NCBI RefSeq assembly: GCF_029910235.1
Contig: NZ_CP112874.1
Span: forward strand, 1,178,001 to 1,242,000
Direction: 5' to 3'
Source of the DNA: Pseudanabaena galeata CCNP1313
Lineage (GTDB): Bacteria > Cyanobacteriota > Cyanobacteriia > Pseudanabaenales > Pseudanabaenaceae
DNA: 64,000 nucleotides
The position numbers were made by a program, and so were the translations under genes. The notes beneath the pieces are model-generated. The model had not been told where the DNA came from. It ran no database searches and worked only from the letters and a program-made list of their open reading frames with translations. Of the stretch, positions 1 through 64,000 are shown in pieces. Every line of letters begins with the position of its first letter. The first letter of the stretch is position 1.

Positions 1-178
1 TTTTCAACGCCTTAACAATAGGCGCTTTAGCGATCGTGGTAAGGCTGAAATTCTGGACTGTTGGGACAGAAAGTTGAGTTTGAGGAGTGGTAGCCTGTGG
101 ATTAAGAAAAACTGTGCTAAATACCGCACCCAGTGAAGTTAAACCAACTACTAATTTAGAGATTATTGTACTTGCCAT
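1..178 (-). CDS. N-terminus of a secreted hypothetical protein (partial)
   Basis: The reverse strand opens with ATG at 178 and stays open to the window edge (59 codons seen). The first ~30 residues are a typical signal peptide (MASTIISKLVVGLTSLGAVF, then Asn-Pro-Gln-Ala), so the product is probably exported. The visible mature part is Thr/Gln/Val-rich with no recognisable domain. It is divergent from the CHAT gene at 462. The 283 bp between them show no clear repeat. Function unknown. Confidence 0.6.
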   Translation of the reverse strand, partial: MASTIISKLVVGLTSLGAVFSTVFLNPQATTPQTQLSVPTVQNFSLTTIAKAPIVKALK

Positions 179-461
179 AGTTTTATTTAAAACTGTTCTA
201 AAAAATGGGGGTGAAAAATTGAGATAATCTATGTCTCACTATGTCTCAATTTGGTTATGCTTTATGATTACAAATTAACCCTAAAACTTGATTATTATAC
301 AAAGAAGAGAGTTCTTAAACTTAAACTGTGGAGATCGCATCTTTGCGCTCAAACCCAAAGCATCGAGAAGACTTTCTATGGAAGCTTGTCCTGAATCTAG
401 TAAATATCTGGTCAGCATAAAATCTCAAATAAATCTAAATTAAAGATCATAGGGAAAATCG

Positions 462-3074
462 ATGTTCTTTTGGCAGTTTATTGTAAATCTGAAGTCCAAA
501 AGCTCTAAATTGCTAAGCTACATAATTGTTGGCACTTGTACAGCCATACTGACAATGCTATTAGGCTGGAATCCTCAACCTAGTATTGCCAATAATCCAT
601 CGAAAGACTTAACAGATTTAGTTCCTACTCAATCTTTACCAAATAGCCCCTCAACTCTTTTCCAGAATGGTAAACAGCTTTATCATGCAGGGCAATATGC
701 TAAGGCGATCGCCAGTTGGCAACAAGCATTAAACATATATATGAAGCAAGGCGATCGCCTCAATCGCGCCATTGTGCTTAATAATCTCGCCTTAGCTTCT
801 CAACAACTTGGGCAATGGCATGATGCAGATCGGACGATCGCCATGAGTTTAGAAATTCTAAAATCCGAGCCACAACAGGAAAAATTACTAGCTCAGGCTC
901 TCAATATTCAAGGCAGTATTCAACTTATTCAAGGTAAAGCTCAAGAAGCATTAACAATTTGGCAAATGGCTACAGCAAGCTATGAGCAAGTTGGAGACAA
1001 AGATGGAGCCATGCGGAGCAAGATTAACCAGAGTCAAGCCATGCGAGCGCTAGGTTTGTACCCCAAAGCCAAATCTCTACTTCAGCAAGTCCAAATAGAA
1101 CTCAGGGAACAGCCAGACTCTTCTCTCAAGGCATCTAGTTTGCTCAATCTTGGTGACACCTTGCAACGAAGCGGCGAACTCGAAGATGCCAAAGTTGTAT
1201 TGCAAGAAAGTCTGGCGATCGCCAAGCAAATCAACAATCCAGCAATCATAGCTAACACACTTCTGAGTTTAGGAAATACTACCTATAGATTGCAACAACC
1301 TGCTGAAGCGATCGGCTACTATCAGCAAGCAATTAATACGGCTACTGCTCCGATCCTAAAACTCCAAGCTCAGCTAAACCTACTGCGTCTCCAAATAGAT
1401 ACGCAACAATCCGAATCCACGCAATTGTTATTAACCGCAATCCAAACCCAACTGCCCAACCTTCCACCCAGTCGCGACTCAGTTTATGCCAAGGTAAATT
1501 TTGTCCAAAGTCTTACTAAACTGAATCTCCCGTCAAGTAATCGTCAAGCCGCCGCCCAGATTCTCGCCATAGCAGCCCAACAAGCAAAAGATATGGGAGA
1601 TCCTCGCTCCGAGTCCTATGCGCTCGGCTATCTGGGCGAACTCTACGAACAAAATCTGCAATACTCAGAAGCCCAGCAGCTAACCGAAAAGGCACTCATC
1701 CTAGCTCAAACCAATAACGCTTCGGACATGTCCTATCGCTGGCAATGGCAGCTTGGAAGAGTTTTCAAGTCTAAAGGCGAAAATTCTAAGGCGATCGCCG
1801 CCTATAGCGAAGCTGTCAACACCCTTGCTTCAATTCGTGGCGATCTTGTATCTAGTAATGCCGATATCCAGTTTTCCTTCCGTGATAGTGTTGAACCTGT
1901 TTACCGTCAGCTTGTGGCGCTGCTATTGATGCATGAAGATGGCAAACCAGTGAGTCAAGAAAATCTCAAATCTGCTCGGACAGTTATCGAGTCTTTACAG
2001 GTGGCGGAACTAGATAACTTCTTTAAAGAAGCTTGCCTTACAAATCTTGCCACCCAAGTTGATGAAGTTGATCCACAAGCAGCAGTCATCTATCCAATCG
2101 TTTTACCTAATAGCCTAGAAGTAGTTGTTTCACTTCCAGATCGTTCCTTACAGCACTATACTCGTAAAATTTCCCAGCCCAATCTAGAAAATCTCTTGAG
2201 AAAATTGAGGCGATCGCTTCGTCGCACATCCCTTGAGACTGAAATCCAAGAAGTCTCTCAAGAAGTCTACAGTCTATTGATTGGGAAAGAGATGGAATCG
2301 CTCCTAGTCTCCAATCAAATCAAAACCCTAGCCTTCGTTCTAGACGGTTCTCTCAGAAACTTGCCAATGGCAGTCCTCCATGATGGACAACATTACTTGA
2401 TGGAAAAATACAATCTGGCGATCGCACCTGGATTACAGCTTATCGATCCTCAACCAATCAAGCGCCAACAACTGAAGGTATTCATCGGAGGCTTAAGCAA
2501 GGAAACACAGAATTTTAAGGCTCTACCAAATGTCGAAAGAGAGATTCAGCAAATAGCTAATCTTGTATCAACTCAAGTACCATTACTGAATGAAACATTT
2601 ATTAGCGAATCTATTCAAGACCAAATCAGTAAAAATCCCTTTAGAGTGGTTCATTTAGCTACCCATGGAGAATTCAGTTCTAATGCTGAAAAGACCTTTA
2701 TTTTGACTTGGAATAGCCGCCTTGGGATTAAACAACTAGGAGACTTACTCCAAACAAGAAATCAAGATAGTAGAAATCCTATAGAGCTATTAGTCCTGAG
2801 TGCTTGCAAAAGCGCCAAAGGTGATAATCGAGCAGCATTGGGATTAGCAGGTGTAGCCGTGAGATCGGGGGCAAGAAGTACAATCGCTAGTTTATGGTCA
2901 GTAGAGGATAGCGCCACAGCTACATTAATGGAAAATCTCTATCAGCAACTAGCAACTTTTGATATAACTAAAGCCGAATCCCTACGCAATGCTCAGATCA
3001 GTCTTTTAAAAAAGCCACAATTTACTCACCCTTTTTACTGGGCTCCGTTTGTTCTAGTCGGAAATTGGCTATAA
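462..3074 (+). CDS. TPR-repeat CHAT-domain protein
   Basis: 870 aa. An N-terminal hydrophobic segment (about residues 17-37) looks like a signal peptide or anchor. Residues ~65-480 form tandem tetratricopeptide repeats. The C-terminal third is a CHAT (caspase HetF associated with TPRs) domain. The putative catalytic dyad is visible: His735 in HLATHGEF and Cys782 in LSACKSAKG, followed by GLAGVAVRSGARSTIASLW. CHAT domains are caspase/separase-fold peptidases; substrates of the cyanobacterial ones are mostly unknown. The DUF928 gene downstream is its usual neighbour, suggesting a joint extracytoplasmic role. Both dyad residues are present, so the protein may be active. Confidence 0.9.
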   Translation: MFFWQFIVNLKSKSSKLLSYIIVGTCTAILTMLLGWNPQPSIANNPSKDLTDLVPTQSLPNSPSTLFQNGKQLYHAGQYAKAIASWQQALNIYMKQGDRLNRAIVLNNLALASQQLGQWHDADRTIAMSLEILKSEPQQEKLLAQALNIQGSIQLIQGKAQEALTIWQMATASYEQVGDKDGAMRSKINQSQAMRALGLYPKAKSLLQQVQIELREQPDSSLKASSLLNLGDTLQRSGELEDAKVVLQESLAIAKQINNPAIIANTLLSLGNTTYRLQQPAEAIGYYQQAINTATAPILKLQAQLNLLRLQIDTQQSESTQLLLTAIQTQLPNLPPSRDSVYAKVNFVQSLTKLNLPSSNRQAAAQILAIAAQQAKDMGDPRSESYALGYLGELYEQNLQYSEAQQLTEKALILAQTNNASDMSYRWQWQLGRVFKSKGENSKAIAAYSEAVNTLASIRGDLVSSNADIQFSFRDSVEPVYRQLVALLLMHEDGKPVSQENLKSARTVIESLQVAELDNFFKEACLTNLATQVDEVDPQAAVIYPIVLPNSLEVVVSLPDRSLQHYTRKISQPNLENLLRKLRRSLRRTSLETEIQEVSQEVYSLLIGKEMESLLVSNQIKTLAFVLDGSLRNLPMAVLHDGQHYLMEKYNLAIAPGLQLIDPQPIKRQQLKVFIGGLSKETQNFKALPNVEREIQQIANLVSTQVPLLNETFISESIQDQISKNPFRVVHLATHGEFSSNAEKTFILTWNSRLGIKQLGDLLQTRNQDSRNPIELLVLSACKSAKGDNRAALGLAGVAVRSGARSTIASLWSVEDSATATLMENLYQQLATFDITKAESLRNAQISLLKKPQFTHPFYWAPFVLVGNWL

Positions 3075-3131
3075 AGAGAATAAGAGAGCGCTTTACACTT
3101 TCTTATTCTCTATTGTCTCAAATATGAAGAA

Positions 3132-3186
3132 GCATCCCATTCAAGAATTAGGGGTGCGGCGCACTACTAATTCTTGGATGGGATGC
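3132..3186. repeat. Imperfect palindrome in the 395-bp spacer 3075-3469
   Basis: GCATCCCAT-CAAGAATTA pairs with TAATTCTTG-ATGGGATGC around a GC-rich loop 58 bp after the CHAT stop codon. It may act as a terminator or stabiliser, but there is no T-run. Further on, around 3205, comes a TTTAGGATTG fragment like the ends of the TATAGCAAT-type elements elsewhere in the window. The rest of the spacer holds nothing I recognise except presumably the promoter of the next gene. Confidence 0.5.
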
Positions 3187-3469
3187 GAGTAAACAAACTA
3201 TTTAGGATTGTTATATACTATTTGATATAGCTGTTGCCATAGAATTTAAGATGTAAAACTCAAACGGTAAACACTTCACTTGAGTATAACCTTTGGCTTT
3301 TGGATTTCGGCTAGCCTTAATAGTATTGGCGGTAGCTATAAGTGCAGAAAAAAGCTAACATATCATCTGATTTTCATTGATTATTTGGATTTTACCATTA
3401 CTGATTTTTCACATTTCTGCACATGATAAACACAGTCTCTAATTAATTACTGCTTCTAGGAATAAGGCT

Positions 3470-4219
3470 ATGTTCTCCAAATACTCTTATCGCTACTTTA
3501 CCTTTTTGGCGATCGCTACAATCAGTGAAATAAGCATATTTTCTGCTTCTTTATCAGGTGCTAGCGCTCAAATGTTTGAGCCATCTTCGAGCAATCCTGC
3601 GCCAACATCGACTATCGGCGGGGGCAGAAGAGGTAGCGATGGTCAATGCCTCAAAGATCGAGATATTCAGCCTAGAAATGACAAAAATAAAAAGTTTTTA
3701 GAACAACAACTCATTCCCCTATTACCTCCGAGCAAATTTGGTCTTACAGTGTTGCCCAATCCCACGTTTTTTGCATATGTTCCTAAAACTTCGGCGATCG
3801 CAGTAGAGTTTACCCTTGAAAACCAGCAAGGAAAAGGGATTGAGTACCAAAGAATAGCACTAACAAATACTCCCACTATCGTTAGCATACAGTTTCAAAA
3901 AACACTATTAGAAATTGGGCAAGACTATAAATGGCTGATCTCCGTAGTATGCGAAACTGGAGATCCTGAGGATGCATTCTCAGAAGCGATCATCCGTCGC
4001 ATTCAACCAGAACCAGCCTTGCTCAAACAATTAGAGAAAGCTTCAGCGATCGAGCGAGTATACATCTATGCAAAATTTGGGATTTGGCATGAGGCGATCG
4101 CAGACTTAGCAAATTTGCGTCTATCTCAGCCCAATAACATCGATTTAAAAACTAGCTGGCAGAGTTTACTAAAATCCTCTAGTCTAGAACCTATAGCTAA
4201 TATATCTCTCCAGAACTAA
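3470..4219 (+). CDS. DUF928 domain protein, secreted
   Basis: 249 aa with an N-terminal signal peptide (hydrophobic to about residue 30, Ala-Ser-Ala-Gln cleavage region). The Gly-rich GGGRRG stretch, then PLLPPSKFGLTVLPNPTFF and a beta-rich segment with EFTLENQQGKGIEYQR, are typical of DUF928. This family occurs almost only in cyanobacteria and is commonly found beside CHAT/TPR proteins, as here. Probably periplasmic; biochemical role unknown. Confidence 0.85.
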   Translation: MFSKYSYRYFTFLAIATISEISIFSASLSGASAQMFEPSSSNPAPTSTIGGGRRGSDGQCLKDRDIQPRNDKNKKFLEQQLIPLLPPSKFGLTVLPNPTFFAYVPKTSAIAVEFTLENQQGKGIEYQRIALTNTPTIVSIQFQKTLLEIGQDYKWLISVVCETGDPEDAFSEAIIRRIQPEPALLKQLEKASAIERVYIYAKFGIWHEAIADLANLRLSQPNNIDLKTSWQSLLKSSSLEPIANISLQN

Positions 4220-4322
4220 GGGGTTCACCGTAAAATAAATAACTTTTTCTATGGCAAGTTCAAGCCTCACTATCTAAAAAGTTCTTTATGAAGTGGTATA
4301 AATTATTCATACAGAGAGAAAA

Positions 4323-6017
4323 ATGTCTACAGATTCCGATGAGTTAATTTTCATAGAAGAAGATGGAGAATTACCAAGTTTAAATGAAGATTTAAATAAA
4401 GATCAAAAAGGTTCTTCTATTCCAGAAAACCAGCAACATAAAGCTCTTGCTAGTACTCAAGTAGTGTCATTACACAATAGACCCACATGGAAAGTTTTGA
4501 TCTGCGATGACGATCTCTCTGTTCATGTAGTTACCAAACTTGCTCTAGAGGGATTTAAGTTTGCAGATAAAGAATTAGAGTTGTTTTCAGCGTTTTCTGG
4601 TGCTGAAGGAATTAAAATTCTAGAACAAAATCCTGACATTGCCATTATCCTTCAAGATGTGATTATGGAAACCAATGATTCAGGTTTACAAGCTGTCAAA
4701 TATATTCGCGAAGTTCTCAAAAACCAATTCGTAAGAATCATTCTTCGCACAGGACAGCCAGCCGATTTTCCTGAATCTTCAGTGATTTTGGACTATGATA
4801 TTAATGACTATCGATCAAAAACAGAATTAACTGAACAGAAACTATTTACAACTCTAGTTTCGAGCCTAAGAGCTTATAGCATGATGATTAGTCTTGCAGA
4901 AAGTCATCAAAACTTAGCAATAGTAAATACGCAACTCCAAGAATTTAATCAGAATTTGGAGAAACTTGTGAAGAAGCGTACTAGTGAACTTGAAATTGCC
5001 AAAGAAGCAGCAGATAGTGCTAATAAAGCAAAAAGTCAGTTTCTTGCGAATATGAGTCATGAACTGAGAACTCCTCTCAATGGAATTCTCGGTTATACTC
5101 AAGTTCTCAGACTGAGTAAAGACCCTCTTATGCTCCAAAATGGATTAGATATAATCCAACGTAGTGGAGAGCATTTGCTAACATTAATTAATGATATTCT
5201 CGATCTTTCTAAAATTGAGGCAGGTAAATTAGAGCTTTATTCTGATGTTTTTAATTTGGATGAATTTCTGCATAGACTTATCGATATATTTCGAGCGCAG
5301 ACTAGTAGTCAAGATATAGAAATAATCTATCAGACTATCGGTGAAATCCCTAAACTAGTCTATGGCGATGCCAAGCGGCTTCGCCAAGTTTTATTTAATC
5401 TAGTGGGTAATTCCATTAAGTTTACAAATAAAGGTACAGTGACTTTGCTCGTTCAAAGTTCTACTAACAACAAAATTCGGTTTGATGTAATTGATAGCGG
5501 TGTGGGTATTGCGTCAGATGATTTAATTAAGATATTTCAATCTTTTGAACAAGTTGGCAACCATGAAAAGAGACAATCAGGAACAGGTTTAGGTTTACCG
5601 ATTAGCAAGCGACTCGTCGAGATGATGGGAGGGAAACTAAATGTAACCAGTACGTTAGGACAAGGAAGTAATTTTTGGTTGGAAATCGATTTGCCATCCT
5701 ATGTAAAGTCAATGCAATCCTCCGTGGTGCTAGAGTCAGATTATCAAGATTCTGCTAATTCAGCGATCGCATCCCATCGCTCTTTAGAAAGTGACAGAAT
5801 TCCATTACCTGATCGGCAAATAATACTGGAGTTAATGGAATTAGCGGAAAAAGGGGACATAAAATCTTTACATCAACATATCAAACAGTTAGAACAGTCT
5901 GATGCTAGCTTGCAAGTTTTTACGGAGGAAATAATGAGTTTTATCAAAGGTTTTCAGCTTTACAGGATTTTAAACTACCTAAAAGTAAAAATGGAAACAC
6001 TAAAATCGGTTTCATAG
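4323..6017 (+). CDS. Hybrid receiver-histidine kinase
   Basis: 564 aa, no membrane segment, so likely cytoplasmic. A receiver domain covers residues ~57-185 (acidic patch CDDD, phospho-acceptor candidate Asp112 in LQDVIME). A coiled coil (~190-235) leads to a HisKA domain with His246 in [11 protein letters not shown]. The HATPase domain follows, with N box [11 protein letters not shown]1 DSGVGI and G2 [11 protein letters not shown] ~100-residue tail has no recognised domain. The receiver lies before the kinase, so the input is probably phosphotransfer from another sensor rather than a ligand. No cognate regulator is adjacent. Confidence 0.9.
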
Positions 6018-6039
6018 AGATCATTTCTAGGGTAATACC

Positions 6040-6136
6040 AATTTCCGAAAGTGTGGTCACACTTTCGGAAATTAAAAAACAGATCCAATAAGGGTTTTAA
6101 AATCACAAAATGGCGTAGCCATTTTGTGATTTTAAA
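6040..6136. repeat. Two consecutive palindromes after the kinase gene
   Basis: AATTTCCGAAAGTGTG-(GT)-CACACTTTCGGAAATT at 6040-6073 is essentially a perfect palindrome. A second one with stem TTTAAAATCACAAAATGG and loop CGTAG occupies 6096-6136. They lie 3' to the kinase gene and 3' to the converging methyltransferase gene, so they could serve as bidirectional terminators. Confidence 0.6.
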
Positions 6137-6137
6137 T

Positions 6138-6254
6138 TACAGCAATTACCGAAGATAGATAGGACAAATCAAAACCAAAAAGATGATTGGCGGCGCGAAG
6201 CGCCGCCAATCATCTTTTTGGTTTTATGTCCTAAGCAAAACTTACATTGCTATA
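6138..6254. repeat. TATAGCAAT-family palindromic element, copy 1
   Basis: About 117 bp, nearly the same as 55588-55703: a GCAAT-like left end, AAGATAGAT-GGACAAATC, a 55-bp palindrome (6171-6225) centred on GGCGGCGCGAAGCGCCGCC, then CCTAAGCAAAAC-TACATTGCTATA. The right end supplies the stop codon and last residues of the methyltransferase gene ending at 6231. Non-coding and probably MITE- or REP-like. Confidence 0.7.
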
Positions 6255-7112
6255 TAGCTTTTCAGCCGTCACAACTCCAAAAATTTCATTGGGTTCCATT
6301 TGCACCTGAAAGTTTTGAAATCCAGCCGATTCAGCCCATTGGCGAATCAGTTCCCAAGAGCGTACCCGCATCACCCAAGGAAGTCCCGTATGCGCTGGCA
6401 AAGTCCGTGCGATCATTTCTAGTTGGGGATGCTGCGGCTGAATCGTAAAGATCAATGTGCCTGATTTATCAAGAATCCGATAGAGTTGCTGAAAGTGATG
6501 CTTAATCAGTTGATCATTGGGCAAAATCTCATGTAATCCCGAAACAACTACTACATTTGGTCTAGGCTGTACCCGTTCAAGATCTCGATCGTCAAAAGCA
6601 TCGGCTTGCTCGATCTGGGCGGTAACTCCCAATTGAGTCGCTAACTGATTTGCCTCAGTGACATTCTCTAGTTTGTAATCGCGCAGGGTTGCCGCGATCG
6701 CTCCAGCCTCAAATTCCTGTAAAACCTCTAAATCATAACGACCACCACCACAAGCGACATCCAACAAATGACAAGGGACATTTTGCTGTTGATAGGATTG
6801 CAATACTCGGCGCAGTGTGGTTTTCATTAACTGCGATCGCTCTCTAATGCCGCACCATCCTTGAGAGTTAAGATAGAACCAGTCAATGAGCATTCCTAGA
6901 GGCGTAATTCCACTCGGTTTATTCTTGTAAACATATTCCAGCATCACACCTGAATCGAAACCATACTGAAAGCCAATCTGAATTCCTCTCGATAGTTTGC
7001 CAATCGTTTGGAGAGAGAGATTCATTAATCCGTAATACCAAGCTTTAGGATTCCAGATTGGTAGAGGACGGAGAAGTTGCTCGTAAGTGGGGGATGATTT
7101 TTGTAGTAACAT
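6231..7112 (-). CDS. SAM-dependent methyltransferase (Methyltransf_20-like)
   Basis: 293 aa. The SAM-binding motif LLDVACGGGRYD is at residues ~116-127 and further Rossmann-type segments follow (IEQADAFDDRD, VVVVSGLHEIL, GTLIFTIQPQHP). The family resembles Pfam Methyltransf_20, the domain that in many bacteria is fused behind an alpha/beta hydrolase. Here it is separate and the last gene of a four-gene lipid operon (order of transcription: phosphatidyltransferase, CdsA-like, acyltransferase, this gene), so a lipid or lipid head group is a plausible substrate. The last few codons and stop come from a repeat element. Confidence 0.8.
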   Translation of the reverse strand: MLLQKSSPTYEQLLRPLPIWNPKAWYYGLMNLSLQTIGKLSRGIQIGFQYGFDSGVMLEYVYKNKPSGITPLGMLIDWFYLNSQGWCGIRERSQLMKTTLRRVLQSYQQQNVPCHLLDVACGGGRYDLEVLQEFEAGAIAATLRDYKLENVTEANQLATQLGVTAQIEQADAFDDRDLERVQPRPNVVVVSGLHEILPNDQLIKHHFQQLYRILDKSGTLIFTIQPQHPQLEMIARTLPAHTGLPWVMRVRSWELIRQWAESAGFQNFQVQMEPNEIFGVVTAEKLYSNVSFA

Positions 7113-7123
7113 TTTGGACTCCT

Positions 7124-7159
7124 GAAAAAAGGAAAAAGGAAAAAGGAAAAAGGAAAAAA
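7124..7159. repeat. AAAAAGG short tandem repeat
   Basis: About five copies of a 7-bp unit (GGAAAAA) lie in the 73-bp gap between the acyltransferase stop and the methyltransferase start. A related AAAAGGT array is at 50421-50463. Variation in copy number would change the distance between the two genes and could affect coupling; that effect is inference. Confidence 0.7.
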
Positions 7160-7185
7160 TGAGTTTTGGGTTTGTGGGTTTGGAT

Positions 7186-7839
7186 TTAGAAAGAGAGCTT
7201 TCTTTCTTCTGATAATTTCTGGATACGCTCTGTCAGTTGCTGGAGAAAGACTTGCTTCTGTCCATTCCAGTACAACGACTCACCGATACAGATCCAACAT
7301 AGTAAGGGAACAGGCAGGAAGTCACCTTTGGGAAGTGATTTGCCAAGCCCATGCAGAAAAATGGGAATAATTGGCACTTCAGGATGTTGTTTAGCTAAAT
7401 GGGCGATACCACTTCTAAACTCACCAAGGCTTTCAGGTGTGCCTCTTGTGCCTTCGGGATAGAGAATTAGGATCTGATTTTGAGCGATCGCCTCAGCACA
7501 ATGTTTAAAGAAGTTGCGATGATGACAACTATTTTCGCGGCAGTTCCCTGTTTCCACTGAGACAGGAATAATATTTAGTATGTGACGCGCAAACCACGCT
7601 AAACATGGATTTTGTTGCAGGAAATACTGCTCGTTTGCCACGGGGCGGAGGTGCTGCACCTTTGATAATGGGAATAGTGATAAGAGAACAAGGGTGTCTA
7701 GATGACTATTGTGGTTAGCAACTAGAATCGCCGCTCCTGATGTGGGTAATCTCTCGCGATGCTGGATGCGTAGTCCCAAAAGAACCAAGACGATGATTTT
7801 TGTGGTCAGAAAGAAAATGACCCTCAGAATTCGTTTCAT
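7186..7839 (-). CDS. 1-acyl-glycerol-3-phosphate acyltransferase (PlsC family)
   Basis: 217 aa. An N-terminal hydrophobic helix is followed by the HX4D catalytic motif (His43-Asp48 in NHNSHLD) and the acceptor motif YPEGTRG (~128-133), both hallmarks of membrane lysophosphatidate acyltransferases, which convert lysophosphatidate to phosphatidate. Length is normal for the family. It sits between a CdsA-like gene and a methyltransferase, so it could supply phosphatidate to the neighbouring cytidylyltransferase. The substrate is not proven by sequence; it could acylate another lysolipid. Confidence 0.85.
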   Translation of the reverse strand: MKRILRVIFFLTTKIIVLVLLGLRIQHRERLPTSGAAILVANHNSHLDTLVLLSLFPLSKVQHLRPVANEQYFLQQNPCLAWFARHILNIIPVSVETGNCRENSCHHRNFFKHCAEAIAQNQILILYPEGTRGTPESLGEFRSGIAHLAKQHPEVPIIPIFLHGLGKSLPKGDFLPVPLLCWICIGESLYWNGQKQVFLQQLTERIQKLSEERKLSF

Positions 7840-7930
7840 ATAGCGCTCCTAAATGAGGTGTAAGATTTTGAGTGTTGTGAGAGTGCGCCCCTTTGGGGCG
7901 CACTCTCACAACCTATTTAGGATTGCTATA
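7839..7930. repeat. TATAGC...TTTAGGATTGCTATA element with palindromic core
   Basis: Left end TATAGCGCTCCTAAATGAG and right end CTATTTAGGATTGCTATA flank a 37-bp perfect palindrome (7875-7911) built on GTGCGCCCC-TTT-GGGGCGCAC. It lies inside the lipid operon, between the CdsA-like and acyltransferase genes. Its right end contains the CdsA-like stop codon. It may attenuate transcription into the downstream genes. Confidence 0.7.
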
Positions 7931-8891
7931 GCAATTGTCCTTGATAGTAGAAATAAACGGTGAAGTGGAAAAAGAGAGGAGCAGTGTAAGTCAGGCTATC
8001 AATGCGATCCAAAATACCGCCATGTCCAGGGAGAATTGTGCCGCTATCCTTAACACCTAAATCTCTTTTCAATGCGGAGATATTCACATCACCGATAAAT
8101 CCTGTCAGGCTAAGGAGTAGCCCCAAACAAGCGGAGTGGATTAAATCAAAGGGAGTCAGCCAAGGAGCTAAGGCGATCGCTAGTCCTGTGGTTGTTAAAA
8201 CTCCGCCTAATAACCCTTCAATGGTTTTATTGGGACTGACTTTAGGAATAATTTTGTGACGACCGAACATCTTCCCAAAGATGTATTGAGCGATGTCATT
8301 GATTTCAGTCAGTACTAATAAATAAACTAATAAGCCAGTACCACCTGCGATTGGATTCCCACTAAGTGGCAGCATAATTAGATAGGAGAGATGGCTAATT
8401 GTGTAGACATTCAGCATCAGTCCCCAGTGAAGTGTGCCGATCGCATTTAAAAAGCCCTCAGTTTCACCATTGAGCAACATTCTCACTGGCAGGAGCAGAA
8501 ACATATAGATGGGAATGAAGAGCAGAAACATGCCATACCAGCCGATATAAATCCAGAAATATTGGATGACGATGGCAAGATAAGTCCACAGTAAAACGCG
8601 GCGATCACTAAAGCGCGTTGGAATTAGAGAGAGATATTCGCGCAGGGCAATGAAGCTAAGAAACATAAAGAAGATGATCGAAACTGGATACTTCAGCAAG
8701 ATAGCAAGACTGAAAATTGTAACCATCACCCACCATGATTTGATGCGGGATTTGAGTTCGCTATAGTCTGTATCCCAATGACTCAAGGCTAATCCGAAAG
8801 TAATCATTGTGGCGATCGCTAGAAGTCCAAAAATTCCTACAAGTGTATACAGCACTGGTGTTGCAATGTTTAGCCCCATATTTATTTCCAT
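7926..8891 (-). CDS. Phosphatidate cytidylyltransferase (CdsA family)
   Basis: 321 aa, polytopic with about eight membrane segments. The CdsA signature is complete at residues ~272-296: SALKRDLGVKDSG followed by ILPGHGGILDR. SPNKTIEGLLGG also fits. The family makes CDP-diacylglycerol from phosphatidate and CTP. The ATG at 8891 overlaps the upstream phosphatidyltransferase stop by 10 bp, so the two are translationally coupled; an alternative ATG is at 8879. Cyanobacteria normally also have a housekeeping cdsA, and this one sits in a dedicated operon, so it may be a second, specialised copy. Confidence 0.9.
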   Translation of the reverse strand: MEINMGLNIATPVLYTLVGIFGLLAIATMITFGLALSHWDTDYSELKSRIKSWWVMVTIFSLAILLKYPVSIIFFMFLSFIALREYLSLIPTRFSDRRVLLWTYLAIVIQYFWIYIGWYGMFLLFIPIYMFLLLPVRMLLNGETEGFLNAIGTLHWGLMLNVYTISHLSYLIMLPLSGNPIAGGTGLLVYLLVLTEINDIAQYIFGKMFGRHKIIPKVSPNKTIEGLLGGVLTTTGLAIALAPWLTPFDLIHSACLGLLLSLTGFIGDVNISALKRDLGVKDSGTILPGHGGILDRIDSLTYTAPLFFHFTVYFYYQGQLL

Positions 8892-9520
8892 GCTTCTACC
8901 TCCTGTAGCATTCCTTGAATGCGATTAGTAATTGTCCAAATCTGAAGCAAGATAACTGCAACTAAAAGGAACGTTAGCCATTGATTAGGATCAATTCCCA
9001 AACCTAATATCAAGCCAATGACACCAAAAACTAAGGCGCGATCGCTTTTGCCCATTGGTCCTTCGTAGTGGCGTTTATGATCAATTTCATAGCCTAATAC
9101 CCCGACCATTTCCGAGGCGATCGCTAAGATCACAATGCTGACGATCAAGGGAGCAGAAACACCTGCGATTAGGGCAAAGGGTAAGTAGAGAAAAATATCG
9201 GATAAGACATCTCCCATTTCATTAAGAATGCAGCCCAAGGCTGATTTCTGCCCATGCTCACGGGCAAGCATTCCATCGATCGCATTGAGAGCCATACGTG
9301 CTAATAAGGCGATCGGTAGAGAGCATAAAACCTGTTGAGATGTGGGCAGGAAGGAACTAGCAAATTGTGTACTTTGGACAAGTGCTAGCCCTGTCACCCC
9401 CGACAACAAAATCGCGGATATCGTCACTTGATTAGGGGAAATTTGCCATGTTGCCAATTGTTGGACTAATGGACGGAGTAGATTTTGAAATACTGATTTG
9501 CATTGATAGACGGAAATCAT
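8882..9520 (-). CDS. CDP-alcohol phosphatidyltransferase family protein
   Basis: 212 aa, about six membrane helices. The family motif D-x2-DG-x2-AR-x8-G-x3-D-x3-D is recognisable at residues 79-104 as N79-AI-D82-G-ML-AR, G96, N100, D104. Two acidic positions that normally bind metal are Asn here. The enzyme should join CDP-diacylglycerol (made by the next gene) to an alcohol, but the acceptor (glycerol phosphate, inositol phosphate or other) cannot be read from sequence. First gene of the operon; the promoter should lie in 9521-9709, shared with the divergent gene at 9722. Confidence 0.85.
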   Translation of the reverse strand: MISVYQCKSVFQNLLRPLVQQLATWQISPNQVTISAILLSGVTGLALVQSTQFASSFLPTSQQVLCSLPIALLARMALNAIDGMLAREHGQKSALGCILNEMGDVLSDIFLYLPFALIAGVSAPLIVSIVILAIASEMVGVLGYEIDHKRHYEGPMGKSDRALVFGVIGLILGLGIDPNQWLTFLLVAVILLQIWTITNRIQGMLQEVEAWK

Positions 9521-9721
9521 GGGCTGCTCTCAAAACTCATAAGCTCATCATGCAGCTTGTACCTATGTAATGAGAATGACTTGACCGAGTAGGCTGCGAT
9601 CGCCACGAAGATTACAGAAGTAGATCGAAGTAGGGTGAAGTTTTTTGAAAAAGCTTGCTATATTTAAGGAAAGCAGACACAAGCCTTACAGTGCAAAGCG
9701 CTGTTTTCATTGGTAGCTCAT

Positions 9722-10750
9722 ATGTCCATATCGTCAGCAATTCGTCCTGAAGCCCTTGATCAATGGCTTCCCCAATCCATCCAGCAGCGTTATGTGGAAA
9801 TGCTGCTGCGACGGATTGGGATGACAAGGCGCAGAGCCGAGTGTTTTGTACGCCTAGCGCTTTATTTGTTTTTGAAAGATTGCCAATCTCAAAAAGCTCT
9901 CCCAAAACCACCGCTTCTAGAACTATCATTTCCACAAGGATGGGTGGAATGTAGTTGTCTGGAAGCTTCAGATGTGTTTTATAGCGATAAAGATCGGGGC
10001 GGCGATCGCTCAGCAGGGATGATGCTCAATAAGTTGGTCGATCTGGGGTTAATCCAAAAACAATTTGATGGCAACTGTACCCAAATCAAAATTCAACCTC
10101 TGCCAGAGTTGCTCAAAGGTGATAGTTCGGAGAGCAAGGTTGATTTAGAGATCAATGCTTTTGATCCTCGTAGTGATGCGATTCCGATCGCTAATTTATT
10201 AGCTAGTAATTACAACTGGCTCAATCGCAATCATGATGCAGTCACCTATCGCATTGCCAATATTCTCCGCGATTGGGCTAATCAATATGCTATCGGCTTA
10301 CGGGTATTAAGGCGCAACGACAATCATAATCCCGTGGGATTTTATGCTTTCTATCCAACTAAACGCGAATCAGAAATTAAGTTTTTTGAGCCTCCCAGTC
10401 GAGGGCTGCATCTGAGTCAGGTTGCTGACATCGATCCATTTCAAATGGCTTTGGCTGGGGATGAAACTTGTCGGTCGGTCTTTGTGCGAAGTTGGGTAAT
10501 TGATAGTCAGTATCGTCAAGCCTCTCAGCCTAGTCTCTTGCTAGACTCACAACAAACTCTCCAAAGAATACAACAGGATTTTCCGAACCTATGGGATATG
10601 TACACATTAATCATTCATCCCGATTATGCAGCTTTAGCAGGAGCCTTAGGATTTCAGAAGACTAGTGCTGATCCTAAAATGCCTCTATATTGGATGTATC
10701 AAGCGGTGGATCGCTTCCTAAAGCTTGATATGCAAAACCTTAATAGGTAA
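9722..10750 (+). CDS. Conserved hypothetical protein, GNAT-like C-terminus
   Basis: About 342 aa from ATG 9722; a TTG four codons upstream is also in frame. The N-terminal ~130 residues look like a helical/winged-helix segment (RRIGMTRRRAECFVRLALYL, LNKLVDLGLIQKQ). The C-terminal half has the rhythm of an acetyltransferase fold (VGFYAFYPT, VFVRSWVIDSQYRQASQP, LIIHPDYAALAGALGFQKT). No motif settles the function. It is transcribed away from the lipid operon and is followed 22 bp later by the DUF1400 hydrolase gene. Confidence 0.6.
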   Translation: MSISSAIRPEALDQWLPQSIQQRYVEMLLRRIGMTRRRAECFVRLALYLFLKDCQSQKALPKPPLLELSFPQGWVECSCLEASDVFYSDKDRGGDRSAGMMLNKLVDLGLIQKQFDGNCTQIKIQPLPELLKGDSSESKVDLEINAFDPRSDAIPIANLLASNYNWLNRNHDAVTYRIANILRDWANQYAIGLRVLRRNDNHNPVGFYAFYPTKRESEIKFFEPPSRGLHLSQVADIDPFQMALAGDETCRSVFVRSWVIDSQYRQASQPSLLLDSQQTLQRIQQDFPNLWDMYTLIIHPDYAALAGALGFQKTSADPKMPLYWMYQAVDRFLKLDMQNLNR

Positions 10751-10771
10751 CCATAGGCGGCGCAAACTTAG

Positions 10772-12451
10772 ATGGTGCTTAGTCAATATTTACATCGGAT
10801 CTTCATGTTTAGGAATCGGGTATTTCTCGCGATCGCTGTGGTCTTGGCGATCGCTTTGGGGTCGGCTATTTTCAAACCATCGCCTGCTATCAGCGCCGAA
10901 AAGGTCTCATTTTGGTATCCCCCCTTTGGACAGTTTACGATTCCGATTCCTGACCTAGAAACCTTCGCAAAGTCTGGCAAAATTACCAAGCGACTTGCTT
11001 TTTATCTGGATCATCTGTCACCAAGTCAGCAAGTTGAACTCAGGCAAGCACTGAATACCCGCTACGATATCAGTCCCATTGTCGTTAGTCAGTTTACCTA
11101 TTCGCCAATTGGACTTGTGCTAATGAAGCGCTTGGGGAGGATTTTGCAGGGTGATGGTTATCAAAATGGATTGTCAGCATTACGTGCGGCGATCATCCTT
11201 TCCGCAGCAAGTCCTGAAGGGCTAACGCCGATTAACGTTTTGCGACGTTTTCCATTACCAACGATTGAGTTAGATTTAAACCTAGGATTAGCTGCTTACA
11301 GCGAAATATCATTACTCTGGTATCGCAAAGAAATGGCGATCGCTGCTCTGCAAAAGCAATCGGAACATGAAATAAAAAGTACTAAAATTCCTGTGCCGAC
11401 TGATGAAATGGACAGCCAAGGAGCATACTCTTGGCTAAAACGCGAATTTGCCTTTCAGAATCCAGAGCGGGGAATGACCATCAACGCTACCCTATACAAT
11501 CCGCAAGGAACGACCAAACCAGCGCCCGTAATTGTCATTTCCCACGGATTCGCTTCCAATCGCGATACATTTATCTATCTGTCACAACATTTAGTATCCC
11601 ACGGCTATGCAGTAGCAGTACTAGAGCATCCAGAAACAGGCAGTAAAGATTTTGTAGCCTTTTTAAATGGCTTTGGGAAAACTCCTAATCCTCGTGATCA
11701 TTACCTCAGACCCCGTGATCTCAAATATCTACTAGACGATCTCGAACGACAATCTCAAACCTTGCCCGATCTACGCGATCGCCTCGATTTGCAAAATGTT
11801 GGTCTGATCGGACATTCCCTTGGTGGTTACACGGTTTTGGCTTTGGGTGGTGCGCGGCTAAACTTTGCCAGCATCAAAGCTAGCTGCGATATTCCTGAAC
11901 CCGATGTGAACTCTTTCAATCTTTCTAAGTTAATTCAATGTCAAGCCATCAATTTGCAACCCCAAGACGTGGACTTGCAAGATCCTCGTGTTAAGGCAAT
12001 CTTTACTCTCAATCCCATTGGTGGCAGTACGATGTTTAACCGTGAGGGAATGCGCTCTTTAAATGTACCAGTGATGATTTTTGCCAGTGGTGATGACATG
12101 ATCGCCCCAACTGTCACCGAACAGCTTTTTCCATTTACTTGGATCAATGGGGCTGAAAAGTATTTAGCGATCGTTTCTAAAGGAACGCATTTCTCGTTTT
12201 TAGAAAAAAGTGACAGGGGTGTACTTACTATCCCTTCATCACTGATTGGAGTTGATCCCAGCTTTGCCCATCCCTATGTCAAGTCCTTAAGTATCGCATT
12301 CTTTAAAACCTATCTTGCAAGGCAATCTACATTTCAGGCTTATCTCACTGCAACCTATGCCAAAACTATTAGTCGTGATCCCCTACCATTAAACCTAGTA
12401 ACTTCTTTCTCAGAGCAGCAGTTGGTAGAAGCCTTGAGCATCCAACCATAA
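10772..12451 (+). CDS. DUF1400 alpha/beta hydrolase, secreted
   Basis: 559 aa. A signal peptide (hydrophobic ~residues 12-35, ending near Ala-Ile-Ser-Ala) precedes a cyanobacterial DUF1400 segment (~40-170). An alpha/beta hydrolase domain follows: VIVISHGFASNRDTF (oxyanion HG) and the nucleophile elbow GHSLGGY. The late GTHFSFLE fits a catalytic His. The family resembles platelet-activating-factor acetylhydrolases and dienelactone hydrolases, so ester or lipid hydrolysis in the periplasm is likely but the substrate is unknown. A start at ATG 10805 is also possible. It lies close to a lipid operon whose methyltransferase type is often fused to a hydrolase. Confidence 0.85.
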   Translation: MVLSQYLHRIFMFRNRVFLAIAVVLAIALGSAIFKPSPAISAEKVSFWYPPFGQFTIPIPDLETFAKSGKITKRLAFYLDHLSPSQQVELRQALNTRYDISPIVVSQFTYSPIGLVLMKRLGRILQGDGYQNGLSALRAAIILSAASPEGLTPINVLRRFPLPTIELDLNLGLAAYSEISLLWYRKEMAIAALQKQSEHEIKSTKIPVPTDEMDSQGAYSWLKREFAFQNPERGMTINATLYNPQGTTKPAPVIVISHGFASNRDTFIYLSQHLVSHGYAVAVLEHPETGSKDFVAFLNGFGKTPNPRDHYLRPRDLKYLLDDLERQSQTLPDLRDRLDLQNVGLIGHSLGGYTVLALGGARLNFASIKASCDIPEPDVNSFNLSKLIQCQAINLQPQDVDLQDPRVKAIFTLNPIGGSTMFNREGMRSLNVPVMIFASGDDMIAPTVTEQLFPFTWINGAEKYLAIVSKGTHFSFLEKSDRGVLTIPSSLIGVDPSFAHPYVKSLSIAFFKTYLARQSTFQAYLTATYAKTISRDPLPLNLVTSFSEQQLVEALSIQP

Positions 12452-12452
12452 C

Positions 12453-12497
12453 CCAATAGATTAATGACGGTGCTTTACGTTGACATTAATCTATTGG
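12453..12497 (+). terminator. Palindrome directly after the hydrolase gene
   Basis: CCAATAGATTAATG and CATTAATCTATTGG form a 14-bp stem with a 17-nt loop starting 2 bp after the TAA. A T-rich tract (TTTTAAAACTTT) follows, so this is a reasonable intrinsic terminator. Confidence 0.6.
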
Positions 12498-12512
12498 ATT
12501 TTAAAACTTTAA

Positions 12513-12629
12513 TTAACGTCAGTTCGACGAAAGCGAAAAATGGTAAGAATCGCTAAGCGATTCTTACCATTTTTCGCCATTTGCGGCGTGCTTCGCACGC
12601 CGCAAATGGCTATATCGAACTCACGTTAA
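12513..12629. repeat. 117-bp element with 15-bp inverted ends and two internal palindromes
   Basis: TTAACGTCAGTTCGA at the left matches TCGAACTCACGTTAA (inverted, one mismatch) at the right. Inside are two perfect hairpins, 12536-12575 (GGTAAGAATCGC stem) and 12576-12610 (GCCATTTGCGGCGTGC stem). No coding capacity. MITE-like in architecture. Confidence 0.65.
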
Positions 12630-12958
12630 CTGATGTTACATAGAACAAAGATCGTCATAGTATTTTTATGTCATCTTAAGAGCGTGTTTGAGAAGTTTTT
12701 ACCCCCATTAATCCCCCCTTTGCAAGGGGGGATTAATGGGGGTAAAAGCAGAAATTTACGCTAAATAAAAGACTTATCAAACACGCTCTAAAAGAGGATT
12801 TGGAAACCAAATCCCTAGGTATTCATAAAGGTAGGGGCTTGGTCTCCAAGCCCAAATCATAAAGGTAGGGGCTTGGTCTCCAAGCCCAAATCCCTACACA
12901 TATTTGTAAAGGTAAGCTTGGTCTCCAAGCCCAAATCTCAGCGTTCTACGTTACATCA
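12630..12958. repeat. 329-bp non-coding element with CTGATGTTAC-like ends
   Basis: The left end TGATGTTACATAGAAC is an inverted match (two mismatches) of the right end GTTCTACGTTACATCA. The interior holds an inverted repeat of AATCCCCCCTTTGCAAGG type (12709-12745) and three direct copies of the unit AAAGGTAGGGGCTTGGTCTC + CAAGCCCAAATC (12827-12936, third copy shortened). Its ends resemble those of the MITE at 26609-26773. This accounts for most of the gap before the adaptor gene; the remaining 112 bp probably hold its promoter. Confidence 0.6.
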
Positions 12959-13070
12959 ATACGAATCTAGCCTAAGCGCAGGATGTCAAAGACATGGACA
13001 AACTGGTATTGCTTGGTAGACTATTGGCTAGTTTTTAAATCTGGTTTGAATATATAGAGGCAAAGAGCAT

Positions 13071-14336
13071 ATGCAGGTAGATAAACAGGCGGATAAAGAG
13101 TTAGAACCGTCTACAAAAATCAGTAATATATCGGGAGATCCACAAAGCATTTCGGCAAGAAGCAATCAAACTAGCAATATGAAAAACGCCTTAGAACCAA
13201 AAAGCTCCAACAAATTTTTAATCCCTGCGATCGCCCTTGCCCTTGCCGCCTTAGGTGTGAGTATTTGGTTTGTGATTGGACGGTTTGGCAATAATCCACC
13301 AGCATCTGCACCAGCAACAAGTGCCAGTACAAAAGAGCAGCCTAGGGCAGTTAGTGCCTTAGGTCGCCTAGAGCCACAGGGAGAAGTCGTCAAAGTTGCC
13401 TCACCTTCGGCGCTAGGGACATCGCGCATTGTCAAATTATTGGTCAAAGAAGGCGATATGGTCAAACAGGGTCAAGTGATCGCCATTCTCGACAGTTACG
13501 ATCGCTCAGTCGCCACTTTACTTCAAGCTCAAAGTCAAGCTCAAGAAAGCGATCGCAATCTTGCTAGAGTCCGTGCAGGGGCTAAGGGTGGCGATATTGA
13601 AGCCCAAGCAGGTAATGTTGAAGCGGCTAAAGCAAATGTCAATGCTATTAGTGTAAATGCGGCTCGACTTAAAGCAGAACTAGACATTGCTGAGCGAGAC
13701 TACAATCGCTTTCAGCAGCTACAAAAAGATGGTGCAATTTCAGAGTCAATGTTGGATACTTATCGACTGAAAGCCGTCACTCTCGCAGGACAACTTGAAC
13801 AAACTAAGCAACAGATTCAACAAGCAGAGTTTGGTCTAAAACAATCGCAAGGTTTGCTCAGTAGTGTTAGAGAAGTCCGTCCCACTGACATCCAATTTGC
13901 CGAAGCTCAATTACAAACTGCGATGGTCAATGTCAAGAAAGCGGAAGTTGATCTTGATCTAGCCCAAGTTCGCGCTCCAATTGATGGACAAGTTCTCAAA
14001 ATCAATACGAAAACTGGTGAATTTGTCAGTCAGACAAATGGAGTGGTTGACCTTGGCAATACCAGTCAGATGTATGTAGTTGCGGAAATCTATGAAACTG
14101 ATATCGGCAAAATCAAGGTTGGACAGAAAGCAACTATAGAAAGCGAAGCCTTTGAAGGTGAACTTACGGGCAAAGTCGATCGCATTGGATTGCGGATTGC
14201 CAAAAATGATGTACTGGGAACCGATCCTGCTGCAAAAACCGATGTGCGAATTATTGAAGTCAAGATCAAGTTAGATGACAGTTCCAAGGTTTCAGGGCTT
14301 ACAAATTTGCAAGTCAGAGTCAAGGTAGAGGTTTAA
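13071..14336 (+). CDS. HlyD/DevB-type membrane fusion protein of an ABC exporter
   Basis: 421 aa. A cytoplasmic N-terminus of ~48 residues is followed by one membrane helix (FLIPAIALALAALGVSIWFV). The biotinyl-lipoyl-like half motif (VKLLVKEGDMVKQGQVIA), a long alpha-hairpin (~140-270) and the second half motif (DLAQVRAPIDGQVLKINTKT) follow. This is the DevB adaptor layout. It would bridge an inner-membrane DevC permease, encoded 57 bp downstream, to a TolC-like outer-membrane channel. No DevA ATPase gene is present nearby. Confidence 0.88.
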   Translation: MQVDKQADKELEPSTKISNISGDPQSISARSNQTSNMKNALEPKSSNKFLIPAIALALAALGVSIWFVIGRFGNNPPASAPATSASTKEQPRAVSALGRLEPQGEVVKVASPSALGTSRIVKLLVKEGDMVKQGQVIAILDSYDRSVATLLQAQSQAQESDRNLARVRAGAKGGDIEAQAGNVEAAKANVNAISVNAARLKAELDIAERDYNRFQQLQKDGAISESMLDTYRLKAVTLAGQLEQTKQQIQQAEFGLKQSQGLLSSVREVRPTDIQFAEAQLQTAMVNVKKAEVDLDLAQVRAPIDGQVLKINTKTGEFVSQTNGVVDLGNTSQMYVVAEIYETDIGKIKVGQKATIESEAFEGELTGKVDRIGLRIAKNDVLGTDPAAKTDVRIIEVKIKLDDSSKVSGLTNLQVRVKVEV

Positions 14337-14393
14337 TGGGAGTGCAAAGCGCTCTTAATTAAATCTATTTTTTTTAACGCTAGATAAAATTTT

Positions 14394-15779
14394 ATGATTT
14401 TTGCTGTACCTCTTGCTTGGCTACAACTTACCTACGAAAAAAGCCGACTGCTAGTAGCGATCGCAGGAATTACCTTCGCTGTAGTTTTAATGTTTTTGCA
14501 ATTAGGATTCCGTGATGCTCTATTTACTAGTGCAATTCGCTTGCAAAGTAATTTGGTGGGTGACTTAGTAATTATTAGTCCTCAATCCACTAACCTTGTG
14601 GGAATGCGAAACTTCTCACAACGTCGCCTTTATCAAGCTTTAGGAATGAAGGAAGTTGCTTCAGTCAACCCAGTGTATATCGGACTTGGAGCTTGGAAAA
14701 TCAAAGAAGACCCTGCGGGACAGACTCGTAATATCTTGGTATTGGGTGCAAATCCTGATGCCAAGGTTTTTAAAATGTCGGGTGCAGAGGCTAATATCGA
14801 TCAAGTCAAAACCCAAGATGTGGTTCTCTTTGATCGTGCTTCTCGTGCTGAGTTCGGTCCAATTGTGGGTGAATGTGGCACTTTAGCGCTCAAGGCGAAG
14901 TTCACCGATGATGCTTTTGTCTGTAACAATCTCGTCACTCGCGAAGTTGCCAACCGCAAACTAACAATTGGAGGTTTATTTGAGCTAGGTGCATCCTTTG
15001 CTGCTGATGGTGCGGTGATTACTAGCGATACTAATTTTCTTCGCATTTTTGATAGTCGTCGTTCAGGATTAATTAATGTCGGCTTGATTAACTTAAAACC
15101 TGATGCATCACCTTACGAGGCAATGCGAAACTTCATTTTGAGTCAACCCAGTGATCATGTAATTTTGCCTCGCGAAAAACTGCAACCCGACGGTAAAAGA
15201 GTTCAGATTTTGTATAAAGAAAGTATTGATGCAAATGGAAAACTGATTCGCGAAGAGAATAAAGATAAGGTGTTTGTCTATAAGACCGATCTCACGGTGG
15301 AAGATCTGAAAAAAACTCAGGATGCGGCAGTCGATGATACGCGGATCTTGACTATGGAAGGCTACATTGACTTTGAGAAAGGATATTGGCAGAAAAGTAC
15401 GGCGATCGGTTTTATCTTTAGTCTTGGAACCGTGATGGGATTCATTGTGGGAATTGTGATCGTTTATCAGATTCTCTATACAGATGTTTCTGATCACCTT
15501 GCGGAATATGCGACGCTTAAGGCGATGGGCTATGGTAATTTGTACTTAGCTCAAGTTGTCATTCAAGAAGCTTTTGTTCTATCGATTTTAGGCTTTATTC
15601 CTGGGTTAGGAATTTCCTTTGGGCTGTACAATCTCACCAAAAATGCCACGTTATTGCCTTTGTATATCTGGGACAAAGCAATTCCTGTGATGCTCTTAAC
15701 GATGGTGATGTGTGTGATTTCTGGTGCGATATCATTACGCAAAGTCCAATCTGCTGACCCTGCGGAAATTTTTGGATAG
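14394..15779 (+). CDS. DevC-type ABC exporter permease with an extra domain insert
   Basis: 461 aa, FtsX/MacB-like fold. One N-terminal membrane segment is followed by a large periplasmic domain and three C-terminal segments (FIFSLGTVMGFIVGIVIVYQ; HLAEYATLKAMGYGN coupling region; final segment before SLRKVQSADPAEIF). Typical DevC proteins are about 385-390 aa from memory; the excess appears as a charged stretch of ~65 residues (KLQPDGKRVQILYKE to VEDLKKTQDAAVDDT) before the conserved FEKGYWQKST. It probably pairs with the adaptor at 13071. The ATPase must come from elsewhere in the genome. Confidence 0.88.
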   Translation: MIFAVPLAWLQLTYEKSRLLVAIAGITFAVVLMFLQLGFRDALFTSAIRLQSNLVGDLVIISPQSTNLVGMRNFSQRRLYQALGMKEVASVNPVYIGLGAWKIKEDPAGQTRNILVLGANPDAKVFKMSGAEANIDQVKTQDVVLFDRASRAEFGPIVGECGTLALKAKFTDDAFVCNNLVTREVANRKLTIGGLFELGASFAADGAVITSDTNFLRIFDSRRSGLINVGLINLKPDASPYEAMRNFILSQPSDHVILPREKLQPDGKRVQILYKESIDANGKLIREENKDKVFVYKTDLTVEDLKKTQDAAVDDTRILTMEGYIDFEKGYWQKSTAIGFIFSLGTVMGFIVGIVIVYQILYTDVSDHLAEYATLKAMGYGNLYLAQVVIQEAFVLSILGFIPGLGISFGLYNLTKNATLLPLYIWDKAIPVMLLTMVMCVISGAISLRKVQSADPAEIFG

Positions 15780-15821
15780 AGCGATCGCTGTTCTAAAAAA
15801 CTTTACGCTCCCATCCAAACT

Positions 15822-15870
15822 AAAAGATTTTTTGAAAGTCTTGCAAAGCAAGACTTTCAAAAAATCTTTT
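15822..15870. terminator. 49-bp perfect palindrome between DevC and the nuclease gene
   Basis: AAAAGATTTTTTGAAAGTCTTG and its exact complement are separated by CAAAG. It begins 43 bp after the DevC stop. Long stem ending in TTTT, so it could terminate in either direction. Confidence 0.6.
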
Positions 15871-15920
15871 GTGGTTTGTTCGTTCATGCTAGATTGATAC
15901 AGCGAAGTTTTTTAGGCAGT

Positions 15921-17831
15921 ATGTCCCATCCTATTTATCTGACAAAATCCGATCTCAAGACTGCCCGCAGTTGCACAACCAAACTTTATTACAAGAAGTT
16001 GGGCTATCCCACGGTCGATCGCGTTGATGCATATACCAGAATATTAGCCGATGGGAATTTCATCATTAGTAAGATTGCTCACCTTCTCTACCCTGAAGGC
16101 ATCTACATTTCGGCAAATCTTAACTCCGAGGAAAGCATTGCAAGTGCTGCTCAAGAAACGATCGCTTATTTACAACAGGAGAATGTGACGCTCTTTGAGC
16201 CAGTTCTTTATGCATCCCATAAGCTAGCCCGTGCTGATATTCTCGTCAAGCAAGGCGATCGCATTGAGATTATCGAAATTAGATCTAAAGGATTTGATAG
16301 TAAAGCTCACGAAAACTTAGTCAAATACCGCAATCTTTCTCTCTTTCGCAATAAACGTACTGGAAATGTTGGCGGTGAATGGAGATATATCATCGAAGAT
16401 GTGGCTTACCAAGTTGGGATTTTGCAAGAAATGCTAGCCGAGCATTTACCTGATCGCACAGTAGAGATTGCGCCTTATTTACTGGTTCCTGATCGCGCTA
16501 AAACTACAGCCATTGATCATCTTGCTTCCTATTTCCAAATCCAGCGTCTATCGACCCCTCGTAATTCCTTTTCCAAAATGAATGGAATTAAGGTTGATTT
16601 TATCGGGGATATTCAGGAATTAGAAAAAGATCAATTTCTTACTAAAGTTAGTATCGAAACTGAAGTTGCAGAATTAATCGAGCCGACAATTGCTTCTGCT
16701 CAGAAGTATTTAGACTATTTGCTAGAGCGATCCTCTGAAATATTTGCGCCGATTAGCAAAAGCTGTAAAAGTTGTGAGTATCGTGCTAGCGATCGCGATC
16801 CCCGTGATGGCTTTAAGGAATGCTGGGGTGATTTAGCGGATGTGGAGAACCATGTCCTCGAACTCTATCAAATGGGACGCATTGGTGGTCATGAGACTCC
16901 TCTAGTCAATGAAATGATTCAGCAAAAGCAAGTCAGTATGTTTGATGTTCCCTTAGAAGAACTCACTGACGAAACCTATAGCTATCGTCAACTCATTCAG
17001 ATTGAATACACGCAAAAAAACAAAGAATGGATTTCTGAGCATCTTCCTCAAATAGTACAGCAGATAGAATATCCCATTCATTTTATTGATTTTGAGACTT
17101 CGCGCATGGCAATCCCCTATCGGGCAGGGATGCGCCCCTATGAGCAGGTAGCTTTTCAGTGGAGCTGCCACACAATCATCGAGCCAGATGCAGATCCTAT
17201 CCAAACGGAATGGCTGGATCTCGAAAATACTTTCCCAAATTTTCAATTTGCCGAATCGCTAATGGAATGCTTAGGCGATCGCGGCACAATCTTGACATGG
17301 GCAACCCATGAAAACAGCGTATTGCGCGATATCTACTATCAAATGCAAGCCTATGACTACCAAAATCCCCAATTACAAACATGGCTAGCGAATACCGCTA
17401 AGCTAGGCAACAAGGGCAAATCGCACCTAGTTGATATGAATGCGCTTACACTTAATCATTATTTTCATCCCTTAATGAAAGGACGAACTTCCCTTAAATG
17501 TGTTTTACCTGCGGTCTGGAAAACCAATCCCTACTTACATAAAATCCCCTATTTTCAGGAATACTATCGAGAAGTTGATGGTGAAATCCTGAGTCCCTAC
17601 GATGTGTTGCCACAATTGCAAATAGGCGATCGCATTCAAGTGGTGAATGAGGGTGCTGGCGCAATGCTAGCCTATCAAGACCTGATGTATGGCGAAAATT
17701 GTGATCGGGGCATTGACAATCAAGCAATGCGATCGCAATGGAAAGAGTTACTCTATCAGTATTGCCGCCTTGATACGATGGCAATGGTGATTATTTGGAA
17801 GCATTGGCAAAATTTGTGTTCAAACCAATAG
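15921..17831 (+). CDS. TM0106-type RecB-like nuclease with DUF2779 domain
   Basis: 636 aa from ATG 15921. An in-frame TTG at 15876 lies next to the palindrome and is less likely; AGG precedes the ATG. The N-terminal half is a Cas4/RecB-like PD-(D/E)xK region (ARADILVKQGDRIEIIEIRS supplies D and ExR) with a Cys cluster (CKSCEYRASDRDPRDGFKEC) that probably binds an iron-sulfur cluster. The C-terminal half is DUF2779, a DnaQ-like 3'-5' exonuclease fold: HFIDFETS, RPYEQVAFQWSCH, TWATHENSVLRD, YCRLDTMAM. It likely degrades nucleic acids; the biological role is unknown. Confidence 0.85.
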   Translation: MSHPIYLTKSDLKTARSCTTKLYYKKLGYPTVDRVDAYTRILADGNFIISKIAHLLYPEGIYISANLNSEESIASAAQETIAYLQQENVTLFEPVLYASHKLARADILVKQGDRIEIIEIRSKGFDSKAHENLVKYRNLSLFRNKRTGNVGGEWRYIIEDVAYQVGILQEMLAEHLPDRTVEIAPYLLVPDRAKTTAIDHLASYFQIQRLSTPRNSFSKMNGIKVDFIGDIQELEKDQFLTKVSIETEVAELIEPTIASAQKYLDYLLERSSEIFAPISKSCKSCEYRASDRDPRDGFKECWGDLADVENHVLELYQMGRIGGHETPLVNEMIQQKQVSMFDVPLEELTDETYSYRQLIQIEYTQKNKEWISEHLPQIVQQIEYPIHFIDFETSRMAIPYRAGMRPYEQVAFQWSCHTIIEPDADPIQTEWLDLENTFPNFQFAESLMECLGDRGTILTWATHENSVLRDIYYQMQAYDYQNPQLQTWLANTAKLGNKGKSHLVDMNALTLNHYFHPLMKGRTSLKCVLPAVWKTNPYLHKIPYFQEYYREVDGEILSPYDVLPQLQIGDRIQVVNEGAGAMLAYQDLMYGENCDRGIDNQAMRSQWKELLYQYCRLDTMAMVIIWKHWQNLCSNQ

Positions 17832-17928
17832 GATAGCGCCCCTGCGGGGCGCTATCCTATTGGTTATTGCCAAACAAAAAAATATTAAAAGTGTTGCTTC
17901 GCAACACTTTTAATATTTTTTTGTTTGG
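17826..17928. terminator. Two palindromes between convergent genes
   Basis: CCAATAGGATAGCGCCCC-TGC-GGGGCGCTATCCTATTGG (17826-17864) overlaps the nuclease stop codon. A second palindrome (17871-17928, AAAGTGTTGC-TTC-GCAACACTTT core) follows with long A/T flanks. They lie between converging genes and probably act as bidirectional terminators. Confidence 0.65.
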
Positions 17929-17951
17929 GTTTGAGCGCAAAGCGCTTTAAT

Positions 17952-19589
17952 TTAACGCTTCTTGCCAAAACGCATGAAATTAATCAAGCGCTTGGGAAAA
18001 CGCATTAATCCTTTCCAAAACTTTATGAGCAAATCTTCGATCTTGAGAACGATCTCATCAAGCCAAAGCAGAAACCTAATTAGAGGATTACTGGAACGCC
18101 CCCCAATATTTGCCTTGTTTTCAATCCAAGCTCGGAGAGGTCGATCACTGTTGTTCTCAACAAAACTTTGCCTTTGACAGCTCAATAACTCTTCTTCAAA
18201 CACTAAACTGCCTTCAAGTTGATCTTGAGAAATTTGTGTAGTTGTGGTTTCAAAATTTTCTAACTCACCCGAAGAATGAATAGTAATTCGATCTGGAGAT
18301 TTACTAAATGCAATGGATTCATATTCCAATGGCATCGGCCAAGGTCCATTGTCATCGCCAAATACATCCTCCATAGTTAGCCAAGCTTTGTCGCTGGGAG
18401 TAATGTCTGAGGTTTCTTCGAGAGTTGAAGATCGCTGTTTACCAAAGAAATAGGCGATCGCTTGTTCAATTAATCTTTGCAAGCGGTCTAGTTGATTATC
18501 GATTTTGAGAGCATCAGAGAATTCGGAATCTTGATTAAGATCGCGATTAGGATCGCGATTGGGATAACTATTAGTTCTAGACTGAAGCTGATTAATTAAT
18601 CGCTCTGCTAATCGGTCGGGCTGCATTCCATTGATGCTGTCAGTCTTATCTTGATCGCCAGCAAGCGATCGCTTGCCAATAAAATAATCAATTGCGGCGG
18701 CAATCAGATCGCGCAGACGGTCTAGATTAGGGCTTTCAGCTAGAGTTGCATTATCCTTGAGTCTGTTTGCTTTTGTGGAAGTGACTCTTCGCCGCCTTAA
18801 CTTGGGACTGTCTGGCAATGATTCTGTATCAGGAGATTCTGTGCCAAATATTTCTGATCCTTCCACATTGCCTAGGCTAGGTTCTGGAGCAGGTGATTGA
18901 TTGCCAAAAAAGTAAGCGATCGCAGCTTCAATTAAACGGCGTAATTGCTCTAGTCTTCTATTTTTGCCCAGAGATACATTTTCAGTAAGTCCATTATTTT
19001 CCTTTAAGGTGTTCCGTTCAGCTTGGGCTATCTGTTGTTGCCAGATTTCGGCAAAAATGCGATTAGCATTTAGATTGGGTTCTAGGTCTGGTTTATCAGA
19101 GGTTGAGAGGTAATCTGTTTGGCGCTTAACGATCGCCGCAATATTGCGATCTAGTTTAGTTTTGGTGCGATCAATCCAATCGAAAAACTTAGCTAATGGA
19201 CGCAAAAGTAGAGGAAGTTCTAGTTTGGGAAGATCAATCTTTGGCTCTAGAAATTGATCAAGCTTTGGCTCAAGTTCTAGACTATCAAATTCAGGTAAAA
19301 GCCCTACAGCCTCTGGTTGCGATCGCAGTTTTTCTGTAGACTCAGGCTTGCCTCGCTCAAGTGCTGGAAAAACACGTTTTGCTGTAGATGCAATCAGATA
19401 CACAGGATATAAAGCCGCCTTGGCTACTTGATAAGCTAGCAAGCGCGGCAACTCTTGGAGCGGTAGCCCTGCAAGCTGTCGAATTTTTTGATCGAGTGAT
19501 CGCCTTACGCTGCGCCCAAGTTGGGCAGGTAATGAGTTATCAATCCAATTAAAAAGTCGGCTTTGAAATCTAGGCATACCTATCATCAT
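17952..19589 (-). CDS. Hypothetical protein with three amphipathic-helix repeats
   Basis: About 545 aa from ATG 19589; the in-frame ATG at 19670 lies in an intergenic repeat (AGTAGCTAGGCA) and is probably not native. The basic N-terminus has a hydrophobic stretch (YQVAKAALYPVYLIAST). Three near-identical 20-residue helices follow at wide intervals: LEQLRRLIEAAIAYFFGNQ, LDRLRDLIAAAIDYFIGKR, LDRLQRLIEQAIAYFFGKQ. They are linked by acidic, Ser/Asp-rich disordered segments. The basic C-terminus ends in KRLINFMRFGKKR. The helices look able to bind membranes or each other. I do not recognise the family. Confidence 0.65.
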   Translation of the reverse strand: MMIGMPRFQSRLFNWIDNSLPAQLGRSVRRSLDQKIRQLAGLPLQELPRLLAYQVAKAALYPVYLIASTAKRVFPALERGKPESTEKLRSQPEAVGLLPEFDSLELEPKLDQFLEPKIDLPKLELPLLLRPLAKFFDWIDRTKTKLDRNIAAIVKRQTDYLSTSDKPDLEPNLNANRIFAEIWQQQIAQAERNTLKENNGLTENVSLGKNRRLEQLRRLIEAAIAYFFGNQSPAPEPSLGNVEGSEIFGTESPDTESLPDSPKLRRRRVTSTKANRLKDNATLAESPNLDRLRDLIAAAIDYFIGKRSLAGDQDKTDSINGMQPDRLAERLINQLQSRTNSYPNRDPNRDLNQDSEFSDALKIDNQLDRLQRLIEQAIAYFFGKQRSSTLEETSDITPSDKAWLTMEDVFGDDNGPWPMPLEYESIAFSKSPDRITIHSSGELENFETTTTQISQDQLEGSLVFEEELLSCQRQSFVENNSDRPLRAWIENKANIGGRSSNPLIRFLLWLDEIVLKIEDLLIKFWKGLMRFPKRLINFMRFGKKR

Positions 19590-19685
19590 AAAAAAGAAAT
19601 GCGCGATCGCACTTTTCTTTTTTGGGTAAAGTTTCAAAACCCAGAGCAATATATGTAAGTAGCTAGGCAAAATAAATTACAAAGC

Positions 19686-19921
19686 AAAACCCGTAAAGTT
19701 GCGCCCCTTCGGGGCGCAACTTTACGGGTTTTGGTAATTTATTTTGCACAAGTACTTAGCTGGGCATAAGTAAACTAAAAAAACAGAAGCTGTCCCGTCC
19801 GCGTAGCGGACGGGACAGTATGGTGAGATACCTACTGCCTGATGCGTTGAACCATCTCTTTAATGGCATTAAGATATAGCCATGTGCGGCGTGCTTTGCA
19901 CGCCGCACATGGCTATATCTT
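19686..19921. repeat. Three palindromes in the 336-bp gap 19590-19925
   Basis: AAAACCCGTAAAGTTGCGCC-CC-TTC core (19686-19732), CTGTCCCGTCCGC-GTA-GCGGACGGGACAG (19790-19818) and AAGATATAGCCATGTGCGGC with its complement (19871-19921). The flanking words AGTAGCTAGGCA (19660s) and TTAGCTGGGCATAAGTAAA (19757) resemble the arms of the palindrome at 41344. Nothing coding here apart from possible leader sequence of the 17952 gene. Confidence 0.6.
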
Positions 19922-19925
19922 AATT

Positions 19926-20678
19926 TTACAAGTAGGCGATCGCCACTAAACTCAAAGCCTCAGTCCACTCGACGATCGCCCCGTAGGTATCGCCAGTCTG
20001 CCCGCTAAGTTGACGATTTAGCCATGCACCGATTAGCCAAGCAAAGCTAAACCCAATTACTGTTAAACCGATTCCTAAATAAAGTGATTTGTTAAAATAG
20101 GCGACCGCGCAATTACCAGCCATTAACAAAATTGCCACTAGCCGCACTTGCCAGTGATGCAAATCCTCTTGATGAAATTTGCCTTTGCCGATCGCTTTGA
20201 GATAGGGATAAGCCATAATGGCGCGAAGTTGTCCCCACCTTGCCCATGCCCAAACACTAGTCAAAACCCAAACACGCTGATCTTTAATGGCGGCAAGTGC
20301 AATAACTTTTAATAACAAAATTGTGATTCCTGCGATCGCGCCAAAAGCACCAGTATTACTATCTGCCATCACCTCAAGGCGACGATGGGGATCGGTGACA
20401 GCTAGCCCATCGGCAGTATCCATAGCGCCATCAAGATGTAATCCACCTGTAATTAATAGTCCTAATAAAATTGTCAATAGCGATCGCAGATATATAAATT
20501 CTGAAGCAGGTTTGAGCAGTCCTAGGCAAAGATCAAAAGCGGCGATCACCACGCCGATAAAAATACCGATTAGTGGCGCATAGAGAGCAATTCCCCGAAA
20601 ATTGAGTGTTCCCTGCGGATGCAAAGGCAAACAAGTATAAAAAATTAGCGCCGCTTGAAATTTTCGCCAATGCTGCAT
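19926..20678 (-). CDS. cobS: Adenosylcobinamide-GDP ribazoletransferase
   Basis: 250 aa, six to seven membrane segments. The CobS metal-binding signature GGLHLDGAMDTADGLA (~78-93) and the RRLEVMADSNTGAFGAI segment are clear. The enzyme joins adenosylcobinamide-GDP and alpha-ribazole in the last steps of cobalamin synthesis, at the inner membrane. No other cob gene is adjacent. I saw no cobalamin riboswitch in the 159-bp upstream gap, which is occupied by a palindrome. Confidence 0.93.
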   Translation of the reverse strand: MQHWRKFQAALIFYTCLPLHPQGTLNFRGIALYAPLIGIFIGVVIAAFDLCLGLLKPASEFIYLRSLLTILLGLLITGGLHLDGAMDTADGLAVTDPHRRLEVMADSNTGAFGAIAGITILLLKVIALAAIKDQRVWVLTSVWAWARWGQLRAIMAYPYLKAIGKGKFHQEDLHHWQVRLVAILLMAGNCAVAYFNKSLYLGIGLTVIGFSFAWLIGAWLNRQLSGQTGDTYGAIVEWTEALSLVAIAYL

Positions 20679-20684
20679 TTGAGA

Positions 20685-20737
20685 AAAACCATAAATTTAG
20701 AGAGGATGCTTTGCATCCTCTCTAAATTTATGGTTTT
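20685..20737. repeat. Palindrome upstream of cobS
   Basis: AAACCATAAATTTAGAGAGG-ATGC stem around TTTGC, perfect over ~24 bp each side. It lies 7 bp upstream of the cobS start codon and would place the cobS ribosome-binding site next to a strong RNA hairpin if transcription starts farther upstream. Confidence 0.6.
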
Positions 20738-20837
20738 TTGGCATCCTAGGTAGTGAAATTTTGGAAATTAGGTTTGATGAAAGCTAGATTAGTTAGGATA
20801 GAGAGAATACTTTTTTATAAAAAATTTTATATAGAGC

Positions 20838-22112
20838 ATGATAAAACAGCGTCGTATTTGGTCTTGGCTCGTAATTAGTTTAGTCGCGATCGCCTTGCAG
20901 TTTTTATGGATTGGTGGTGTAAATGCTGCGGTTACGGACTCTTTGCAAGAACAAAAATTTTTAACTAATGTTTGGCAAATCGTTAACCGTTCATATGTAG
21001 ACGCTGATTTTAATCATCAAAACTGGTACAAAGTTCGCCGCCAATTTGTCAATCGCAAATTTAATAGCCGTGAAGATACCTATATAGCGATTCGGGAAAT
21101 GCTTGCCACTCTGGACGATCCTTTTACCCGCTTGCTAGAACCTGACAAATTCAAAAGTATGCAAACTAGTACTTCGGGAGCGCTAACAGGTGTAGGGCTA
21201 CAAATTGCCGCTGATGAACCAGATAACAATATCACTGTAATTGCCCCGATCGAAGGTTCGCCTGCGGATGTGGCGGGTGTGCGATCGCGCGATCGCATTG
21301 TGGGCATTGATAATATTCCCACTAAAGGCTTGAGCCTTGACGAATGTGCGACAAGAATGCGTGGTGAGATCGGTTCTGAAGTTAAGCTGAGCCTAGAGCG
21401 TCCCCTTGCTGATAGTAAAGGTTTTGAGAAGCTTGATGTAGTGATTAAACGCGATCGGATAGCAGTTACGCCGATCATTGCCAAACTCAATCAAGAAGAG
21501 AATCATAAAGTTGGCTATATCCGTTTAAATCAGTTCAACGGTAATGCTTCCGCCGATATGGAAAAGACTATCAAAAAGTTTAAAGCTGAAGGAGCCGATC
21601 GCTATGTTCTCGATCTACGCGGGAATCCTGGGGGACTCTTTGATGCTGGTTTACAGATTGCGCGGATGTGGATTCCTGAAGGAACAGTTGTTTATACCGT
21701 AGACCGTCACGGCATTCAAGAGAGTTTTGAAGCGAAAGGTGATGCCATTACCACTGATCCTTTAGTAGTTCTCACCGATGGCGGTAGTGCCAGCGCTAGC
21801 GAAATCCTTGCTGGTGCATTACAGGAGAACGATCGCGCTCAACTCGTTGGCACAAAGACCTACGGTAAAGGCTTAATTCAATCCCTGTATGAATTAGAAG
21901 ATGGTGCAGGTTTGGCGGTAACGATCGCGAAATACGAGACTCCCTTACATCACAACATCCATAAACGCGGCATTATTCCTGATGTAGAAGTCGCTCTGAC
22001 AGAGCCAATTACTCGTAAACAACTAGGTACTAAGGAAGATCCACAATATGTGGCGGCTCTATCGATTTTGGATGGCACAGTTAAGAGCGTAATTGCCAAG
22101 TCTGCTAGTTAA
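20838..22112 (+). CDS. C-terminal processing protease (S41 family, CtpA-like)
   Basis: 424 aa with a signal peptide (~residues 7-31, cleavage near VNAA). An N-terminal helical region is followed by a PDZ domain (~105-185, LTGVGLQI to DRIVGID). The S41 catalytic domain has the dyad Ser319 in GGSASASEI and Lys344 in KTYGKG, spaced 25 residues as in CtpA. In cyanobacteria one family member trims the D1 precursor of photosystem II in the lumen; which paralog this is cannot be settled here. Confidence 0.92.
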   Translation: MIKQRRIWSWLVISLVAIALQFLWIGGVNAAVTDSLQEQKFLTNVWQIVNRSYVDADFNHQNWYKVRRQFVNRKFNSREDTYIAIREMLATLDDPFTRLLEPDKFKSMQTSTSGALTGVGLQIAADEPDNNITVIAPIEGSPADVAGVRSRDRIVGIDNIPTKGLSLDECATRMRGEIGSEVKLSLERPLADSKGFEKLDVVIKRDRIAVTPIIAKLNQEENHKVGYIRLNQFNGNASADMEKTIKKFKAEGADRYVLDLRGNPGGLFDAGLQIARMWIPEGTVVYTVDRHGIQESFEAKGDAITTDPLVVLTDGGSASASEILAGALQENDRAQLVGTKTYGKGLIQSLYELEDGAGLAVTIAKYETPLHHNIHKRGIIPDVEVALTEPITRKQLGTKEDPQYVAALSILDGTVKSVIAKSAS

Positions 22113-22143
22113 CCCCCTTTAATTCCCCCTTACAAAGGGGGAA

Positions 22144-22246
22144 TATAGCAATCCTAAATGAGTTGTGAGAGAGTATCTAGACTAACCGCTTATTTTAAGG
22201 GATTTCAGAAATTCAAATTTCTCACATATCATTTAGGATTGCTATA
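22144..22246. repeat. TATAGCAATCCTAAAT element
   Basis: Terminal inverted repeats TATAGCAATCCTAAATGAG at the left and CATTTAGGATTGCTATA at the right enclose ~65 bp without coding content. Same end sequence as the elements at 7839 and 55588. Confidence 0.7.
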
Positions 22247-22278
22247 TCAGAAATCTAATTCGCTCCCTTTTGCAACTA

Positions 22279-22439
22279 CTGTGTACACAAAAAGTCGTTT
22301 CTCTGTCTACGTTTGATGGTTTAGATCCCCCTCAATCCCCCTTAAAAAGGGGGAAGAAGAAAATCCTCCCCCCTTTTTAAGGGGGGCTGGGGGGGATCAT
22401 TAGTAACTCACGCTATAGTTGATAACTTGTGTGTACACT
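22279..22439. repeat. GATCCCCC repeat, copy A
   Basis: Flanked by ACTGTGTACACAA and the near-inverse TTGTGTGTACACT. It contains GATCCCCCTCAATCCCCCTT, the G-rich inverse, then ATCATTAGTAACTCACG. Related copies at 60745 and 61336. With the preceding element it fills the 363-bp gap between the protease and cysK. Confidence 0.65.
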
Positions 22440-22475
22440 TTAGCCCCTTTGCAAGGGGAGGGCTAGGGAGGGCTT

Positions 22476-23429
22476 TTAACTTAGTGCCATCAATTCAGGA
22501 TCTTGGAATAGAGGCGTACTCAAATAACGTTCGCCAAAGCTAGGCTGAATCATCACCACCATTTTGCCAGCATTCTCAGGGCGCTTGGCAATCTGTACCG
22601 CCGCATAGAGCGCTGCACCACTAGAAATTCCAGATAGAAGTCCTTCTTCACGCGCTAACCTACGACCGAATGCGATCGCTTGATCATCAGTTACAGGAAT
22701 AATCTCATCAATCAGTTCCGTTTTCAAAACTTCAGGCACAAATCCTGCACCGATACCTTGGATTTTGTGAGGGCCTGGGCGATTACCTGCTAATACTTGG
22801 CTATTGGCAGGCTCAACTGCGATCGCCTTAAACTCTGGCTTACGTGATTTAATCACTTCTGCAACCCCTGTAATCGTGCCGCCAGTACCAACTCCAGAAA
22901 TCAGAAAATCAATCTGTCCTTCAGTATCTTCCCAAATCTCTTCGGCTGTAGTCTTCCGATGGATCGCAGGATTGGACGGATTGCGGAACTGTTGCAGCAT
23001 ATAGGCATCGGGAGTGCTTTCACTAATTTCTTTAGCGCGACGGATTGCGCCGCCCATGCCCTCAGTTCCGGGGGTTAATTCGAGGGTGGCTCCGTAGGCG
23101 CGTAACATCGATCTCCTCTCCATACTCATGGTTTCGGGCATGGTCAGAATTAATTTATATCCCTTAGCGGCTGCTACCATCGCCAAAGCAATTCCCGTAT
23201 TGCCTGAAGTTGGCTCCACCAAAATTGTTTTATTTGGAGAAATCAAGCCCTGTTCTTCGGCTTCTTGGATCATGTTCACTCCAATGCGATCCTTAACGGA
23301 GGCGGCGGGATTCATGCCTTCTAGTTTGACAATAATTCGAGCCACGCAGCCTTCAGCCTTGGGAATGCGCTGCAATTCGACGAGGGGAGTATGTCCAACT
23401 AATTCTGTAATATTATTGGCGATTTTCAT
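22476..23429 (-). CDS. cysK: Cysteine synthase A (O-acetylserine sulfhydrylase)
   Basis: 317 aa. The PLP lysine is Lys46 in SVKDRIG; the substrate loop TSGNTG is at 74-79 and the PLP-phosphate loop is GTGGTITG. Full length and all key residues match CysK, which makes cysteine from O-acetylserine and sulfide in the cytoplasm. Monocistronic here, facing the protease gene. Confidence 0.95.
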
Positions 23430-23647
23430 AGATAAAAGCTTGAATAATTGCGGGTAAATGAGCTTGTAGTCAACTTTAGAGCATTTTTGAGATCTTGGGA
23501 ATTTCTTAAGACAAAGTGGCGATCGCTACTTTTATCGACTAAAAGCTACACAGACTAACCCTTTTCGGCTTTAATGGGGTAATTACGATCGCAAAAAAAT
23601 TTCACAACATCATCACAAACTTATTAATTAATATTAAATAAACTCCT

Positions 23648-24055
23648 ATGGCTGCTACTTTAAAAGATTTTTTAGAAGAATGTCACACTCTCGGCTTAGT
23701 GCGTTTGATCGTCACCAGTGATGCGGGTGTGCTAGAAGCTAGGGTAAATATCGAGAAGCTATTTTACGCGGAACTCCCCAAGGGCAAGTATGCGAATATG
23801 CATTCTGAACACATCGAGTTTCACCTAAACATGGACAAAATCACCGATGTCCGCTTTGAAACCGCCGAAGCCAAACGCGGCAATTTCACCACCTACGCAA
23901 TCCGTTTCCTTGATGCCGATGACAAGGCGCAGATGAGTGCTTTCCTACAATGGGGTAAACCAGGGGAATATGCTGAAGGTCAAGTCGAAGCATGGGCTGC
24001 GCTCAAAGATAAGTACGGCGAAACTTGGAAACCCGAACCAGTTGAGAGTGTTTAA
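23648..24055 (+). CDS. Small conserved protein, possibly HutX/ChuX-like
   Basis: 135 aa, no signal peptide or membrane segment. The central part (PKGKYANMHSEHIEFHLN, then ITDVRFE and YAIRFLDADDKAQMSAFL) resembles haem-utilisation proteins of the HutX/ChuX fold, though only half their usual repeat unit is seen. A haem-carrier role is a guess; otherwise conserved hypothetical. Own transcription unit, 218 bp after cysK on the opposite strand. Confidence 0.55.
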   Translation: MAATLKDFLEECHTLGLVRLIVTSDAGVLEARVNIEKLFYAELPKGKYANMHSEHIEFHLNMDKITDVRFETAEAKRGNFTTYAIRFLDADDKAQMSAFLQWGKPGEYAEGQVEAWAALKDKYGETWKPEPVESV

Positions 24056-24157
24056 GTGAACAACATTACTTTGCAGCTCATAATATATTTGAACAATCTA
24101 GCCCTATAGTTTAGGCTATGATTTTGGCAGTACATATTTTTACGGCGATCATAAAGT

Positions 24158-24949
24158 TTGATGAATTTCCCTGAGTCCGAACGTGTAATCTACAATCGCA
24201 ACCCTCTTATAGAAGTTGTGTGTCAATTGCGCTTTCCCCCCATACTCAAAATATCTCATTCTGAGCCAGTTGAGTTTCAGGATGAGGTAAGGTTACAGTA
24301 TCCTCTTTTTGAGATGAAGCAGTCACAAGTACCACCAGATTTTTTGAAAGTTGCTCAACAGTTTGGTTTGTCTCTGCCAAGTGAGGTTGCTTACAGTTTT
24401 AAATCAGAAGATCAAAAATGGCATCTCTCTATTACTAAAGATTTTATTGCTTTAACTACTTCTTCGTATGAGAGATATGAGCAATTTAAGCAACGATTTG
24501 AGGATGCTGTAAAAATCTTTGAGAGTATATACAAGCCGTCTTTTTATACACGAGTAGGGCTTCGATATCAAGATTTAATAATTCGTTCAAAGCTTGGAAT
24601 CGAAGATAAACAGTGGTCAGAATTGATAGCCAAACATATTGCTTCAGAACTGTACGATCCAGAACTCTCTCCAGCGATTCAGACAATAGTTAAAAATCTA
24701 GTTCTTACAACTGAAAAAGGACAAATCAACTTAAATCATGGGCTTGTTAAAGTGAAGGAAACTCAAGGTTCGATTGATGAGATTGCTTACCTGTTTGACG
24801 CTGATTTTTATACAGAACAAAAGATAGAAGGAGATAAAAATGTTTGGAATATACTTAGGGAATTCAACCAATCCGCAGGTAAACTCTTCAGATCGAGTAT
24901 CACAGACACTCTCCATAGAGCGCTACAACCCCAGCCAATTACCTCATAG
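24158..24949 (+). CDS. TIGR04255 family protein
   Basis: 263 aa. The opening (YNRNPLIEVVCQLRFPPIL) and the YERYEQFKQRFEDAVKIFES and FYTRVGLRYQDLI segments match TIGR04255, a widespread family of unknown function found in accessory regions. Soluble, mixed alpha/beta. Its last 110 bp overlap the next gene in another frame, which implies coupled expression with the two downstream genes. Confidence 0.8.
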   Translation: MMNFPESERVIYNRNPLIEVVCQLRFPPILKISHSEPVEFQDEVRLQYPLFEMKQSQVPPDFLKVAQQFGLSLPSEVAYSFKSEDQKWHLSITKDFIALTTSSYERYEQFKQRFEDAVKIFESIYKPSFYTRVGLRYQDLIIRSKLGIEDKQWSELIAKHIASELYDPELSPAIQTIVKNLVLTTEKGQINLNHGLVKVKETQGSIDEIAYLFDADFYTEQKIEGDKNVWNILREFNQSAGKLFRSSITDTLHRALQPQPITS

Positions 24950-25304
24950 TCAAACTTCGTCAGGTATTAACCTTAGTAATGAGATTTTTGATAGAGAAAG
25001 TGGAAGACCTTTTATAATCAAGACATCTTCGTTTGATTTAACAATGTCAGATTCATCTTTCTCATTTACTACTGATTGGCAGAGTTTATCTCCAGAAAAG
25101 TTGATGCTGTTGCTTAAATGTCTTCTTATCATTAAAAATCTTCCAGAAACTGCTTTAGAAGAGACTGTTGAGGAACTAGAAAATATTTCTCGATTCTATG
25201 CCAATCGATTTCCTCAATCTAGCTTACCTGTGATACCTGCAAGTACTATCAAAGGCAAGCTTAGACAGATGCAGGTTAGACCACCTATTATGTTGGAATC
25301 TTAA
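24840..25304 (+). CDS. Unrecognised 154-aa protein, partner of the TIGR04255 protein
   Basis: The start is supported by an excellent ribosome-binding site (GAAGGAGATAAAA directly before ATG 24840) even though this lies inside the upstream gene. N-terminal ~65 residues are polar and probably disordered (FGIYLGNSTNPQVNSSD). The C-terminal half is helical (SPEKLMLLLKCLLIIKNLPE, ALEETVEELENISRFY). It ends 15 bp before the next start. No family recognised. Confidence 0.65.
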   Translation: MFGIYLGNSTNPQVNSSDRVSQTLSIERYNPSQLPHSQTSSGINLSNEIFDRESGRPFIIKTSSFDLTMSDSSFSFTTDWQSLSPEKLMLLLKCLLIIKNLPETALEETVEELENISRFYANRFPQSSLPVIPASTIKGKLRQMQVRPPIMLES

Positions 25305-25319
25305 TTGTCTTGTAAATTT

Positions 25320-25919
25320 ATGGAAGAGCGGGCTATCTATCGATCATCAGATAAATCTTTCTCATTGCGGCAGGGTGAAATACTGACAGGCGTTATCCAA
25401 TATAAACCTGTCATTGATGAACTATCACAGCATGGGCAAGAGCTACCTTTTGAGACTGTTCTTCATCCATATGTAATTGTAATTACGCAAGACTGCGATC
25501 TTGATTGGGACTATAAAGCTAGAAATTCACGAGAAATTCTTCAACCATCAAAGCTTTTAAACTCAGTCATCTTGTGTGAAATTGCAGAAGCAAGGGGAAT
25601 TAGAGATGCCGCAGACAACAACATGAATAGTAAGGAATGGAAGTTGGTAGAATCTCATCGTCATGAAAGATTCTACTTTTTTGAGAAAATCCCTCCCGAA
25701 TGTGAGGTCGAGCAAGAAGGATTACCAGAACTCACTGCTGATTTCAAGAAAATTTTTGGCATAGATGCGGCAACTTTGTACCGTCAAATCGAACTTGGTA
25801 TGGTCAAGAGACGAACAGTTTTGATCAGTCCTTACTTGGAGCATTTTTCTAGTCGCTACTATAGCTTTCATAGTAGGGTAGCATTACCTTTTCAGTATGA
25901 AAGTGAACGAGAAAGTTAA
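25320..25919 (+). CDS. Unrecognised protein with a VITQDCDLDWD motif
   Basis: 199 aa from ATG 25320; an in-frame TTG at 25305 is less likely. The most distinctive segment is YVIVITQDCDLDWDYKAR (~55-72), with Gln-Asp-Cys-Asp reminiscent of an active site or metal site. Later, RHERFYFFEKIPPE and RRTVLISPYLEHFSSRYYSF are well-formed structured segments. Third gene of a tight unit with the TIGR04255 protein. Function unknown. Confidence 0.65.
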   Translation: MEERAIYRSSDKSFSLRQGEILTGVIQYKPVIDELSQHGQELPFETVLHPYVIVITQDCDLDWDYKARNSREILQPSKLLNSVILCEIAEARGIRDAADNNMNSKEWKLVESHRHERFYFFEKIPPECEVEQEGLPELTADFKKIFGIDAATLYRQIELGMVKRRTVLISPYLEHFSSRYYSFHSRVALPFQYESERES

Positions 25920-26143
25920 GAGTATATCTAATTTCAATTTTACCTATAGAACTAAAACTAGATTCTTTTTATCGTTGAATCAAATCTGTTTAGTCAGTAA
26001 TTATTTTGGGTATTGAGGGGACGTTGTTTGATTTTGGTGAAGTGATGATCGCGATTTTGGGTGTTGAGGTGCGATTATGCTGTGTTAATAAAGTGACTCA
26101 ATTGTTATAATCATTCCTACAACATGAGTGAGTTCTAACCCTA

Positions 26144-26359
26144 ATGTCAATAACCCTAGAAGAAAGAGTCGCAATCCTAGAAGCTGAAATCAACTTGATT
26201 AAAAATAAGGTAGAAAGTCCAACTACTACAGTAAAACCTTGGTGGGAGCAAATCACGGGAACATTTGCTGATAGCCCAGACTATGACAAAGCTATGCAAC
26301 TAGGCAAAAAATACCGTGAGTCTTTGCGTAAGACATCAACAAAGTCACGCAAAAAATAG
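26144..26359 (+). CDS. Antitoxin-like protein upstream of a dead VapC
   Basis: 71 aa. An N-terminal coiled coil (LEERVAILEAEINLIKNKVE) is followed by a WWEQITGTFADSPDYDKAM segment and a basic tail. This type commonly precedes a PIN-domain toxin gene in cyanobacteria. The stop codon TAG directly abuts the ATG of a degraded vapC at 26360. The protein may therefore be an orphan antitoxin. Confidence 0.65.
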   Translation: MSITLEERVAILEAEINLIKNKVESPTTTVKPWWEQITGTFADSPDYDKAMQLGKKYRESLRKTSTKSRKK

Positions 26360-26559
26360 ATGTACATAATCGATACAGACCATCTCAGCGTATTAGATCA
26401 ATGAATTCCAACGCATCAGAAAGTTATATCCTCGTCTCGGCACAATGGACTTAAAAATTGCAGCGGATCGCAATAGTTAACAATGCGATCGTATTAACTC
26501 GCAATACTTCTGATTTTGGACAAATTGCAACCTTACAAATAGAAGATTGGACACACTAA
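26360..26559 (+). pseudogene. VapC (PIN-domain) toxin remnant
   Basis: The reading starts as MYIIDTDHLSVLDQ (PIN N-terminus with its first Asp), then hits TGA. Further on, IVNNAIVLTRNTSDFGQIA and LQIEDWTH (PIN C-terminal half) reappear before TAA 26557. About half the gene, including the middle acidic residues, is deleted or out of frame. Position right after the antitoxin-like gene supports the identity. Confidence 0.8.
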
Positions 26560-26608
26560 ATATTACAGATCGCTGTTTAATTTTTGAAGTGGCGATTCAA
26601 CTTAAAAT

Positions 26609-26773
26609 CTGATGTTACGTGGATAGAATTCCTACGATCATCTAAGTCTAGGGCTGGCACGGGGGCACAGCCCCTACAAAAATCTAAATTATTGGTGTAG
26701 GGGCAATCCCCCCGTGGTTGCCCTGTCGTGCTAGCAGCAAAAGATTCATCATCTGAGTTCCACGTAACATCAG
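26609..26773. mobile_element. 165-bp MITE with 15-bp perfect terminal inverted repeats
   Basis: CTGATGTTACGTGGA at the left and TCCACGTAACATCAG at the right are exact inverse. TTAAAAT directly repeats on both sides (7-bp target duplication). The homologous locus at 28332 lacks the insert, giving the empty site. Interior: GGCTGGCACGGGGGCACAGC, CCCCTAC and GGGGCAATCCCCCCGTGGTT. No coding capacity. A second copy is at about 44216-44342. Confidence 0.85.
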
Positions 26774-26823
26774 TTAAAATCACTAATATCGACTCAGATG
26801 GATTACTTCTCATCAAATAGCAA
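26774..26823 (-). pseudogene. DUF5615 PIN-like toxin remnant, copy 1
   Basis: Downstream of the DUF433 stop the minus strand reads LLFDE, the usual beginning of a DUF5615 toxin, then shifts frame into RSNPSESILVILT, which fits the C-terminus of such proteins. Everything between is deleted, and the MITE removed the stop codon. Fragment only ~50 bp. Confidence 0.6.
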
Positions 26824-26828
26824 CCTTC

Positions 26829-27053
26829 CTAGGGAACCACTGTTAAACGGCGATCGCGATCGGCAGCAAACGCAAAACAAGCCTGTATGTCTGCAAGTGT
26901 TAAATCAGGAAAATCGTCTAACACCTCCTCAACACTCATTCCACCACCGAGATAGTCAAACACATCTGATACTGTAATCCGTGTGTTAACTATACAGGGC
27001 TTCCCACTGCGAATATTTGGACTGATGCGTATGCGATCGCGATAGTTTTTCAT
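26829..27053 (-). CDS. DUF433 antitoxin, copy 1
   Basis: 74 aa from ATG 27053 (a GTG 15 bp upstream is also in frame). NYRDRIRISPNIRSGKPCIV and the RITVSDVFDYLGGGMS segment are typical of DUF433, the antitoxin half of DUF433/DUF5615 modules. DLTLADIQACFAFAADRDRR completes the small HTH-like fold. Its toxin is reduced to a 50-bp remnant. Almost identical to the copy at 28392. Confidence 0.85.
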   Translation of the reverse strand: MKNYRDRIRISPNIRSGKPCIVNTRITVSDVFDYLGGGMSVEEVLDDFPDLTLADIQACFAFAADRDRRLTVVP

Positions 27054-27191
27054 AATCAAGATTTGCACATAACCTAATCCTAAGATAACAGTGACTTTAT
27101 AGGAATGTAGATTTTGGGAAAGCGATCGCTGTTTGATTTTGATGAAGTGGCGATCATGTTAATCTGTAGATAGAAATTAGGGAATAAAGCT

Positions 27192-27300
27192 ATGACTGCT
27201 GTAGTACAAGAGCTTCTAAATACCTTTGACAATCTGACATACTCAGAATGCCGAGGATATTTTTCTAACATTAGACCAAGAAGAGTTAACCTATGAGTAG
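27192..27300 (+). pseudogene. Internally deleted antitoxin gene
   Basis: Starts MTAVVQELLNTFDNLT as in antitoxins paired with PemK/MazF-type toxins, then a deletion joins it out of frame to NAEDIFLTLDQEELTYE-stop. The TAG at 27298-27300 overlaps the ATG of the degraded toxin at 27293, the usual module layout. Confidence 0.7.
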
Positions 27301-27624
27301 TCCCGAACGTGGAGAAGTTTGGTTAGTTGATCTTGGCTATTCAGACCATATTTAGTTGTCAGCATTCCAGCACTAGAAAGTGATCGAGCCTTAGTAACCC
27401 TAGTTCCACATACAACAAGTTTGCGCGATTCCAGATTTGAAGTACAAGTCAAAGCTAAATTTCTCAGAGAAGGCGCATTTGACGTACAAAATCTCATCAC
27501 AATTCCTCACGCCAAACTTTTACGCAAATTGGGAGAGCTAACATCAGAGCAAATGCAAGACTTAGAAGATATATTGCTAGTATGGTTGGGATTTGAGTCC
27601 GAAGAAGATGAAGACTACGTATGA
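27293..27624 (+). pseudogene. PemK/MazF-like toxin gene with deletion and frameshift
   Basis: Begins MSSPERGEVWLVDLG (MazF-type beta strand). After a small deletion the frame changes and continues as RPYLVVSIPALESDRALVTL, then VQVKAKFLREGAFDVQNL to the stop at 27624. In the original frame TAG occurs after ~20 codons. Both toxin and antitoxin of this module are broken. Confidence 0.75.
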
Positions 27625-27770
27625 AAAAATTTGAGTCTTAAAGAAAGGCGATCGCTGTTTGATTTTGATGAAGCGGCGATCGCGATTTTGGGTATTGAGG
27701 GGGCGATCCCTCTGCAACTCAAACTTAAACTCTGTGCTAGGATCTTAAATATTTTAGCGACCTAAATTAT

Positions 27771-27977
27771 ATGAAAAGCCAGTTATTACAATTAGCTTTT
27801 GAAATAGAGCTTCAAGATGGAGAAAAACTTACAATACCTAGCTCCATAATAGAAGGAGTTGGCAAAGGTAAATGGCTTATTACCATTCAGCCCAAATCAG
27901 AAACAGGCGATCGCGCCCATGATGCCTTCTTAAAAAGTTATTCGCCAGAAGATGAAGGATTATATGACGACTATTAA
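27771..27977 (+). CDS. Antitoxin of the intact PemK-type module
   Basis: 68 aa: FEIELQDGEKLTIPSSIIEG, then KGKWLITIQPKS and an acidic C-terminus (SPEDEGLYDDY). Size, acidic tail and 14-bp overlap with the following toxin gene (ATG 27964) fit an antitoxin. Family not recognised by name. Confidence 0.65.
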   Translation: MKSQLLQLAFEIELQDGEKLTIPSSIIEGVGKGKWLITIQPKSETGDRAHDAFLKSYSPEDEGLYDDY

Positions 27978-28293
27978 GGCAGGAGAAATCTGGGTTGCAG
28001 CAATTCCTTTTACAAATGGCATATCTTCAAAAAAGAGACCCGTATTAATTCTTTGGCTAGATGGAACCGATGTTGTATTAGCAGCAGTGACATCCGCACA
28101 ACCGAGAACACAAACCGATGTTTTACTAAAAGACTGGTCAGCCAGTGGTTTGCGAGTTGCCTCAACTGTGCGTTTATCCCGACTTGATTGCTTAGAGAAG
28201 TCTTTACTAATTACCAAATTAGGACAGCTATCTCAAGATGATGCTAATCATTTGCGCGAAGTATGGAACATTCATATCAAACCCCAGTTCTAA
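27964..28293 (+). CDS. PemK/MazF family endoribonuclease toxin
   Basis: 109 aa from ATG 27964, preceded by GAAGGA. KAGEIWVAAIPFTNG, KKRPVLIL and STVRLSRLDCLEKSLLITKL are the conserved strands of the PemK fold; VTSAQPRTQTDV is the variable loop. Expected to cleave RNA when its antitoxin is lost. It is the only toxin in the island that looks intact. Confidence 0.8.
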   Translation: MTTIKAGEIWVAAIPFTNGISSKKRPVLILWLDGTDVVLAAVTSAQPRTQTDVLLKDWSASGLRVASTVRLSRLDCLEKSLLITKLGQLSQDDANHLREVWNIHIKPQF

Positions 28294-28331
28294 AGTAAGG
28301 TAATCGCTATTTAATTTTTTGAAGAGGCAAT

Positions 28332-28386
28332 TCAATTCAAAATCACTAATATTGACTTAGAAAGATTACTTCTTATCAAATAGCAA
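28332..28386 (-). pseudogene. DUF5615 toxin remnant, copy 2 (MITE-free)
   Basis: Counterpart of 26774-26823: LLFDKK then, out of frame, RSNLSKSILVILN-stop. The stop codon is retained because no MITE is inserted here. The same internal deletion is present, so it preceded the duplication. Confidence 0.6.
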
Positions 28387-28391
28387 CCTTC

Positions 28392-28616
28392 CTAGGGAAC
28401 CACTGTTAAACGGCGATCGCGATCGGCAGCAAACGCAAAACAAGCCTGTATGTCTGCAAGTGTTAAATCAGGAAAATCGTCTAACACCTCCTCAACACTC
28501 ATTCCACCACCGAGATAGTCAAACACATCTGATACTGTAATCCATGTGTTAACTATACAGGGCTTCCCACTGCGAATATTCGGACTGATGCGTATGCGAT
28601 CGCGATAGTTTTTCAT
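28392..28616 (-). CDS. DUF433 antitoxin, copy 2
   Basis: 74 aa from ATG 28616, differing from the 26829 copy by Trp for Arg in NT(R/W)ITVSDVF. That Arg is common in the family, so this copy could be impaired. Flanks are also duplicated (~90 bp upstream, ~60 bp downstream). Confidence 0.8.
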   Translation of the reverse strand: MKNYRDRIRISPNIRSGKPCIVNTWITVSDVFDYLGGGMSVEEVLDDFPDLTLADIQACFAFAADRDRRLTVVP

Positions 28617-28755
28617 AATCAAGATTTGCACATAACCTAATCCTATGATAACAGCGACTTTATAAGAATGTAGATTTTGGGAAAGCGATCGCTGTTTGAT
28701 TTTCGTGAAGAGGTTACATAAATGGTATGCTTGACGTAACACGTAAAACTTGCCT

Positions 28756-29040
28756 ATGCCTCAATAGTACAAAGACAAACGCACAGCCAAATATGCTGCT
28801 GGCGAACGAGTCAAAGAATTTCAGGCTTTTGAAAGACAAGCATACAAACGTCTAGAAATCCTAGAAGCTGCGCCTAACAAAGAATCCTTAATGGCTTTAC
28901 CAAGCACCCGTTTTGAGGCATTAGGCGGAGATAGGAAAGGAAAGGACAGTATCCGCATAAATGACAAATGGCGTATTTGCTTTGAGTGGAAAGAAACAGA
29001 AAATCATCCATTTAATATCGAAATTGTCGATTATCACTAA
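28756..29040 (+). pseudogene. higB: HigB-type toxin gene with an early TAG stop
   Basis: The frame reads M-P-Q-stop (TAG 28765-28767), then continues without interruption for 90 codons as YKDKRTAKYAAGERVKEFQA, KRLEILEAAPNKESLMALPS, FEALGGDRKGKDSIRINDKW, RICFEW to TAA 29040. This is a normal RelE/HigB toxin except for the stop at codon 4. No downstream start would keep the fold. 14 bp upstream of intact higA. Confidence 0.8.
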
Positions 29041-29054
29041 AGGAGAAAAGAACT

Positions 29055-29354
29055 ATGGCAAGACCCGCAATTCACGCTGGTGAAATCTTAGCTGATGAAC
29101 TAGAAGAACTGGGAATTAGTGCATCAGAACTGGCGCGATCGCTTCATATCCCCACAAATCGTATTACGCAAATCCTCAAAGGGCAAAGAGGCATTACTGC
29201 TGACACTGCATTGCCTCTAGGGCGATGGTTTGGCACTGGAGCAGAACTATGGCTTAATTTGCAAAAAGCTTATGAGTTACGCCTAGCTGAACAGTTAGCG
29301 GGAGAAGAAATCAAAAAAACGATTCAACCTCGTTCATCCATGAATAATCAGTAA
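29055..29354 (+). CDS. higA: HigA family antitoxin
   Basis: 99 aa XRE-type helix-turn-helix protein: HAGEILADELEELGISASEL then ARSLHIPTNRITQILKGQRG and WFGTGAELWLNLQKAYELR. Preceded by AAAGGAGAAAAGAACT. It normally neutralises HigB and represses its operon; here the toxin frame is closed by a stop codon. Confidence 0.88.
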   Translation: MARPAIHAGEILADELEELGISASELARSLHIPTNRITQILKGQRGITADTALPLGRWFGTGAELWLNLQKAYELRLAEQLAGEEIKKTIQPRSSMNNQ

Positions 29355-29382
29355 CTAATTCAAGTTTAGATAGAGAACAATC

Positions 29383-29610
29383 ATGAAATATCCAATAGTG
29401 ATTTATCCAAGTGAAGAAAGTGTTTTTATTGCTGAAATTCCAGCCTTAAAAGGATGTTTAGCTCAAGGTGAAACCCTAGAAGAAACCTTGCAAGAGTTAA
29501 TAACAGGAAGAACTTTGTGGCTAGAGACAGCCCACAAGCATGGTCAAAAACTTCCAGACGAAGGTAAGGCGATCGCTAAAGTAAAAGCATTAAGTGCGAT
29601 CGCTGTTTGA
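29383..29610 (+). CDS. HicB family antitoxin, orphan
   Basis: 75 aa: YPIVIYPSEESVFIAEIPAL, KGCLAQGETLEETLQELIT is the degenerate RNase-H-like HicB fold. No hicA is present on either side. The last codons lie in the HIP1-rich island repeat (GCGATCGCTGTTTGA), which supplies the stop. Confidence 0.8.
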   Translation: MKYPIVIYPSEESVFIAEIPALKGCLAQGETLEETLQELITGRTLWLETAHKHGQKLPDEGKAIAKVKALSAIAV

Positions 29611-29840
29611 TTTTTTTGAAGTGGCGATCGCGATGTTTTGGGTGTTGAGGGTGCGATCGCTGTTTGATTTTTTTTGAAGTGGCGATTTTTCAACTTTGCT
29701 ACTAGCCATCTTTCTTACAAATATACTCAACCTCCAAAATAAAAGACGACCCTTAGCATCGCCTTCTATTTAGGAGGTTGAGAGTAAAGATAATTCAGAA
29801 AAAGAGACTGCGCCCTTTTTCTGAATCCTATGAAATCGCA

Positions 29841-30116
29841 TTACTCAACAACTTTTTCTTTGAATTGCTTACCAGCCGAAAAAGCAGGAACGCGGGTAGC
29901 GGCAATCACCATCTTTTCGCCAGTACGAGGGTTGCGACCTTCGCGCTCTTGACGATCGCGTGGCTCAAATGAACCAAAGCCAACTAAAGTAACGCGATCT
30001 CCTTCAGCCACAGCATCAACAATTGATTCGAGGGCCGCAGTAACGATCACTTCAATATTTTTCTTGGATACGGATACCTTTTCGGCGATCGCATCTACTA
30101 ATTCACCTTTATTCAC
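29841..30116 (-). CDS. HU family DNA-binding protein
   Basis: 91 aa from GTG 30116, chosen because AGGAG lies 8 bp upstream and the length then matches HU. NKGELVDAIAEKVSVSKKNI, VTLVGFGSFEPRDRQEREGR, NPRTGEK and FSAGKQFKEKV are diagnostic. Nucleoid-associated, bends DNA as a dimer. Single gene. Confidence 0.92.
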   Translation of the reverse strand: MNKGELVDAIAEKVSVSKKNIEVIVTAALESIVDAVAEGDRVTLVGFGSFEPRDRQEREGRNPRTGEKMVIAATRVPAFSAGKQFKEKVVE

Positions 30117-30280
30117 AGATATAGCTCCTATGTCGCTTGAGATTAAGACGTAATTTTTCAGGATTGGTATCAGGATTGCAGTGGTGCGAAACGCCTCTGC
30201 ATAATCCATAAGACGGAATCAATACTACAGCACCTATGGCAGTCGTCAAGCGCTTTTGACAAAAGTTTCGCAAAAGTTTT

Positions 30281-30323
30281 TAAACCAGTAAAGATTATGC
30301 AAATCATAATCTTTACTGGTTTA
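30281..30323. terminator. Palindrome after the PBP gene
   Basis: TAAACCAGTAAAGATTATG and CATAATCTTTACTGGTTTA pair around CAAAT. It includes the PBP stop codon and lies between the PBP gene and the HU gene. Confidence 0.65.
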
Positions 30324-32582
30324 GCGTACAGCTTGTCGCATATACTCACCCCAAACCTGTGCAGCAACTGCACTTGAGCCATTGGTTACTCCCTCATCAT
30401 TACCAAGCCAAACGGCTGTGACGAGGTTTCGCCTTGGTACAGCACCAATAAACCAAAGATCTCTACCTTCGTCGGTGGTTCCTGTTTTTCCGACCACAGT
30501 ACCTTGAGGAATCGCCGCCGATCGCCCCGTCCCGAATTGGACAACACCGCGCATCATATCCACCATCGTGCTAGCTACACCTGCATCGATCGCCTGACGT
30601 GGCTTTATAAAGGTATTTGCATCAAAAATGACGCGACAGGTACTGCGATCTTTAGGATTTTGACAGTCAGTACTATCGAGAATGCGTTTGATGGCATGGG
30701 GTTTAATGTACTTACCTTCATTGACGATGGTGGCATAGGCTCCAGCCATCTCTAGGATTTTGACTTCATTACCTCCTAAAACCATATTGCTCGATTCATC
30801 AAGTTTGGTGGTGATCCCCAAGTTTTTTGCCATTTTTACGACATTATCCAAACCCGCACTATTGGCAATCCTGACCGCCACCACATTTTCTGATAGGGCA
30901 AAGCCACGATACATGTCGATCGCTCCACTACCGCCATTGTGACAGCCGATAATTCCAGAAAGAGCGCTACAAGAAAATGTGGTACTGGGAGAAATACCAC
31001 GATCGATCGCTGCCGCATAGCCAAATAATTTAAAGGTTGAACCTGGTTGGCGTATGGCTTGGGAAGCGCGGTTAAACTGGCTTGCTCTGTAGTCAACACC
31101 ACCTGTCATCGTCAATAGCGAGCCATCGCTACTATTCACCGTCACGATCGCCCCTTGACTAAATCCGTAACTACCGCCATCACGGGCAACAGCATCACGT
31201 AATGCCTCGTCAGAAGCCTTTTGCATGGCAAGATCGAGATAGGTCTCCACAATTAAGTTTCCCTCCCGCGCAAAGTTATCGCCAAGGATATCTTGTAATT
31301 CTTCAAACACATAGCTGTAGTAATAAGGCGCAACTGAGCCTTGCAGCTTAGTTTTTGCCGATTCATTGAGAATCAATACCGATCTCCTTGCCCGTTCGGC
31401 ATCTTTATCGGTAATCATCCCCAATTCCGCCATGCGATTGAGAATTCGATCGCGATATTCGATCGCTAAATTTTTGTTTTTAAAGGGGTTAATCGTTTCT
31501 GGGGAAGGTAGTAGCCCGACTAGGGTTGCGGCTTCCGAGAGAGATAATTCTGAAGCTTCTTTGCCAAAATAAAGTTTGGCTGCATCCTTAAAGCCATAAA
31601 CGCCATAGCCCGTATAGGCACGATTGAGATATAGCCGTAAGATTTCTTCTTTGCTATAGGTAAATGTGAGTTTAATCGCCGCCGCCGCCTCACGCCATTT
31701 GCGTCCTGCGGAGTCATCTGTCCCCACATAGGTTTTGCCTAGCAAGTTTCTCGCTAACTGCTGAGTGATGGTACTAGCACCCTCTAAGCGTTCCCCCCGA
31801 CTACGGACATTGGTGACGATCGCTCGCGCCACACCTACGGGATCAACTCCAATATTCCAATTGAAGGAAGTATCTTCGGAGGCGATTACCGCTTGCGGAA
31901 TAAATTTTCCAAACTCCCCCAGACTGGCATATTCCGTATGATTAGCAATATCGGTGGGATCAAGGCGCTTGATACTGTCACCAGCAAAAACTTCAACAGG
32001 GCCCTGCTGTGTCACAGGCAGAGGCTTGAGAGATGGGACACGGCTAAGCTCATAGCCGATCGCTAAAACCAGCATCCCTGCGATCACGCCAATGCCGATT
32101 CCCGTATATTGCACCGTGCGAATATACCAAGGCGGCGGATCGATGTAGCAGATTGTGGCGGCTTCGGCAAGTTCTGGGGGACCTAAAGTAATTGTCATTT
32201 TGTGACGTAGTGGCACGGACTTAAGGCGCTGCTTTTGACGATAAATACCATTAGTCGAGTCTTGGTCTTGCAGAATAAATTGGGCTTTCTTTTGGGTGCG
32301 ATCGCGGACTAATTGGGCATGAACTTGGCTCACAAGCGGAGTTTGTACGACAATATCGCATTTGCCCGTACTGCGTCCTAATATGTAGCGATCGCCCACT
32401 AAATCATAAATTTCAGGCTTATCTTTTTGCGATCGGCGCACTTCTAACTTGGGGACACGCTCTTTGGGATTAATTTTTAAAACACCATTAACCACCTGTG
32501 TAAGCTGATTGATCTGGGTCATCAACTTGGACTGAGGTGGTTTCGGGGACTTAGGCTGTGATGGTGGCTGTGGCGATTTCAT
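30321..32582 (-). CDS. Class A penicillin-binding protein with N-terminal FHA domain
   Basis: 753 aa. An FHA domain (~62-140: YILGRSTGKCDI, DQDSTNGIY) precedes the single membrane helix (~158-183). The glycosyltransferase domain (VIASEDTSFNWNIGVDPVG, GASTITQQLARNLL) and transpeptidase domain follow: SxxK in GSTFKLFG, SxN in SENVVAV, KTG in GKTGTTDEGRD. It polymerises and cross-links peptidoglycan. The cytoplasmic FHA domain, common in cyanobacterial PBPs, suggests control by a Ser/Thr kinase. Confidence 0.93.
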   Translation of the reverse strand: MKSPQPPSQPKSPKPPQSKLMTQINQLTQVVNGVLKINPKERVPKLEVRRSQKDKPEIYDLVGDRYILGRSTGKCDIVVQTPLVSQVHAQLVRDRTQKKAQFILQDQDSTNGIYRQKQRLKSVPLRHKMTITLGPPELAEAATICYIDPPPWYIRTVQYTGIGIGVIAGMLVLAIGYELSRVPSLKPLPVTQQGPVEVFAGDSIKRLDPTDIANHTEYASLGEFGKFIPQAVIASEDTSFNWNIGVDPVGVARAIVTNVRSRGERLEGASTITQQLARNLLGKTYVGTDDSAGRKWREAAAAIKLTFTYSKEEILRLYLNRAYTGYGVYGFKDAAKLYFGKEASELSLSEAATLVGLLPSPETINPFKNKNLAIEYRDRILNRMAELGMITDKDAERARRSVLILNESAKTKLQGSVAPYYYSYVFEELQDILGDNFAREGNLIVETYLDLAMQKASDEALRDAVARDGGSYGFSQGAIVTVNSSDGSLLTMTGGVDYRASQFNRASQAIRQPGSTFKLFGYAAAIDRGISPSTTFSCSALSGIIGCHNGGSGAIDMYRGFALSENVVAVRIANSAGLDNVVKMAKNLGITTKLDESSNMVLGGNEVKILEMAGAYATIVNEGKYIKPHAIKRILDSTDCQNPKDRSTCRVIFDANTFIKPRQAIDAGVASTMVDMMRGVVQFGTGRSAAIPQGTVVGKTGTTDEGRDLWFIGAVPRRNLVTAVWLGNDEGVTNGSSAVAAQVWGEYMRQAVR

Positions 32583-32658
32583 AAATTGCTAGGACGTAAT
32601 TTTGGAGAGCGTGGTTTCCAGTCATGACCTCAAATTTAATTATGCACTGTGACCATAC

Positions 32659-35193
32659 TCATTTTTCAGACAGTCTAGGCAATTTTAGTGTACCGAGATC
32701 ATACAAACCTACTTTACCTTCAGGGATCTCAAACTGGAGCTTTTGGGAGCCAATCTGTAGCTCGTAACGACCAACCTTAAAACCTGTTAGAGCAAACTTG
32801 CCAGCTCGATTGGTAAATAGAGTAACTGCTTGCCATTGAGGATCAGAAAGAGAACGGACTTCTCCTGCTTGAAGGGCGATCGCAGTTCCTTTCTCATCGG
32901 TCAAAATACCCCGTATATAGACAGTTGCCTCCGTACCGACTCGAATCACAGTACCGCTTTTATAGGTGGGTAAAGCGTAATAAACAGGATTCCCAGTTTC
33001 TATACCTGTGGGAGCGTCGGGAACTTCTAGTAATAGACGGGAAACAACATAGGAAGATAAATTGGGTACTACGGCTGCACCAAACTCATCAGCCCGACTA
33101 AGATATGTTCCTTGTCCGTCAGGGTTTACGCCGACTATTTGCGAAGCTAAGGCTTTTTCAGGCACAACCAGCGCAAAGCTATCACTAATGGGACGGGAGA
33201 AAGCGATATTGCCATCGGCAAAGGCGATCGCGGTTCTCACACTCACCAGAGCATTGGCTTGGGTGCTAGTGGGCGTAAAAACAATTTCGGGTGCAAGGTT
33301 CCAAATAGCGCGATAGCCTGTGTAGGTGAAGTTGGTATTTAGGCGATCGCTACCGCGACTGCGGCTCAACCCAAAGGAACCACTAAGAGATTCACTAACT
33401 TGTGGTGTACGAAAGCCCCAAGATACTTGCTGAGTAGGGCTGTCAGTATTGCGGATTTCGGTACTAGCTTGAATCGGTTGCGAATTTTGACCAAGATTTA
33501 GCTGCATACTGATGAGGGCGCGTTGCTCATTGAGTCCATTAGTATCACGGCTTTGGGATAGAGATAAATTGAGGGATAGACCCGTACTAAAGGATTTTGA
33601 TAGATCTAGTCCGACTCGATAGGAATCGGCGGTGTCACGCCCAAAACGATACTGGGCGTTAAGTCCTGCCCCTATATCCCCAAATAATTTTTGGCGATAG
33701 AATGCCGATAAATCCAGAGCCGTATTATTGCGCGGTATCTCCTCATTGCCAAAGGTAATAAATCTTGCGCCACGTTGTTCTACGCTAAAACCAAAGGAGC
33801 GATCGGTATCTTTGGCATTGAAGAAGTCGTAACGTAATCGCCATGCTAAGTCTTGACCAACATTTTGATCATTACTGATGGCGGCATCCCATGCGAAGTT
33901 ACCCAAAACAGTGGCAAAAATCCCTTCAACACCTAAAAGTTGCTGACGGCTGGTAGCTTGGGCATAGCCGCCTAAGGTCAACACATTACTCACGCCCCAA
34001 CGATGCGCCAAAGACAGAATTGGTTTTGACCAGTCATAGTTCCGTCCACCATTAAGCGTTTTTGAGGGAAATCCAAAGCTATAGGCAAACTGCTGCACAT
34101 TGGGAGCCAGAAGATTTGAGGCAACGGCGGAAGAGAAGTTAATCCTCTGCTCTTGTCCGCGATCGTCAGTGACTAAAAGTTGAATATCATTAATGCCTGT
34201 GGTCAGGGGCAATTGACGTAAATCCTGCTGCCCTGCGGGAAGGTTGATAGTTTGGGCAAGCCGACCATTGGCAAAGATTTCCACCTTAGAGGGTCGCTCT
34301 AAAAAAAATTCAAAATTATTAACGGGACGGATGACTGTATAAGGCTGTAATGAGAAGTTACGCGCTGCTGCAATGCCTCCAACCGCGATCGCATTTTGAA
34401 AACCCGTAGTTGGAAAGCTGTAATCTCCCGCGAGATAGCGCATCGCATTATCTGGATCATCACGCACCAGCCTGATATCGCCTCGCGTTAATTCGGGTTG
34501 TCCCTGTTCAACAAATGACCAGTTTCCTTCCAAAACCCAATTCTGAAAATTAATTGCGCCATCAAAACCGACAAACAAAGGTTGGCGCTGAATTCCTTTT
34601 TTTTGGTTACTTGCCAATGCAAAGCGATCGCTCGCAAAGATATTTACAAAACCACTCAGGGAGCTAACGGGAATTGCTTCTTTGGCTTCGGGCGGCAGAT
34701 TCGAGCGATCGCCTAGCACGTTAACCGCACGCACCGCAGGAGTGATTTGTAAGAACACTGCAAGGCGGCGTTCATCAAAGACTGCCTCAATGCCATTTTT
34801 TTGTAAGATATCCACCGAGAAGTCTTCGGCATTACCGATCGCGGTTTCAATGACATTGAAAACTTCGGGGCGCAAGATCGGTTTGAGTGCTTGCAGGGTA
34901 GCTTTGGACTGAAGGCGTGTTTGTTGCGGCTGACTGGGAACAAAGCTAATGCGGATCGTGGCTTGTTCGCGATCGTCAATAACAAGCGGAACAATTAGAG
35001 ACTGTTTGCCAGTATTGGCGCGAGGACGACCAAACACACGCTGAAAGGTTTCATCATCGCTATTGTTAGCAGGAAGATTTTGAGCGATCGCATAGTTTGC
35101 TATGAGCAAGCTAGGGAGACAGACAGCAAGGTATAGACAACTATAGCGGTTTTCAAATGAGCAAGAGCAAGGTAAAATGGAGAGAAAATGCAA
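32659..35193 (-). CDS. Chaperone-usher pathway outer-membrane usher, 5' end displaced by IS630
   Basis: 844 aa as read, of which the first ~17 residues come from the IS630 end. The genuine sequence begins SCLYLAVCLPSLLIANYAIA (signal peptide). The body is usher-like: a beta-strand-rich barrel (VLTLGGYAQATSRQQLLGVE, FGLSRSRGSD), a plug/N-domain segment (VEIFANGRLAQTINLPAGQQ, LPLTTGINDIQLLVTDDRG), and a C-terminal carboxypeptidase-regulatory-like domain (VYIRGILTDEKG, FTNRAGKFALTGFKVGRYEL). Its native start is at 36183 beyond the IS. Production from the IS-provided ATG is possible but unproven. Confidence 0.8.
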   Translation of the reverse strand: MHFLSILPCSCSFENRYSCLYLAVCLPSLLIANYAIAQNLPANNSDDETFQRVFGRPRANTGKQSLIVPLVIDDREQATIRISFVPSQPQQTRLQSKATLQALKPILRPEVFNVIETAIGNAEDFSVDILQKNGIEAVFDERRLAVFLQITPAVRAVNVLGDRSNLPPEAKEAIPVSSLSGFVNIFASDRFALASNQKKGIQRQPLFVGFDGAINFQNWVLEGNWSFVEQGQPELTRGDIRLVRDDPDNAMRYLAGDYSFPTTGFQNAIAVGGIAAARNFSLQPYTVIRPVNNFEFFLERPSKVEIFANGRLAQTINLPAGQQDLRQLPLTTGINDIQLLVTDDRGQEQRINFSSAVASNLLAPNVQQFAYSFGFPSKTLNGGRNYDWSKPILSLAHRWGVSNVLTLGGYAQATSRQQLLGVEGIFATVLGNFAWDAAISNDQNVGQDLAWRLRYDFFNAKDTDRSFGFSVEQRGARFITFGNEEIPRNNTALDLSAFYRQKLFGDIGAGLNAQYRFGRDTADSYRVGLDLSKSFSTGLSLNLSLSQSRDTNGLNEQRALISMQLNLGQNSQPIQASTEIRNTDSPTQQVSWGFRTPQVSESLSGSFGLSRSRGSDRLNTNFTYTGYRAIWNLAPEIVFTPTSTQANALVSVRTAIAFADGNIAFSRPISDSFALVVPEKALASQIVGVNPDGQGTYLSRADEFGAAVVPNLSSYVVSRLLLEVPDAPTGIETGNPVYYALPTYKSGTVIRVGTEATVYIRGILTDEKGTAIALQAGEVRSLSDPQWQAVTLFTNRAGKFALTGFKVGRYELQIGSQKLQFEIPEGKVGLYDLGTLKLPRLSEK

Positions 35194-36161
35194 ACAGGAA
35201 AAGCGTATTCACAGGATTTGAGAGAACGAGTAATCGCAGGGTATCAAAAAGGAAAAACCACGATGAAAGAAGTAGCCGATAGGTTTGCAGTAAGTCGAAG
35301 CTGGGTCAATAATCTGGTACAAAGACAAAAACAAACAGGGAGTGTGGCGGCAAAACCCCATGGAGGAGGAGCAGTAGCCAAAGTCAACGCAACCCATTAC
35401 CCAATCCTAGAAGCAATCATTGAAGGACAAAATGATATAACCTTGCTAGAAATCAGTCAAAGGTTCGCGGAAAAGACAGAGATATTGGTAAGTCAGTCCA
35501 CGATTTGTCGAGCCTTACAGGAAATCGAGTTAACCCGCAAAAAAAAACTTTTCATGCCGACAAACAAGAAAGTGAAGCAGTCAAACAGTTGAGACTAGAA
35601 TATCAACTGATAATGTGGGCAATCGAAACCAATAATCTGGTGTTTATCGATGAGTCAGGCACAAACCTAAATATGGCTAGGACTTATGCAAGGTCAAAAA
35701 AAGGCACAAGGGCGCATGGCTGTAAACCACACAACAAAGGTAAAAATCTGACCATCATTGCGGCGATCGCGATTACGGGGGTAATTGCGGCTCTATCATT
35801 TTTTGGCAGTAACAATGCGGTAACTTTTTTGTTTTATGTGACTGAGGTACTTGTACCACAGCTAAACGATACGATGGTCGTCGTGATGGATAATCTCAAT
35901 CTCCACTGTAGCGATGAGGTCAGAACTGCGATTGAGAATACTGGCGCTAAACTGATTTTCTTGCCCACTTATTCTCCTGATTTATCACCGATTGAGATGT
36001 TTTGGTCAAAAATCAAATCCATTCTGCGTTCGATTGCTCCGAGAACCACTGAGCAGCTTTATGATGCTATCACTCTCACTTTCAATTCTGTTTCCGATTC
36101 TGACTTCTTTGGCTGGTTTTACGAATGTGACGCTCGTACCACGCTCATTTGAAAACCGCTA
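35144..36161 (+). mobile_element. IS630 family insertion sequence
   Basis: About 1.02 kb, perfect 19-bp terminal inverted repeats (TAGCGGTTTTCAAATGAGC at the left, its inverse ending at 36161) flanked by duplicated TA (35142-35143 and 36162-36163), the IS630/Tc1 target. It has split the usher gene after codon 7. Confidence 0.93.
35188..36152 (+). CDS. IS630 transposase, two frames joined by -1 frameshift
   Basis: Frame 1 (35188-35592) encodes the HTH part (SQDLRERVIAGYQKGKTTMK, RFAVSRSWVNNLVQRQK). The second frame, open to 36152, carries the DDE domain: FIDESG, VVMDNLNLH, and YSPDLSPIEMFWSKIKS. The join is at the A9 run around 35540-35548, a plausible -1 slippery site. All three catalytic residues and both ends are intact, so the element may be active. 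Confidence 0.85.
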
Positions 36162-36183
36162 TATGTTTAATCACTCGACGCAT
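36162..36183 (-). pseudogene. Detached first codons of the usher gene
   Basis: The minus strand reads ATGCGTCGAGTGATTAAACA, giving M-R-R-V-I-K-H. Removing the IS630 and one TA joins it in frame to SCLYLAVCLP, recreating a standard signal peptide. Confidence 0.85.
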
Positions 36184-36483
36184 GATGATGTAGATGATCT
36201 ATACTGCGCGATCAAAAAAGCCCTATGCAGTATAGAAGTTAGGAAATGTAATGACAACAATACAAAACAATAAATGATAGAACTGTAGGGGCAGAGCATT
36301 CCCACCACAATCTATAAAATTTGCAGATAATCTACTTCTGGGAATGCTCTGCCCAAAACCTCGCAACGCAGGGACAAATTGTCGATCAAAGCGGAGAGGG
36401 CGTAGCATTTGCAGATCAGGGTTCCTGTGATGAGTTTTAAAATTGTGGCGCAAATGCTACGCCCCTACTGTGTACTGGTGACA
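36184..36483. repeat. Palindrome-rich 300-bp gap between usher and chaperone genes
   Basis: CTATACTGC...GCAGTATAG at 36198-36235. Then a compound element 36287-36469 with outer GTAGGGGC/GCCCCTAC, and inner pairs GCAGAGCATTCCCA/TGGGAATGCTCTGC and GGCGTAGCATTTGC/GCAAATGCTACGCC. Non-coding. It separates chaperone from usher within the pilus operon. Confidence 0.6.
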
Positions 36484-37281
36484 TTAATTACCGCGATCAT
36501 ACTCGAATGTGCCTGATAGCTTCTCATTGGGTAAGCCGACGGGGCAAGGCAACGAAAAACGGCGTTTGCTACCTGCCAACATATTCTCGCCATTTACGCC
36601 TGTGAGTTGCTTTGCTTCTAATTTGATGGGGTTAGCTTCTTTGCCGATGGGAGCGAGACTGAGGCGGAGGTTACTGAGCAGGGCGTGGGCTGTACCTTGA
36701 TTAGCAAAGGTTAGCTGTAATTTATTTTCTTTTTTGCCATCTTTGCTAGTTTCCACTTGACAAACAGCGTTCTCTAGCGTGACATTAGGCGCAACGTTGG
36801 GCGGTACGACATAAACAGATCCCATGTATTGAAAGAGAACTTTGATTGAGACTGTCGTATTACCTTGGGTTTGCGTAATTTCTGTTAAGTCGATGGGCAG
36901 TTGCTCAGCGATGATCCGATAGGAAAGCTCTTTGGATGGATTAGCATCTCCCACCCAAGTAACTCGCACGGTTTGGCTTTCGCCAGCCTTAACCAACATT
37001 TGCGGTGGATAGAGAATAAAGTCATCATCGGCATCGGTATTAATCTCTTTGCCATCAAGATCCATTTCCCGTTTCACCATTCTGATTTGAATAGCAGTAG
37101 CTTTTTTGCCTGTGTTTCTGACCACAAAGGACTGATTTGATTTTTGTCCAGAGGGGGCAAATTTTGACAACATTGGCGAAAACTGGAAGGTGGCTTCGAC
37201 TTGAGATGAGGAAGGAAGCGCAGTAACTAGATTTGCACCGATGATCAATGGCAAGATGGCGGCAAGCGATCGCATATTCAT
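36484..37281 (-). CDS. Periplasmic pilus-assembly chaperone
   Basis: 265 aa with signal peptide (~1-27). Ig-like domain 1: FQFSPMLSKFAPSGQKSNQS, FVVRNTG, FILYPPQMLVKAGESQTVRV, then SYRIIAEQLPI, which matches the PapD/FimC pattern (strand F and G region). Domain 2 is shorter. It should hold pilus subunits by donor-strand complementation and hand them to the usher encoded downstream. Confidence 0.82.
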   Translation of the reverse strand: MNMRSLAAILPLIIGANLVTALPSSSQVEATFQFSPMLSKFAPSGQKSNQSFVVRNTGKKATAIQIRMVKREMDLDGKEINTDADDDFILYPPQMLVKAGESQTVRVTWVGDANPSKELSYRIIAEQLPIDLTEITQTQGNTTVSIKVLFQYMGSVYVVPPNVAPNVTLENAVCQVETSKDGKKENKLQLTFANQGTAHALLSNLRLSLAPIGKEANPIKLEAKQLTGVNGENMLAGSKRRFSLPCPVGLPNEKLSGTFEYDRGN

Positions 37282-37328
37282 GATGATGACCTCTCTATAG
37301 TTTTGTTTCTAATCGTACTAGCCCCTTG

Positions 37329-37471
37329 CCCTCACCCCTAGCCCCTCTCCCTCAGGGAGAGGGGAACAAGAAAGAATTAAATCTTATTCTGCATCTTCCT
37401 AAGGAAGAGGGAAACAATAAACTAGTCTTACTCCCCCTCTCCCCTAGGGAGAGGGGGCTGGGGGGTGAGGG
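37329..37471. repeat. Inverted CCCTCACCCC/GGGGTGAGGG repeat pair
   Basis: GCCCTCACCCCTAGCCCCTC at 37329 is inverted at 37434-37471 (GGGGGCTGGGGGGTGAGGGC), each arm followed by its own CTCTCCCT-AGGGAGAG hairpin. A common type of cyanobacterial non-coding repeat. It fills the gap before the upstream pilin-like gene. Confidence 0.65.
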
Positions 37472-37942
37472 CTACTTCGCAACAAATGTAAAGGTGAGTT
37501 GATCGGAATAACTGCCTGCGGGTTTAGCGGAAATGGCAGATTGACTAATCGCTATTTGAATACTTCTGTCGCAACCATTTGTACTAGCACAGTCAGTTAT
37601 CAAGGTACTCACATTTTCTACAGTTTTATCTGTTGTCTCTAGTTGTCCCTGTTCTATTCCATTATAGTTCACTGTGTAATCAATCAACTCACCCGAACTA
37701 CGCTTTAATGCTCCTCCATTTATTGATTTTGCATTAACGATAAATCCATTTGCATTATCTGTTTTGATATTCACCTTGCCAATTAAGGTGTTGGGCAATG
37801 CGGTGTTAGGAATCAGGACAACAGGTGGAGAAATGGTAGTAGAACTAAAGGTAATGGAATTAACTTGGGTAAATGCGGGGAAGGGGCATAGGTAATAGCA
37901 GCTTGAGAATAATAGGAAAGAAATTGAGAACTTTTTGAACAT
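37472..37942 (-). CDS. Secreted pilin-like subunit (second)
   Basis: 156 aa: signal peptide ending near PAFTQ, then beta-rich sequence with two Cys (TDCASTNGCDRS) and the terminal strand GSYSDQLTFTFVAK, as in spore-coat-U/pilin-type subunits polymerised by chaperone-usher systems. Located between the first subunit and chaperone genes. Confidence 0.65.
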   Translation of the reverse strand: MFKKFSISFLLFSSCYYLCPFPAFTQVNSITFSSTTISPPVVLIPNTALPNTLIGKVNIKTDNANGFIVNAKSINGGALKRSSGELIDYTVNYNGIEQGQLETTDKTVENVSTLITDCASTNGCDRSIQIAISQSAISAKPAGSYSDQLTFTFVAK

Positions 37943-37956
37943 AGTTAATAGGGCTT

Positions 37957-38013
37957 CAATTACTTAACAGTATAGAGGACGCATTGCGCCCCCCCTATAC
38001 TGTTAAGTAATTG
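37957..38013. repeat. Palindrome between the two subunit genes
   Basis: CAATTACTTAACAGTATAG and its inverse flank a loop that contains GCATTGCGCCCCCC. It could partially terminate after the first subunit gene, favouring high expression of that subunit; this is inference. Confidence 0.6.
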
Positions 38014-38117
38014 TAAGATGGATACCATTTAGGCTAGAAATTAAGAAGGTTCTTAGGTTCAGCTTTACAAGGATCATCTATACATCTTGGTTTAATGCTT
38101 TGATACCTGATCAACAC

Positions 38118-38693
38118 TTAAAAACCTGAGACAAGCCCAACGGTAATTGTATCTTTATAGTCACCAGCTTTACGATTCGCGAAACTAGTAGCAGGAGTTT
38201 TCATAATAACGTCAAGCTGTATCTCATTCAATTCAGAAGTGGTTGCGTTGGTGGTATATACGTCAACTGTACCAGTTGACAATAGGGTTGCACCCGTTAC
38301 ACCATTCCCAGTAGCTGCAATCGGAGCACCCGATTTACTGGCTGTATCGATAGTATAGGCAACTCCAACAGCATCGGCATCACCTGCATTAATCTTCAAA
38401 AAGCCATTCTGACTAGACTTAGCGTAAAGCTTCCAAGTAGTACCCGAATTATTTTGGGCTTTCATAGTACCAATTGATAAACCAGTTGATGTCGCGGCAT
38501 CAAGACCAGCACCTTTGATAGACTTTGCAGTAACAGGAGTATAACTAGATGTCATAATTGCTACGTTTTCTACAACAATATCTTCAGCCTTCGCAGAAGG
38601 AGCCAGAGCCAACACTGTAGCAGAAGTCAAACCGATCGCAAGAATTGCACGTCCAGAAATAGAAACCAATTGACGAAGTGTAGTGCGTAGCAT
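38118..38693 (-). CDS. Secreted pilin-like subunit (first)
   Basis: 191 aa from ATG 38693, chosen because AGAGAGGG lies upstream; an in-frame ATG at 38720 sits 4 bp from the IS30 end. Signal peptide ends PSAKAED. The mature part is small, Thr/Ser/Ala-rich and beta-structured, without Cys, ending DYKDTITVGLVSGF like the second subunit. Likely the major pilin. Its promoter has probably been separated by the IS30 insertion. Confidence 0.65.
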   Translation of the reverse strand: MLRTTLRQLVSISGRAILAIGLTSATVLALAPSAKAEDIVVENVAIMTSSYTPVTAKSIKGAGLDAATSTGLSIGTMKAQNNSGTTWKLYAKSSQNGFLKINAGDADAVGVAYTIDTASKSGAPIAATGNGVTGATLLSTGTVDVYTTNATTSELNEIQLDVIMKTPATSFANRKAGDYKDTITVGLVSGF

Positions 38694-38723
38694 AATCTTA
38701 ACCCTCTCTTTCTGAATCAATCA

Positions 38724-39810
38724 CGCCAATTCAAGGATGAAATGCAACGGGTTCTGATGAAGCAAAGAATACTTCGTAAGGAGTACGATAGTCAAGTGAT
38801 TTTCTGGGTCTGTAATTGATCAAATTCACTGCCTTCTGAAAGTCCTCTTCTTTCACGATTTTAAAGTTTGTACTTTTGGGATAGAACTCTCTAATTAATC
38901 CATTGGTGTGTTCATTCAATCCACGTTCCCATGAATGATATGGATTCGCAAAGAAAGTCTCTAGTTTCAATCTTTCAGATAGCTTCTCATGCCCACAGAA
39001 TTCTCTTCCATTATCAAAGGTCATTGTCTTTCGAGATGTTGATTCTATAGGATCAAATAGATTGAATGTCACTCTGTTTATCTCGTCCATCGTCTTGTTC
39101 TTAGCTAGTCCAGCAAGTAAATACTTCGATGCTTTATCAACATGCGTAACTACGATACCTGTGTGGTTGCACCCGATTACCGTATCACTTTCCCAATGTC
39201 CAATCTCTGTTTTTAAATCTGCAATCTTCGGTCGATTCTCTATCCCTACCCTATTGGGAATGCCACCTCGCTTCTGATGGCGACCTTTGCGCCTTCGTTG
39301 CTTTTGCTTCTGCCTCAGATATTGTTGATATATTCCCATCTCTTGATGGTTTGCATAGATCATCAGATAAATCGTCTCATAGCTGATTTTACCTAGCCCC
39401 TCCCTTTCCATTCTCCCTGCTAGTTGCTCTGGGCTGTGGTGTTGCTCTAACCGTTGTTTGACTTCGGTGATCGTCTCAGCACTGATGCTCTGAAATCTTA
39501 CCTTTGCTTGTTTCCGTCTTGCTTTCATCAGGGCAACCGCAGTATCTGGCAAATAGCCAATCTGTCGCTCGTCTGTATTGCGCGATAACTCTCTTGAAAT
39601 CGTACTTTTGTTTCGCTTCAAGCGACGACCTATCTCTGATACAGATAATTGCTCAATTACTCTTAGTTTATACAGTTCACTTCTTTCTGTGGTGGTAAGA
39701 TGGACAAAGCTCATGAGGGTATCCTAATTATTGTGATTAATATCAGAATATCCTTATGAGTCCCTTTACGCAAAGATCTCTAGGTGTTGCATTTCATCCT
39801 TGAATTGGCG
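38724..39810 (-). mobile_element. IS30 family insertion sequence
   Basis: 1087 bp, 25-bp perfect terminal inverted repeats (CGCCAATTCAAGGATGAAAT + GCAAC, inverse ending 39810). A CA dinucleotide on both sides may be the target duplication. Inserted 30 bp upstream of the pilin start codon. Confidence 0.9.
38731..39714 (-). CDS. IS30 family transposase
   Basis: 327 aa. HTH region LSVSEIGRRLKRNKSTISRE; DDE core IGHWESDTVIG, TFDNGREFCGHEKL, and SWERGLNEHTNGLIREFYPK. Full length, ends within the right terminal repeat. Appears intact. Confidence 0.93.
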   Translation of the reverse strand: MSFVHLTTTERSELYKLRVIEQLSVSEIGRRLKRNKSTISRELSRNTDERQIGYLPDTAVALMKARRKQAKVRFQSISAETITEVKQRLEQHHSPEQLAGRMEREGLGKISYETIYLMIYANHQEMGIYQQYLRQKQKQRRRKGRHQKRGGIPNRVGIENRPKIADLKTEIGHWESDTVIGCNHTGIVVTHVDKASKYLLAGLAKNKTMDEINRVTFNLFDPIESTSRKTMTFDNGREFCGHEKLSERLKLETFFANPYHSWERGLNEHTNGLIREFYPKSTNFKIVKEEDFQKAVNLINYRPRKSLDYRTPYEVFFASSEPVAFHP

Positions 39811-39890
39811 CATCTTCCCACGTCAGAGAATAGCAACACTCTAAGCCCTTTAAAACAAGAGAGGTAAGGGGATGCCCCCCAAATTAGATG

Positions 39891-41267
39891 GGCGCGACCT
39901 TGACATAATACGAAGATTGTAGAACAATGAAAGAATAACGAAGGAGATCAAGAAAGAAAATGTCGGCAAAGTTAATAAGTGTAGAAGGCACAAAAGTAAA
40001 AATCGAACTTACAATTGAATTGAGTGAATCGATGTTAGATAGTGAAGGTAATATTCAAGAAGGATTGAACGAAGCAGGGTGTATAGCAGCTAAGGAAGCA
40101 ATGAAACATTTAGATACAGATGGTTCAGCAATAAAGCTAGGAGAGAAAACATGGCGAACAAAGGGAGAGGAAGAGAAAGCATATCAAACTCCTTACGGCG
40201 AGGTAGTAGTAGCAAGGCATGTATATCAAAGTGCGGGTGGGGGAAAAACTTATTGCCCCATGGAAAGAAACGCACGAATAGTTGTGACATCAACACCAAA
40301 GTTCGCCAAACAAATATCATCGAAAATGGCTAATGGGGTAGCAAGAGAAGTACAACGAGATTTGCGTGATAATCATGGGCGTGAGGTAGCAGTATCCTAT
40401 ATTCAGAGATTGAGCGAAGCGGTTGGCAGCATTGTGCAAGCAAAAGAAGAAAGTGACAATTATGAGCCGCCAGAGATAGATGTCAAGATTGAATCGGTTG
40501 GTATAGGGTTAGATGGAACCTGTATGCTGATGTGTGAAGATGGCTGGCGAGAAGCTATGGTAGGGACGATATCATTATATGATAGTGAAGGAGAACGTCA
40601 GCACACGATCTATCTGGGAGCAACACCAGAATATGGTAGGAAGCGATTTTTAGAACGATTAGAGCGAGAAATCAGACAAACAAAAGATCGATATCCTAAT
40701 GCAACCTATGTAGGAATTGCTGATGGAGCCGAATCCAACTGGAAATTCTTAAATGAACACACAGAAGAGCAGATCCTCGATTTTTATCATGCTTCAGGTT
40801 ATTTGGGAATACTAGCCGAAGTTCTACATCCTAAGCAAATTCCCGAACAAAAAGAATGGCTTAAAAATAGTTGTCATCAACTCAAACATGAAATCGGAAG
40901 TGCCGAAAAATTCTACAACCAGATGGTACTGGCGATGACTGAAAATAAGCTAACCGAAACCATGAGGGAAAAGCTCCAAGCTTCGATTACTTACTTTAAC
41001 AATCATTTGTGGCAAATGGACTATGCTCAATTCCAACAGAAAACCTATCCGATTGGCTCTGGTGTGACCGAAGCTGCTTGCAAGACTTTAATAAAGCAAC
41101 GATTATGTTGCTCTGGGATGCGTTGGAAGGACAAGGGGGCGAGCATAATTTTGAGTTTAAGAGCTTTAGTTTTAACTTCTACTCGTTGGGAGCAATTCTG
41201 GGACAATCTCAATCAGTATGGGTTTCCTGCTGCTGTCTAATAATTGTATTGTATTGAGGTCGCACCC
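39891..41267 (+). mobile_element. ISKra4 family insertion sequence with 9-bp target duplication
   Basis: 1377 bp between exact direct repeats AATTAGATG (39882-39890 and 41268-41276). Ends GGCGCGACCT and AGGTCGCACC are imperfect inverse. The intact transposase and exact target repeat indicate recent insertion. Confidence 0.9.
39960..41240 (+). CDS. ISKra4 family transposase
   Basis: 426 aa. Catalytic segments IGLDGTCML (Asp), YVGIADGAESNW (Asp) and YPIGSGVTEAACKTLIKQRL (Glu) are in the expected order. Start preceded by GAAGGAGAT. Complete. Confidence 0.93.
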   Translation: MSAKLISVEGTKVKIELTIELSESMLDSEGNIQEGLNEAGCIAAKEAMKHLDTDGSAIKLGEKTWRTKGEEEKAYQTPYGEVVVARHVYQSAGGGKTYCPMERNARIVVTSTPKFAKQISSKMANGVAREVQRDLRDNHGREVAVSYIQRLSEAVGSIVQAKEESDNYEPPEIDVKIESVGIGLDGTCMLMCEDGWREAMVGTISLYDSEGERQHTIYLGATPEYGRKRFLERLEREIRQTKDRYPNATYVGIADGAESNWKFLNEHTEEQILDFYHASGYLGILAEVLHPKQIPEQKEWLKNSCHQLKHEIGSAEKFYNQMVLAMTENKLTETMREKLQASITYFNNHLWQMDYAQFQQKTYPIGSGVTEAACKTLIKQRLCCSGMRWKDKGASIILSLRALVLTSTRWEQFWDNLNQYGFPAAV

Positions 41268-41343
41268 AATTAGATGTTCGTGTTTATATATTATCGAAGT
41301 TTCTTTTTTATCAATATCAGGTATAACCCTGATATTGATAAGT

Positions 41344-41420
41344 AGCTAGGCATAAAGAACCAATTTTTTTGTGGCGCGGCTTCGCCGCGCCACAAAAAAA
41401 TTGGTTCTTTATGCCTAGCT
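41344..41420. repeat. 77-bp perfect palindrome
   Basis: AGCTAGGCATAAAGAACCAA followed by TTTTTTTGTGGCGCGGC, the centre TTC, and the exact inverse. It ends 9 bp from the LuxR-type gene stop codon. The outer AGCTAGGCATAA also appears, without the pairing, near 19660, 19760 and 52025. Confidence 0.75.
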
Positions 41421-41429
41421 GCGAGTCTC

Positions 41430-41891
41430 TTACTCATCTAAACTGATCAATCCCACACGTAGGGCATAACGAATTAATCCAGCCAAATCGTGAATATTTA
41501 ATCGCTGCATTACCTGCCCACGATGGGTTTCAACAGTTTTGACACTTATAAATAAGGATTTTGCAATTTCTTTGGTCGTCAATCCATTCGCTACTAAGCG
41601 CAAGATCTCACATTGACGAGGAGTTAGGAGTTCGTTATCTATAGAATTGTGAGTTTCTCTCTTTTGTAGCGGTTTAGGTTGCTGTTTATCTGGTGGTTGT
41701 TCTTCTGGTTGGTAGTTTAAATTGAGGCGATGATTTAGCCTGACGGCAATATCTTCCAAAAGCTCGGCGGCATCACGACTAGTCCCAAGCTCGTATGCCA
41801 ACTCATTTAACGGCTTACCTTGGTTGACTAATTGTAAAATTCGATGCTGTCGGCTTGTAAGTCTTAGCTTCTCGGATGTAAATGGAGCCAT
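41430..41891 (-). CDS. LuxR-type regulator with duplicated HTH
   Basis: 153 aa, no receiver domain. A canonical C-terminal LuxR HTH (LTPRQCEILRLVANGLTTKE, IAKSLFISVKTVETHRGQVM) occupies ~88-150. The N-terminal part (LTSRQHRILQLVNQGKPLNE, LAYELGTSRDAAELLEDIAV) aligns with it position by position, so the protein seems to be an internal duplication with a diverged first copy. A Gln/Pro linker joins them. DNA-binding; targets unknown. Confidence 0.82.
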   Translation of the reverse strand: MAPFTSEKLRLTSRQHRILQLVNQGKPLNELAYELGTSRDAAELLEDIAVRLNHRLNLNYQPEEQPPDKQQPKPLQKRETHNSIDNELLTPRQCEILRLVANGLTTKEIAKSLFISVKTVETHRGQVMQRLNIHDLAGLIRYALRVGLISLDE

Positions 41892-42026
41892 TATTGTACT
41901 GAGGTTTTTAATAGAGCCTATAAACGTAGAGTGATCTGCTCGGGATCACCATATTTCCTCAGATTTTTCTTTGTCTTTGATAACTACAGTTATTTACTAT
42001 AGCAATCAAAGATTTACTTAGGACAT

Positions 42027-42079
42027 AAAACCCTGTAAGGGTTTTAAAAGCACAAAATGGCTATGCCATTTTGTGCTTT
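42027..42079. repeat. Palindromes in the 302-bp gap 41892-42193
   Basis: AAAACCCTGTAAGGGTTTT (42027-42045) and AAAGCACAAAATGGC-TAT-GCCATTTTGTGCTTT (42047-42079), preceded by CTATAGCAATCAAAG like the TATAGCAAT elements. A further imperfect hairpin of GTTTTCATTTTGTC type ends at about 42170, just after the stress-protein gene. Confidence 0.6.
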
Positions 42080-42193
42080 GGTATTACTCCAGACTATGTA
42101 CTCATTTGAAAAACTGAAAATTAATCCCAGTAAAGTTTTTGAGTTTTCATTTTGTCGTAGACAAAATGAAAACTCTGATCGCTTCGCTGAAGT

Positions 42194-43030
42194 TTAATTT
42201 TCAATGGTGCGTGTTAGCAATACTGGAACTGTGGCATTGACACGTACATAGTCAGATACTGAGGAACCCAACAAGCGATCAAGGTCGGGCAAACTACGGG
42301 CGATCGAGGGGCGGCGATCGGGAGAACCAATCATCAGCAGGCTAGCATTAGAATCATCGGCGAGTTTACACATTTCTTTGCCCACATCACCAGAACTGAT
42401 GAAGGAGCGAGTTGGAATATTCATCCGCTTCAGTTTAGCGCTTGCTTCAACTAAAACAGGATCGGTGTTAGCATTGGCATCTTCCTTGCGTTTGACCACC
42501 CTTGCTAAGAAAATCTCTACATCCTTTGCGCCACTAACAAGTTTAATGGCGAGATCTAGGCAATTATTTGCTGAGGCAGAGCCATCTACAGAAACCATGA
42601 CGCTACGAATGGTTTTGATGTATACGTCATCCTTGATCAGCAACATGGGTGCGTCTGATAATTGGAAAACGTACTGACTGACCGAGTTTGCCAAAATTGC
42701 TTGCAAGCGTCCCATCCCACGAGATCCCATGATCATTAGGTCTGGCTTTAGATCTTCAGCAATTTTGCAGACAACATCTTTGGGTTCACCTTCTTTGAGC
42801 ATTGCTACGGTGGTATTACCTGAAGACAAGCGCAAATTTTTGACTTCTCTTTCGACAATCTTTTCACCCGCAAGACGATATTCAGTAATCGCTTCGGAGT
42901 TAGTTGAATTGGGGATGACATGCAGTACGTTAACTTGCAAATTTTGCATACTAGGCAGGGCTAGTAGCATGTTCATCATTTCGCGCGATCGCCCTGAACC
43001 ATCGACGGCTAATAAAACTTGTTGGAACAT
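42194..43030 (-). CDS. Universal stress protein, tandem UspA domains
   Basis: 278 aa, two Usp domains (~1-145, ~146-278). Each starts with the usual strand (QVLLAVDGSGRS; SVMVSVDGSASA). The first keeps an ATP-loop-like MGSRGMGRLQAILANSVSQY; the second (IGSPDRRPS...LLGSSVSDYV) is diverged. Cytoplasmic stress-response protein; nucleotide binding probably confined to domain 1. Confidence 0.9.
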   Translation of the reverse strand: MFQQVLLAVDGSGRSREMMNMLLALPSMQNLQVNVLHVIPNSTNSEAITEYRLAGEKIVEREVKNLRLSSGNTTVAMLKEGEPKDVVCKIAEDLKPDLMIMGSRGMGRLQAILANSVSQYVFQLSDAPMLLIKDDVYIKTIRSVMVSVDGSASANNCLDLAIKLVSGAKDVEIFLARVVKRKEDANANTDPVLVEASAKLKRMNIPTRSFISSGDVGKEMCKLADDSNASLLMIGSPDRRPSIARSLPDLDRLLGSSVSDYVRVNATVPVLLTRTIEN

Positions 43031-43140
43031 AATCTTGGATCTTTAAAAATTTGCTATATCTTGAGTAAAGCTTAATTACAAGGCGATCGCTGCAAAACGT
43101 TGAGATTCTTAAAAATTAAATATTTCATCCTCCATGCCTA

Positions 43141-44047
43141 TAGAACCCATTTGGTATCTTAGGAAGTTTTAGCAAGGCGCTTAAGCATAAGCCTGATAAA
43201 GCAAAGATGAATTCTCGCATTAGCGTTGTCTAAAGTTCTGTCAAAGTTTTTGACCAGACTTTTACAACGCTCCATCCAAGCATTGGAACGTTCCACAATC
43301 CAACGCATAGGAATGACCACAAACCCAGATATGCCCAGTGAGGCTTTTTCCTGCTTAGACATTTTCGGTGCGACCTTAAACCTAATCTTGGTCATAATCT
43401 GCGGATAAATCTCCTCTAAGGCAGGGATTAACTTATCAGGATGGTAGCCATGATCAACCATGACTGTTATTTTGGGAATATTCACAGGTTTAGATTTAAA
43501 GTAGTCGATATTTTGAGCAAACATTTCAATCAAAGCCTTGTCATCGGAAAGACTTGCCTTCGTACAAAGGGTAAAGAATGGCAAACCAAGAGAATCCACA
43601 CCGAGATTTTTCTTGATGCCGTTCGTGGCTTTGTAGGTGCAGAAACCTTTGGACTCAACGCTGGCATTACAGGTGTTTTTGGTGGCTTGGGAATCGACGA
43701 TGATTAAGGTTGTCCACTTAGGCTTTTTTTCGGCTTGTTCTCTCACCTGTTCATGTAATATAGTCATGATTTCTCTCAGTACTCCTGACTCTCGCCATTG
43801 CTTGTAGTGCCAATACACTGTTGAGTATGGGGGTAAATCTTTGGGTAAGTCTGCCCAATTACATCCATTCTTGAGTTGGTAAAATACTCCATCTAATATT
43901 TGCCGTTTTGTCCATATTGGTGGTCTGGTTTTCTTCTTTTTGGGTAACAGAGGTTCGATAATCTCCCACTCTTGATCGCTTAGGTTGCTGCTATATCCCA
44001 TATTTGACTCCTTTTTCTTCTCTTCCTAAGATACCAAATGGGTTCTA
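43141..44047 (-). mobile_element. IS5 family insertion sequence
   Basis: 907 bp with 26-bp perfect terminal inverted repeats (TAGAACCCATTTGGTATCTT + AGGAAG) and TA duplicated at each side (43139-43140; 44048-44049). Directly beyond its right end is a Roco-gene remnant. Confidence 0.9.
43159..44001 (-). CDS. IS5 family transposase
   Basis: 280 aa, single frame. DUF4096-type N-terminus (LSDQEWEIIEPLLPKKKKTR), DDE residues in IIVDSQATKN, VMVDHGYHPDK and RWIVERSNAWMERC. Appears intact. Confidence 0.93.
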   Translation of the reverse strand: MGYSSNLSDQEWEIIEPLLPKKKKTRPPIWTKRQILDGVFYQLKNGCNWADLPKDLPPYSTVYWHYKQWRESGVLREIMTILHEQVREQAEKKPKWTTLIIVDSQATKNTCNASVESKGFCTYKATNGIKKNLGVDSLGLPFFTLCTKASLSDDKALIEMFAQNIDYFKSKPVNIPKITVMVDHGYHPDKLIPALEEIYPQIMTKIRFKVAPKMSKQEKASLGISGFVVIPMRWIVERSNAWMERCKSLVKNFDRTLDNANARIHLCFIRLMLKRLAKTS

Positions 44048-44050
44048 TAC

Positions 44051-44155
44051 CTAGCTATAAGCATCCTTGAGTTGGCTACTCCTATTAGCGATTAATGGAA
44101 GTTGGGTAATAACAGGTTTAATTAATTCCATACAGGTTTTCTCGGAGAGGCGATC
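44051..44155 (-). pseudogene. C-terminal remnant of a third Roco-type gene
   Basis: Minus strand reads DRLSEKTCMELIKPVITQLP-LIANRSS to a TAG at 44051-44053. It matches the tail of the Roco protein at 46355 (DDRLSEKNFMDLIKLVIAQL-P). Nothing else of the gene survives; an IS5 lies 3 bp away and a MITE copy on the other side. Confidence 0.65.
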
Positions 44156-44215
44156 GCCCAACAAACCTGTAAATGTCCAGATATCTAACTTTTAGAATTA
44201 CTGTAATAGCTGAGG

Positions 44216-44342
44216 CTTGGGGCTGGCACGGGGGCGCAGCCCCTACAGAACATGAATGATTGCAGGTAGGGGCAATCCCCCCGTGGTTGCCCTGCTTGGC
44301 TAGCAGCAAAAGATTCATCATCTGCGTTCTGCGTAACATCAG
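44216..44342. mobile_element. Second copy of the CTGATGTTACG MITE, left end lost
   Basis: GGGGCTGGCACGGGGGCGCA + GCCCCTAC, GGGGCAATCCCCCCGTGGTT, and the right end TGCGTAACATCAG match 26609-26773. The left terminal repeat is not recognisable. Confidence 0.75.
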
Positions 44343-44372
44343 AAATCACAAAAAAATTGGGGATCTCAATCT

Positions 44373-44498
44373 CTAACCTTCTAGAAAGCCTTTGGTTGCA
44401 GCAATTACAATTTTGGCGACGGGATGATTGATCGCTTCTTCTAGTGCGGTAACACTACCTTTTTTGAGGGCATTGACGATTTTTTGTTGAACAATCAA
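44373..44498 (-). pseudogene. Small ORF or gene tail: NALKKGSVTALEEAINHPVA
   Basis: From a TTG at 44498, 3 bp after the Roco-like gene stop, the frame reads IVQQKIVNALKKGSVTALEE, AINHPVAKIVIAATKGFLEG, stop. It resembles the small helical C-terminal or N-terminal modules attached to cyanobacterial conflict-type NTPases, but is only 41 residues and has a weak start. Either a fragment of a lost gene or a tiny coupled protein. Confidence 0.4.
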
Positions 44499-44501
44499 TA
44501 T

Positions 44502-46349
44502 TTACTTACGCTTTTTTCTCTTCTTAGAGCGATTACTGTTGGGATTGGCAATATTAGAGAGAGTGTTCAATAGCTTTCTAAAGGAGAAAATCATACCGAT
44601 AATGCCAATAAAGACAAAGGCTACGCCAACATGCCCTGTGGAGATTTTCTGTCCTAACATCGATATTTCGGAAGGCGATTTTGAGTCATAGATAATTGCA
44701 ACAATTCCACCGATGACTAACAGGACAGATACTATCCTAATAGTATTAATTATTTGCGATAGGATTGGGGAAACTGCCTCAATATTATGTCTGCTTTCAG
44801 GCTTTTGACCTTTATTCAACTGCTGATGTTGTTCTTGAGATTTTTCCAATTGTGGCTTATTTGGTGGATTATCCATTGTGCTACTTTGTTGTCGATCTGG
44901 ATAAGTTTTATTCATTCTAACATCAACAATCAAGCTACTCACAGGTATTTTTTCATCACTGATCTCACATTCGACAGGCTTTTCATAACTACGATTTCTA
45001 AGAGAGGCTAAATTAAAGAAATGTCTACGATTATCATTTATATCCTTATCAATACATTCCTTGCACTTACAAGGAACCTGTTTCTTTGGAGACAAACCAT
45101 ATACTTGATTAATTTCATCAAGTTCATGTTCAACTACGCTTAATTCAGAAAGTTGATTGCCAATTACTAAAGCACAAATAAGATGTTGATTTGGATTATT
45201 GAATTTAGTCAGTTCAGAAATAGTATTGCTATCTTCATTATATAATACAAATCTGTCTCGATAAATCTCATTGTAATCTCTAATTCTTCGATGTAATTCC
45301 GTTATTAGTTCAATAAAAATATCATCAAGTTGAGTATTAGTAATATCATCTAAATCATAAGAATAAACAAGTGAATATACTTCATTAGGATTAGTTTGTC
45401 TATAAATAGAATGGTTAAAAAACGGCAAAAATCTAGGCATAATATAAGATTTATTGTGCATTTTGTACTGTTTGAATTCAAAGCAAAAATTAAAATGTAT
45501 CAGTAGCTCTAATAATAATTCTAAATCTTCATCTTGAGTATTCCATATCCTCCTAAAGTTATCTTCAGAATATATGCTATTTAATGAATGATTTGATTTT
45601 GAGTCAAAGATTTGATTAATCATAAAAACAAGCCATTCATAGTTGATAAATATTATTCTACTTAGGCTTGTCTGATAACTGCTTGAAAAATTTATGCAGA
45701 CACCTAAATGAATTAACTTTTGAAGAAAGTTCTTATGTTCTTTCTCTTCAATATGATTTTCTTGGCAAATTCTTTTAAAATCGCCCCAGTCAATATAATT
45801 CTTGTCATAACTACTTTTAAAGTAGTCAATTATATTGTCTTCATTCGTTGAAAGAGTAAAATATTTTTGTTCAAGATAAGTATGGAGTTTTATCTTGAAA
45901 TTATCTATATCCAAACTATTCTGAAAATCAACAGAAATAATCTCGACCTTATACTTGTTATTTTTAAATGGTGTTTTTTGATAAGCTCCATGTTTTACTT
46001 GAGTTATATTTCTAACTATTAAAATAGATGGATTACTGCTATACTTTGTAATTAAATATAACCAATCATCTAAATCTTCATTATGCTCTCTAATATTTAT
46101 AACTAATACATATAGGCAGCTTGACGCACAAAAAATTTTATATGCATCATTATTAATTACGTCACTCTGGAAATCCCATAATTCGACATTAATATTTTTC
46201 TGGGATGTTTCTAAATGATATTTTACAATATTTATTTTTTTTTGAGTTACAGTAAAATTTTGCTCTCCTACTAATTGTCGTATAAGCTCACTTTTACCTG
46301 CATTTATAGCTCCTAAAACATTTACTCTTGCTCTAAAAGAATAATTCAT
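44502..46349 (-). CDS. LRR-less Roco-like protein with degenerate G domain, membrane-anchored
   Basis: 615 aa. A Ras-like G domain opens the protein: P-loop GAINAGKS (13-20) is intact, but the G3 region reads WDFQSD (58-63) instead of WDFGGQ. A COR-like region (~190-440) follows, then CKCKEC (possible zinc knuckle), a disordered Gln/Pro/Ser linker, two membrane helices (~530-590) and a very basic end (KKRKKRK). Same architecture as the next gene upstream minus its LRRs. Codons are notably AT-richer than the neighbour. Likely a non-hydrolysing partner GTPase. Confidence 0.75.
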   Translation of the reverse strand: MNYSFRARVNVLGAINAGKSELIRQLVGEQNFTVTQKKINIVKYHLETSQKNINVELWDFQSDVINNDAYKIFCASSCLYVLVINIREHNEDLDDWLYLITKYSSNPSILIVRNITQVKHGAYQKTPFKNNKYKVEIISVDFQNSLDIDNFKIKLHTYLEQKYFTLSTNEDNIIDYFKSSYDKNYIDWGDFKRICQENHIEEKEHKNFLQKLIHLGVCINFSSSYQTSLSRIIFINYEWLVFMINQIFDSKSNHSLNSIYSEDNFRRIWNTQDEDLELLLELLIHFNFCFEFKQYKMHNKSYIMPRFLPFFNHSIYRQTNPNEVYSLVYSYDLDDITNTQLDDIFIELITELHRRIRDYNEIYRDRFVLYNEDSNTISELTKFNNPNQHLICALVIGNQLSELSVVEHELDEINQVYGLSPKKQVPCKCKECIDKDINDNRRHFFNLASLRNRSYEKPVECEISDEKIPVSSLIVDVRMNKTYPDRQQSSTMDNPPNKPQLEKSQEQHQQLNKGQKPESRHNIEAVSPILSQIINTIRIVSVLLVIGGIVAIIYDSKSPSEISMLGQKISTGHVGVAFVFIGIIGMIFSFRKLLNTLSNIANPNSNRSKKRKKRK

Positions 46350-46354
46350 ATCAA

Positions 46355-49300
46355 CTAATCAATCTCCCTGTTACGAAACAATCTTCTAGAAATAGTTTTA
46401 ACCATCGGAAGTTGAGCAATAACCAGTTTGATTAAATCCATAAAGTTTTTCTCGGAGAGGCGATCATCTTGGCGAAGTTGCAATGTACCGATCAAGGGAA
46501 TAAATATTATGCCTGCAATGATAACGGCAATGAGGTTTTGAATGGGGAGATTGCCTGCTAGATAGCCTATGGATAGGATGACAACAACAAAGAGAAATAG
46601 ATAAAATGAACCATTTGCCCATGCACTTTTAATTTTAGGTGATTGGTTTGGTGTTTGTGGCGGTGTTTCCATATGGTTAGTATTAGTTGGGGAGAAATTG
46701 TTATTGATGATTATTGGTGGGATTTTAAAGCCATCTTTTAGAGCATATTCCGTTGAGTATTCTAGATCGGGATTTGTTCTTGAATCTTGAAGTTGCGCTC
46801 TGGCTCCAATGTCATCAATTAAGCCTAATACATCGACAGGTTCATAGCTGATTTCGCATTGAACTGTAAATACACGCTTTTCGTAGCGACGTTTGAGGTT
46901 AGCGAATTCGTAAAAATGAGGGCTTTGGCTGCCTTTGCAGGTGTGGCAGTTGCAGGGGATGAGCTTTTGATATTTATTGGCGAGGCGTTTGTAGGAGGTA
47001 TGGATTTTGTCGAGTTCGTGAGTGACTACGGTTAACAGGTCACGTTTGTTTTTACCAGAGACACGGATCTTGATTTCGCGTTTGCCATAGTTTTCGGTGA
47101 CTTCAGCGAGGGTGCTGCTGATATTTTTGTAGTTGATGATTACGCCACTACGCCAGACGATTTGGGATTTGATGCTTTCGTGCATGGCAACGATGAACTG
47201 ACGTACAAGCCCTTTGGGCATAAAGTCATAGGTATAGCGGAGGATCAGGTTTTCGGATTCATCCCAAGCATATTCGGGTTGGTTTTCGGTGAGGAGTTGG
47301 GGGGCGATGTAGTTCCTTTTAGCTTGAGGAATTTCATAGCAGAGTTGAAACTTTTTCATGAGTTCCAATAAGCCGCTATGCATTCCTGAATATTCGTCTG
47401 CACTCCAGATTTGAGCAAGTTCTTTGTTGCTGAAACGCCCAAAGTTGCGGATTACTTGGGGGTTGTCGAGAACGGCATAGGCAGCATCGGTTCCCCATTT
47501 GGGTTTGAGGATCACGATCTGATAGAGGGGAGACATTTGATCGTCTTGGAAGTGCAGACAGATGCCGAGGTCATGGAGATATTCGCTCAGTTGCAATGCG
47601 TCTTTACGTTCTTTAAAGCCTTTGTCCTTGCAGATTTGCAGATATTCATTGAGGCTGATGTGGTTGCGCTGATCGCTCTCTAGGGCATGGCGGACTTTTA
47701 CCCATGTTTTGGGTAGGGTTTGACCGATGTGGGGGAGTTGGCTGAGTTGATGTTGGGCTGCGGTGAGGATTTTTTCTAAATTGCGGTTATTTGCGAGATT
47801 GGTAGCAAAGACATCTTTAAGGTTCTCAAATTCGCCGCGCAATTGGTTGACGTTTATTTCTCTCTGACGGTCTTGGTTTTCGTTTTTGACAATTAGGATC
47901 GGGCTGTTGTCGCTGAGAAGTTCGATGACGTTGAGCCAATAGTAAAAGTCAGTGTCTTCTTTGCGGGTGTCGGCAACGAGGAGATAGAGAGAACGCTTGG
48001 TGAGAAAGTATTGATGGGTGGAGTGATAGATTTCTTGTCCGCCGAAGTCCCAGATATTGACATTGAATTGATTGCCATCGGTGCGGAGAAATGACCAATG
48101 TAAGACTTCGATGCCTTTGGTGCTGTCTTCTTCGCAGAGTTGATAATTGGGATTGATGATTTTATTAGCAAGGGTAGTTTTGCCTGCGCCGCCCTCACCG
48201 ACAATCAGGAGTTTTGCTTCGTAAAGATAGTCTATGCCTTCGACTTCTATTTGTTTGAAGTATTGACGAATGGCTTCAAGACCTTCTTTTACTACTTCTA
48301 ATGGTGGTTTTATGATTGGATTTTCATCAAGAGCTAAGTGAGTCAGTTTTGGTAACCTTGTAATCGAGTCTGGAATCACGCTGAGACTGTTGGAGCGAAG
48401 GTCAAGGGATTGGAGATTGGTTAACCTTGTAATCGAGTCTGGAATCGCGCTGAGACTGTTGTTACGAAGGTAAAGGAATTGAAGATTGGTTAACCTTGTA
48501 ATCGAGTCTGGAATCACGCTGAGACTGTTGGAGCGAAGGTCAAGGGATTGGAGATTGGTTAACCTTGTAATCGAGTCTGGAATCACGCTGAGGCTGTTGG
48601 AGTGAAGATAAAGGGATTGGAGGTTAGTTAACCTTGTAATCGAGTCGGAAATCTCGCTGATCCTGTTGTTGCTAAGGTAAAGGGATTGGAGATTGGTGAG
48701 TCGGGTAATCGAGTCTGGAATCACGCTGAGACTGTTGGAGCGAAGGTCAAGGGATTGGAGATTGGTTAACCTTGTAATCGAGTCTGGAATCTCTCTGAGA
48801 CTGTTGGAGCTAAGGTAAAGGGATTGGAGATTGGTTAACCTTGTAATCGAGTCTGGAATCTCGCTGAGGCTGTTGGAGTGAAGATAAAGGGATTGGAGAT
48901 TGATTAACCTTGTGATCGAGTCTGGAATCTCGCTGAGACTGTTGGAGCTAAGGTCAAGGGATTGGAGATTGATTAACCTTGTGATCAAGGCGGGAATCTC
49001 TCTGAGACGGGTGTTTCTTAGGTCAAGGGATTGGAGATTGGTTAACCTTGTGATCAAGACGGGAATCTCTCTGAGAATGTTGGAGCTTAGGTTAAGGGAT
49101 TGGAGATTGGTGAGTCGGGTGATCGAGTAGGGAATCTCGCTGAGAAAGGTGTTTCTTAGGTTAAGGGATTGGAGATTGGTGAGTTGGGTGATCGAGTAGG
49201 GAATCTCGAAGAGACGGTTGTTGCTTAGGTCAAGGGATTGGAGATTGGTGAGTCGGGTGATCGAGTCGGGAATCTCGCTGAGACGGTTGTTGATTAAAAT

Positions 49301-49432
49301 CAACCTCTTTAAACTTTTGCACTTAGCAATTGTCGATGGCAATACTTCAATCCCCTTTCCCGCCAGATTGAGTTCTTCCCACTCCTCCCGCGCAGCCTGT
49401 TCAATAATTTCTTCTAATTCCGATGGCAACAT
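46355..49432 (-). CDS. Roco protein: LRR-Roc-COR GTPase with two C-terminal membrane segments
   Basis: 1025 aa. N-terminal cap, then thirteen full 23-residue leucine-rich repeats (59-357). Roc domain: P-loop GEGGAGKTT (411-419), G3 WDFGGQE, nucleotide-recognition candidate VKNENQDR. The COR region (~570-850) ends with CNCHTC and FEFANLKRRYEKRVFTVQCE-type sequence (as FYEFANLKRRYE). Two membrane helices near 935-990 are followed by a conserved tail DDRLSEKNFMDLIKLVIAQL. Bacterial Roco GTPases cycle with dimerisation. Its stop is 5 bp from the next gene start, so the two are one operon. Confidence 0.88.
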   Translation of the reverse strand: MLPSELEEIIEQAAREEWEELNLAGKGIEVLPSTIAKCKSLKRLILINNRLSEIPDSITRLTNLQSLDLSNNRLFEIPYSITQLTNLQSLNLRNTFLSEIPYSITRLTNLQSLNLSSNILREIPVLITRLTNLQSLDLRNTRLREIPALITRLINLQSLDLSSNSLSEIPDSITRLINLQSLYLHSNSLSEIPDSITRLTNLQSLYLSSNSLREIPDSITRLTNLQSLDLRSNSLSVIPDSITRLTNLQSLYLSNNRISEISDSITRLTNLQSLYLHSNSLSVIPDSITRLTNLQSLDLRSNSLSVIPDSITRLTNLQFLYLRNNSLSAIPDSITRLTNLQSLDLRSNSLSVIPDSITRLPKLTHLALDENPIIKPPLEVVKEGLEAIRQYFKQIEVEGIDYLYEAKLLIVGEGGAGKTTLANKIINPNYQLCEEDSTKGIEVLHWSFLRTDGNQFNVNIWDFGGQEIYHSTHQYFLTKRSLYLLVADTRKEDTDFYYWLNVIELLSDNSPILIVKNENQDRQREINVNQLRGEFENLKDVFATNLANNRNLEKILTAAQHQLSQLPHIGQTLPKTWVKVRHALESDQRNHISLNEYLQICKDKGFKERKDALQLSEYLHDLGICLHFQDDQMSPLYQIVILKPKWGTDAAYAVLDNPQVIRNFGRFSNKELAQIWSADEYSGMHSGLLELMKKFQLCYEIPQAKRNYIAPQLLTENQPEYAWDESENLILRYTYDFMPKGLVRQFIVAMHESIKSQIVWRSGVIINYKNISSTLAEVTENYGKREIKIRVSGKNKRDLLTVVTHELDKIHTSYKRLANKYQKLIPCNCHTCKGSQSPHFYEFANLKRRYEKRVFTVQCEISYEPVDVLGLIDDIGARAQLQDSRTNPDLEYSTEYALKDGFKIPPIIINNNFSPTNTNHMETPPQTPNQSPKIKSAWANGSFYLFLFVVVILSIGYLAGNLPIQNLIAVIIAGIIFIPLIGTLQLRQDDRLSEKNFMDLIKLVIAQLPMVKTISRRLFRNREID
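48362..49258. repeat. 69-bp coding minisatellite (LRR repeats)
   Basis: Thirteen direct 69-bp units inside the Roco gene, each encoding one LRR of 23 residues. Many are almost identical at DNA level (core AGGGATTGGAGATTGGTTAA + CCTTGT), and units 9, 12 and 14 encode the same protein sequence. This indicates recent expansion or gene conversion. Confidence 0.85.
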
Positions 49433-49448
49433 GATTTCAAGGAAAAGG

Positions 49449-49667
49449 TTAAAAGGTGAAATTTAGTTTGGTGGTGGGAGATTGAGATCCCCGACTTTTT
49501 CTACTCAAGCAAAAGAGATTCGCAAATTTACAAAAAAAGTCGGGGATCTGGGCTTTTAGGTATTCATTTAGCTCATCAATAGTTACATCGATACCACGCC
49601 TTCTCAATCCATCAGCGATCGCATTATTTGCATTCTCGTCTAAATGAAACCTAATTGATTCCACCAT
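49449..49667 (-). pseudogene. Truncated DUF5615 PIN-like toxin
   Basis: Starts well (GAAGGAGCG before ATG 49667; IRFHLDENANNAIADGLRRR + GIDVT is a DUF5615 N-terminus) but after ~30 residues enters an 87-bp intergenic repeat (49471-49557) and ends. The rest of the toxin is missing. Overlaps the DUF433 gene by 17 bp as in intact modules. Confidence 0.75.
49471..49557. repeat. 87-bp stem-loop repeat, copy 1
   Basis: GTGGTGGGAGATTGAGATCC through GGGGATCTGGGCTTTT, with GATCCCCGACTTTTT pairing to AAAAAAGTCGGGGATC. Nearly identical to 50471-50557. It disrupts the DUF5615 gene. Confidence 0.8.
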
Positions 49668-49971
49668 AACGCTCCTTCAGCTTTTGTTGCAAAAGAGAGG
49701 GATGCTTAGCCTTCATTTCCAAGGCAAAAGCTTCATCTTCGGCAATCTGTTGTCTAATTTCTCGAAAATGATCGTGATAATAAGCCAACGCAGAATAAAC
49801 ATCCGACAACGTGATAGTTGGATATTGAGAGACTATTTCATCAGCAGACAAACCCATCCGTTCATGCCAGATCGCAATGTCCTCAACCCTAATCCGATGT
49901 CCAGCAATCCGAGGTTTACCACCGCAAACACCTTGAGTAATCTCAATATGGTTATTAATTACTGCCGTCAT
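49651..49971 (-). CDS. DUF433 antitoxin (long type)
   Basis: 106 aa. NHIEITQGVCGGKPRIAGHR, IRVEDIAIWHERMGLSADEI, YPTITLSDVYSALAYYHDH are standard DUF433 features, with a charged C-terminal helix (HFREIRQQIAEDEAFALEMK). Its toxin partner directly downstream is truncated. Confidence 0.85.
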   Translation of the reverse strand: MTAVINNHIEITQGVCGGKPRIAGHRIRVEDIAIWHERMGLSADEIVSQYPTITLSDVYSALAYYHDHFREIRQQIAEDEAFALEMKAKHPSLLQQKLKERYGGIN

Positions 49972-50013
49972 ATTTAACGCACCCTCAACAAGTATGCTGG
50001 CTTAAAAATAACA

Positions 50014-50409
50014 TTATTTCTCTTGATTTTGACAATCCTCGCCATCCAACACCGCAAACTCTGTCAACTCAGGATCGTTAGCAAAATCTTCAGCCATCTC
50101 AGCCACAAAAGGCGATAACAAACGATGGCGCTCAGTCAAAGGCAGCTTCACCAACTCTCGCAAAGACAACCCATGCCCACCTGTAGCCAATCTAGCCTCA
50201 GAGATTTTAACTTCATCACTTCTTTGTTGATATAGCCTCAGACTCACTCTTAAACTATCATGCACCTTCGTCAAGACTATATTGGCACTCGATAAATCGC
50301 TTCCATTTACCAAAGCCCGTTCAACATCTTCACAAAGAAATTGCATCGCTTGTAGCTTTTCCTCAAGTGATAAATCATGTAATGCAGACAGCAAACTTTT
50401 GATGCTCAT
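50014..50409 (-). CDS. Small hypothetical protein
   Basis: 131 aa from ATG 50409; the frame is open further upstream but that part encodes the short tandem repeat. Helical N-terminus (SIKSLLSALHDLSLEEKLQA) and SLRELVKLPLTERHRLLSPF, an acidic tail. Size and position beside a toxin-antitoxin remnant suggest an antitoxin or regulator, but the family is not recognised. Confidence 0.5.
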   Translation of the reverse strand: MSIKSLLSALHDLSLEEKLQAMQFLCEDVERALVNGSDLSSANIVLTKVHDSLRVSLRLYQQRSDEVKISEARLATGGHGLSLRELVKLPLTERHRLLSPFVAEMAEDFANDPELTEFAVLDGEDCQNQEK

Positions 50410-50420
50410 ACTCTTAACAA

Positions 50421-50557
50421 GGAAAAAGGTAAAAGGTAAAAGGTAAAAGGTAAAAGGTAAAAATGGGCTAGTGGTGGGAGATTGAGATCCCCGACTTTTT
50501 CTACTCAAGCAAAAGGGATTTGCAAATTCATCAAAAAAGTCGGGGATCTGGGCTTTT
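50421..50557. repeat. AAAAGGT tandem repeat and 87-bp stem-loop repeat, copy 2
   Basis: About six 7-bp units at 50421-50463, then the same 87-bp repeat as at 49471 (50471-50557). The following ~200 bp up to the methyltransferase gene contain no recognisable feature. Confidence 0.75.
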
Positions 50558-50765
50558 TGGAGAAATTTGTAATATTAGTCGATCGCAACTCCAATAACTG
50601 AACATCTATTTCCGCCGCCAAATCTGCAATCTTTTAGTCAAAAACCATGGTCATGGGTTTCGACCCCTCATAATTTTGTCAAGTACAATAACAGATTAGT
50701 ACAAAGCAACAAAACACAAATTTCTAAAAACATCCACAGTATTGCTAGAAAAACGATCTAAAAAT

Positions 50766-51278
50766 ATGAACCAATTTAAAGAATGGGGATTTTCAGCACA
50801 ATGGTGGCGTGGAGAGAAAGGCGAGTATTGGGTATTCGCTCAAGTGATTCTTTTCGTTGGATTTATGCTGCTACCCGTTTATCCTGCGATCGCTTTAGAT
50901 AATTTGTCACCGATCTGGAAATATGCAGATTGGGGAATCACAGGAATTTTTGGACTGGTTGCCTTGCTGTTATTACTCTCGGGCAGCATTAAATTAGGAA
51001 CGAATCTGACACCATTGCCTCACCCCAAGGATGACGGCGAATTGGTAACTGGTGGCGTGTATGCGTTGGTCAGACATCCCATTTATAGCGGTGTGATTTT
51101 TCTAGCGATCGCCTATAGTTGTTGGAAAATAAGTCTCAGCCATGCGATCGGCGCAATAGTTCTGTTACTATTTTTTGACATCAAGGCGCGAAAAGAGGAA
51201 TCATGGTTGAGTACTAAATTTGCTGACTACGATCAATATCGATCGCAGGTTAAAAAGTTGATTCCTTGGATTTATTAA
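50766..51278 (+). CDS. Isoprenylcysteine carboxyl methyltransferase family membrane protein
   Basis: 170 aa from ATG 50766 (an in-frame TTG lies at 50742). Four to five membrane helices, and the conserved C-terminal SAM site pattern: GGVYALVRHPIYSGVIFLAI, then ARKEESWLSTKFADYDQYRS. The family includes ICMT and phospholipid N-methyltransferases; in bacteria the substrates are mostly unknown. Followed 12 bp later by a second methyltransferase gene. Confidence 0.85.
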   Translation: MNQFKEWGFSAQWWRGEKGEYWVFAQVILFVGFMLLPVYPAIALDNLSPIWKYADWGITGIFGLVALLLLLSGSIKLGTNLTPLPHPKDDGELVTGGVYALVRHPIYSGVIFLAIAYSCWKISLSHAIGAIVLLLFFDIKARKEESWLSTKFADYDQYRSQVKKLIPWIY

Positions 51279-51290
51279 GGTTGAGAAATT

Positions 51291-51875
51291 ATGTGGGATG
51301 AACGTTTTAGCGGTTTGGAATATGTTTATGGTAGAGAACCCAATGATTTTTTGGTTGCCATTGCTTCTCAAATCCCCCAAGGAAAGGTTCTCTGTCTAGC
51401 CGATGGCGAAGGGCGTAATGGCACTTACTTAGCATCTTTGGGCTATGAAGTTTTTGCGGTAGATCAATCAATTGTGGGGCTTGAGAAGGCGCAGAAATTG
51501 GCACAAGAAAAGCAGGTAAGAATCACCACAATCCATGCCGATCTTACTGACTTTATAATTGATTCTCAAGCATGGGATGGAGTTGTTTCCATCTTTTGTC
51601 ACCTGCCGCCAGAGTTGCGACTTAAGGTGCATCGCCAAGCTGTGCAAGGATTAAAACCCAATGGAGTTTTTATTCTCGAAGCCTTTGCTCCCGAACAATT
51701 GCAGTACAGTACGGGCGGCCCCAAGAATATAGAGATGCTTCCCAATCTATCCACATTACAGCAGGAACTAACTGGTCTAAATTGGGAAATTGCGCGATCG
51801 CTAGAAAGGGACTTAAATGAAGGTCAATATCACAATGGCAAAGCCGCAGTCATCCAAATTCTAGGCAGAAAATAA
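51291..51875 (+). CDS. Class I SAM-dependent methyltransferase (TehB-like)
   Basis: 194 aa, soluble. WDERFSGLEYVYGREPNDFL is the usual beginning of this small-methyltransferase group. SAM motif VLCLADGEGRNGTYLASLGY, then AVDQS and VVSIFCHLPPELR. Similar proteins act on thiol or chalcogen substrates, but the substrate is not defined here. Confidence 0.85.
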   Translation: MWDERFSGLEYVYGREPNDFLVAIASQIPQGKVLCLADGEGRNGTYLASLGYEVFAVDQSIVGLEKAQKLAQEKQVRITTIHADLTDFIIDSQAWDGVVSIFCHLPPELRLKVHRQAVQGLKPNGVFILEAFAPEQLQYSTGGPKNIEMLPNLSTLQQELTGLNWEIARSLERDLNEGQYHNGKAAVIQILGRK

Positions 51876-51942
51876 GCTGTAGAAGGCGATCGCATTAACA
51901 ATCCATTTCCTAAAGGCGAGCGCTGCAGTCATTTTTATCTCA

Positions 51943-51961
51943 TTCTCGTTAATCATTATTG
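51943..51961. promoter_or_regulatory. Fur-box-like site upstream of the feo genes
   Basis: TTCTCGTTAATCATTATTG resembles the 19-bp Fur consensus, best in its right half (AATCATTAT). It lies ~290 bp before feoA, in a 363-bp gap that otherwise carries an AGTAGCTAGGTATAAG repeat (52024) and AT-rich DNA. Ferrous-iron uptake genes are classic Fur targets. Degenerate left half limits confidence. Confidence 0.4.
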
Positions 51962-52238
51962 CAATATACTCGCAGTAAATTTGCGGTTATGCTACGATAA
52001 TTTAACTGATCTAGATTTACTTAAGTAGCTAGGTATAAGTAAATTAAAATCTAGAAAACTGACTCGCCCACTATGCGTGCGGGATAGCTTCTGATTTTAG
52101 TTTTTAACTATAGTTAGTGAGCTGCTTAATAATTCTATTAAGACTTTGACCAATATAAATAATGATGAATTAATTAGTACTAACTTATTTTCTTACTGCT
52201 AATTAATCTTAATAAGATTATATACGAGTATAACCTTG

Positions 52239-52856
52239 ATGAACAACAAAATTACAAGTGTTGACCATAATTCAGGAAACTATGGCTTGGCAACAATAGA
52301 TAACTTACTGGAGCGATCGCCAAAGGCGAAGACTCTTGCCTTATCTGAAATCAAGGTAGGCGATCGCGTGCGGATTGTCTCCCTAAATTGTGATGAATCC
52401 AATGGTCGGCTCATGGGTATGGGATTTATGCCTGGGGTGGTATTGGAGGTGGTTAGTAGCGCGGCGACGGGTTCAGTAATTGTGGCACTCCAAGATCATC
52501 GATTGGGATTGGGAATGGACATGGCTCAATGTATTCAGGTCGTATCCGAAGATTCAGACGCAAATCAGCATATTTTTAACGTGAAGAAGACAATGCCAAA
52601 CAACTCGAAAACTCCTACTACCAAACTCCAAGATGTAGCGATCGGCTCACATTTAAAGGTCGTGGGTTACGAACCGACAGCCCGTGATTACAAACGCAAA
52701 TTACTCGCGATGGGATTAACGCCTGCTACAGAATTGGTAGTAAAGCGTCATGCGCCATTGGGCGATCCCACCGAAATTGAAGTGCGAGGTTTTCGTCTGA
52801 GTTTACGCAAAGCTGAAGCTGATGCGCTATTGGTCGAACTAATCCAAGGAGCATAG
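52239..52856 (+). CDS. feoA: FeoA protein, two fused FeoA domains
   Basis: 205 aa from ATG 52239 (the TTG just before is not needed). Two SH3-like FeoA domains: ~33-100 (IKVGDRVRIVSLNCDESNGR, MGMGFMPGVVLEVV) and ~124-204 (LKVVGYEPTARDYKRKLLAM, GLTPATELVV, VRGFRLSLRKAEADAL). Usual FeoA is ~75-90 aa. Two bases separate it from feoB. FeoA assists the FeoB Fe(II) transporter. Confidence 0.9.
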   Translation: MNNKITSVDHNSGNYGLATIDNLLERSPKAKTLALSEIKVGDRVRIVSLNCDESNGRLMGMGFMPGVVLEVVSSAATGSVIVALQDHRLGLGMDMAQCIQVVSEDSDANQHIFNVKKTMPNNSKTPTTKLQDVAIGSHLKVVGYEPTARDYKRKLLAMGLTPATELVVKRHAPLGDPTEIEVRGFRLSLRKAEADALLVELIQGA

Positions 52857-52858
52857 CC

Positions 52859-55204
52859 ATGAGCCAACCCATCATCGGATTAGTCGGTAATCCCAACTGT
52901 GGCAAAACCACATTATTTAACGCCTTAACAGGGAGCAATCAGCACGTTGGCAACTGGGCTGGGGTCACGGTCGAGCGCAAGGAAGGCGAATATCGATCGC
53001 AGGGACAACAAATTACGGTCGTGGATTTGCCAGGGGTGTATTCTGTGGATGCTGAAGACACCACCACGGGACTAGATGAACTGGTGGCTAGAGATTATTT
53101 GCTATCTGGGGAGGCAAATGCGATCGTTAATATTGTCGATGCCTCAAATCTGGAACGGAATCTGTACCTCTCTACGCAGATTTTGGAAATGGGCGTGCCG
53201 ATGTTGATTGCTTTAAATATGATTGACTTAGCGGAGAAGCGTAATATTCGCATTGATGTGGAGCAGTTATCGCAAAGGCTAGGATGTCCCGTGATCTCCC
53301 TCTGTGCATATGCAGGGAAGGGCATTGCTCAATTGCAAGAGGCGGTGGATCTTGCCTTAAGCAATCCAGAGATTCCCCATAACTATGTGATCTATCCCCC
53401 TGAAATTGAGCAGGCTTTAGGGGATTTAACGCCATTATTAGAAAATCAGGCGTTGGCAAATCCTGCCAATGTGCGTTGGTTTGGACTCAATCTCTTGCAG
53501 TACGACGATCGCCATTTAGCGAGCTTAGGACAGGAACTATTACAAAAAATTGGCGAACATCGTCAGCATATTCAGGAAGACTTGGGTGAAGATATCGATC
53601 TATTGATTGCCGACAGCCGCTATACATGGATTCGGCAGATCATGCAGGGCGCAGTGGAACGGAATGACCTCTTGCAGAAAACGATTTCCGATCGCCTCGA
53701 TCGCATAGTCCTCAATCGTTGGTTGGGCATTCCCATTTTTTTAGCGGTAATGTATCTGATGTTTATGGTGTCGATTAACATCGGCGGCGCTTTTATTGAT
53801 TTCTTTGACATTAGCGTAGGCACGATCTTTGTCGATGGAACCGAACATCTGTTAACCAAAATCAATGCTTCTGGTTGGTTGATTGGGCTATTGGCTAACG
53901 GGGTCGGCGGTGGCATTCAGACCACTTCCACATTTATTCCCCAAATTGGTTTTCTATTTCTATTTCTTGCCATTCTCGAAGACTCAGGTTATCTCGCTCG
54001 CGCCGCCTTTGTGATGGATCGGCTGATGCGGTTTGTGGGACTGCCTGGTAAATCCTTTGTGCCGATGATGGTGGGCTTTGGTTGCAATATCCCAGGCATT
54101 ATGGCAACGCGCACTTTAGAAAATCGCCGCGATCGCCTGATGACCATTCTCATGAATCCCTTTATGTCCTGTGGGGCGCGTTTGCCAGTCTATGCCCTCT
54201 TCTGTGCCGCCTTTTTTCCCACCAATGGACAAAATATTGTCTTTCTACTTTACATTGTCGGTATTCTCGCCGCCATCTTCACGGGACTAGTGATGAAGAG
54301 AACTCTATTTCGCGGCGAAGCGGCTCCTTTTGTGATGGAACTGCCCCCGTACCATATCCCCACCCTCAGAGGTATTACGATTCGGGCTTGGGAAAGGCTC
54401 AGAGCCTTTATCACCAAAGCAGGGAAAATGATTGTGATCGTAGTGATTATTCTCGGATTAATTAACTCCGTTGGTATCGATGGTTCCTTTGGTAAAAAAG
54501 ATAGTCAAGATTCAATCCTCAGTCACTTTAGCCGTGCCATTACGCCCGTATTCAGTCCCATGGGTATCGAGCAGGACAACTGGCCCGCCACGGTTGGGCT
54601 ATTTACAGGTATATTTGCCAAGGAGGTGATGGTGGGAACCATGGATTCCCTTTACACGGCTTTAGGCGAACAGTCGGCTGGTGCTGCGGATAAACCACCC
54701 GCAGAATTTGATTTTTGGGCGGGTATGGGGAAAGCGGTGAATAGTATTCCTGAAAACCTTGTCAAATTAGCAGATCAAGCTGTTGATCCCTTGGGATTAA
54801 GCATTTTGGGAAGTACAGACAATCTCGAAACTGCTGCTGCGGAACAGGAAGTAAATTCCACCACCTTTGGGCAGATGGCTTCCCGCTTTGGTAGTCCTGC
54901 GGCAGCGATCGCCTATCTCCTATTTGTGTTGCTTTACTTTCCCTGCGTTTCCGCAACCGCCGCGATTTATCGCGAAACAAACCTCGGCTGGACAATTTTT
55001 GTCGTCTGTTGGACAACGGGACTCGGCTATTGGGTGGCGGTCTTCTATTACCAATTGATGACAATGAATCAACATCCTGCTACGGCGATCGCTTGGTTAA
55101 CAGGCTTATCTCTATTTATGCTAGGCACATTAGTGGGACTAAGAAGATTTAGCGCCCATCGTCGTATTCAAGCCAAAAGTCAACAGGCAACCCAGCTTAA
55201 TTAA
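52859..55204 (+). CDS. feoB: Ferrous iron transporter FeoB
   Basis: 781 aa. N-terminal G domain: P-loop GNPNCGKT (10-17), G2/switch region (WAGVTVERKEG), G3 DLPG, G4 NMID. Two Gate domains follow (SGYLARAAFVMDRLMRFVGL, FGCNIPGIMATRTLENRRDR, MNPFMSCGARLPVY; later GIFAKEVMVGTMDSLY, FPCVSATAAIYRE). Imports Fe(II) across the inner membrane. Complete; operon with feoA and feoC. Confidence 0.95.
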   Translation: MSQPIIGLVGNPNCGKTTLFNALTGSNQHVGNWAGVTVERKEGEYRSQGQQITVVDLPGVYSVDAEDTTTGLDELVARDYLLSGEANAIVNIVDASNLERNLYLSTQILEMGVPMLIALNMIDLAEKRNIRIDVEQLSQRLGCPVISLCAYAGKGIAQLQEAVDLALSNPEIPHNYVIYPPEIEQALGDLTPLLENQALANPANVRWFGLNLLQYDDRHLASLGQELLQKIGEHRQHIQEDLGEDIDLLIADSRYTWIRQIMQGAVERNDLLQKTISDRLDRIVLNRWLGIPIFLAVMYLMFMVSINIGGAFIDFFDISVGTIFVDGTEHLLTKINASGWLIGLLANGVGGGIQTTSTFIPQIGFLFLFLAILEDSGYLARAAFVMDRLMRFVGLPGKSFVPMMVGFGCNIPGIMATRTLENRRDRLMTILMNPFMSCGARLPVYALFCAAFFPTNGQNIVFLLYIVGILAAIFTGLVMKRTLFRGEAAPFVMELPPYHIPTLRGITIRAWERLRAFITKAGKMIVIVVIILGLINSVGIDGSFGKKDSQDSILSHFSRAITPVFSPMGIEQDNWPATVGLFTGIFAKEVMVGTMDSLYTALGEQSAGAADKPPAEFDFWAGMGKAVNSIPENLVKLADQAVDPLGLSILGSTDNLETAAAEQEVNSTTFGQMASRFGSPAAAIAYLLFVLLYFPCVSATAAIYRETNLGWTIFVVCWTTGLGYWVAVFYYQLMTMNQHPATAIAWLTGLSLFMLGTLVGLRRFSAHRRIQAKSQQATQLN

Positions 55205-55240
55205 ACGATCATCTATCTCTATCAACCTATTTTTAAAATT

Positions 55241-55453
55241 ATGATTCTGCAAAAACTTCAAGAGTATTTTCGCGTGCGATCGCCAACTTCCCTAGAAGAA
55301 ATCGCCAACCACTTCCAATGTGAGCCTGATGCACTGCGCGGAATGTTAGCCCAACTAATTCGCAAAGGTCGCATTCAGAAATTGGACGGTAAAAATTGTG
55401 GTGGTTGCCATAGTTGCAAACCCGAAAGCCTAGAGCTATACGAATGGGTATAG
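55241..55453 (+). CDS. feoC: FeoC-like regulator
   Basis: 70 aa winged-helix protein: LQEYFRVRSPTSLEEIANHF, MLAQLIRKGRIQKLDGKNCG, and a CGGCHSC cluster suited to an Fe-S centre. 36 bp after feoB. FeoC proteins regulate or protect FeoB. Confidence 0.85.
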   Translation: MILQKLQEYFRVRSPTSLEEIANHFQCEPDALRGMLAQLIRKGRIQKLDGKNCGGCHSCKPESLELYEWV

Positions 55454-55491
55454 AGTCGGCTAGTCTTTTAATACTAAAGCATTTATAGCTC

Positions 55492-55562
55492 AAACCCAAA
55501 CCAAGAAAAAATGTAAAAGCGTTGCAAAGCAACGCTTTTACATTTTTTCTTGGTTTGGGTTT
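55492..55562. terminator. 71-bp palindrome after feoC
   Basis: AAACCCAAACCAAGAAAAAA + TGTAAAAGCGTTGC pairs with its inverse around AAA. Located 38 bp after the feoC stop and facing the convergent RND operon; a probable bidirectional terminator. Confidence 0.65.
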
Positions 55563-55587
55563 GGTGAGCTACTTATAAATTACGAAT

Positions 55588-55703
55588 TATAGCAACGCAA
55601 GAGATAGATTGGACAAATCAAAACCCAAAAGATGAGTGGCGGCGCGAAGCGCCGCCACTCATCTTTTGGGTTTTAGATCCTAAGCAAAACCTACATTGCT
55701 ATA
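55588..55703. repeat. TATAGCAA-family palindromic element, copy 2
   Basis: 116 bp: TATAGCAACGCAAGAGATAG start, 55-bp palindrome (55620-55674) on GGCGGCGCGAAGCGCCGCC, then CCTAAGCAAAACCTACATTG-CTATA. Very similar to 6138-6254, including the palindrome core. Ends 8 bp before the RND pump stop. Confidence 0.75.
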
Positions 55704-55710
55704 CCAAAAA

Positions 55711-58700
55711 CTAGCTAAGCATGGGACTTTGATCGGGAGGGAAATTGGGAGATTCGGGAGCATCTAAATCTTCCTGCTCGTCTTCTGTGAGTTTATGGGT
55801 AATGCGATCGCCATAGTAGAGAATCGGAATGATAAATAGAGTCAGGAAAGAAGAGGTTAACATCCCGCCTAGTAACGCCCAAGCAAGTCCAGACCAAACA
55901 GGATCGCTGAGAATTGAGAGTGTTCCTAACATTGTCGTAACGCTAGTTAACAAAATTGGGCGAAAGCGGACCGCTCCTGCTTCGAGAATTGCGGCTTTTA
56001 ATTCACTGCCTTCCTTGAGTTTATCGCCGATGAATTCTAGCAGCACGATCGCATTTCTGACCACAATCCCCGCAAGGGCAATTACGCCGATCATGGCGGT
56101 GGCACTGAAATAGACACCATTGACCGCAAATACTAAGAGAATCCCAATCAAGGCTAGGGGAATTGAACCAAGAATGATCATCGGGACTTTGAAACTACGG
56201 AACTGCCCCACGAGAATCAGATAAATCAGTACCACCGCTACCATCATCGCTAGCCCCAAATCACGGAATACATCGAGGGTGAGTTTCCATTCCCCATCCC
56301 ATTGAATGTAATAACCTTTGGGCAAGGGATTCTGAAAGAAGTAAATGATTTGTTCGATGACAGCATAGACGGAGGAGCGATCGCCCATTTCACCCATGAC
56401 ATAGGTGACGGGGCGTTGATCCTTATGCAGGATCGGCTCATCGACGGTGCTAGGCGTAAAGGTGACTAATTCCGTTAGCGGCACTAGGGAACCTTGGCTG
56501 GTTGGTAATTGAATCCGACTGAGATCGTCAATGCTCTGGCGATTGGCATCGGCAAAACGCACTTGAATGCCCACGGGTGCGAGTTCACCCGATACCTTCA
56601 TGATCGAAACTTGCGAACCTGCGATCGCCATATTGATCGTCTGGGCAACATCCTGTGTGGTTAGCCCTGCGCGGTTGACCTTTTCGCGATCGACCACCAG
56701 ACGCATCTGCGGGATTTGATTTTTAACGGAATCATCAATATCCACCACTTGCGCGGTTTGGGCAAATACTGCGCGTACTTCTTTCGTGAGTTGGCGCAAT
56801 TTACCATAGTCAGAACCATAGATTTCGGCTAGGAGAGTCGATCGCACGGGTGGACCTGGTGGATCTTCCACTAATTTGACGATCGCATTATATTTTTGAG
56901 CAACTTCAGTTAATTTCGGACGCAGACTTAACACGATACCTTCCGATTGAATGGAACGGGCATCTTTGTTGGTGAGATGGACGCGAATATCGGCGTAATG
57001 TTCGCCAAAGCGATCGGTTGCCCCACGCAACATTCCGTTAAAGTCAATCGGTGCGCCCATGCCCACATAGGTTTCAAAATTAGTGGTTTCAGGATTTTGC
57101 CGCAAAATTGCTTCGAGATCCTGCACAATGCGATCGGTTTCTGCCAGTTCGGTTCCCAAGGGTGTATCTAGCTGCACAAGGAAGGTGTCTTTATTCGCCT
57201 TGGGTAGCATTCTAAACTTGACGGTTTGGGTGAGGGGCAGCAAGAATGAAGCTAACATCAAGCCTGTAATGAAAAACAACACAAAACGGCGACGGCTTGA
57301 CGAATTGAGAAGCGGTAACATTAGTTTGGAATAGAAGCGATAGATCGCTCCATCTTCAACCTTTGTTACTTGATGTGCGTCTTCCCCATTTGCTCCTTTT
57401 TTGATTTTAATCATCCGTAATGCTAAAAATGGCGTGATTGTCAGCGCTAGGGTGGTACTGACGATCATGGCTACGGGGACGTTAAAGGGAATGGGCTGCA
57501 TATAGGGTCCCATCATGCCCGTCACAAAGGCCATCGGCACAAAGGCGAGAATGACCGTAATTGTGGAAAGAATGACGGGTGTTCCCAATTCATTAACCGC
57601 CATTACCGCCGCTTGGGTTTTCTGCCGCCAGTTCATGTTGGGCGTTTCTTCAAAATAGCGATGAATGTTTTCGGTAACGGCGATCGCATCATCCACCAGC
57701 GTTCCCAAAGCTAAAATCAAGGCAAATAGGGTAATCCGATTGATCGTTTGTCCAGAAACAAATCCCACTGCGAGAGTGCCCGCAAGAGTCAAGGGAATCA
57801 CAAAGGCAACAATCGAAGATTCGCGCCAACCTAAAAAGATGACCAACAAAGCCACAACCGTGAAAATAGCGATGCCTAAACTTTGATAGAGATCGCCCAC
57901 AGCGCGATCGGCGGTCTGTCCATCATTACGGGTCACGGCGATCGCAATGCCCGATGGCAACTGCGGTTTCAGTTCTTCAACCCGTTGGAAAATCTGTTGG
58001 GCAACGGTAACAGCATTGGTTCCTTTTTGCTTGGCAATGCCGATGGTGATCGCAGGTTGTGCTACAAATTCGCCCTTGGGCTGGGCTTTGGTGTCGGGAT
58101 AGGGAATGCTAATATCCCAATCTTGGCGAAAATTAATCCGTGAGATTGTCGTGCGATCGCTAAAATCATCAATTACATTCGCCACATCCCGTAAATAAAT
58201 TGGTGAAGTGGAACCCTGTCCAAAGCCGACAATTACCTCCCCCACATCATTAACGGACTGAAAGAGATTACCGCCATCAATAAATAAACGAGTTTTGCCA
58301 ATGGACACATCCCCCGCAGGCAAACGCACATTTTCATTCTGGAGGCGTTGAGCAATTTGCGGAGCTGAGAGTTTGTAGCTGGCGAGTTTGTCAGGGTCAA
58401 GATCTACTCGAATCGCACGGGGTTGTCCGCCAGTAATCGCGAGATTGGCGGTATTAGGAATGCTGCGAAGGTCTTCTAAGAGACGTTCACCGATGCGGCG
58501 CAATTGATTGTCGCTGTAGTCTTTACCTGTAATCGTCAGGGTCACAATCGGCACATCATCGATAATTACAGGCTTCACCAGATAACTTGCGCCCTTGGGC
58601 AGTAAGTCCTGATTGCTAAACATATGGTTCTGCAATTTAAAGAGGGAGTCTTCCCAATTCTGTCCCACGATAAACTGCACCGTCACCTTTGCGCCCGAAT

Positions 58701-58995
58701 CTTGCGAGGCGGAGTAAATATGCTCAACCCCCGATAATTCCCTCAGTTTGGCTTCAATGGGATTGGTGAGGGTCTTTTCGACAACGGAAGCGGATGCTCC
58801 AGGATAGGGTAGATAGACTTCAGCCGCAGGAACGATGATCTGGGGGTTCTCTTCTTTGGGCGTAAGCACAACCGCACCGATGCCAAAAATTACCAGCACT
58901 GCAATTAATAAAATCGTCAACTGTGAGTTGATGAAGTAATTGGTAATCTGCCCAATGATGCTGTATTTAGGAGGGTTTTGAGGGGAATTAGTCAT
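55711..58995 (-). CDS. RND family efflux permease
   Basis: 1094 aa, twelve membrane segments in the RND layout with two large periplasmic loops. Transmembrane acidic pair region LILALGTLVDDAIAVTENIH (segment 4) is typical of the proton relay. The substrate class (hydrophobe versus metal) is not clear; it resembles the HAE/AcrB-like group of unknown specificity. Co-transcribed with the adaptor 15 bp upstream and with sulfur-linked genes. Confidence 0.92.
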   Translation of the reverse strand: MTNSPQNPPKYSIIGQITNYFINSQLTILLIAVLVIFGIGAVVLTPKEENPQIIVPAAEVYLPYPGASASVVEKTLTNPIEAKLRELSGVEHIYSASQDSGAKVTVQFIVGQNWEDSLFKLQNHMFSNQDLLPKGASYLVKPVIIDDVPIVTLTITGKDYSDNQLRRIGERLLEDLRSIPNTANLAITGGQPRAIRVDLDPDKLASYKLSAPQIAQRLQNENVRLPAGDVSIGKTRLFIDGGNLFQSVNDVGEVIVGFGQGSTSPIYLRDVANVIDDFSDRTTISRINFRQDWDISIPYPDTKAQPKGEFVAQPAITIGIAKQKGTNAVTVAQQIFQRVEELKPQLPSGIAIAVTRNDGQTADRAVGDLYQSLGIAIFTVVALLVIFLGWRESSIVAFVIPLTLAGTLAVGFVSGQTINRITLFALILALGTLVDDAIAVTENIHRYFEETPNMNWRQKTQAAVMAVNELGTPVILSTITVILAFVPMAFVTGMMGPYMQPIPFNVPVAMIVSTTLALTITPFLALRMIKIKKGANGEDAHQVTKVEDGAIYRFYSKLMLPLLNSSSRRRFVLFFITGLMLASFLLPLTQTVKFRMLPKANKDTFLVQLDTPLGTELAETDRIVQDLEAILRQNPETTNFETYVGMGAPIDFNGMLRGATDRFGEHYADIRVHLTNKDARSIQSEGIVLSLRPKLTEVAQKYNAIVKLVEDPPGPPVRSTLLAEIYGSDYGKLRQLTKEVRAVFAQTAQVVDIDDSVKNQIPQMRLVVDREKVNRAGLTTQDVAQTINMAIAGSQVSIMKVSGELAPVGIQVRFADANRQSIDDLSRIQLPTSQGSLVPLTELVTFTPSTVDEPILHKDQRPVTYVMGEMGDRSSVYAVIEQIIYFFQNPLPKGYYIQWDGEWKLTLDVFRDLGLAMMVAVVLIYLILVGQFRSFKVPMIILGSIPLALIGILLVFAVNGVYFSATAMIGVIALAGIVVRNAIVLLEFIGDKLKEGSELKAAILEAGAVRFRPILLTSVTTMLGTLSILSDPVWSGLAWALLGGMLTSSFLTLFIIPILYYGDRITHKLTEDEQEDLDAPESPNFPPDQSPMLS

Positions 58996-59010
58996 GGTGA
59001 AAAGGGGAGC

Positions 59011-60321
59011 TTAGTTTACTTGAACAGCATTGCCATTTTTGAGATCCGTAGAGGGCTGGACAACAACGCGATCGCCATTGGCTAAACCTGAAAACACTTC
59101 AATATCTTCACCAGTGACGCGCCCTGTGGTGATTGGCTGGAAGTTAGCTTTGCCTTCGGCTACCTTATACACGCCCTTAATGCCAAACTGGTTGACGACC
59201 GCCGCTTGGGGAATTACCAATGCTTGGCGATCGCCTGTTTTTTGAGCTACGGCAGGATTGGTTAACTGCAATCTGCCAAACATTCCCGAAATCACACCCG
59301 CCGTGCCATTCAAAGTCACCTTGACCGTGAAATTGCGCGTGGTGGGATCGGCCGCAGGAATAATATGGCTGACCTTGCCCGTCACCTCGCGATTGAGGGC
59401 ATCAATATATACGGAGACATTCTGCCCTGAACGAATCTGAGAGATCATCGATTCGGGGACTTGGGTGCTAAACCGCAGGCGATCGCTACTTTCAATGGTT
59501 AACAAAGGTTGTGCAGGTCCAGCCATTGCCCCAACCTCACTATGCTTGCGTGTCACCACCCCATCAAAGGGAGCGGCGATCGTGCCATAGTCGAGATTCG
59601 CCACGACCTGTGATACTTGCGATTGGGCTTGACTGACCTGTGCTTGGGCTTGATTCATGGTGGCTTGGGATTGACCAATCATCGCTTGGGTTTGTTGCAG
59701 TCGCGCCTGACTCATTTTTACCCGCGTATTTGCCTGATCGAGCAGTTGTTGACTAACCGCACCTTCAGCTTGCAGCCTTGCCATCCGACCTTGCTCAAGC
59801 TTTGCTTCAGCTAAGTCCGACTCAATTTCAATCAGTTGTCCGATCGATTGCTGTAATCTCGCTTCCGCATTTTGAAAATTGGACTGCGCCATGCTCACCC
59901 CAGCCAGAGCTTGATTGCCCTGTGCCTGAATGTCCGCCACATCAATATCAATCAAGACTTGTCCAGCCGTGACCCGATCGCCTTCCTGCACATTTAACTG
60001 GCGAATTTGTCCCATGACGCGACTGGTCAGCGTCACCGTTTCTAAGGGTTCGACACTGCCCGTAAGCACGCGTTGATTATTCACACCCTGTTGACGGGCG
60101 ATCGCGGTTTTTACCTGTATGGGATTAGCATTAGAACTTGCCGCTGCCAAATTTGCGGCTGACTGTCCATTTTTACTGCTTTGAGTCAACCACCAGATCG
60201 TGCCGCCCGAAAGTAAAACCAAGCCCGAAATTGAGCCAATCAACAGCAGTTTATTCTGTAATAGCGACTGCCAAAAATGCTGAGTTTTACTATTTGTGAT
60301 TTTATTTGTGATCATAGCCAT
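59011..60321 (-). CDS. RND efflux periplasmic adaptor
   Basis: 436 aa from ATG 60321 (AGGAG five bases upstream; GTG 60327 and ATG 60315 are alternatives). One N-terminal membrane helix, lipoyl-like motif (IRQLNVQEGDRVTAGQVLID), a long Gln/Ala-rich coiled coil of SQAQ repeats (~140-235), second lipoyl half (DYGTIAAPFDGVVTRKHSEV), beta-barrel. Pairs with the pump encoded next. Confidence 0.92.
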   Translation of the reverse strand: MAMITNKITNSKTQHFWQSLLQNKLLLIGSISGLVLLSGGTIWWLTQSSKNGQSAANLAAASSNANPIQVKTAIARQQGVNNQRVLTGSVEPLETVTLTSRVMGQIRQLNVQEGDRVTAGQVLIDIDVADIQAQGNQALAGVSMAQSNFQNAEARLQQSIGQLIEIESDLAEAKLEQGRMARLQAEGAVSQQLLDQANTRVKMSQARLQQTQAMIGQSQATMNQAQAQVSQAQSQVSQVVANLDYGTIAAPFDGVVTRKHSEVGAMAGPAQPLLTIESSDRLRFSTQVPESMISQIRSGQNVSVYIDALNREVTGKVSHIIPAADPTTRNFTVKVTLNGTAGVISGMFGRLQLTNPAVAQKTGDRQALVIPQAAVVNQFGIKGVYKVAEGKANFQPITTGRVTGEDIEVFSGLANGDRVVVQPSTDLKNGNAVQVN

Positions 60322-60358
60322 CTCCACTCCTGCGATTTAACGCCAGTTCTTAAAAAAA

Positions 60359-60715
60359 TTAAGGTTGGTTGCCACGATGCACAGAATAACCCGCACCCTG
60401 CCAAGCCAGTAAACCACCTTGCAAACTATGGACTTTGCTATAGCCCTCAGAGACTAGCCATTGTGCCGCCATATCGCTGCGATGTCCTGATAGGCAAGTG
60501 ACAGCGATCGCTTGATCTTGGGGAACTTCTTTAAGAATGCGATCGCGACTCATGCGCTTTGCCCCTGCGATATGCCCCATAAAATACTCAAACCAGCCCC
60601 GCACATCAATTACGAGTAATTGCTCTTGGCGCGAATTCAATTGTGTTGGCGAAAGGCTCACCGATTTTAATGCTGGCTTTTTAGCTGATTTCTGTTTATT
60701 TTGTTTACTATTCAT
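60359..60715 (-). CDS. Single-domain rhodanese-like protein
   Basis: 118 aa. Active-site loop CLSGHRSD with the persulfide-carrying Cys; VIDVRGWFEYFMGHIAGAKR is the usual first half. Basic N-terminus, no signal peptide. It could handle sulfane sulfur made by the sulfide:quinone reductase of this cluster. 32 bp from the adaptor gene. Confidence 0.88.
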   Translation of the reverse strand: MNSKQNKQKSAKKPALKSVSLSPTQLNSRQEQLLVIDVRGWFEYFMGHIAGAKRMSRDRILKEVPQDQAIAVTCLSGHRSDMAAQWLVSEGYSKVHSLQGGLLAWQGAGYSVHRGNQP

Positions 60716-60744
60716 TGTTTTAGGGATTTGGTGTTTTGGGAATT

Positions 60745-60862
60745 TGGAAGATCCCCCCAGCCCCCCTTAAAAAGGGGGGAGAAGACAACTTAATTTATTC
60801 TTCCCCCTTATTAAGGGGGATTGAGGGGGATCATTAGTAACTCACGATATAGCCGATAACCT
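60745..60862. repeat. GATCCCCC repeat, copy B
   Basis: GATCCCCCCAGCCCCCCTTA, its inverse GGGGGATTGAGGGGGATC, then ATTAGTAACTCACGATATAG. Similar to 22279-22439 and 61336-61485. A second AAGGGGGATTGAGGGGGATC follows at 60880. Confidence 0.65.
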
Positions 60863-60902
60863 TCTTCTTCCCCCTTCACAAGGGGGATTGAGGGGGATCT
60901 CT

Positions 60903-61298
60903 TTAAACTCTGCTCATCATGGCAAATGATTTGATAAATGGCGAAGCCATGCGCGGATCTTTAATCATGGCTGTGTAGTCGCCAACGCGGAATTGCAGTT
61001 TACGGCTCATATACGCCATACTCAAACCCAACATATCTAAGCCTCTCGTCGTCCACTTTAGCCAATGGGGACGATCGGCGCGTAAATCCCAGTTCAATGA
61101 CTGACCATCATAGGCTCCTGCAAAAACCACCTTACCTTCCTGAACCACCAGTATTCCACTGGGTTTGTCTTGAGATTCAAAGCCATAGCCAATTACAGAA
61201 TTAAAATGTATCTTCGCAAGTCCATTGACAATCTCTGCATCAGCATTCCATAGTTCACCAAAAGCTTTCATCCATTCAGGGGAAAATAAATCTGCCAT
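60903..61298 (-). CDS. SCP2-like (sterol carrier fold) hypothetical protein
   Basis: 131 aa, start with AGGAGAG upstream. FSPEWMKAFGELWNADAEIV, GILVVQEGKVVFAGAYDGQS, LNWDLRADRPHWLKW and the final KDPRMASPFIKSFAMMSRV resemble SCP2-like lipid-binding proteins of the kind found in sulfur-oxidation clusters. Assignment is from pattern only. Confidence 0.6.
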   Translation of the reverse strand: MADLFSPEWMKAFGELWNADAEIVNGLAKIHFNSVIGYGFESQDKPSGILVVQEGKVVFAGAYDGQSLNWDLRADRPHWLKWTTRGLDMLGLSMAYMSRKLQFRVGDYTAMIKDPRMASPFIKSFAMMSRV

Positions 61299-61335
61299 TG
61301 TTCTCTCCTAAGTTAATTTAAATTTTGATAAAGCC

Positions 61336-61485
61336 TTAGCTTCTCTCTGTCTTCGTTTCGGGGTGTAGATCCCCCCCAGCCCCCCTTGTAAAGGGGAGAA
61401 TTTTCTTCTTCCCCCTTTACAAGGGGGATTGAGGGGGATCTTTAGCAACTAACGATATATCTGACAATTTGTGTTTACACCGTAG
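61336..61485. repeat. GATCCCCC repeat, copy C
   Basis: TTCTCTCTGTCTTCGTTTCG, GATCCCCCCCAGCCCCCCTT, then GGGGGATTGAGGGGGATCTT and a TTGTGTTTACAC end, matching copy A in order. Non-coding spacer between the SCP2-like and DUF3122 genes. Confidence 0.65.
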
Positions 61486-61507
61486 CTTTTGTGAAAGAGT
61501 GAGGGCT

Positions 61508-62035
61508 TTAATAATTAGCCACAGTCTGCCATTCCGCCACCAGCGCAGGGGGAACCGATAGACTAATTGCATCACCATTGAGCGTAGGCAAAGAAATCTT
61601 TAAAGGAATCTCCGCTTGCAATTCTGCTAACAAAGGTTGCAGATCGTACTGCCCGACATTCCCCTGCGCTCCCTCTTTGAAAATGTTGCTAGAGGTATCA
61701 ATAGCCGTGAGGGTTTTACCCAAGGAATTGCTTAAAGTTAAAGGCTGAGCATGATCGATCGCCACCAAATTAGGAAATCCCACCAAGCGCAACTCAAAAC
61801 TACTATTGCCATCAGGACGCGATCGCTTGAAAGCGATCGTCTGCCATGTATTGCCATGCTGATCCTTGAGGGATTGACGCGATTGATAGACCATTTGATT
61901 TGGCGCTTCTTCTAATTGGCGAATCGCTGCTGAAGCACTAGGCGTATCAAGTACACCAAATCCGATTAAGGTAAAAATTGCGATCGCACCTATCAGCAAT
62001 AACCAAGAAAAAAATTGACGAATTTGGCAGCTCAT
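61508..62035 (-). CDS. DUF3122 family protein, exported
   Basis: 175 aa. An N-terminal membrane segment or signal peptide (FFSWLLLIGAIAIFTLIGFG) is followed by EEAPNQMVYQSRQSLKDQHG, NTWQTIAFKR and LRLVGFPNLVAIDHAQPLTL, which fit DUF3122, a cyanobacterial family of unknown role. Located between the ArsR regulator and SCP2-like gene. Confidence 0.75.
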   Translation of the reverse strand: MSCQIRQFFSWLLLIGAIAIFTLIGFGVLDTPSASAAIRQLEEAPNQMVYQSRQSLKDQHGNTWQTIAFKRSRPDGNSSFELRLVGFPNLVAIDHAQPLTLSNSLGKTLTAIDTSSNIFKEGAQGNVGQYDLQPLLAELQAEIPLKISLPTLNGDAISLSVPPALVAEWQTVANY

Positions 62036-62072
62036 TAAATCTAGATCCTATTGTTTTTGAAATTGCTAAAAA

Positions 62073-62408
62073 TTAACTCTGGCAAAGATTTGAACTGTTT
62101 TTTGAACTGTTTTTTGAACTGTCTGTCGATCCACGAGTAGAACTGCATAGCATCAGCAACTCTGTATCAATGACTCGATAAAATCGCCACACACTCTCAC
62201 GCCGACAGGCTACCACTCCCGCATCCTTCATCAATCGCAAATGCTTTGATACATTGCCTTGATGGAGTCCAGTGCGATCGCAGATATCCTGAACACTGCG
62301 CTCTTGATTACAAATTGCCATCAGAATTTGCAAACGGGTTGGATCTGACAAAGCACGGAATCGATTTGCCAGAGTTTCCAATTCACTAGGATTGAGGGTG
62401 ATATCCAT
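62073..62408 (-). CDS. ArsR family transcriptional regulator
   Basis: 111 aa, AGGAGC before the ATG. Winged HTH: FRALSDPTRLQILMAICNQE, SVQDICDRTGLHQGNVSKHL, RRESVWRFYRVIDTELLMLC. Cys residues at ~33, 43, 68 and 86 could sense sulfide/persulfide or a metal, as in BigR/SqrR-type repressors, but the exact pair cannot be assigned. The C-terminus (SSKNSSKNSSN) comes from a short DNA repeat. Probably controls this cluster. Confidence 0.85.
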   Translation of the reverse strand: MDITLNPSELETLANRFRALSDPTRLQILMAICNQERSVQDICDRTGLHQGNVSKHLRLMKDAGVVACRRESVWRFYRVIDTELLMLCSSTRGSTDSSKNSSKNSSNLCQS

Positions 62409-62448
62409 GTCTGCTCCTATTCAAAATTAGAGTAAAACCCATTCCTAT

Positions 62449-63753
62449 TCATGCTCTAATTTGAACTGCTTCAGGTTCTGGGATCGGAATAATTGGCTCC
62501 ACTAATGGCAACCCGATCGCCTTAAAACCAAGCTTCTCAAACCAAGGAATCGTCCAACCAAAGCGCATTTTCGTGAGAAAATATTTCTCAAATCCAGCTT
62601 TCATCCAAGACACCCAGATCCCGTGATAGATCAAAGCGCGTTTGCGATCGCCTGACGCATTAGGCAAAAGCGGATCGGCTAAAAATAGCGCTCCTGTATT
62701 CCCAAAATCGGCAAAGCAAATCGCTTGTAAGGTTGGTCTGCACTGATTACCAGTAGAGACTCCTAACTCTAGGGCAATATTCTGGGCGATCGCCAAAGCC
62801 ATTTCTTCCGACATCAATCCCACCTTGGGCGCACCCGTAGGAATTGGCGTTTGCTCCACGGCTTTAAGTTGGGTGACTACGCCGACAGAATAAATTGAAG
62901 TAAATTCTGGATGGCGATAGGTCGGCAAGACAGGCACAAAACCTTTGACATCAGTTAATCCGACCGCTTCACGGAGAAACTTGGGTCCTCGGAAAGGCGG
63001 TAACACCATTGTAAATTTAGAAGGAATCACGCTCCCATCAACCAAATGCACAGCATCAGATTCAAAATGGGAAATAGCCGTATTTTCCATCAGCTCGATT
63101 TCCCGATCTGCCATAAATTTACGCATCAGCCAGCGTGAGCTTGCCATACCGCCGATGCCTAGATGTCCTGCATAGGGTTCAGAAGTAATGAAAGTGATTG
63201 GAACTTGCGATCGCAGTCCTTTTTTCTTCAATTGATCATGGATCAAAAAAGCAAACTCATAGGCGGGACCAAAACAACTCGCTCCTGGGGACGCACCCAC
63301 CACGATCGGTCCTGGATTCTCTAAGAATTGCTCCCATGCTTCACCAGCTAACACTGCATGATGTGGATTACAAATTGATTGGGTATAGCCACCTTCGGGT
63401 CCTAATCCCTTCAGAGCATCCAAGGCAAGTTCAGGTCCCGTGGCAATTACTGCATAGTCATAGTCCAATGTGCGATCGTCGCCCATCTTGATCTGACGCA
63501 ACTTTGGATCGATCGCCGTGACTGCTGCATGAATAAACTCAATGTCATGCTTAGCAACAGTTTTTGCTAAATCCAATTGAATACTATCAAGGGATTTTAA
63601 TCCTAGCGCCACCCAAGGTAGAGAAGGCACAAAGGTAAACTTTGGTTGATTGGAAATAAGCGTGATCTTATGTTCACGGGGTAATACATGCCTCAACTCG
63701 TAAGCAGCAGGTAAACCTCCTAATCCAGCGCCAATCACAACAACGCGAGCCAT
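62449..63753 (-). CDS. sqr: Sulfide:quinone reductase-like FAD oxidoreductase
   Basis: 434 aa from ATG 63753 (AGGAGTCGAG upstream; an in-frame start at 63837 is less likely). FAD-binding VVIGAGLGGLPAAYELRH, second dinucleotide segment, and Cys residues in SICNPHHAV, GASPGASCFGPAYEFAF and QCRPTLQAICFADFGNTGAL. The family oxidises sulfide to polysulfide at the membrane and passes electrons to quinone. The neighbouring rhodanese, ArsR and DUF2892 genes support sulfur handling. Confidence 0.88.
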   Translation of the reverse strand: MARVVVIGAGLGGLPAAYELRHVLPREHKITLISNQPKFTFVPSLPWVALGLKSLDSIQLDLAKTVAKHDIEFIHAAVTAIDPKLRQIKMGDDRTLDYDYAVIATGPELALDALKGLGPEGGYTQSICNPHHAVLAGEAWEQFLENPGPIVVGASPGASCFGPAYEFAFLIHDQLKKKGLRSQVPITFITSEPYAGHLGIGGMASSRWLMRKFMADREIELMENTAISHFESDAVHLVDGSVIPSKFTMVLPPFRGPKFLREAVGLTDVKGFVPVLPTYRHPEFTSIYSVGVVTQLKAVEQTPIPTGAPKVGLMSEEMALAIAQNIALELGVSTGNQCRPTLQAICFADFGNTGALFLADPLLPNASGDRKRALIYHGIWVSWMKAGFEKYFLTKMRFGWTIPWFEKLGFKAIGLPLVEPIIPIPEPEAVQIRA

Positions 63754-63841
63754 AATCTCGACTCCTAAAAAAATAAATTTATAAAAATTTTTAATAAATG
63801 CTCCTAGTGTGAGGATGGTGCAAAGCACTATCCTCATACCT

Positions 63842-64000
63842 TCACTCTCTCACTCCTAATTTTTGCAGTACCACAATCAACGGACACCAGTTGGTAAAAG
63901 CCGATTGCAGCAAGTTTAGTCCGACAAATGCAGTCAAAAACAGCCAATTGACATTAATCAGCGATAGAGACAAGCTGAGCAAAACCATACTGCCTGCGAC
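63842..64000 (-). CDS. DUF2892 membrane protein (partial, C-terminus)
   Basis: 53 codons to TGA 63842: VAGSMVLLSLSLSLINVNWL, FLTAFVGLNLLQSAFTNWCP, LIVVLQKLGVRE. The two-helix pattern with FTNWCP is typical of DUF2892 inner-membrane proteins, often linked to rhodaneses and sulfide oxidation. The start is outside the window. Confidence 0.8.
   Translation of the reverse strand, partial: VAGSMVLLSLSLSLINVNWLFLTAFVGLNLLQSAFTNWCPLIVVLQKLGVRE

Follow-up and report, generated by a model that had tools for sequence, protein, structure and literature searches.

A putative membrane-tailed Roco receptor and an LRR-less Roc-COR neighbor at a Pseudanabaena locus that looks like a record of tail swapping

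RESULTS

Gene 1 and gene 2

We analyzed a 64,000-nucleotide stretch of Pseudanabaena galeata CCNP1313 DNA (the window; all positions are counted within it), in which an initial annotation had described an LRR-Roc-COR protein followed 5 nucleotides (nt) later by a second protein of the same plan without LRRs. Both open reading frames (ORFs) are present on the minus strand, 5 nt apart: gene 1 (46355 to 49432) encodes 1025 amino acids (aa) and gene 2 (44502 to 46349) encodes 615 aa. The product of gene 1 carries, above the Pfam cut-offs, an LRR array, Roc, COR-A, and COR-B, and then the sequence PCNCHTC and two hydrophobic segments. The LRR array (48349 to 49289, minus strand) consists of 13.7 copies of a 69-nt unit with 87% matches. 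Roc, placed by Pfam and alignment (47762 to 48214, minus strand), contains GEGGAGKT, WDFGGQ, and, in the G4 region, KNENQ; the alignment shows the GTPase motifs to be retained except G4. COR-A and COR-B span 46811 to 47713 (minus strand, Pfam), with the CxCxxC motif lying within COR-B. The remainder, which we call tail A (46358 to 46810, minus strand), is made up of a linker, the two hydrophobic segments, and LRQDDRLSEKNFMDLIKLVIAQLP; Rocos of genomes G402 and G396 have the same type of tail. PADLOC returned a weak match of gene 1 to mads_8 (24 bits; E = 5e-6). We also considered gene 1 as an effector or internalin and rejected this assignment, as the NCBIfam matches stem from the LRRs and all lie below the model cut-offs. 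Paralogues in the window genome (G000) differ in their tails, with tail A at gene 1 and a CHAT-like tail at C1:2446368.

Gene 2 encodes Roc (E = 2.8e-10) and COR-A (E = 3.4e-21), both above the Pfam cut-offs; COR-B is recognized by alignment and structure model only, and Pfam found no LRR. Near its C terminus gene 2 also has a CxCxxC motif (PCKCKEC) and two hydrophobic segments, so the motif and membrane anchors ascribed to both proteins at the outset are indeed common to them. Another early claim was a retained P-loop together with an altered G3, WDFQSD in place of WDFGGQ, and the alignment bears it out. The P-loop, GAINAGKS, is intact, with both glycines and the Lys retained, and G3 (46161 to 46178, minus strand) has lost its glycines and Gln. 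Erosion extends beyond G3: the switch-I (G2) Thr is replaced by Gln, and, measured against 45 CxCxxC-type Rocos that include gene 1, gene 2 retains 53 of 135 conserved columns (Roc, 18/55; COR-A, 20/46; COR-B, 15/34). The three Cys of CxCxxC are retained. A structure model of gene 2 (mean pLDDT, 69.3; pTM, 0.59) has most of the Roc-COR part at a pLDDT of 70 to 90; its linker and tail are predicted poorly. Its best Foldseek matches are LRRK1, LRRK2, Chlorobium tepidum Roco (CtRoco), and Methanosarcina Roco2, with structures such as 6hlu and 4wnr. PADLOC gave no match to gene 2.

The composition of gene 2 is uneven: its GC content is 26% in the first 1200 nt, 37% in the last 300 nt, and about 29% overall. 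Its codon positions have a coding-type pattern (GC1/2/3 = 0.38/0.27/0.23), and its 615 codons contain no internal stop. Decay of a duplicate in situ would not leave 615 codons without a stop at such a composition, which argues that the body of gene 2 has long been a coding gene, probably elsewhere in origin. Composition and searches delimit this AT-rich Roc-COR body (44901 to 46349, minus strand), for which no close relative was found. Nucleotide comparison delimits the rest, tail B (44505 to 44900, minus strand): positions 44502 to 44891 match, at 83% identity, the tail that a single fused LRR-Roco carries on the Pseudanabaena plasmid NZ_AP017564.1. To judge from its sequence, then, gene 2 is a chimera of a divergent AT-rich body joined to native tail B.

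Motifs of the CxCxxC subfamily

To place these motifs, we used an alignment of Rocos picked by likeness to gene 1. The 119 matches to the gene 1 core comprise 70 distinct ones; with the window copies replaced by gene 1 and gene 2, the alignment has 70 rows, the G405 gene being present twice. All 69 other rows, gene 1 included, have WDFGGQ where gene 2 has WDFQSD. Loss of the G3 Gln by itself is not unique to gene 2, since G3 reads GGT and GAT in more distant Rocos at loci L220 and L221. The short Rocos of G111 and G123 (L220, 3180 to 5141, and L221, 3284 to 5188), which have low COR-A scores, were considered as relatives of gene 2 and rejected; they have LRRs and a single C-terminal hydrophobic stretch.

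The aligned cyanobacterial Rocos form two groups, one with CxCxxC and mostly NExQ at G4, the other (23 rows) with an NKxD-type G4 and without CxCxxC. Gene 1 belongs to the CxCxxC group. Gene 2 shares CxCxxC and N-x-x-Q, its G4 being NITQ, and its branch is too long to place: in a quick tree its position is unsure, with an end branch of 8.4 changes per column. Most of the CxCxxC subfamily, including gene 1, is without a canonical NKxD, so its absence is not peculiar to gene 2. The prevalence of NExQ in place of NKxD in CxCxxC-type Rocos should bear on their nucleotide specificity.

Tail types and tail replacement

Within the genus, identity to the gene 1 core is 70 to 89% for ten other copies, of which one is partial, 60% for that of G410, and 49 to 50% for two with CHAT-like tails. 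These cores end in different tails, whose types we named by eye, with no profile used. Tail A, two helices followed by LRQDxRLSEKxF or a similar sequence, is found in gene 1, G402, and contig 27 of G396. Tail B, another two-helix tail, is found in gene 2 and G405, and tail C, which ends in ALEEAINHPVAKIVIAATKGFLEG or a similar sequence, in G400, G407, G409, G412, G414, contig 3 of G396, and G406. Other genus cores bear CHAT-like and further tails. Pfam gave no match above the cut-off to tails A, B, and C or to the G410 tail. The tails borne by the CxCxxC core across cyanobacteria, again typed by eye, include tails A and C, TIR-like and CHAT-like tails, and others. Sequences more weakly related to tail A (31 to 41% identity) end some Rocos outside the CxCxxC group and also occur as stand-alone frames of 210 to 233 aa. 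In a quick tree, the gene 1 core falls in a clade of 9 rows (SH-aLRT, 98) whose other members bear tail C or B, and the other two tail-A Rocos of its core group in the genus branch outside this clade.

Comparison of the window with relatives' DNA points to how gene 1 acquired its present end. The DNA of G400 matches the window up to the end of the core at 46812 and then again at 44491 to 44343, 44193 to 44045, and 43142 to 42985, on the side of the universal stress protein gene; G409 behaves likewise. The gap between the core match and the resumption at 44491 is 356 nt in G400 versus 2320 nt in the window. Because the match breaks off and resumes at these points, the sequence just downstream of gene 2 (44373 to 44491, minus strand; ALKKGSVTALEEAINHPVAKIVIAATKGFLEG and a stop) can be recognized as the orphan 3′ end of a tail C, which in relatives' Rocos is in frame. 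The locus thus records the replacement of a C-terminal tail: the core of relatives continues into another tail, and the end of that tail is what remains orphaned here, downstream of gene 2. On this nucleotide comparison, the divergent Roc-COR of gene 2 sits in an apparently inserted stretch. Farther downstream, the stretch 44083 to 44156 (minus strand) looks like what is left of a tail-A end, and G400, G409, and G412 have comparable remnants behind their tail C. The order of events may accordingly have been a core with tail A, then tail C placed in front of it, and then tail A plus gene 2 placed in front of tail C. That tail C would be older than the insert is suggested by the relatives' arrangement alone.

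Search for a conserved pair

The initial annotation proposed that the two genes form a dedicated pair and that co-occurrence in other genomes would be the check. Searching with gene 2 gave matches in 48 of 386 genomes of the phylum (at most three candidates scored per genome) and in 21 of 38 genomes of the family; apart from gene 2 itself and a 75% tail-only match in G405, all are at 30% identity or less. A COR-A search gave 85 matches in 50 of the 386 phylum genomes and 40 matches in 21 of the 38 family genomes, window genome included. None of the 20 Roco-bearing genomes of the family sample besides the window genome has an adjacent second Roco. Adjoining COR-A matches occur in both samples only in G000 and G033, although some could escape notice where assemblies are split. 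The G033 pair is not gene-2-like: it consists of two LRR-Rocos with WDFGGQ, and in the second the matched frame is interrupted by a stop and the open frame shows no CxCxxC.

We extended the comparison to CxCxxC-Roco loci, taking the best 80 of at least 120 relatives confirmed by a core-profile search. Two of these 80 have a second Roco within the fetched stretch, many loci ending at contig ends, and neither is gene-2-like; tail B at E = 1e-4 was found in none of them. The gene 2 body has no close relative among 47 pattern matches in genome contigs, among 6 in viral contigs, or in phages, and none of the 6 plasmid records reaches 60% identity, the tail-B plasmid coming closest. The recurrent adjacency expected of a two-gene system of an active and an inactive NTPase is therefore absent from the phylum and family samples and from the best 80 of at least 120 loci, and the proposal of a dedicated pair found no support in the search. 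The annotation had named, as the outcome that would speak against it, a decayed duplicate with no conserved association. A conserved association is indeed lacking in these samples, but the body of gene 2 is stop-free, AT-rich, highly divergent coding sequence and not a decayed duplicate. What the two genes appear to preserve is a history of tail swapping; they do not look like a conserved two-gene machine.

Neighborhood

An IS4/5-type insertion sequence (43140 to 44050, minus strand; transposase, 43159 to 44001), whose outer ends were set by eye from its inverted ends, lies between the tail remnants and the universal stress protein gene. The surroundings had been called full of mobile and conflict genes. 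This holds for the transposase, an HTH_38 ORF (integrase core below the cut-off), and a DUF433 ORF, but FeoA, FeoB, and the universal stress protein lie alongside. PADLOC gave no match to 10 further ORFs (drawn from 45 ORFs of at least 130 aa), and the neighborhood of the two genes is no recognized defense island.

Some further features of Roco loci were noted in passing. Similar hairpin-like repeats (agatccccgac ... gtcggggatct) at 49490 to 49570 and 50480 to 50560 of the window flank the DUF433 region, and G400 and G409 have similar copies close to their Roco genes. At loci L080 (NZ_AP017564.1) and L086, Roco genes stand beside phage-tail-sheath, tail, and DUF4255 genes, an arrangement that resembles a contractile injection cluster (annotated in L080, recognized by eye in L086). 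The G346 Roco (L223, 2391 to 8060) is in two pieces, with transposase-like ORFs, identified by eye, in between.

A possible internal start ahead of the membrane tail

All 15 tail-A proteins have an in-frame ATG 60 to 96 residues ahead of LRQD. Strong upstream pairing with the 16S end was found for 10 of these 15 ATGs versus 12 of 105 other in-frame ATGs, in a range chosen after inspection of the sites and with several of the 15 being close relatives, three of them with an identical upstream stretch. The mean pairing is −5.2 versus −4.0 in synonymous shuffles, and none of 400 shuffles was as low; any cut-off or odd tail-A genes that escaped the pattern are outside this count. A first set of Met codons, likewise chosen after inspection, comprised 38 sites and differed from 287 other in-frame ATGs with a P value of 1.5e-5. 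We also applied a first-ATG rule to all tail types among the best 80 of at least 120 loci. This gave 59 rows, of which 58 have a tail of at least 100 residues and 45 an ATG. In this set, the tail ATGs differ from core ATGs (P = 0.009), the difference from ATGs further on is not significant (P = 0.057), and strong sites make up 13 of 45 versus 25 of 354 (P = 6e-5). TIR-like tails mostly have no such signal. The tail ATG of gene 1, one of the 15, is without a Shine-Dalgarno sequence (+2.9), and that of gene 2 has a weak one (−1.2). The signal reaches as far as an Omnitrophota MAG contig (L181).

An in-frame ATG with a Shine-Dalgarno-like sequence ahead of the membrane tail was noted in the tail-A Rocos of L011, L013, L016, L073, L100, L148, L151, L159, L181, and L190, where the tail may therefore also be made as a separate protein.

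DISCUSSION

We favor, with a probability of roughly 0.6, the reading that gene 1 encodes a membrane-tailed AP-GTPase/Roco receptor with an exchangeable tail and that gene 2 is an inserted, non-switching Roc-COR. The LRR array of gene 1 would recognize something, its Roc-COR would switch by nucleotide, and the two-helix C-terminal tail would deliver the output, most likely by an action on the membrane. The C terminus may behave as a cassette that is swapped by recombination at the linker after COR. One or more such events would have severed the older tail C, with about 2.3 kb replacing about 0.36 kb. The inserted DNA would have brought tail A for gene 1 and then gene 2, in which an AT-rich Roc-COR of long standing, free of LRRs, is fused to native tail B.

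The gene 2 product probably still folds as a Roc-COR and would be unable to switch. The available text of one study describes CtRoco as mainly dimeric when nucleotide free or GDP bound and monomeric with GTP (PMC5714945); that of another reports that GTP triggers a large change in CtRoco, with the LRR-Roc linker as the hinge (PMC11052575). A Roc-COR that cannot switch is expected to stay dimer prone, and we therefore propose gene 2 as a locking partner. Its most likely role, if any, would be that of a pseudo-GTPase, a COR-dimer partner that does not cycle and either keeps gene 1 dimeric or contributes a second membrane tail.

Gene 2 might instead be a recently arrived or dying passenger without present function, carried in with the tail cassette. 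It is found only in the window genome, its conserved switch residues are lost, and it sits amid tail remnants and an insertion sequence, as a passenger could. But 615 stop-free codons at about 29% GC with a coding-type codon-position pattern argue for selection during most of its history, and we regard this account as unlikely. A dedicated two-gene system, in which selection holds an LRR-Roco sensor and a pseudo-GTPase partner together, is less probable still: the 5-nt spacing suggests co-translation, gene 2 keeps its fold, P-loop, and CxCxxC despite eroded switches, and the available text of PMC8195603 describes active and eroded NTPases paired in nSTAND2 two-gene operons, but no gene-2-like partner was found in 386 phylum genomes (at most three candidates scored per genome), 38 family genomes, plasmids, phages, viral contigs, or the best 80 of at least 120 related loci. 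What stands of the recognition system first suggested for this locus is the architecture of gene 1, that of a predicted counter-invader receptor class, and a gene 2 with eroded switches that has kept its fold and COR; the dedicated pairing is not supported by the genomes searched.

We also put forward, tentatively and at somewhat below even odds, that membrane-tailed Roco receptors encode their tail twice, as part of the full-length receptor and as a free two-helix membrane protein made from the linker ATG. The free tail would assemble with the activated receptor into a pore, and exchange of a self-contained tail gene would ease tail swapping. Since the gene 1 tail ATG has no Shine-Dalgarno sequence, free tail from gene 1 would be weak or absent. 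A limited literature search found no published report of internal starts in Roco genes; the possible internal start offers a simple bench test of how Roco receptors build a membrane effector.

LRRK2-type and immune receptors have a predicted bacterial counterpart in the class to which gene 1 belongs. A literature search found no test of the role of this class in a cell, and a search by title and start of abstract found no test of an LRR-Roco in phage defense. By keeping its discarded tail ends, the locus shows how effector exchange happens, and gene 2 would provide a naturally occurring Roc-COR whose switch does not work.

Polymorphic toxins are known for displaced C-terminal cassettes, in which a constant front exchanges its C terminus and the old cassette is left downstream. 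The window locus resembles them in the swapping pattern alone, with no secreted toxin or immunity gene recognized in it. CtRoco (6hlu, 3dpu) shares the LRR-Roc-COR order and fold. In an alignment it reads WDFGGQ and NKID; what sets the window proteins apart is a CxCxxC that follows COR, the presence of membrane tails, and the lack of a canonical NKxD. The nSTAND2 two-gene operon, as far as the available text of PMC8195603 describes it, is similar in that two related NTPases are neighbors and one of them has eroded nucleotide motifs, but it belongs to another NTPase family and is a recurring mobile operon, whereas the window pair was found once.

The closest likeness is to the prokaryotic AP-GTPase systems, to which the available text of the same paper assigns LRRs that evolve fast and C-terminal domains of at least 24 kinds, and which it predicts to be counter-invader systems (Kaur et al. 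2021, eLife 70394, PMC8195603); counter-invader action is thus a prediction there too. In contrast to that description, as far as it is available, the swap in the window left older tail ends and, in the insert, a Roc-COR that lacks LRRs and has eroded switches. The LRRs that stand in front in this class are absent from gene 2. Gene 1 fits the published class, with N-terminal LRRs ahead of its AP-GTPase (Roc) and COR (judged by the presence of the LRRs), a variable C-terminal effector position that holds several tail types on one core family, and paralogues with different tails in one genome.
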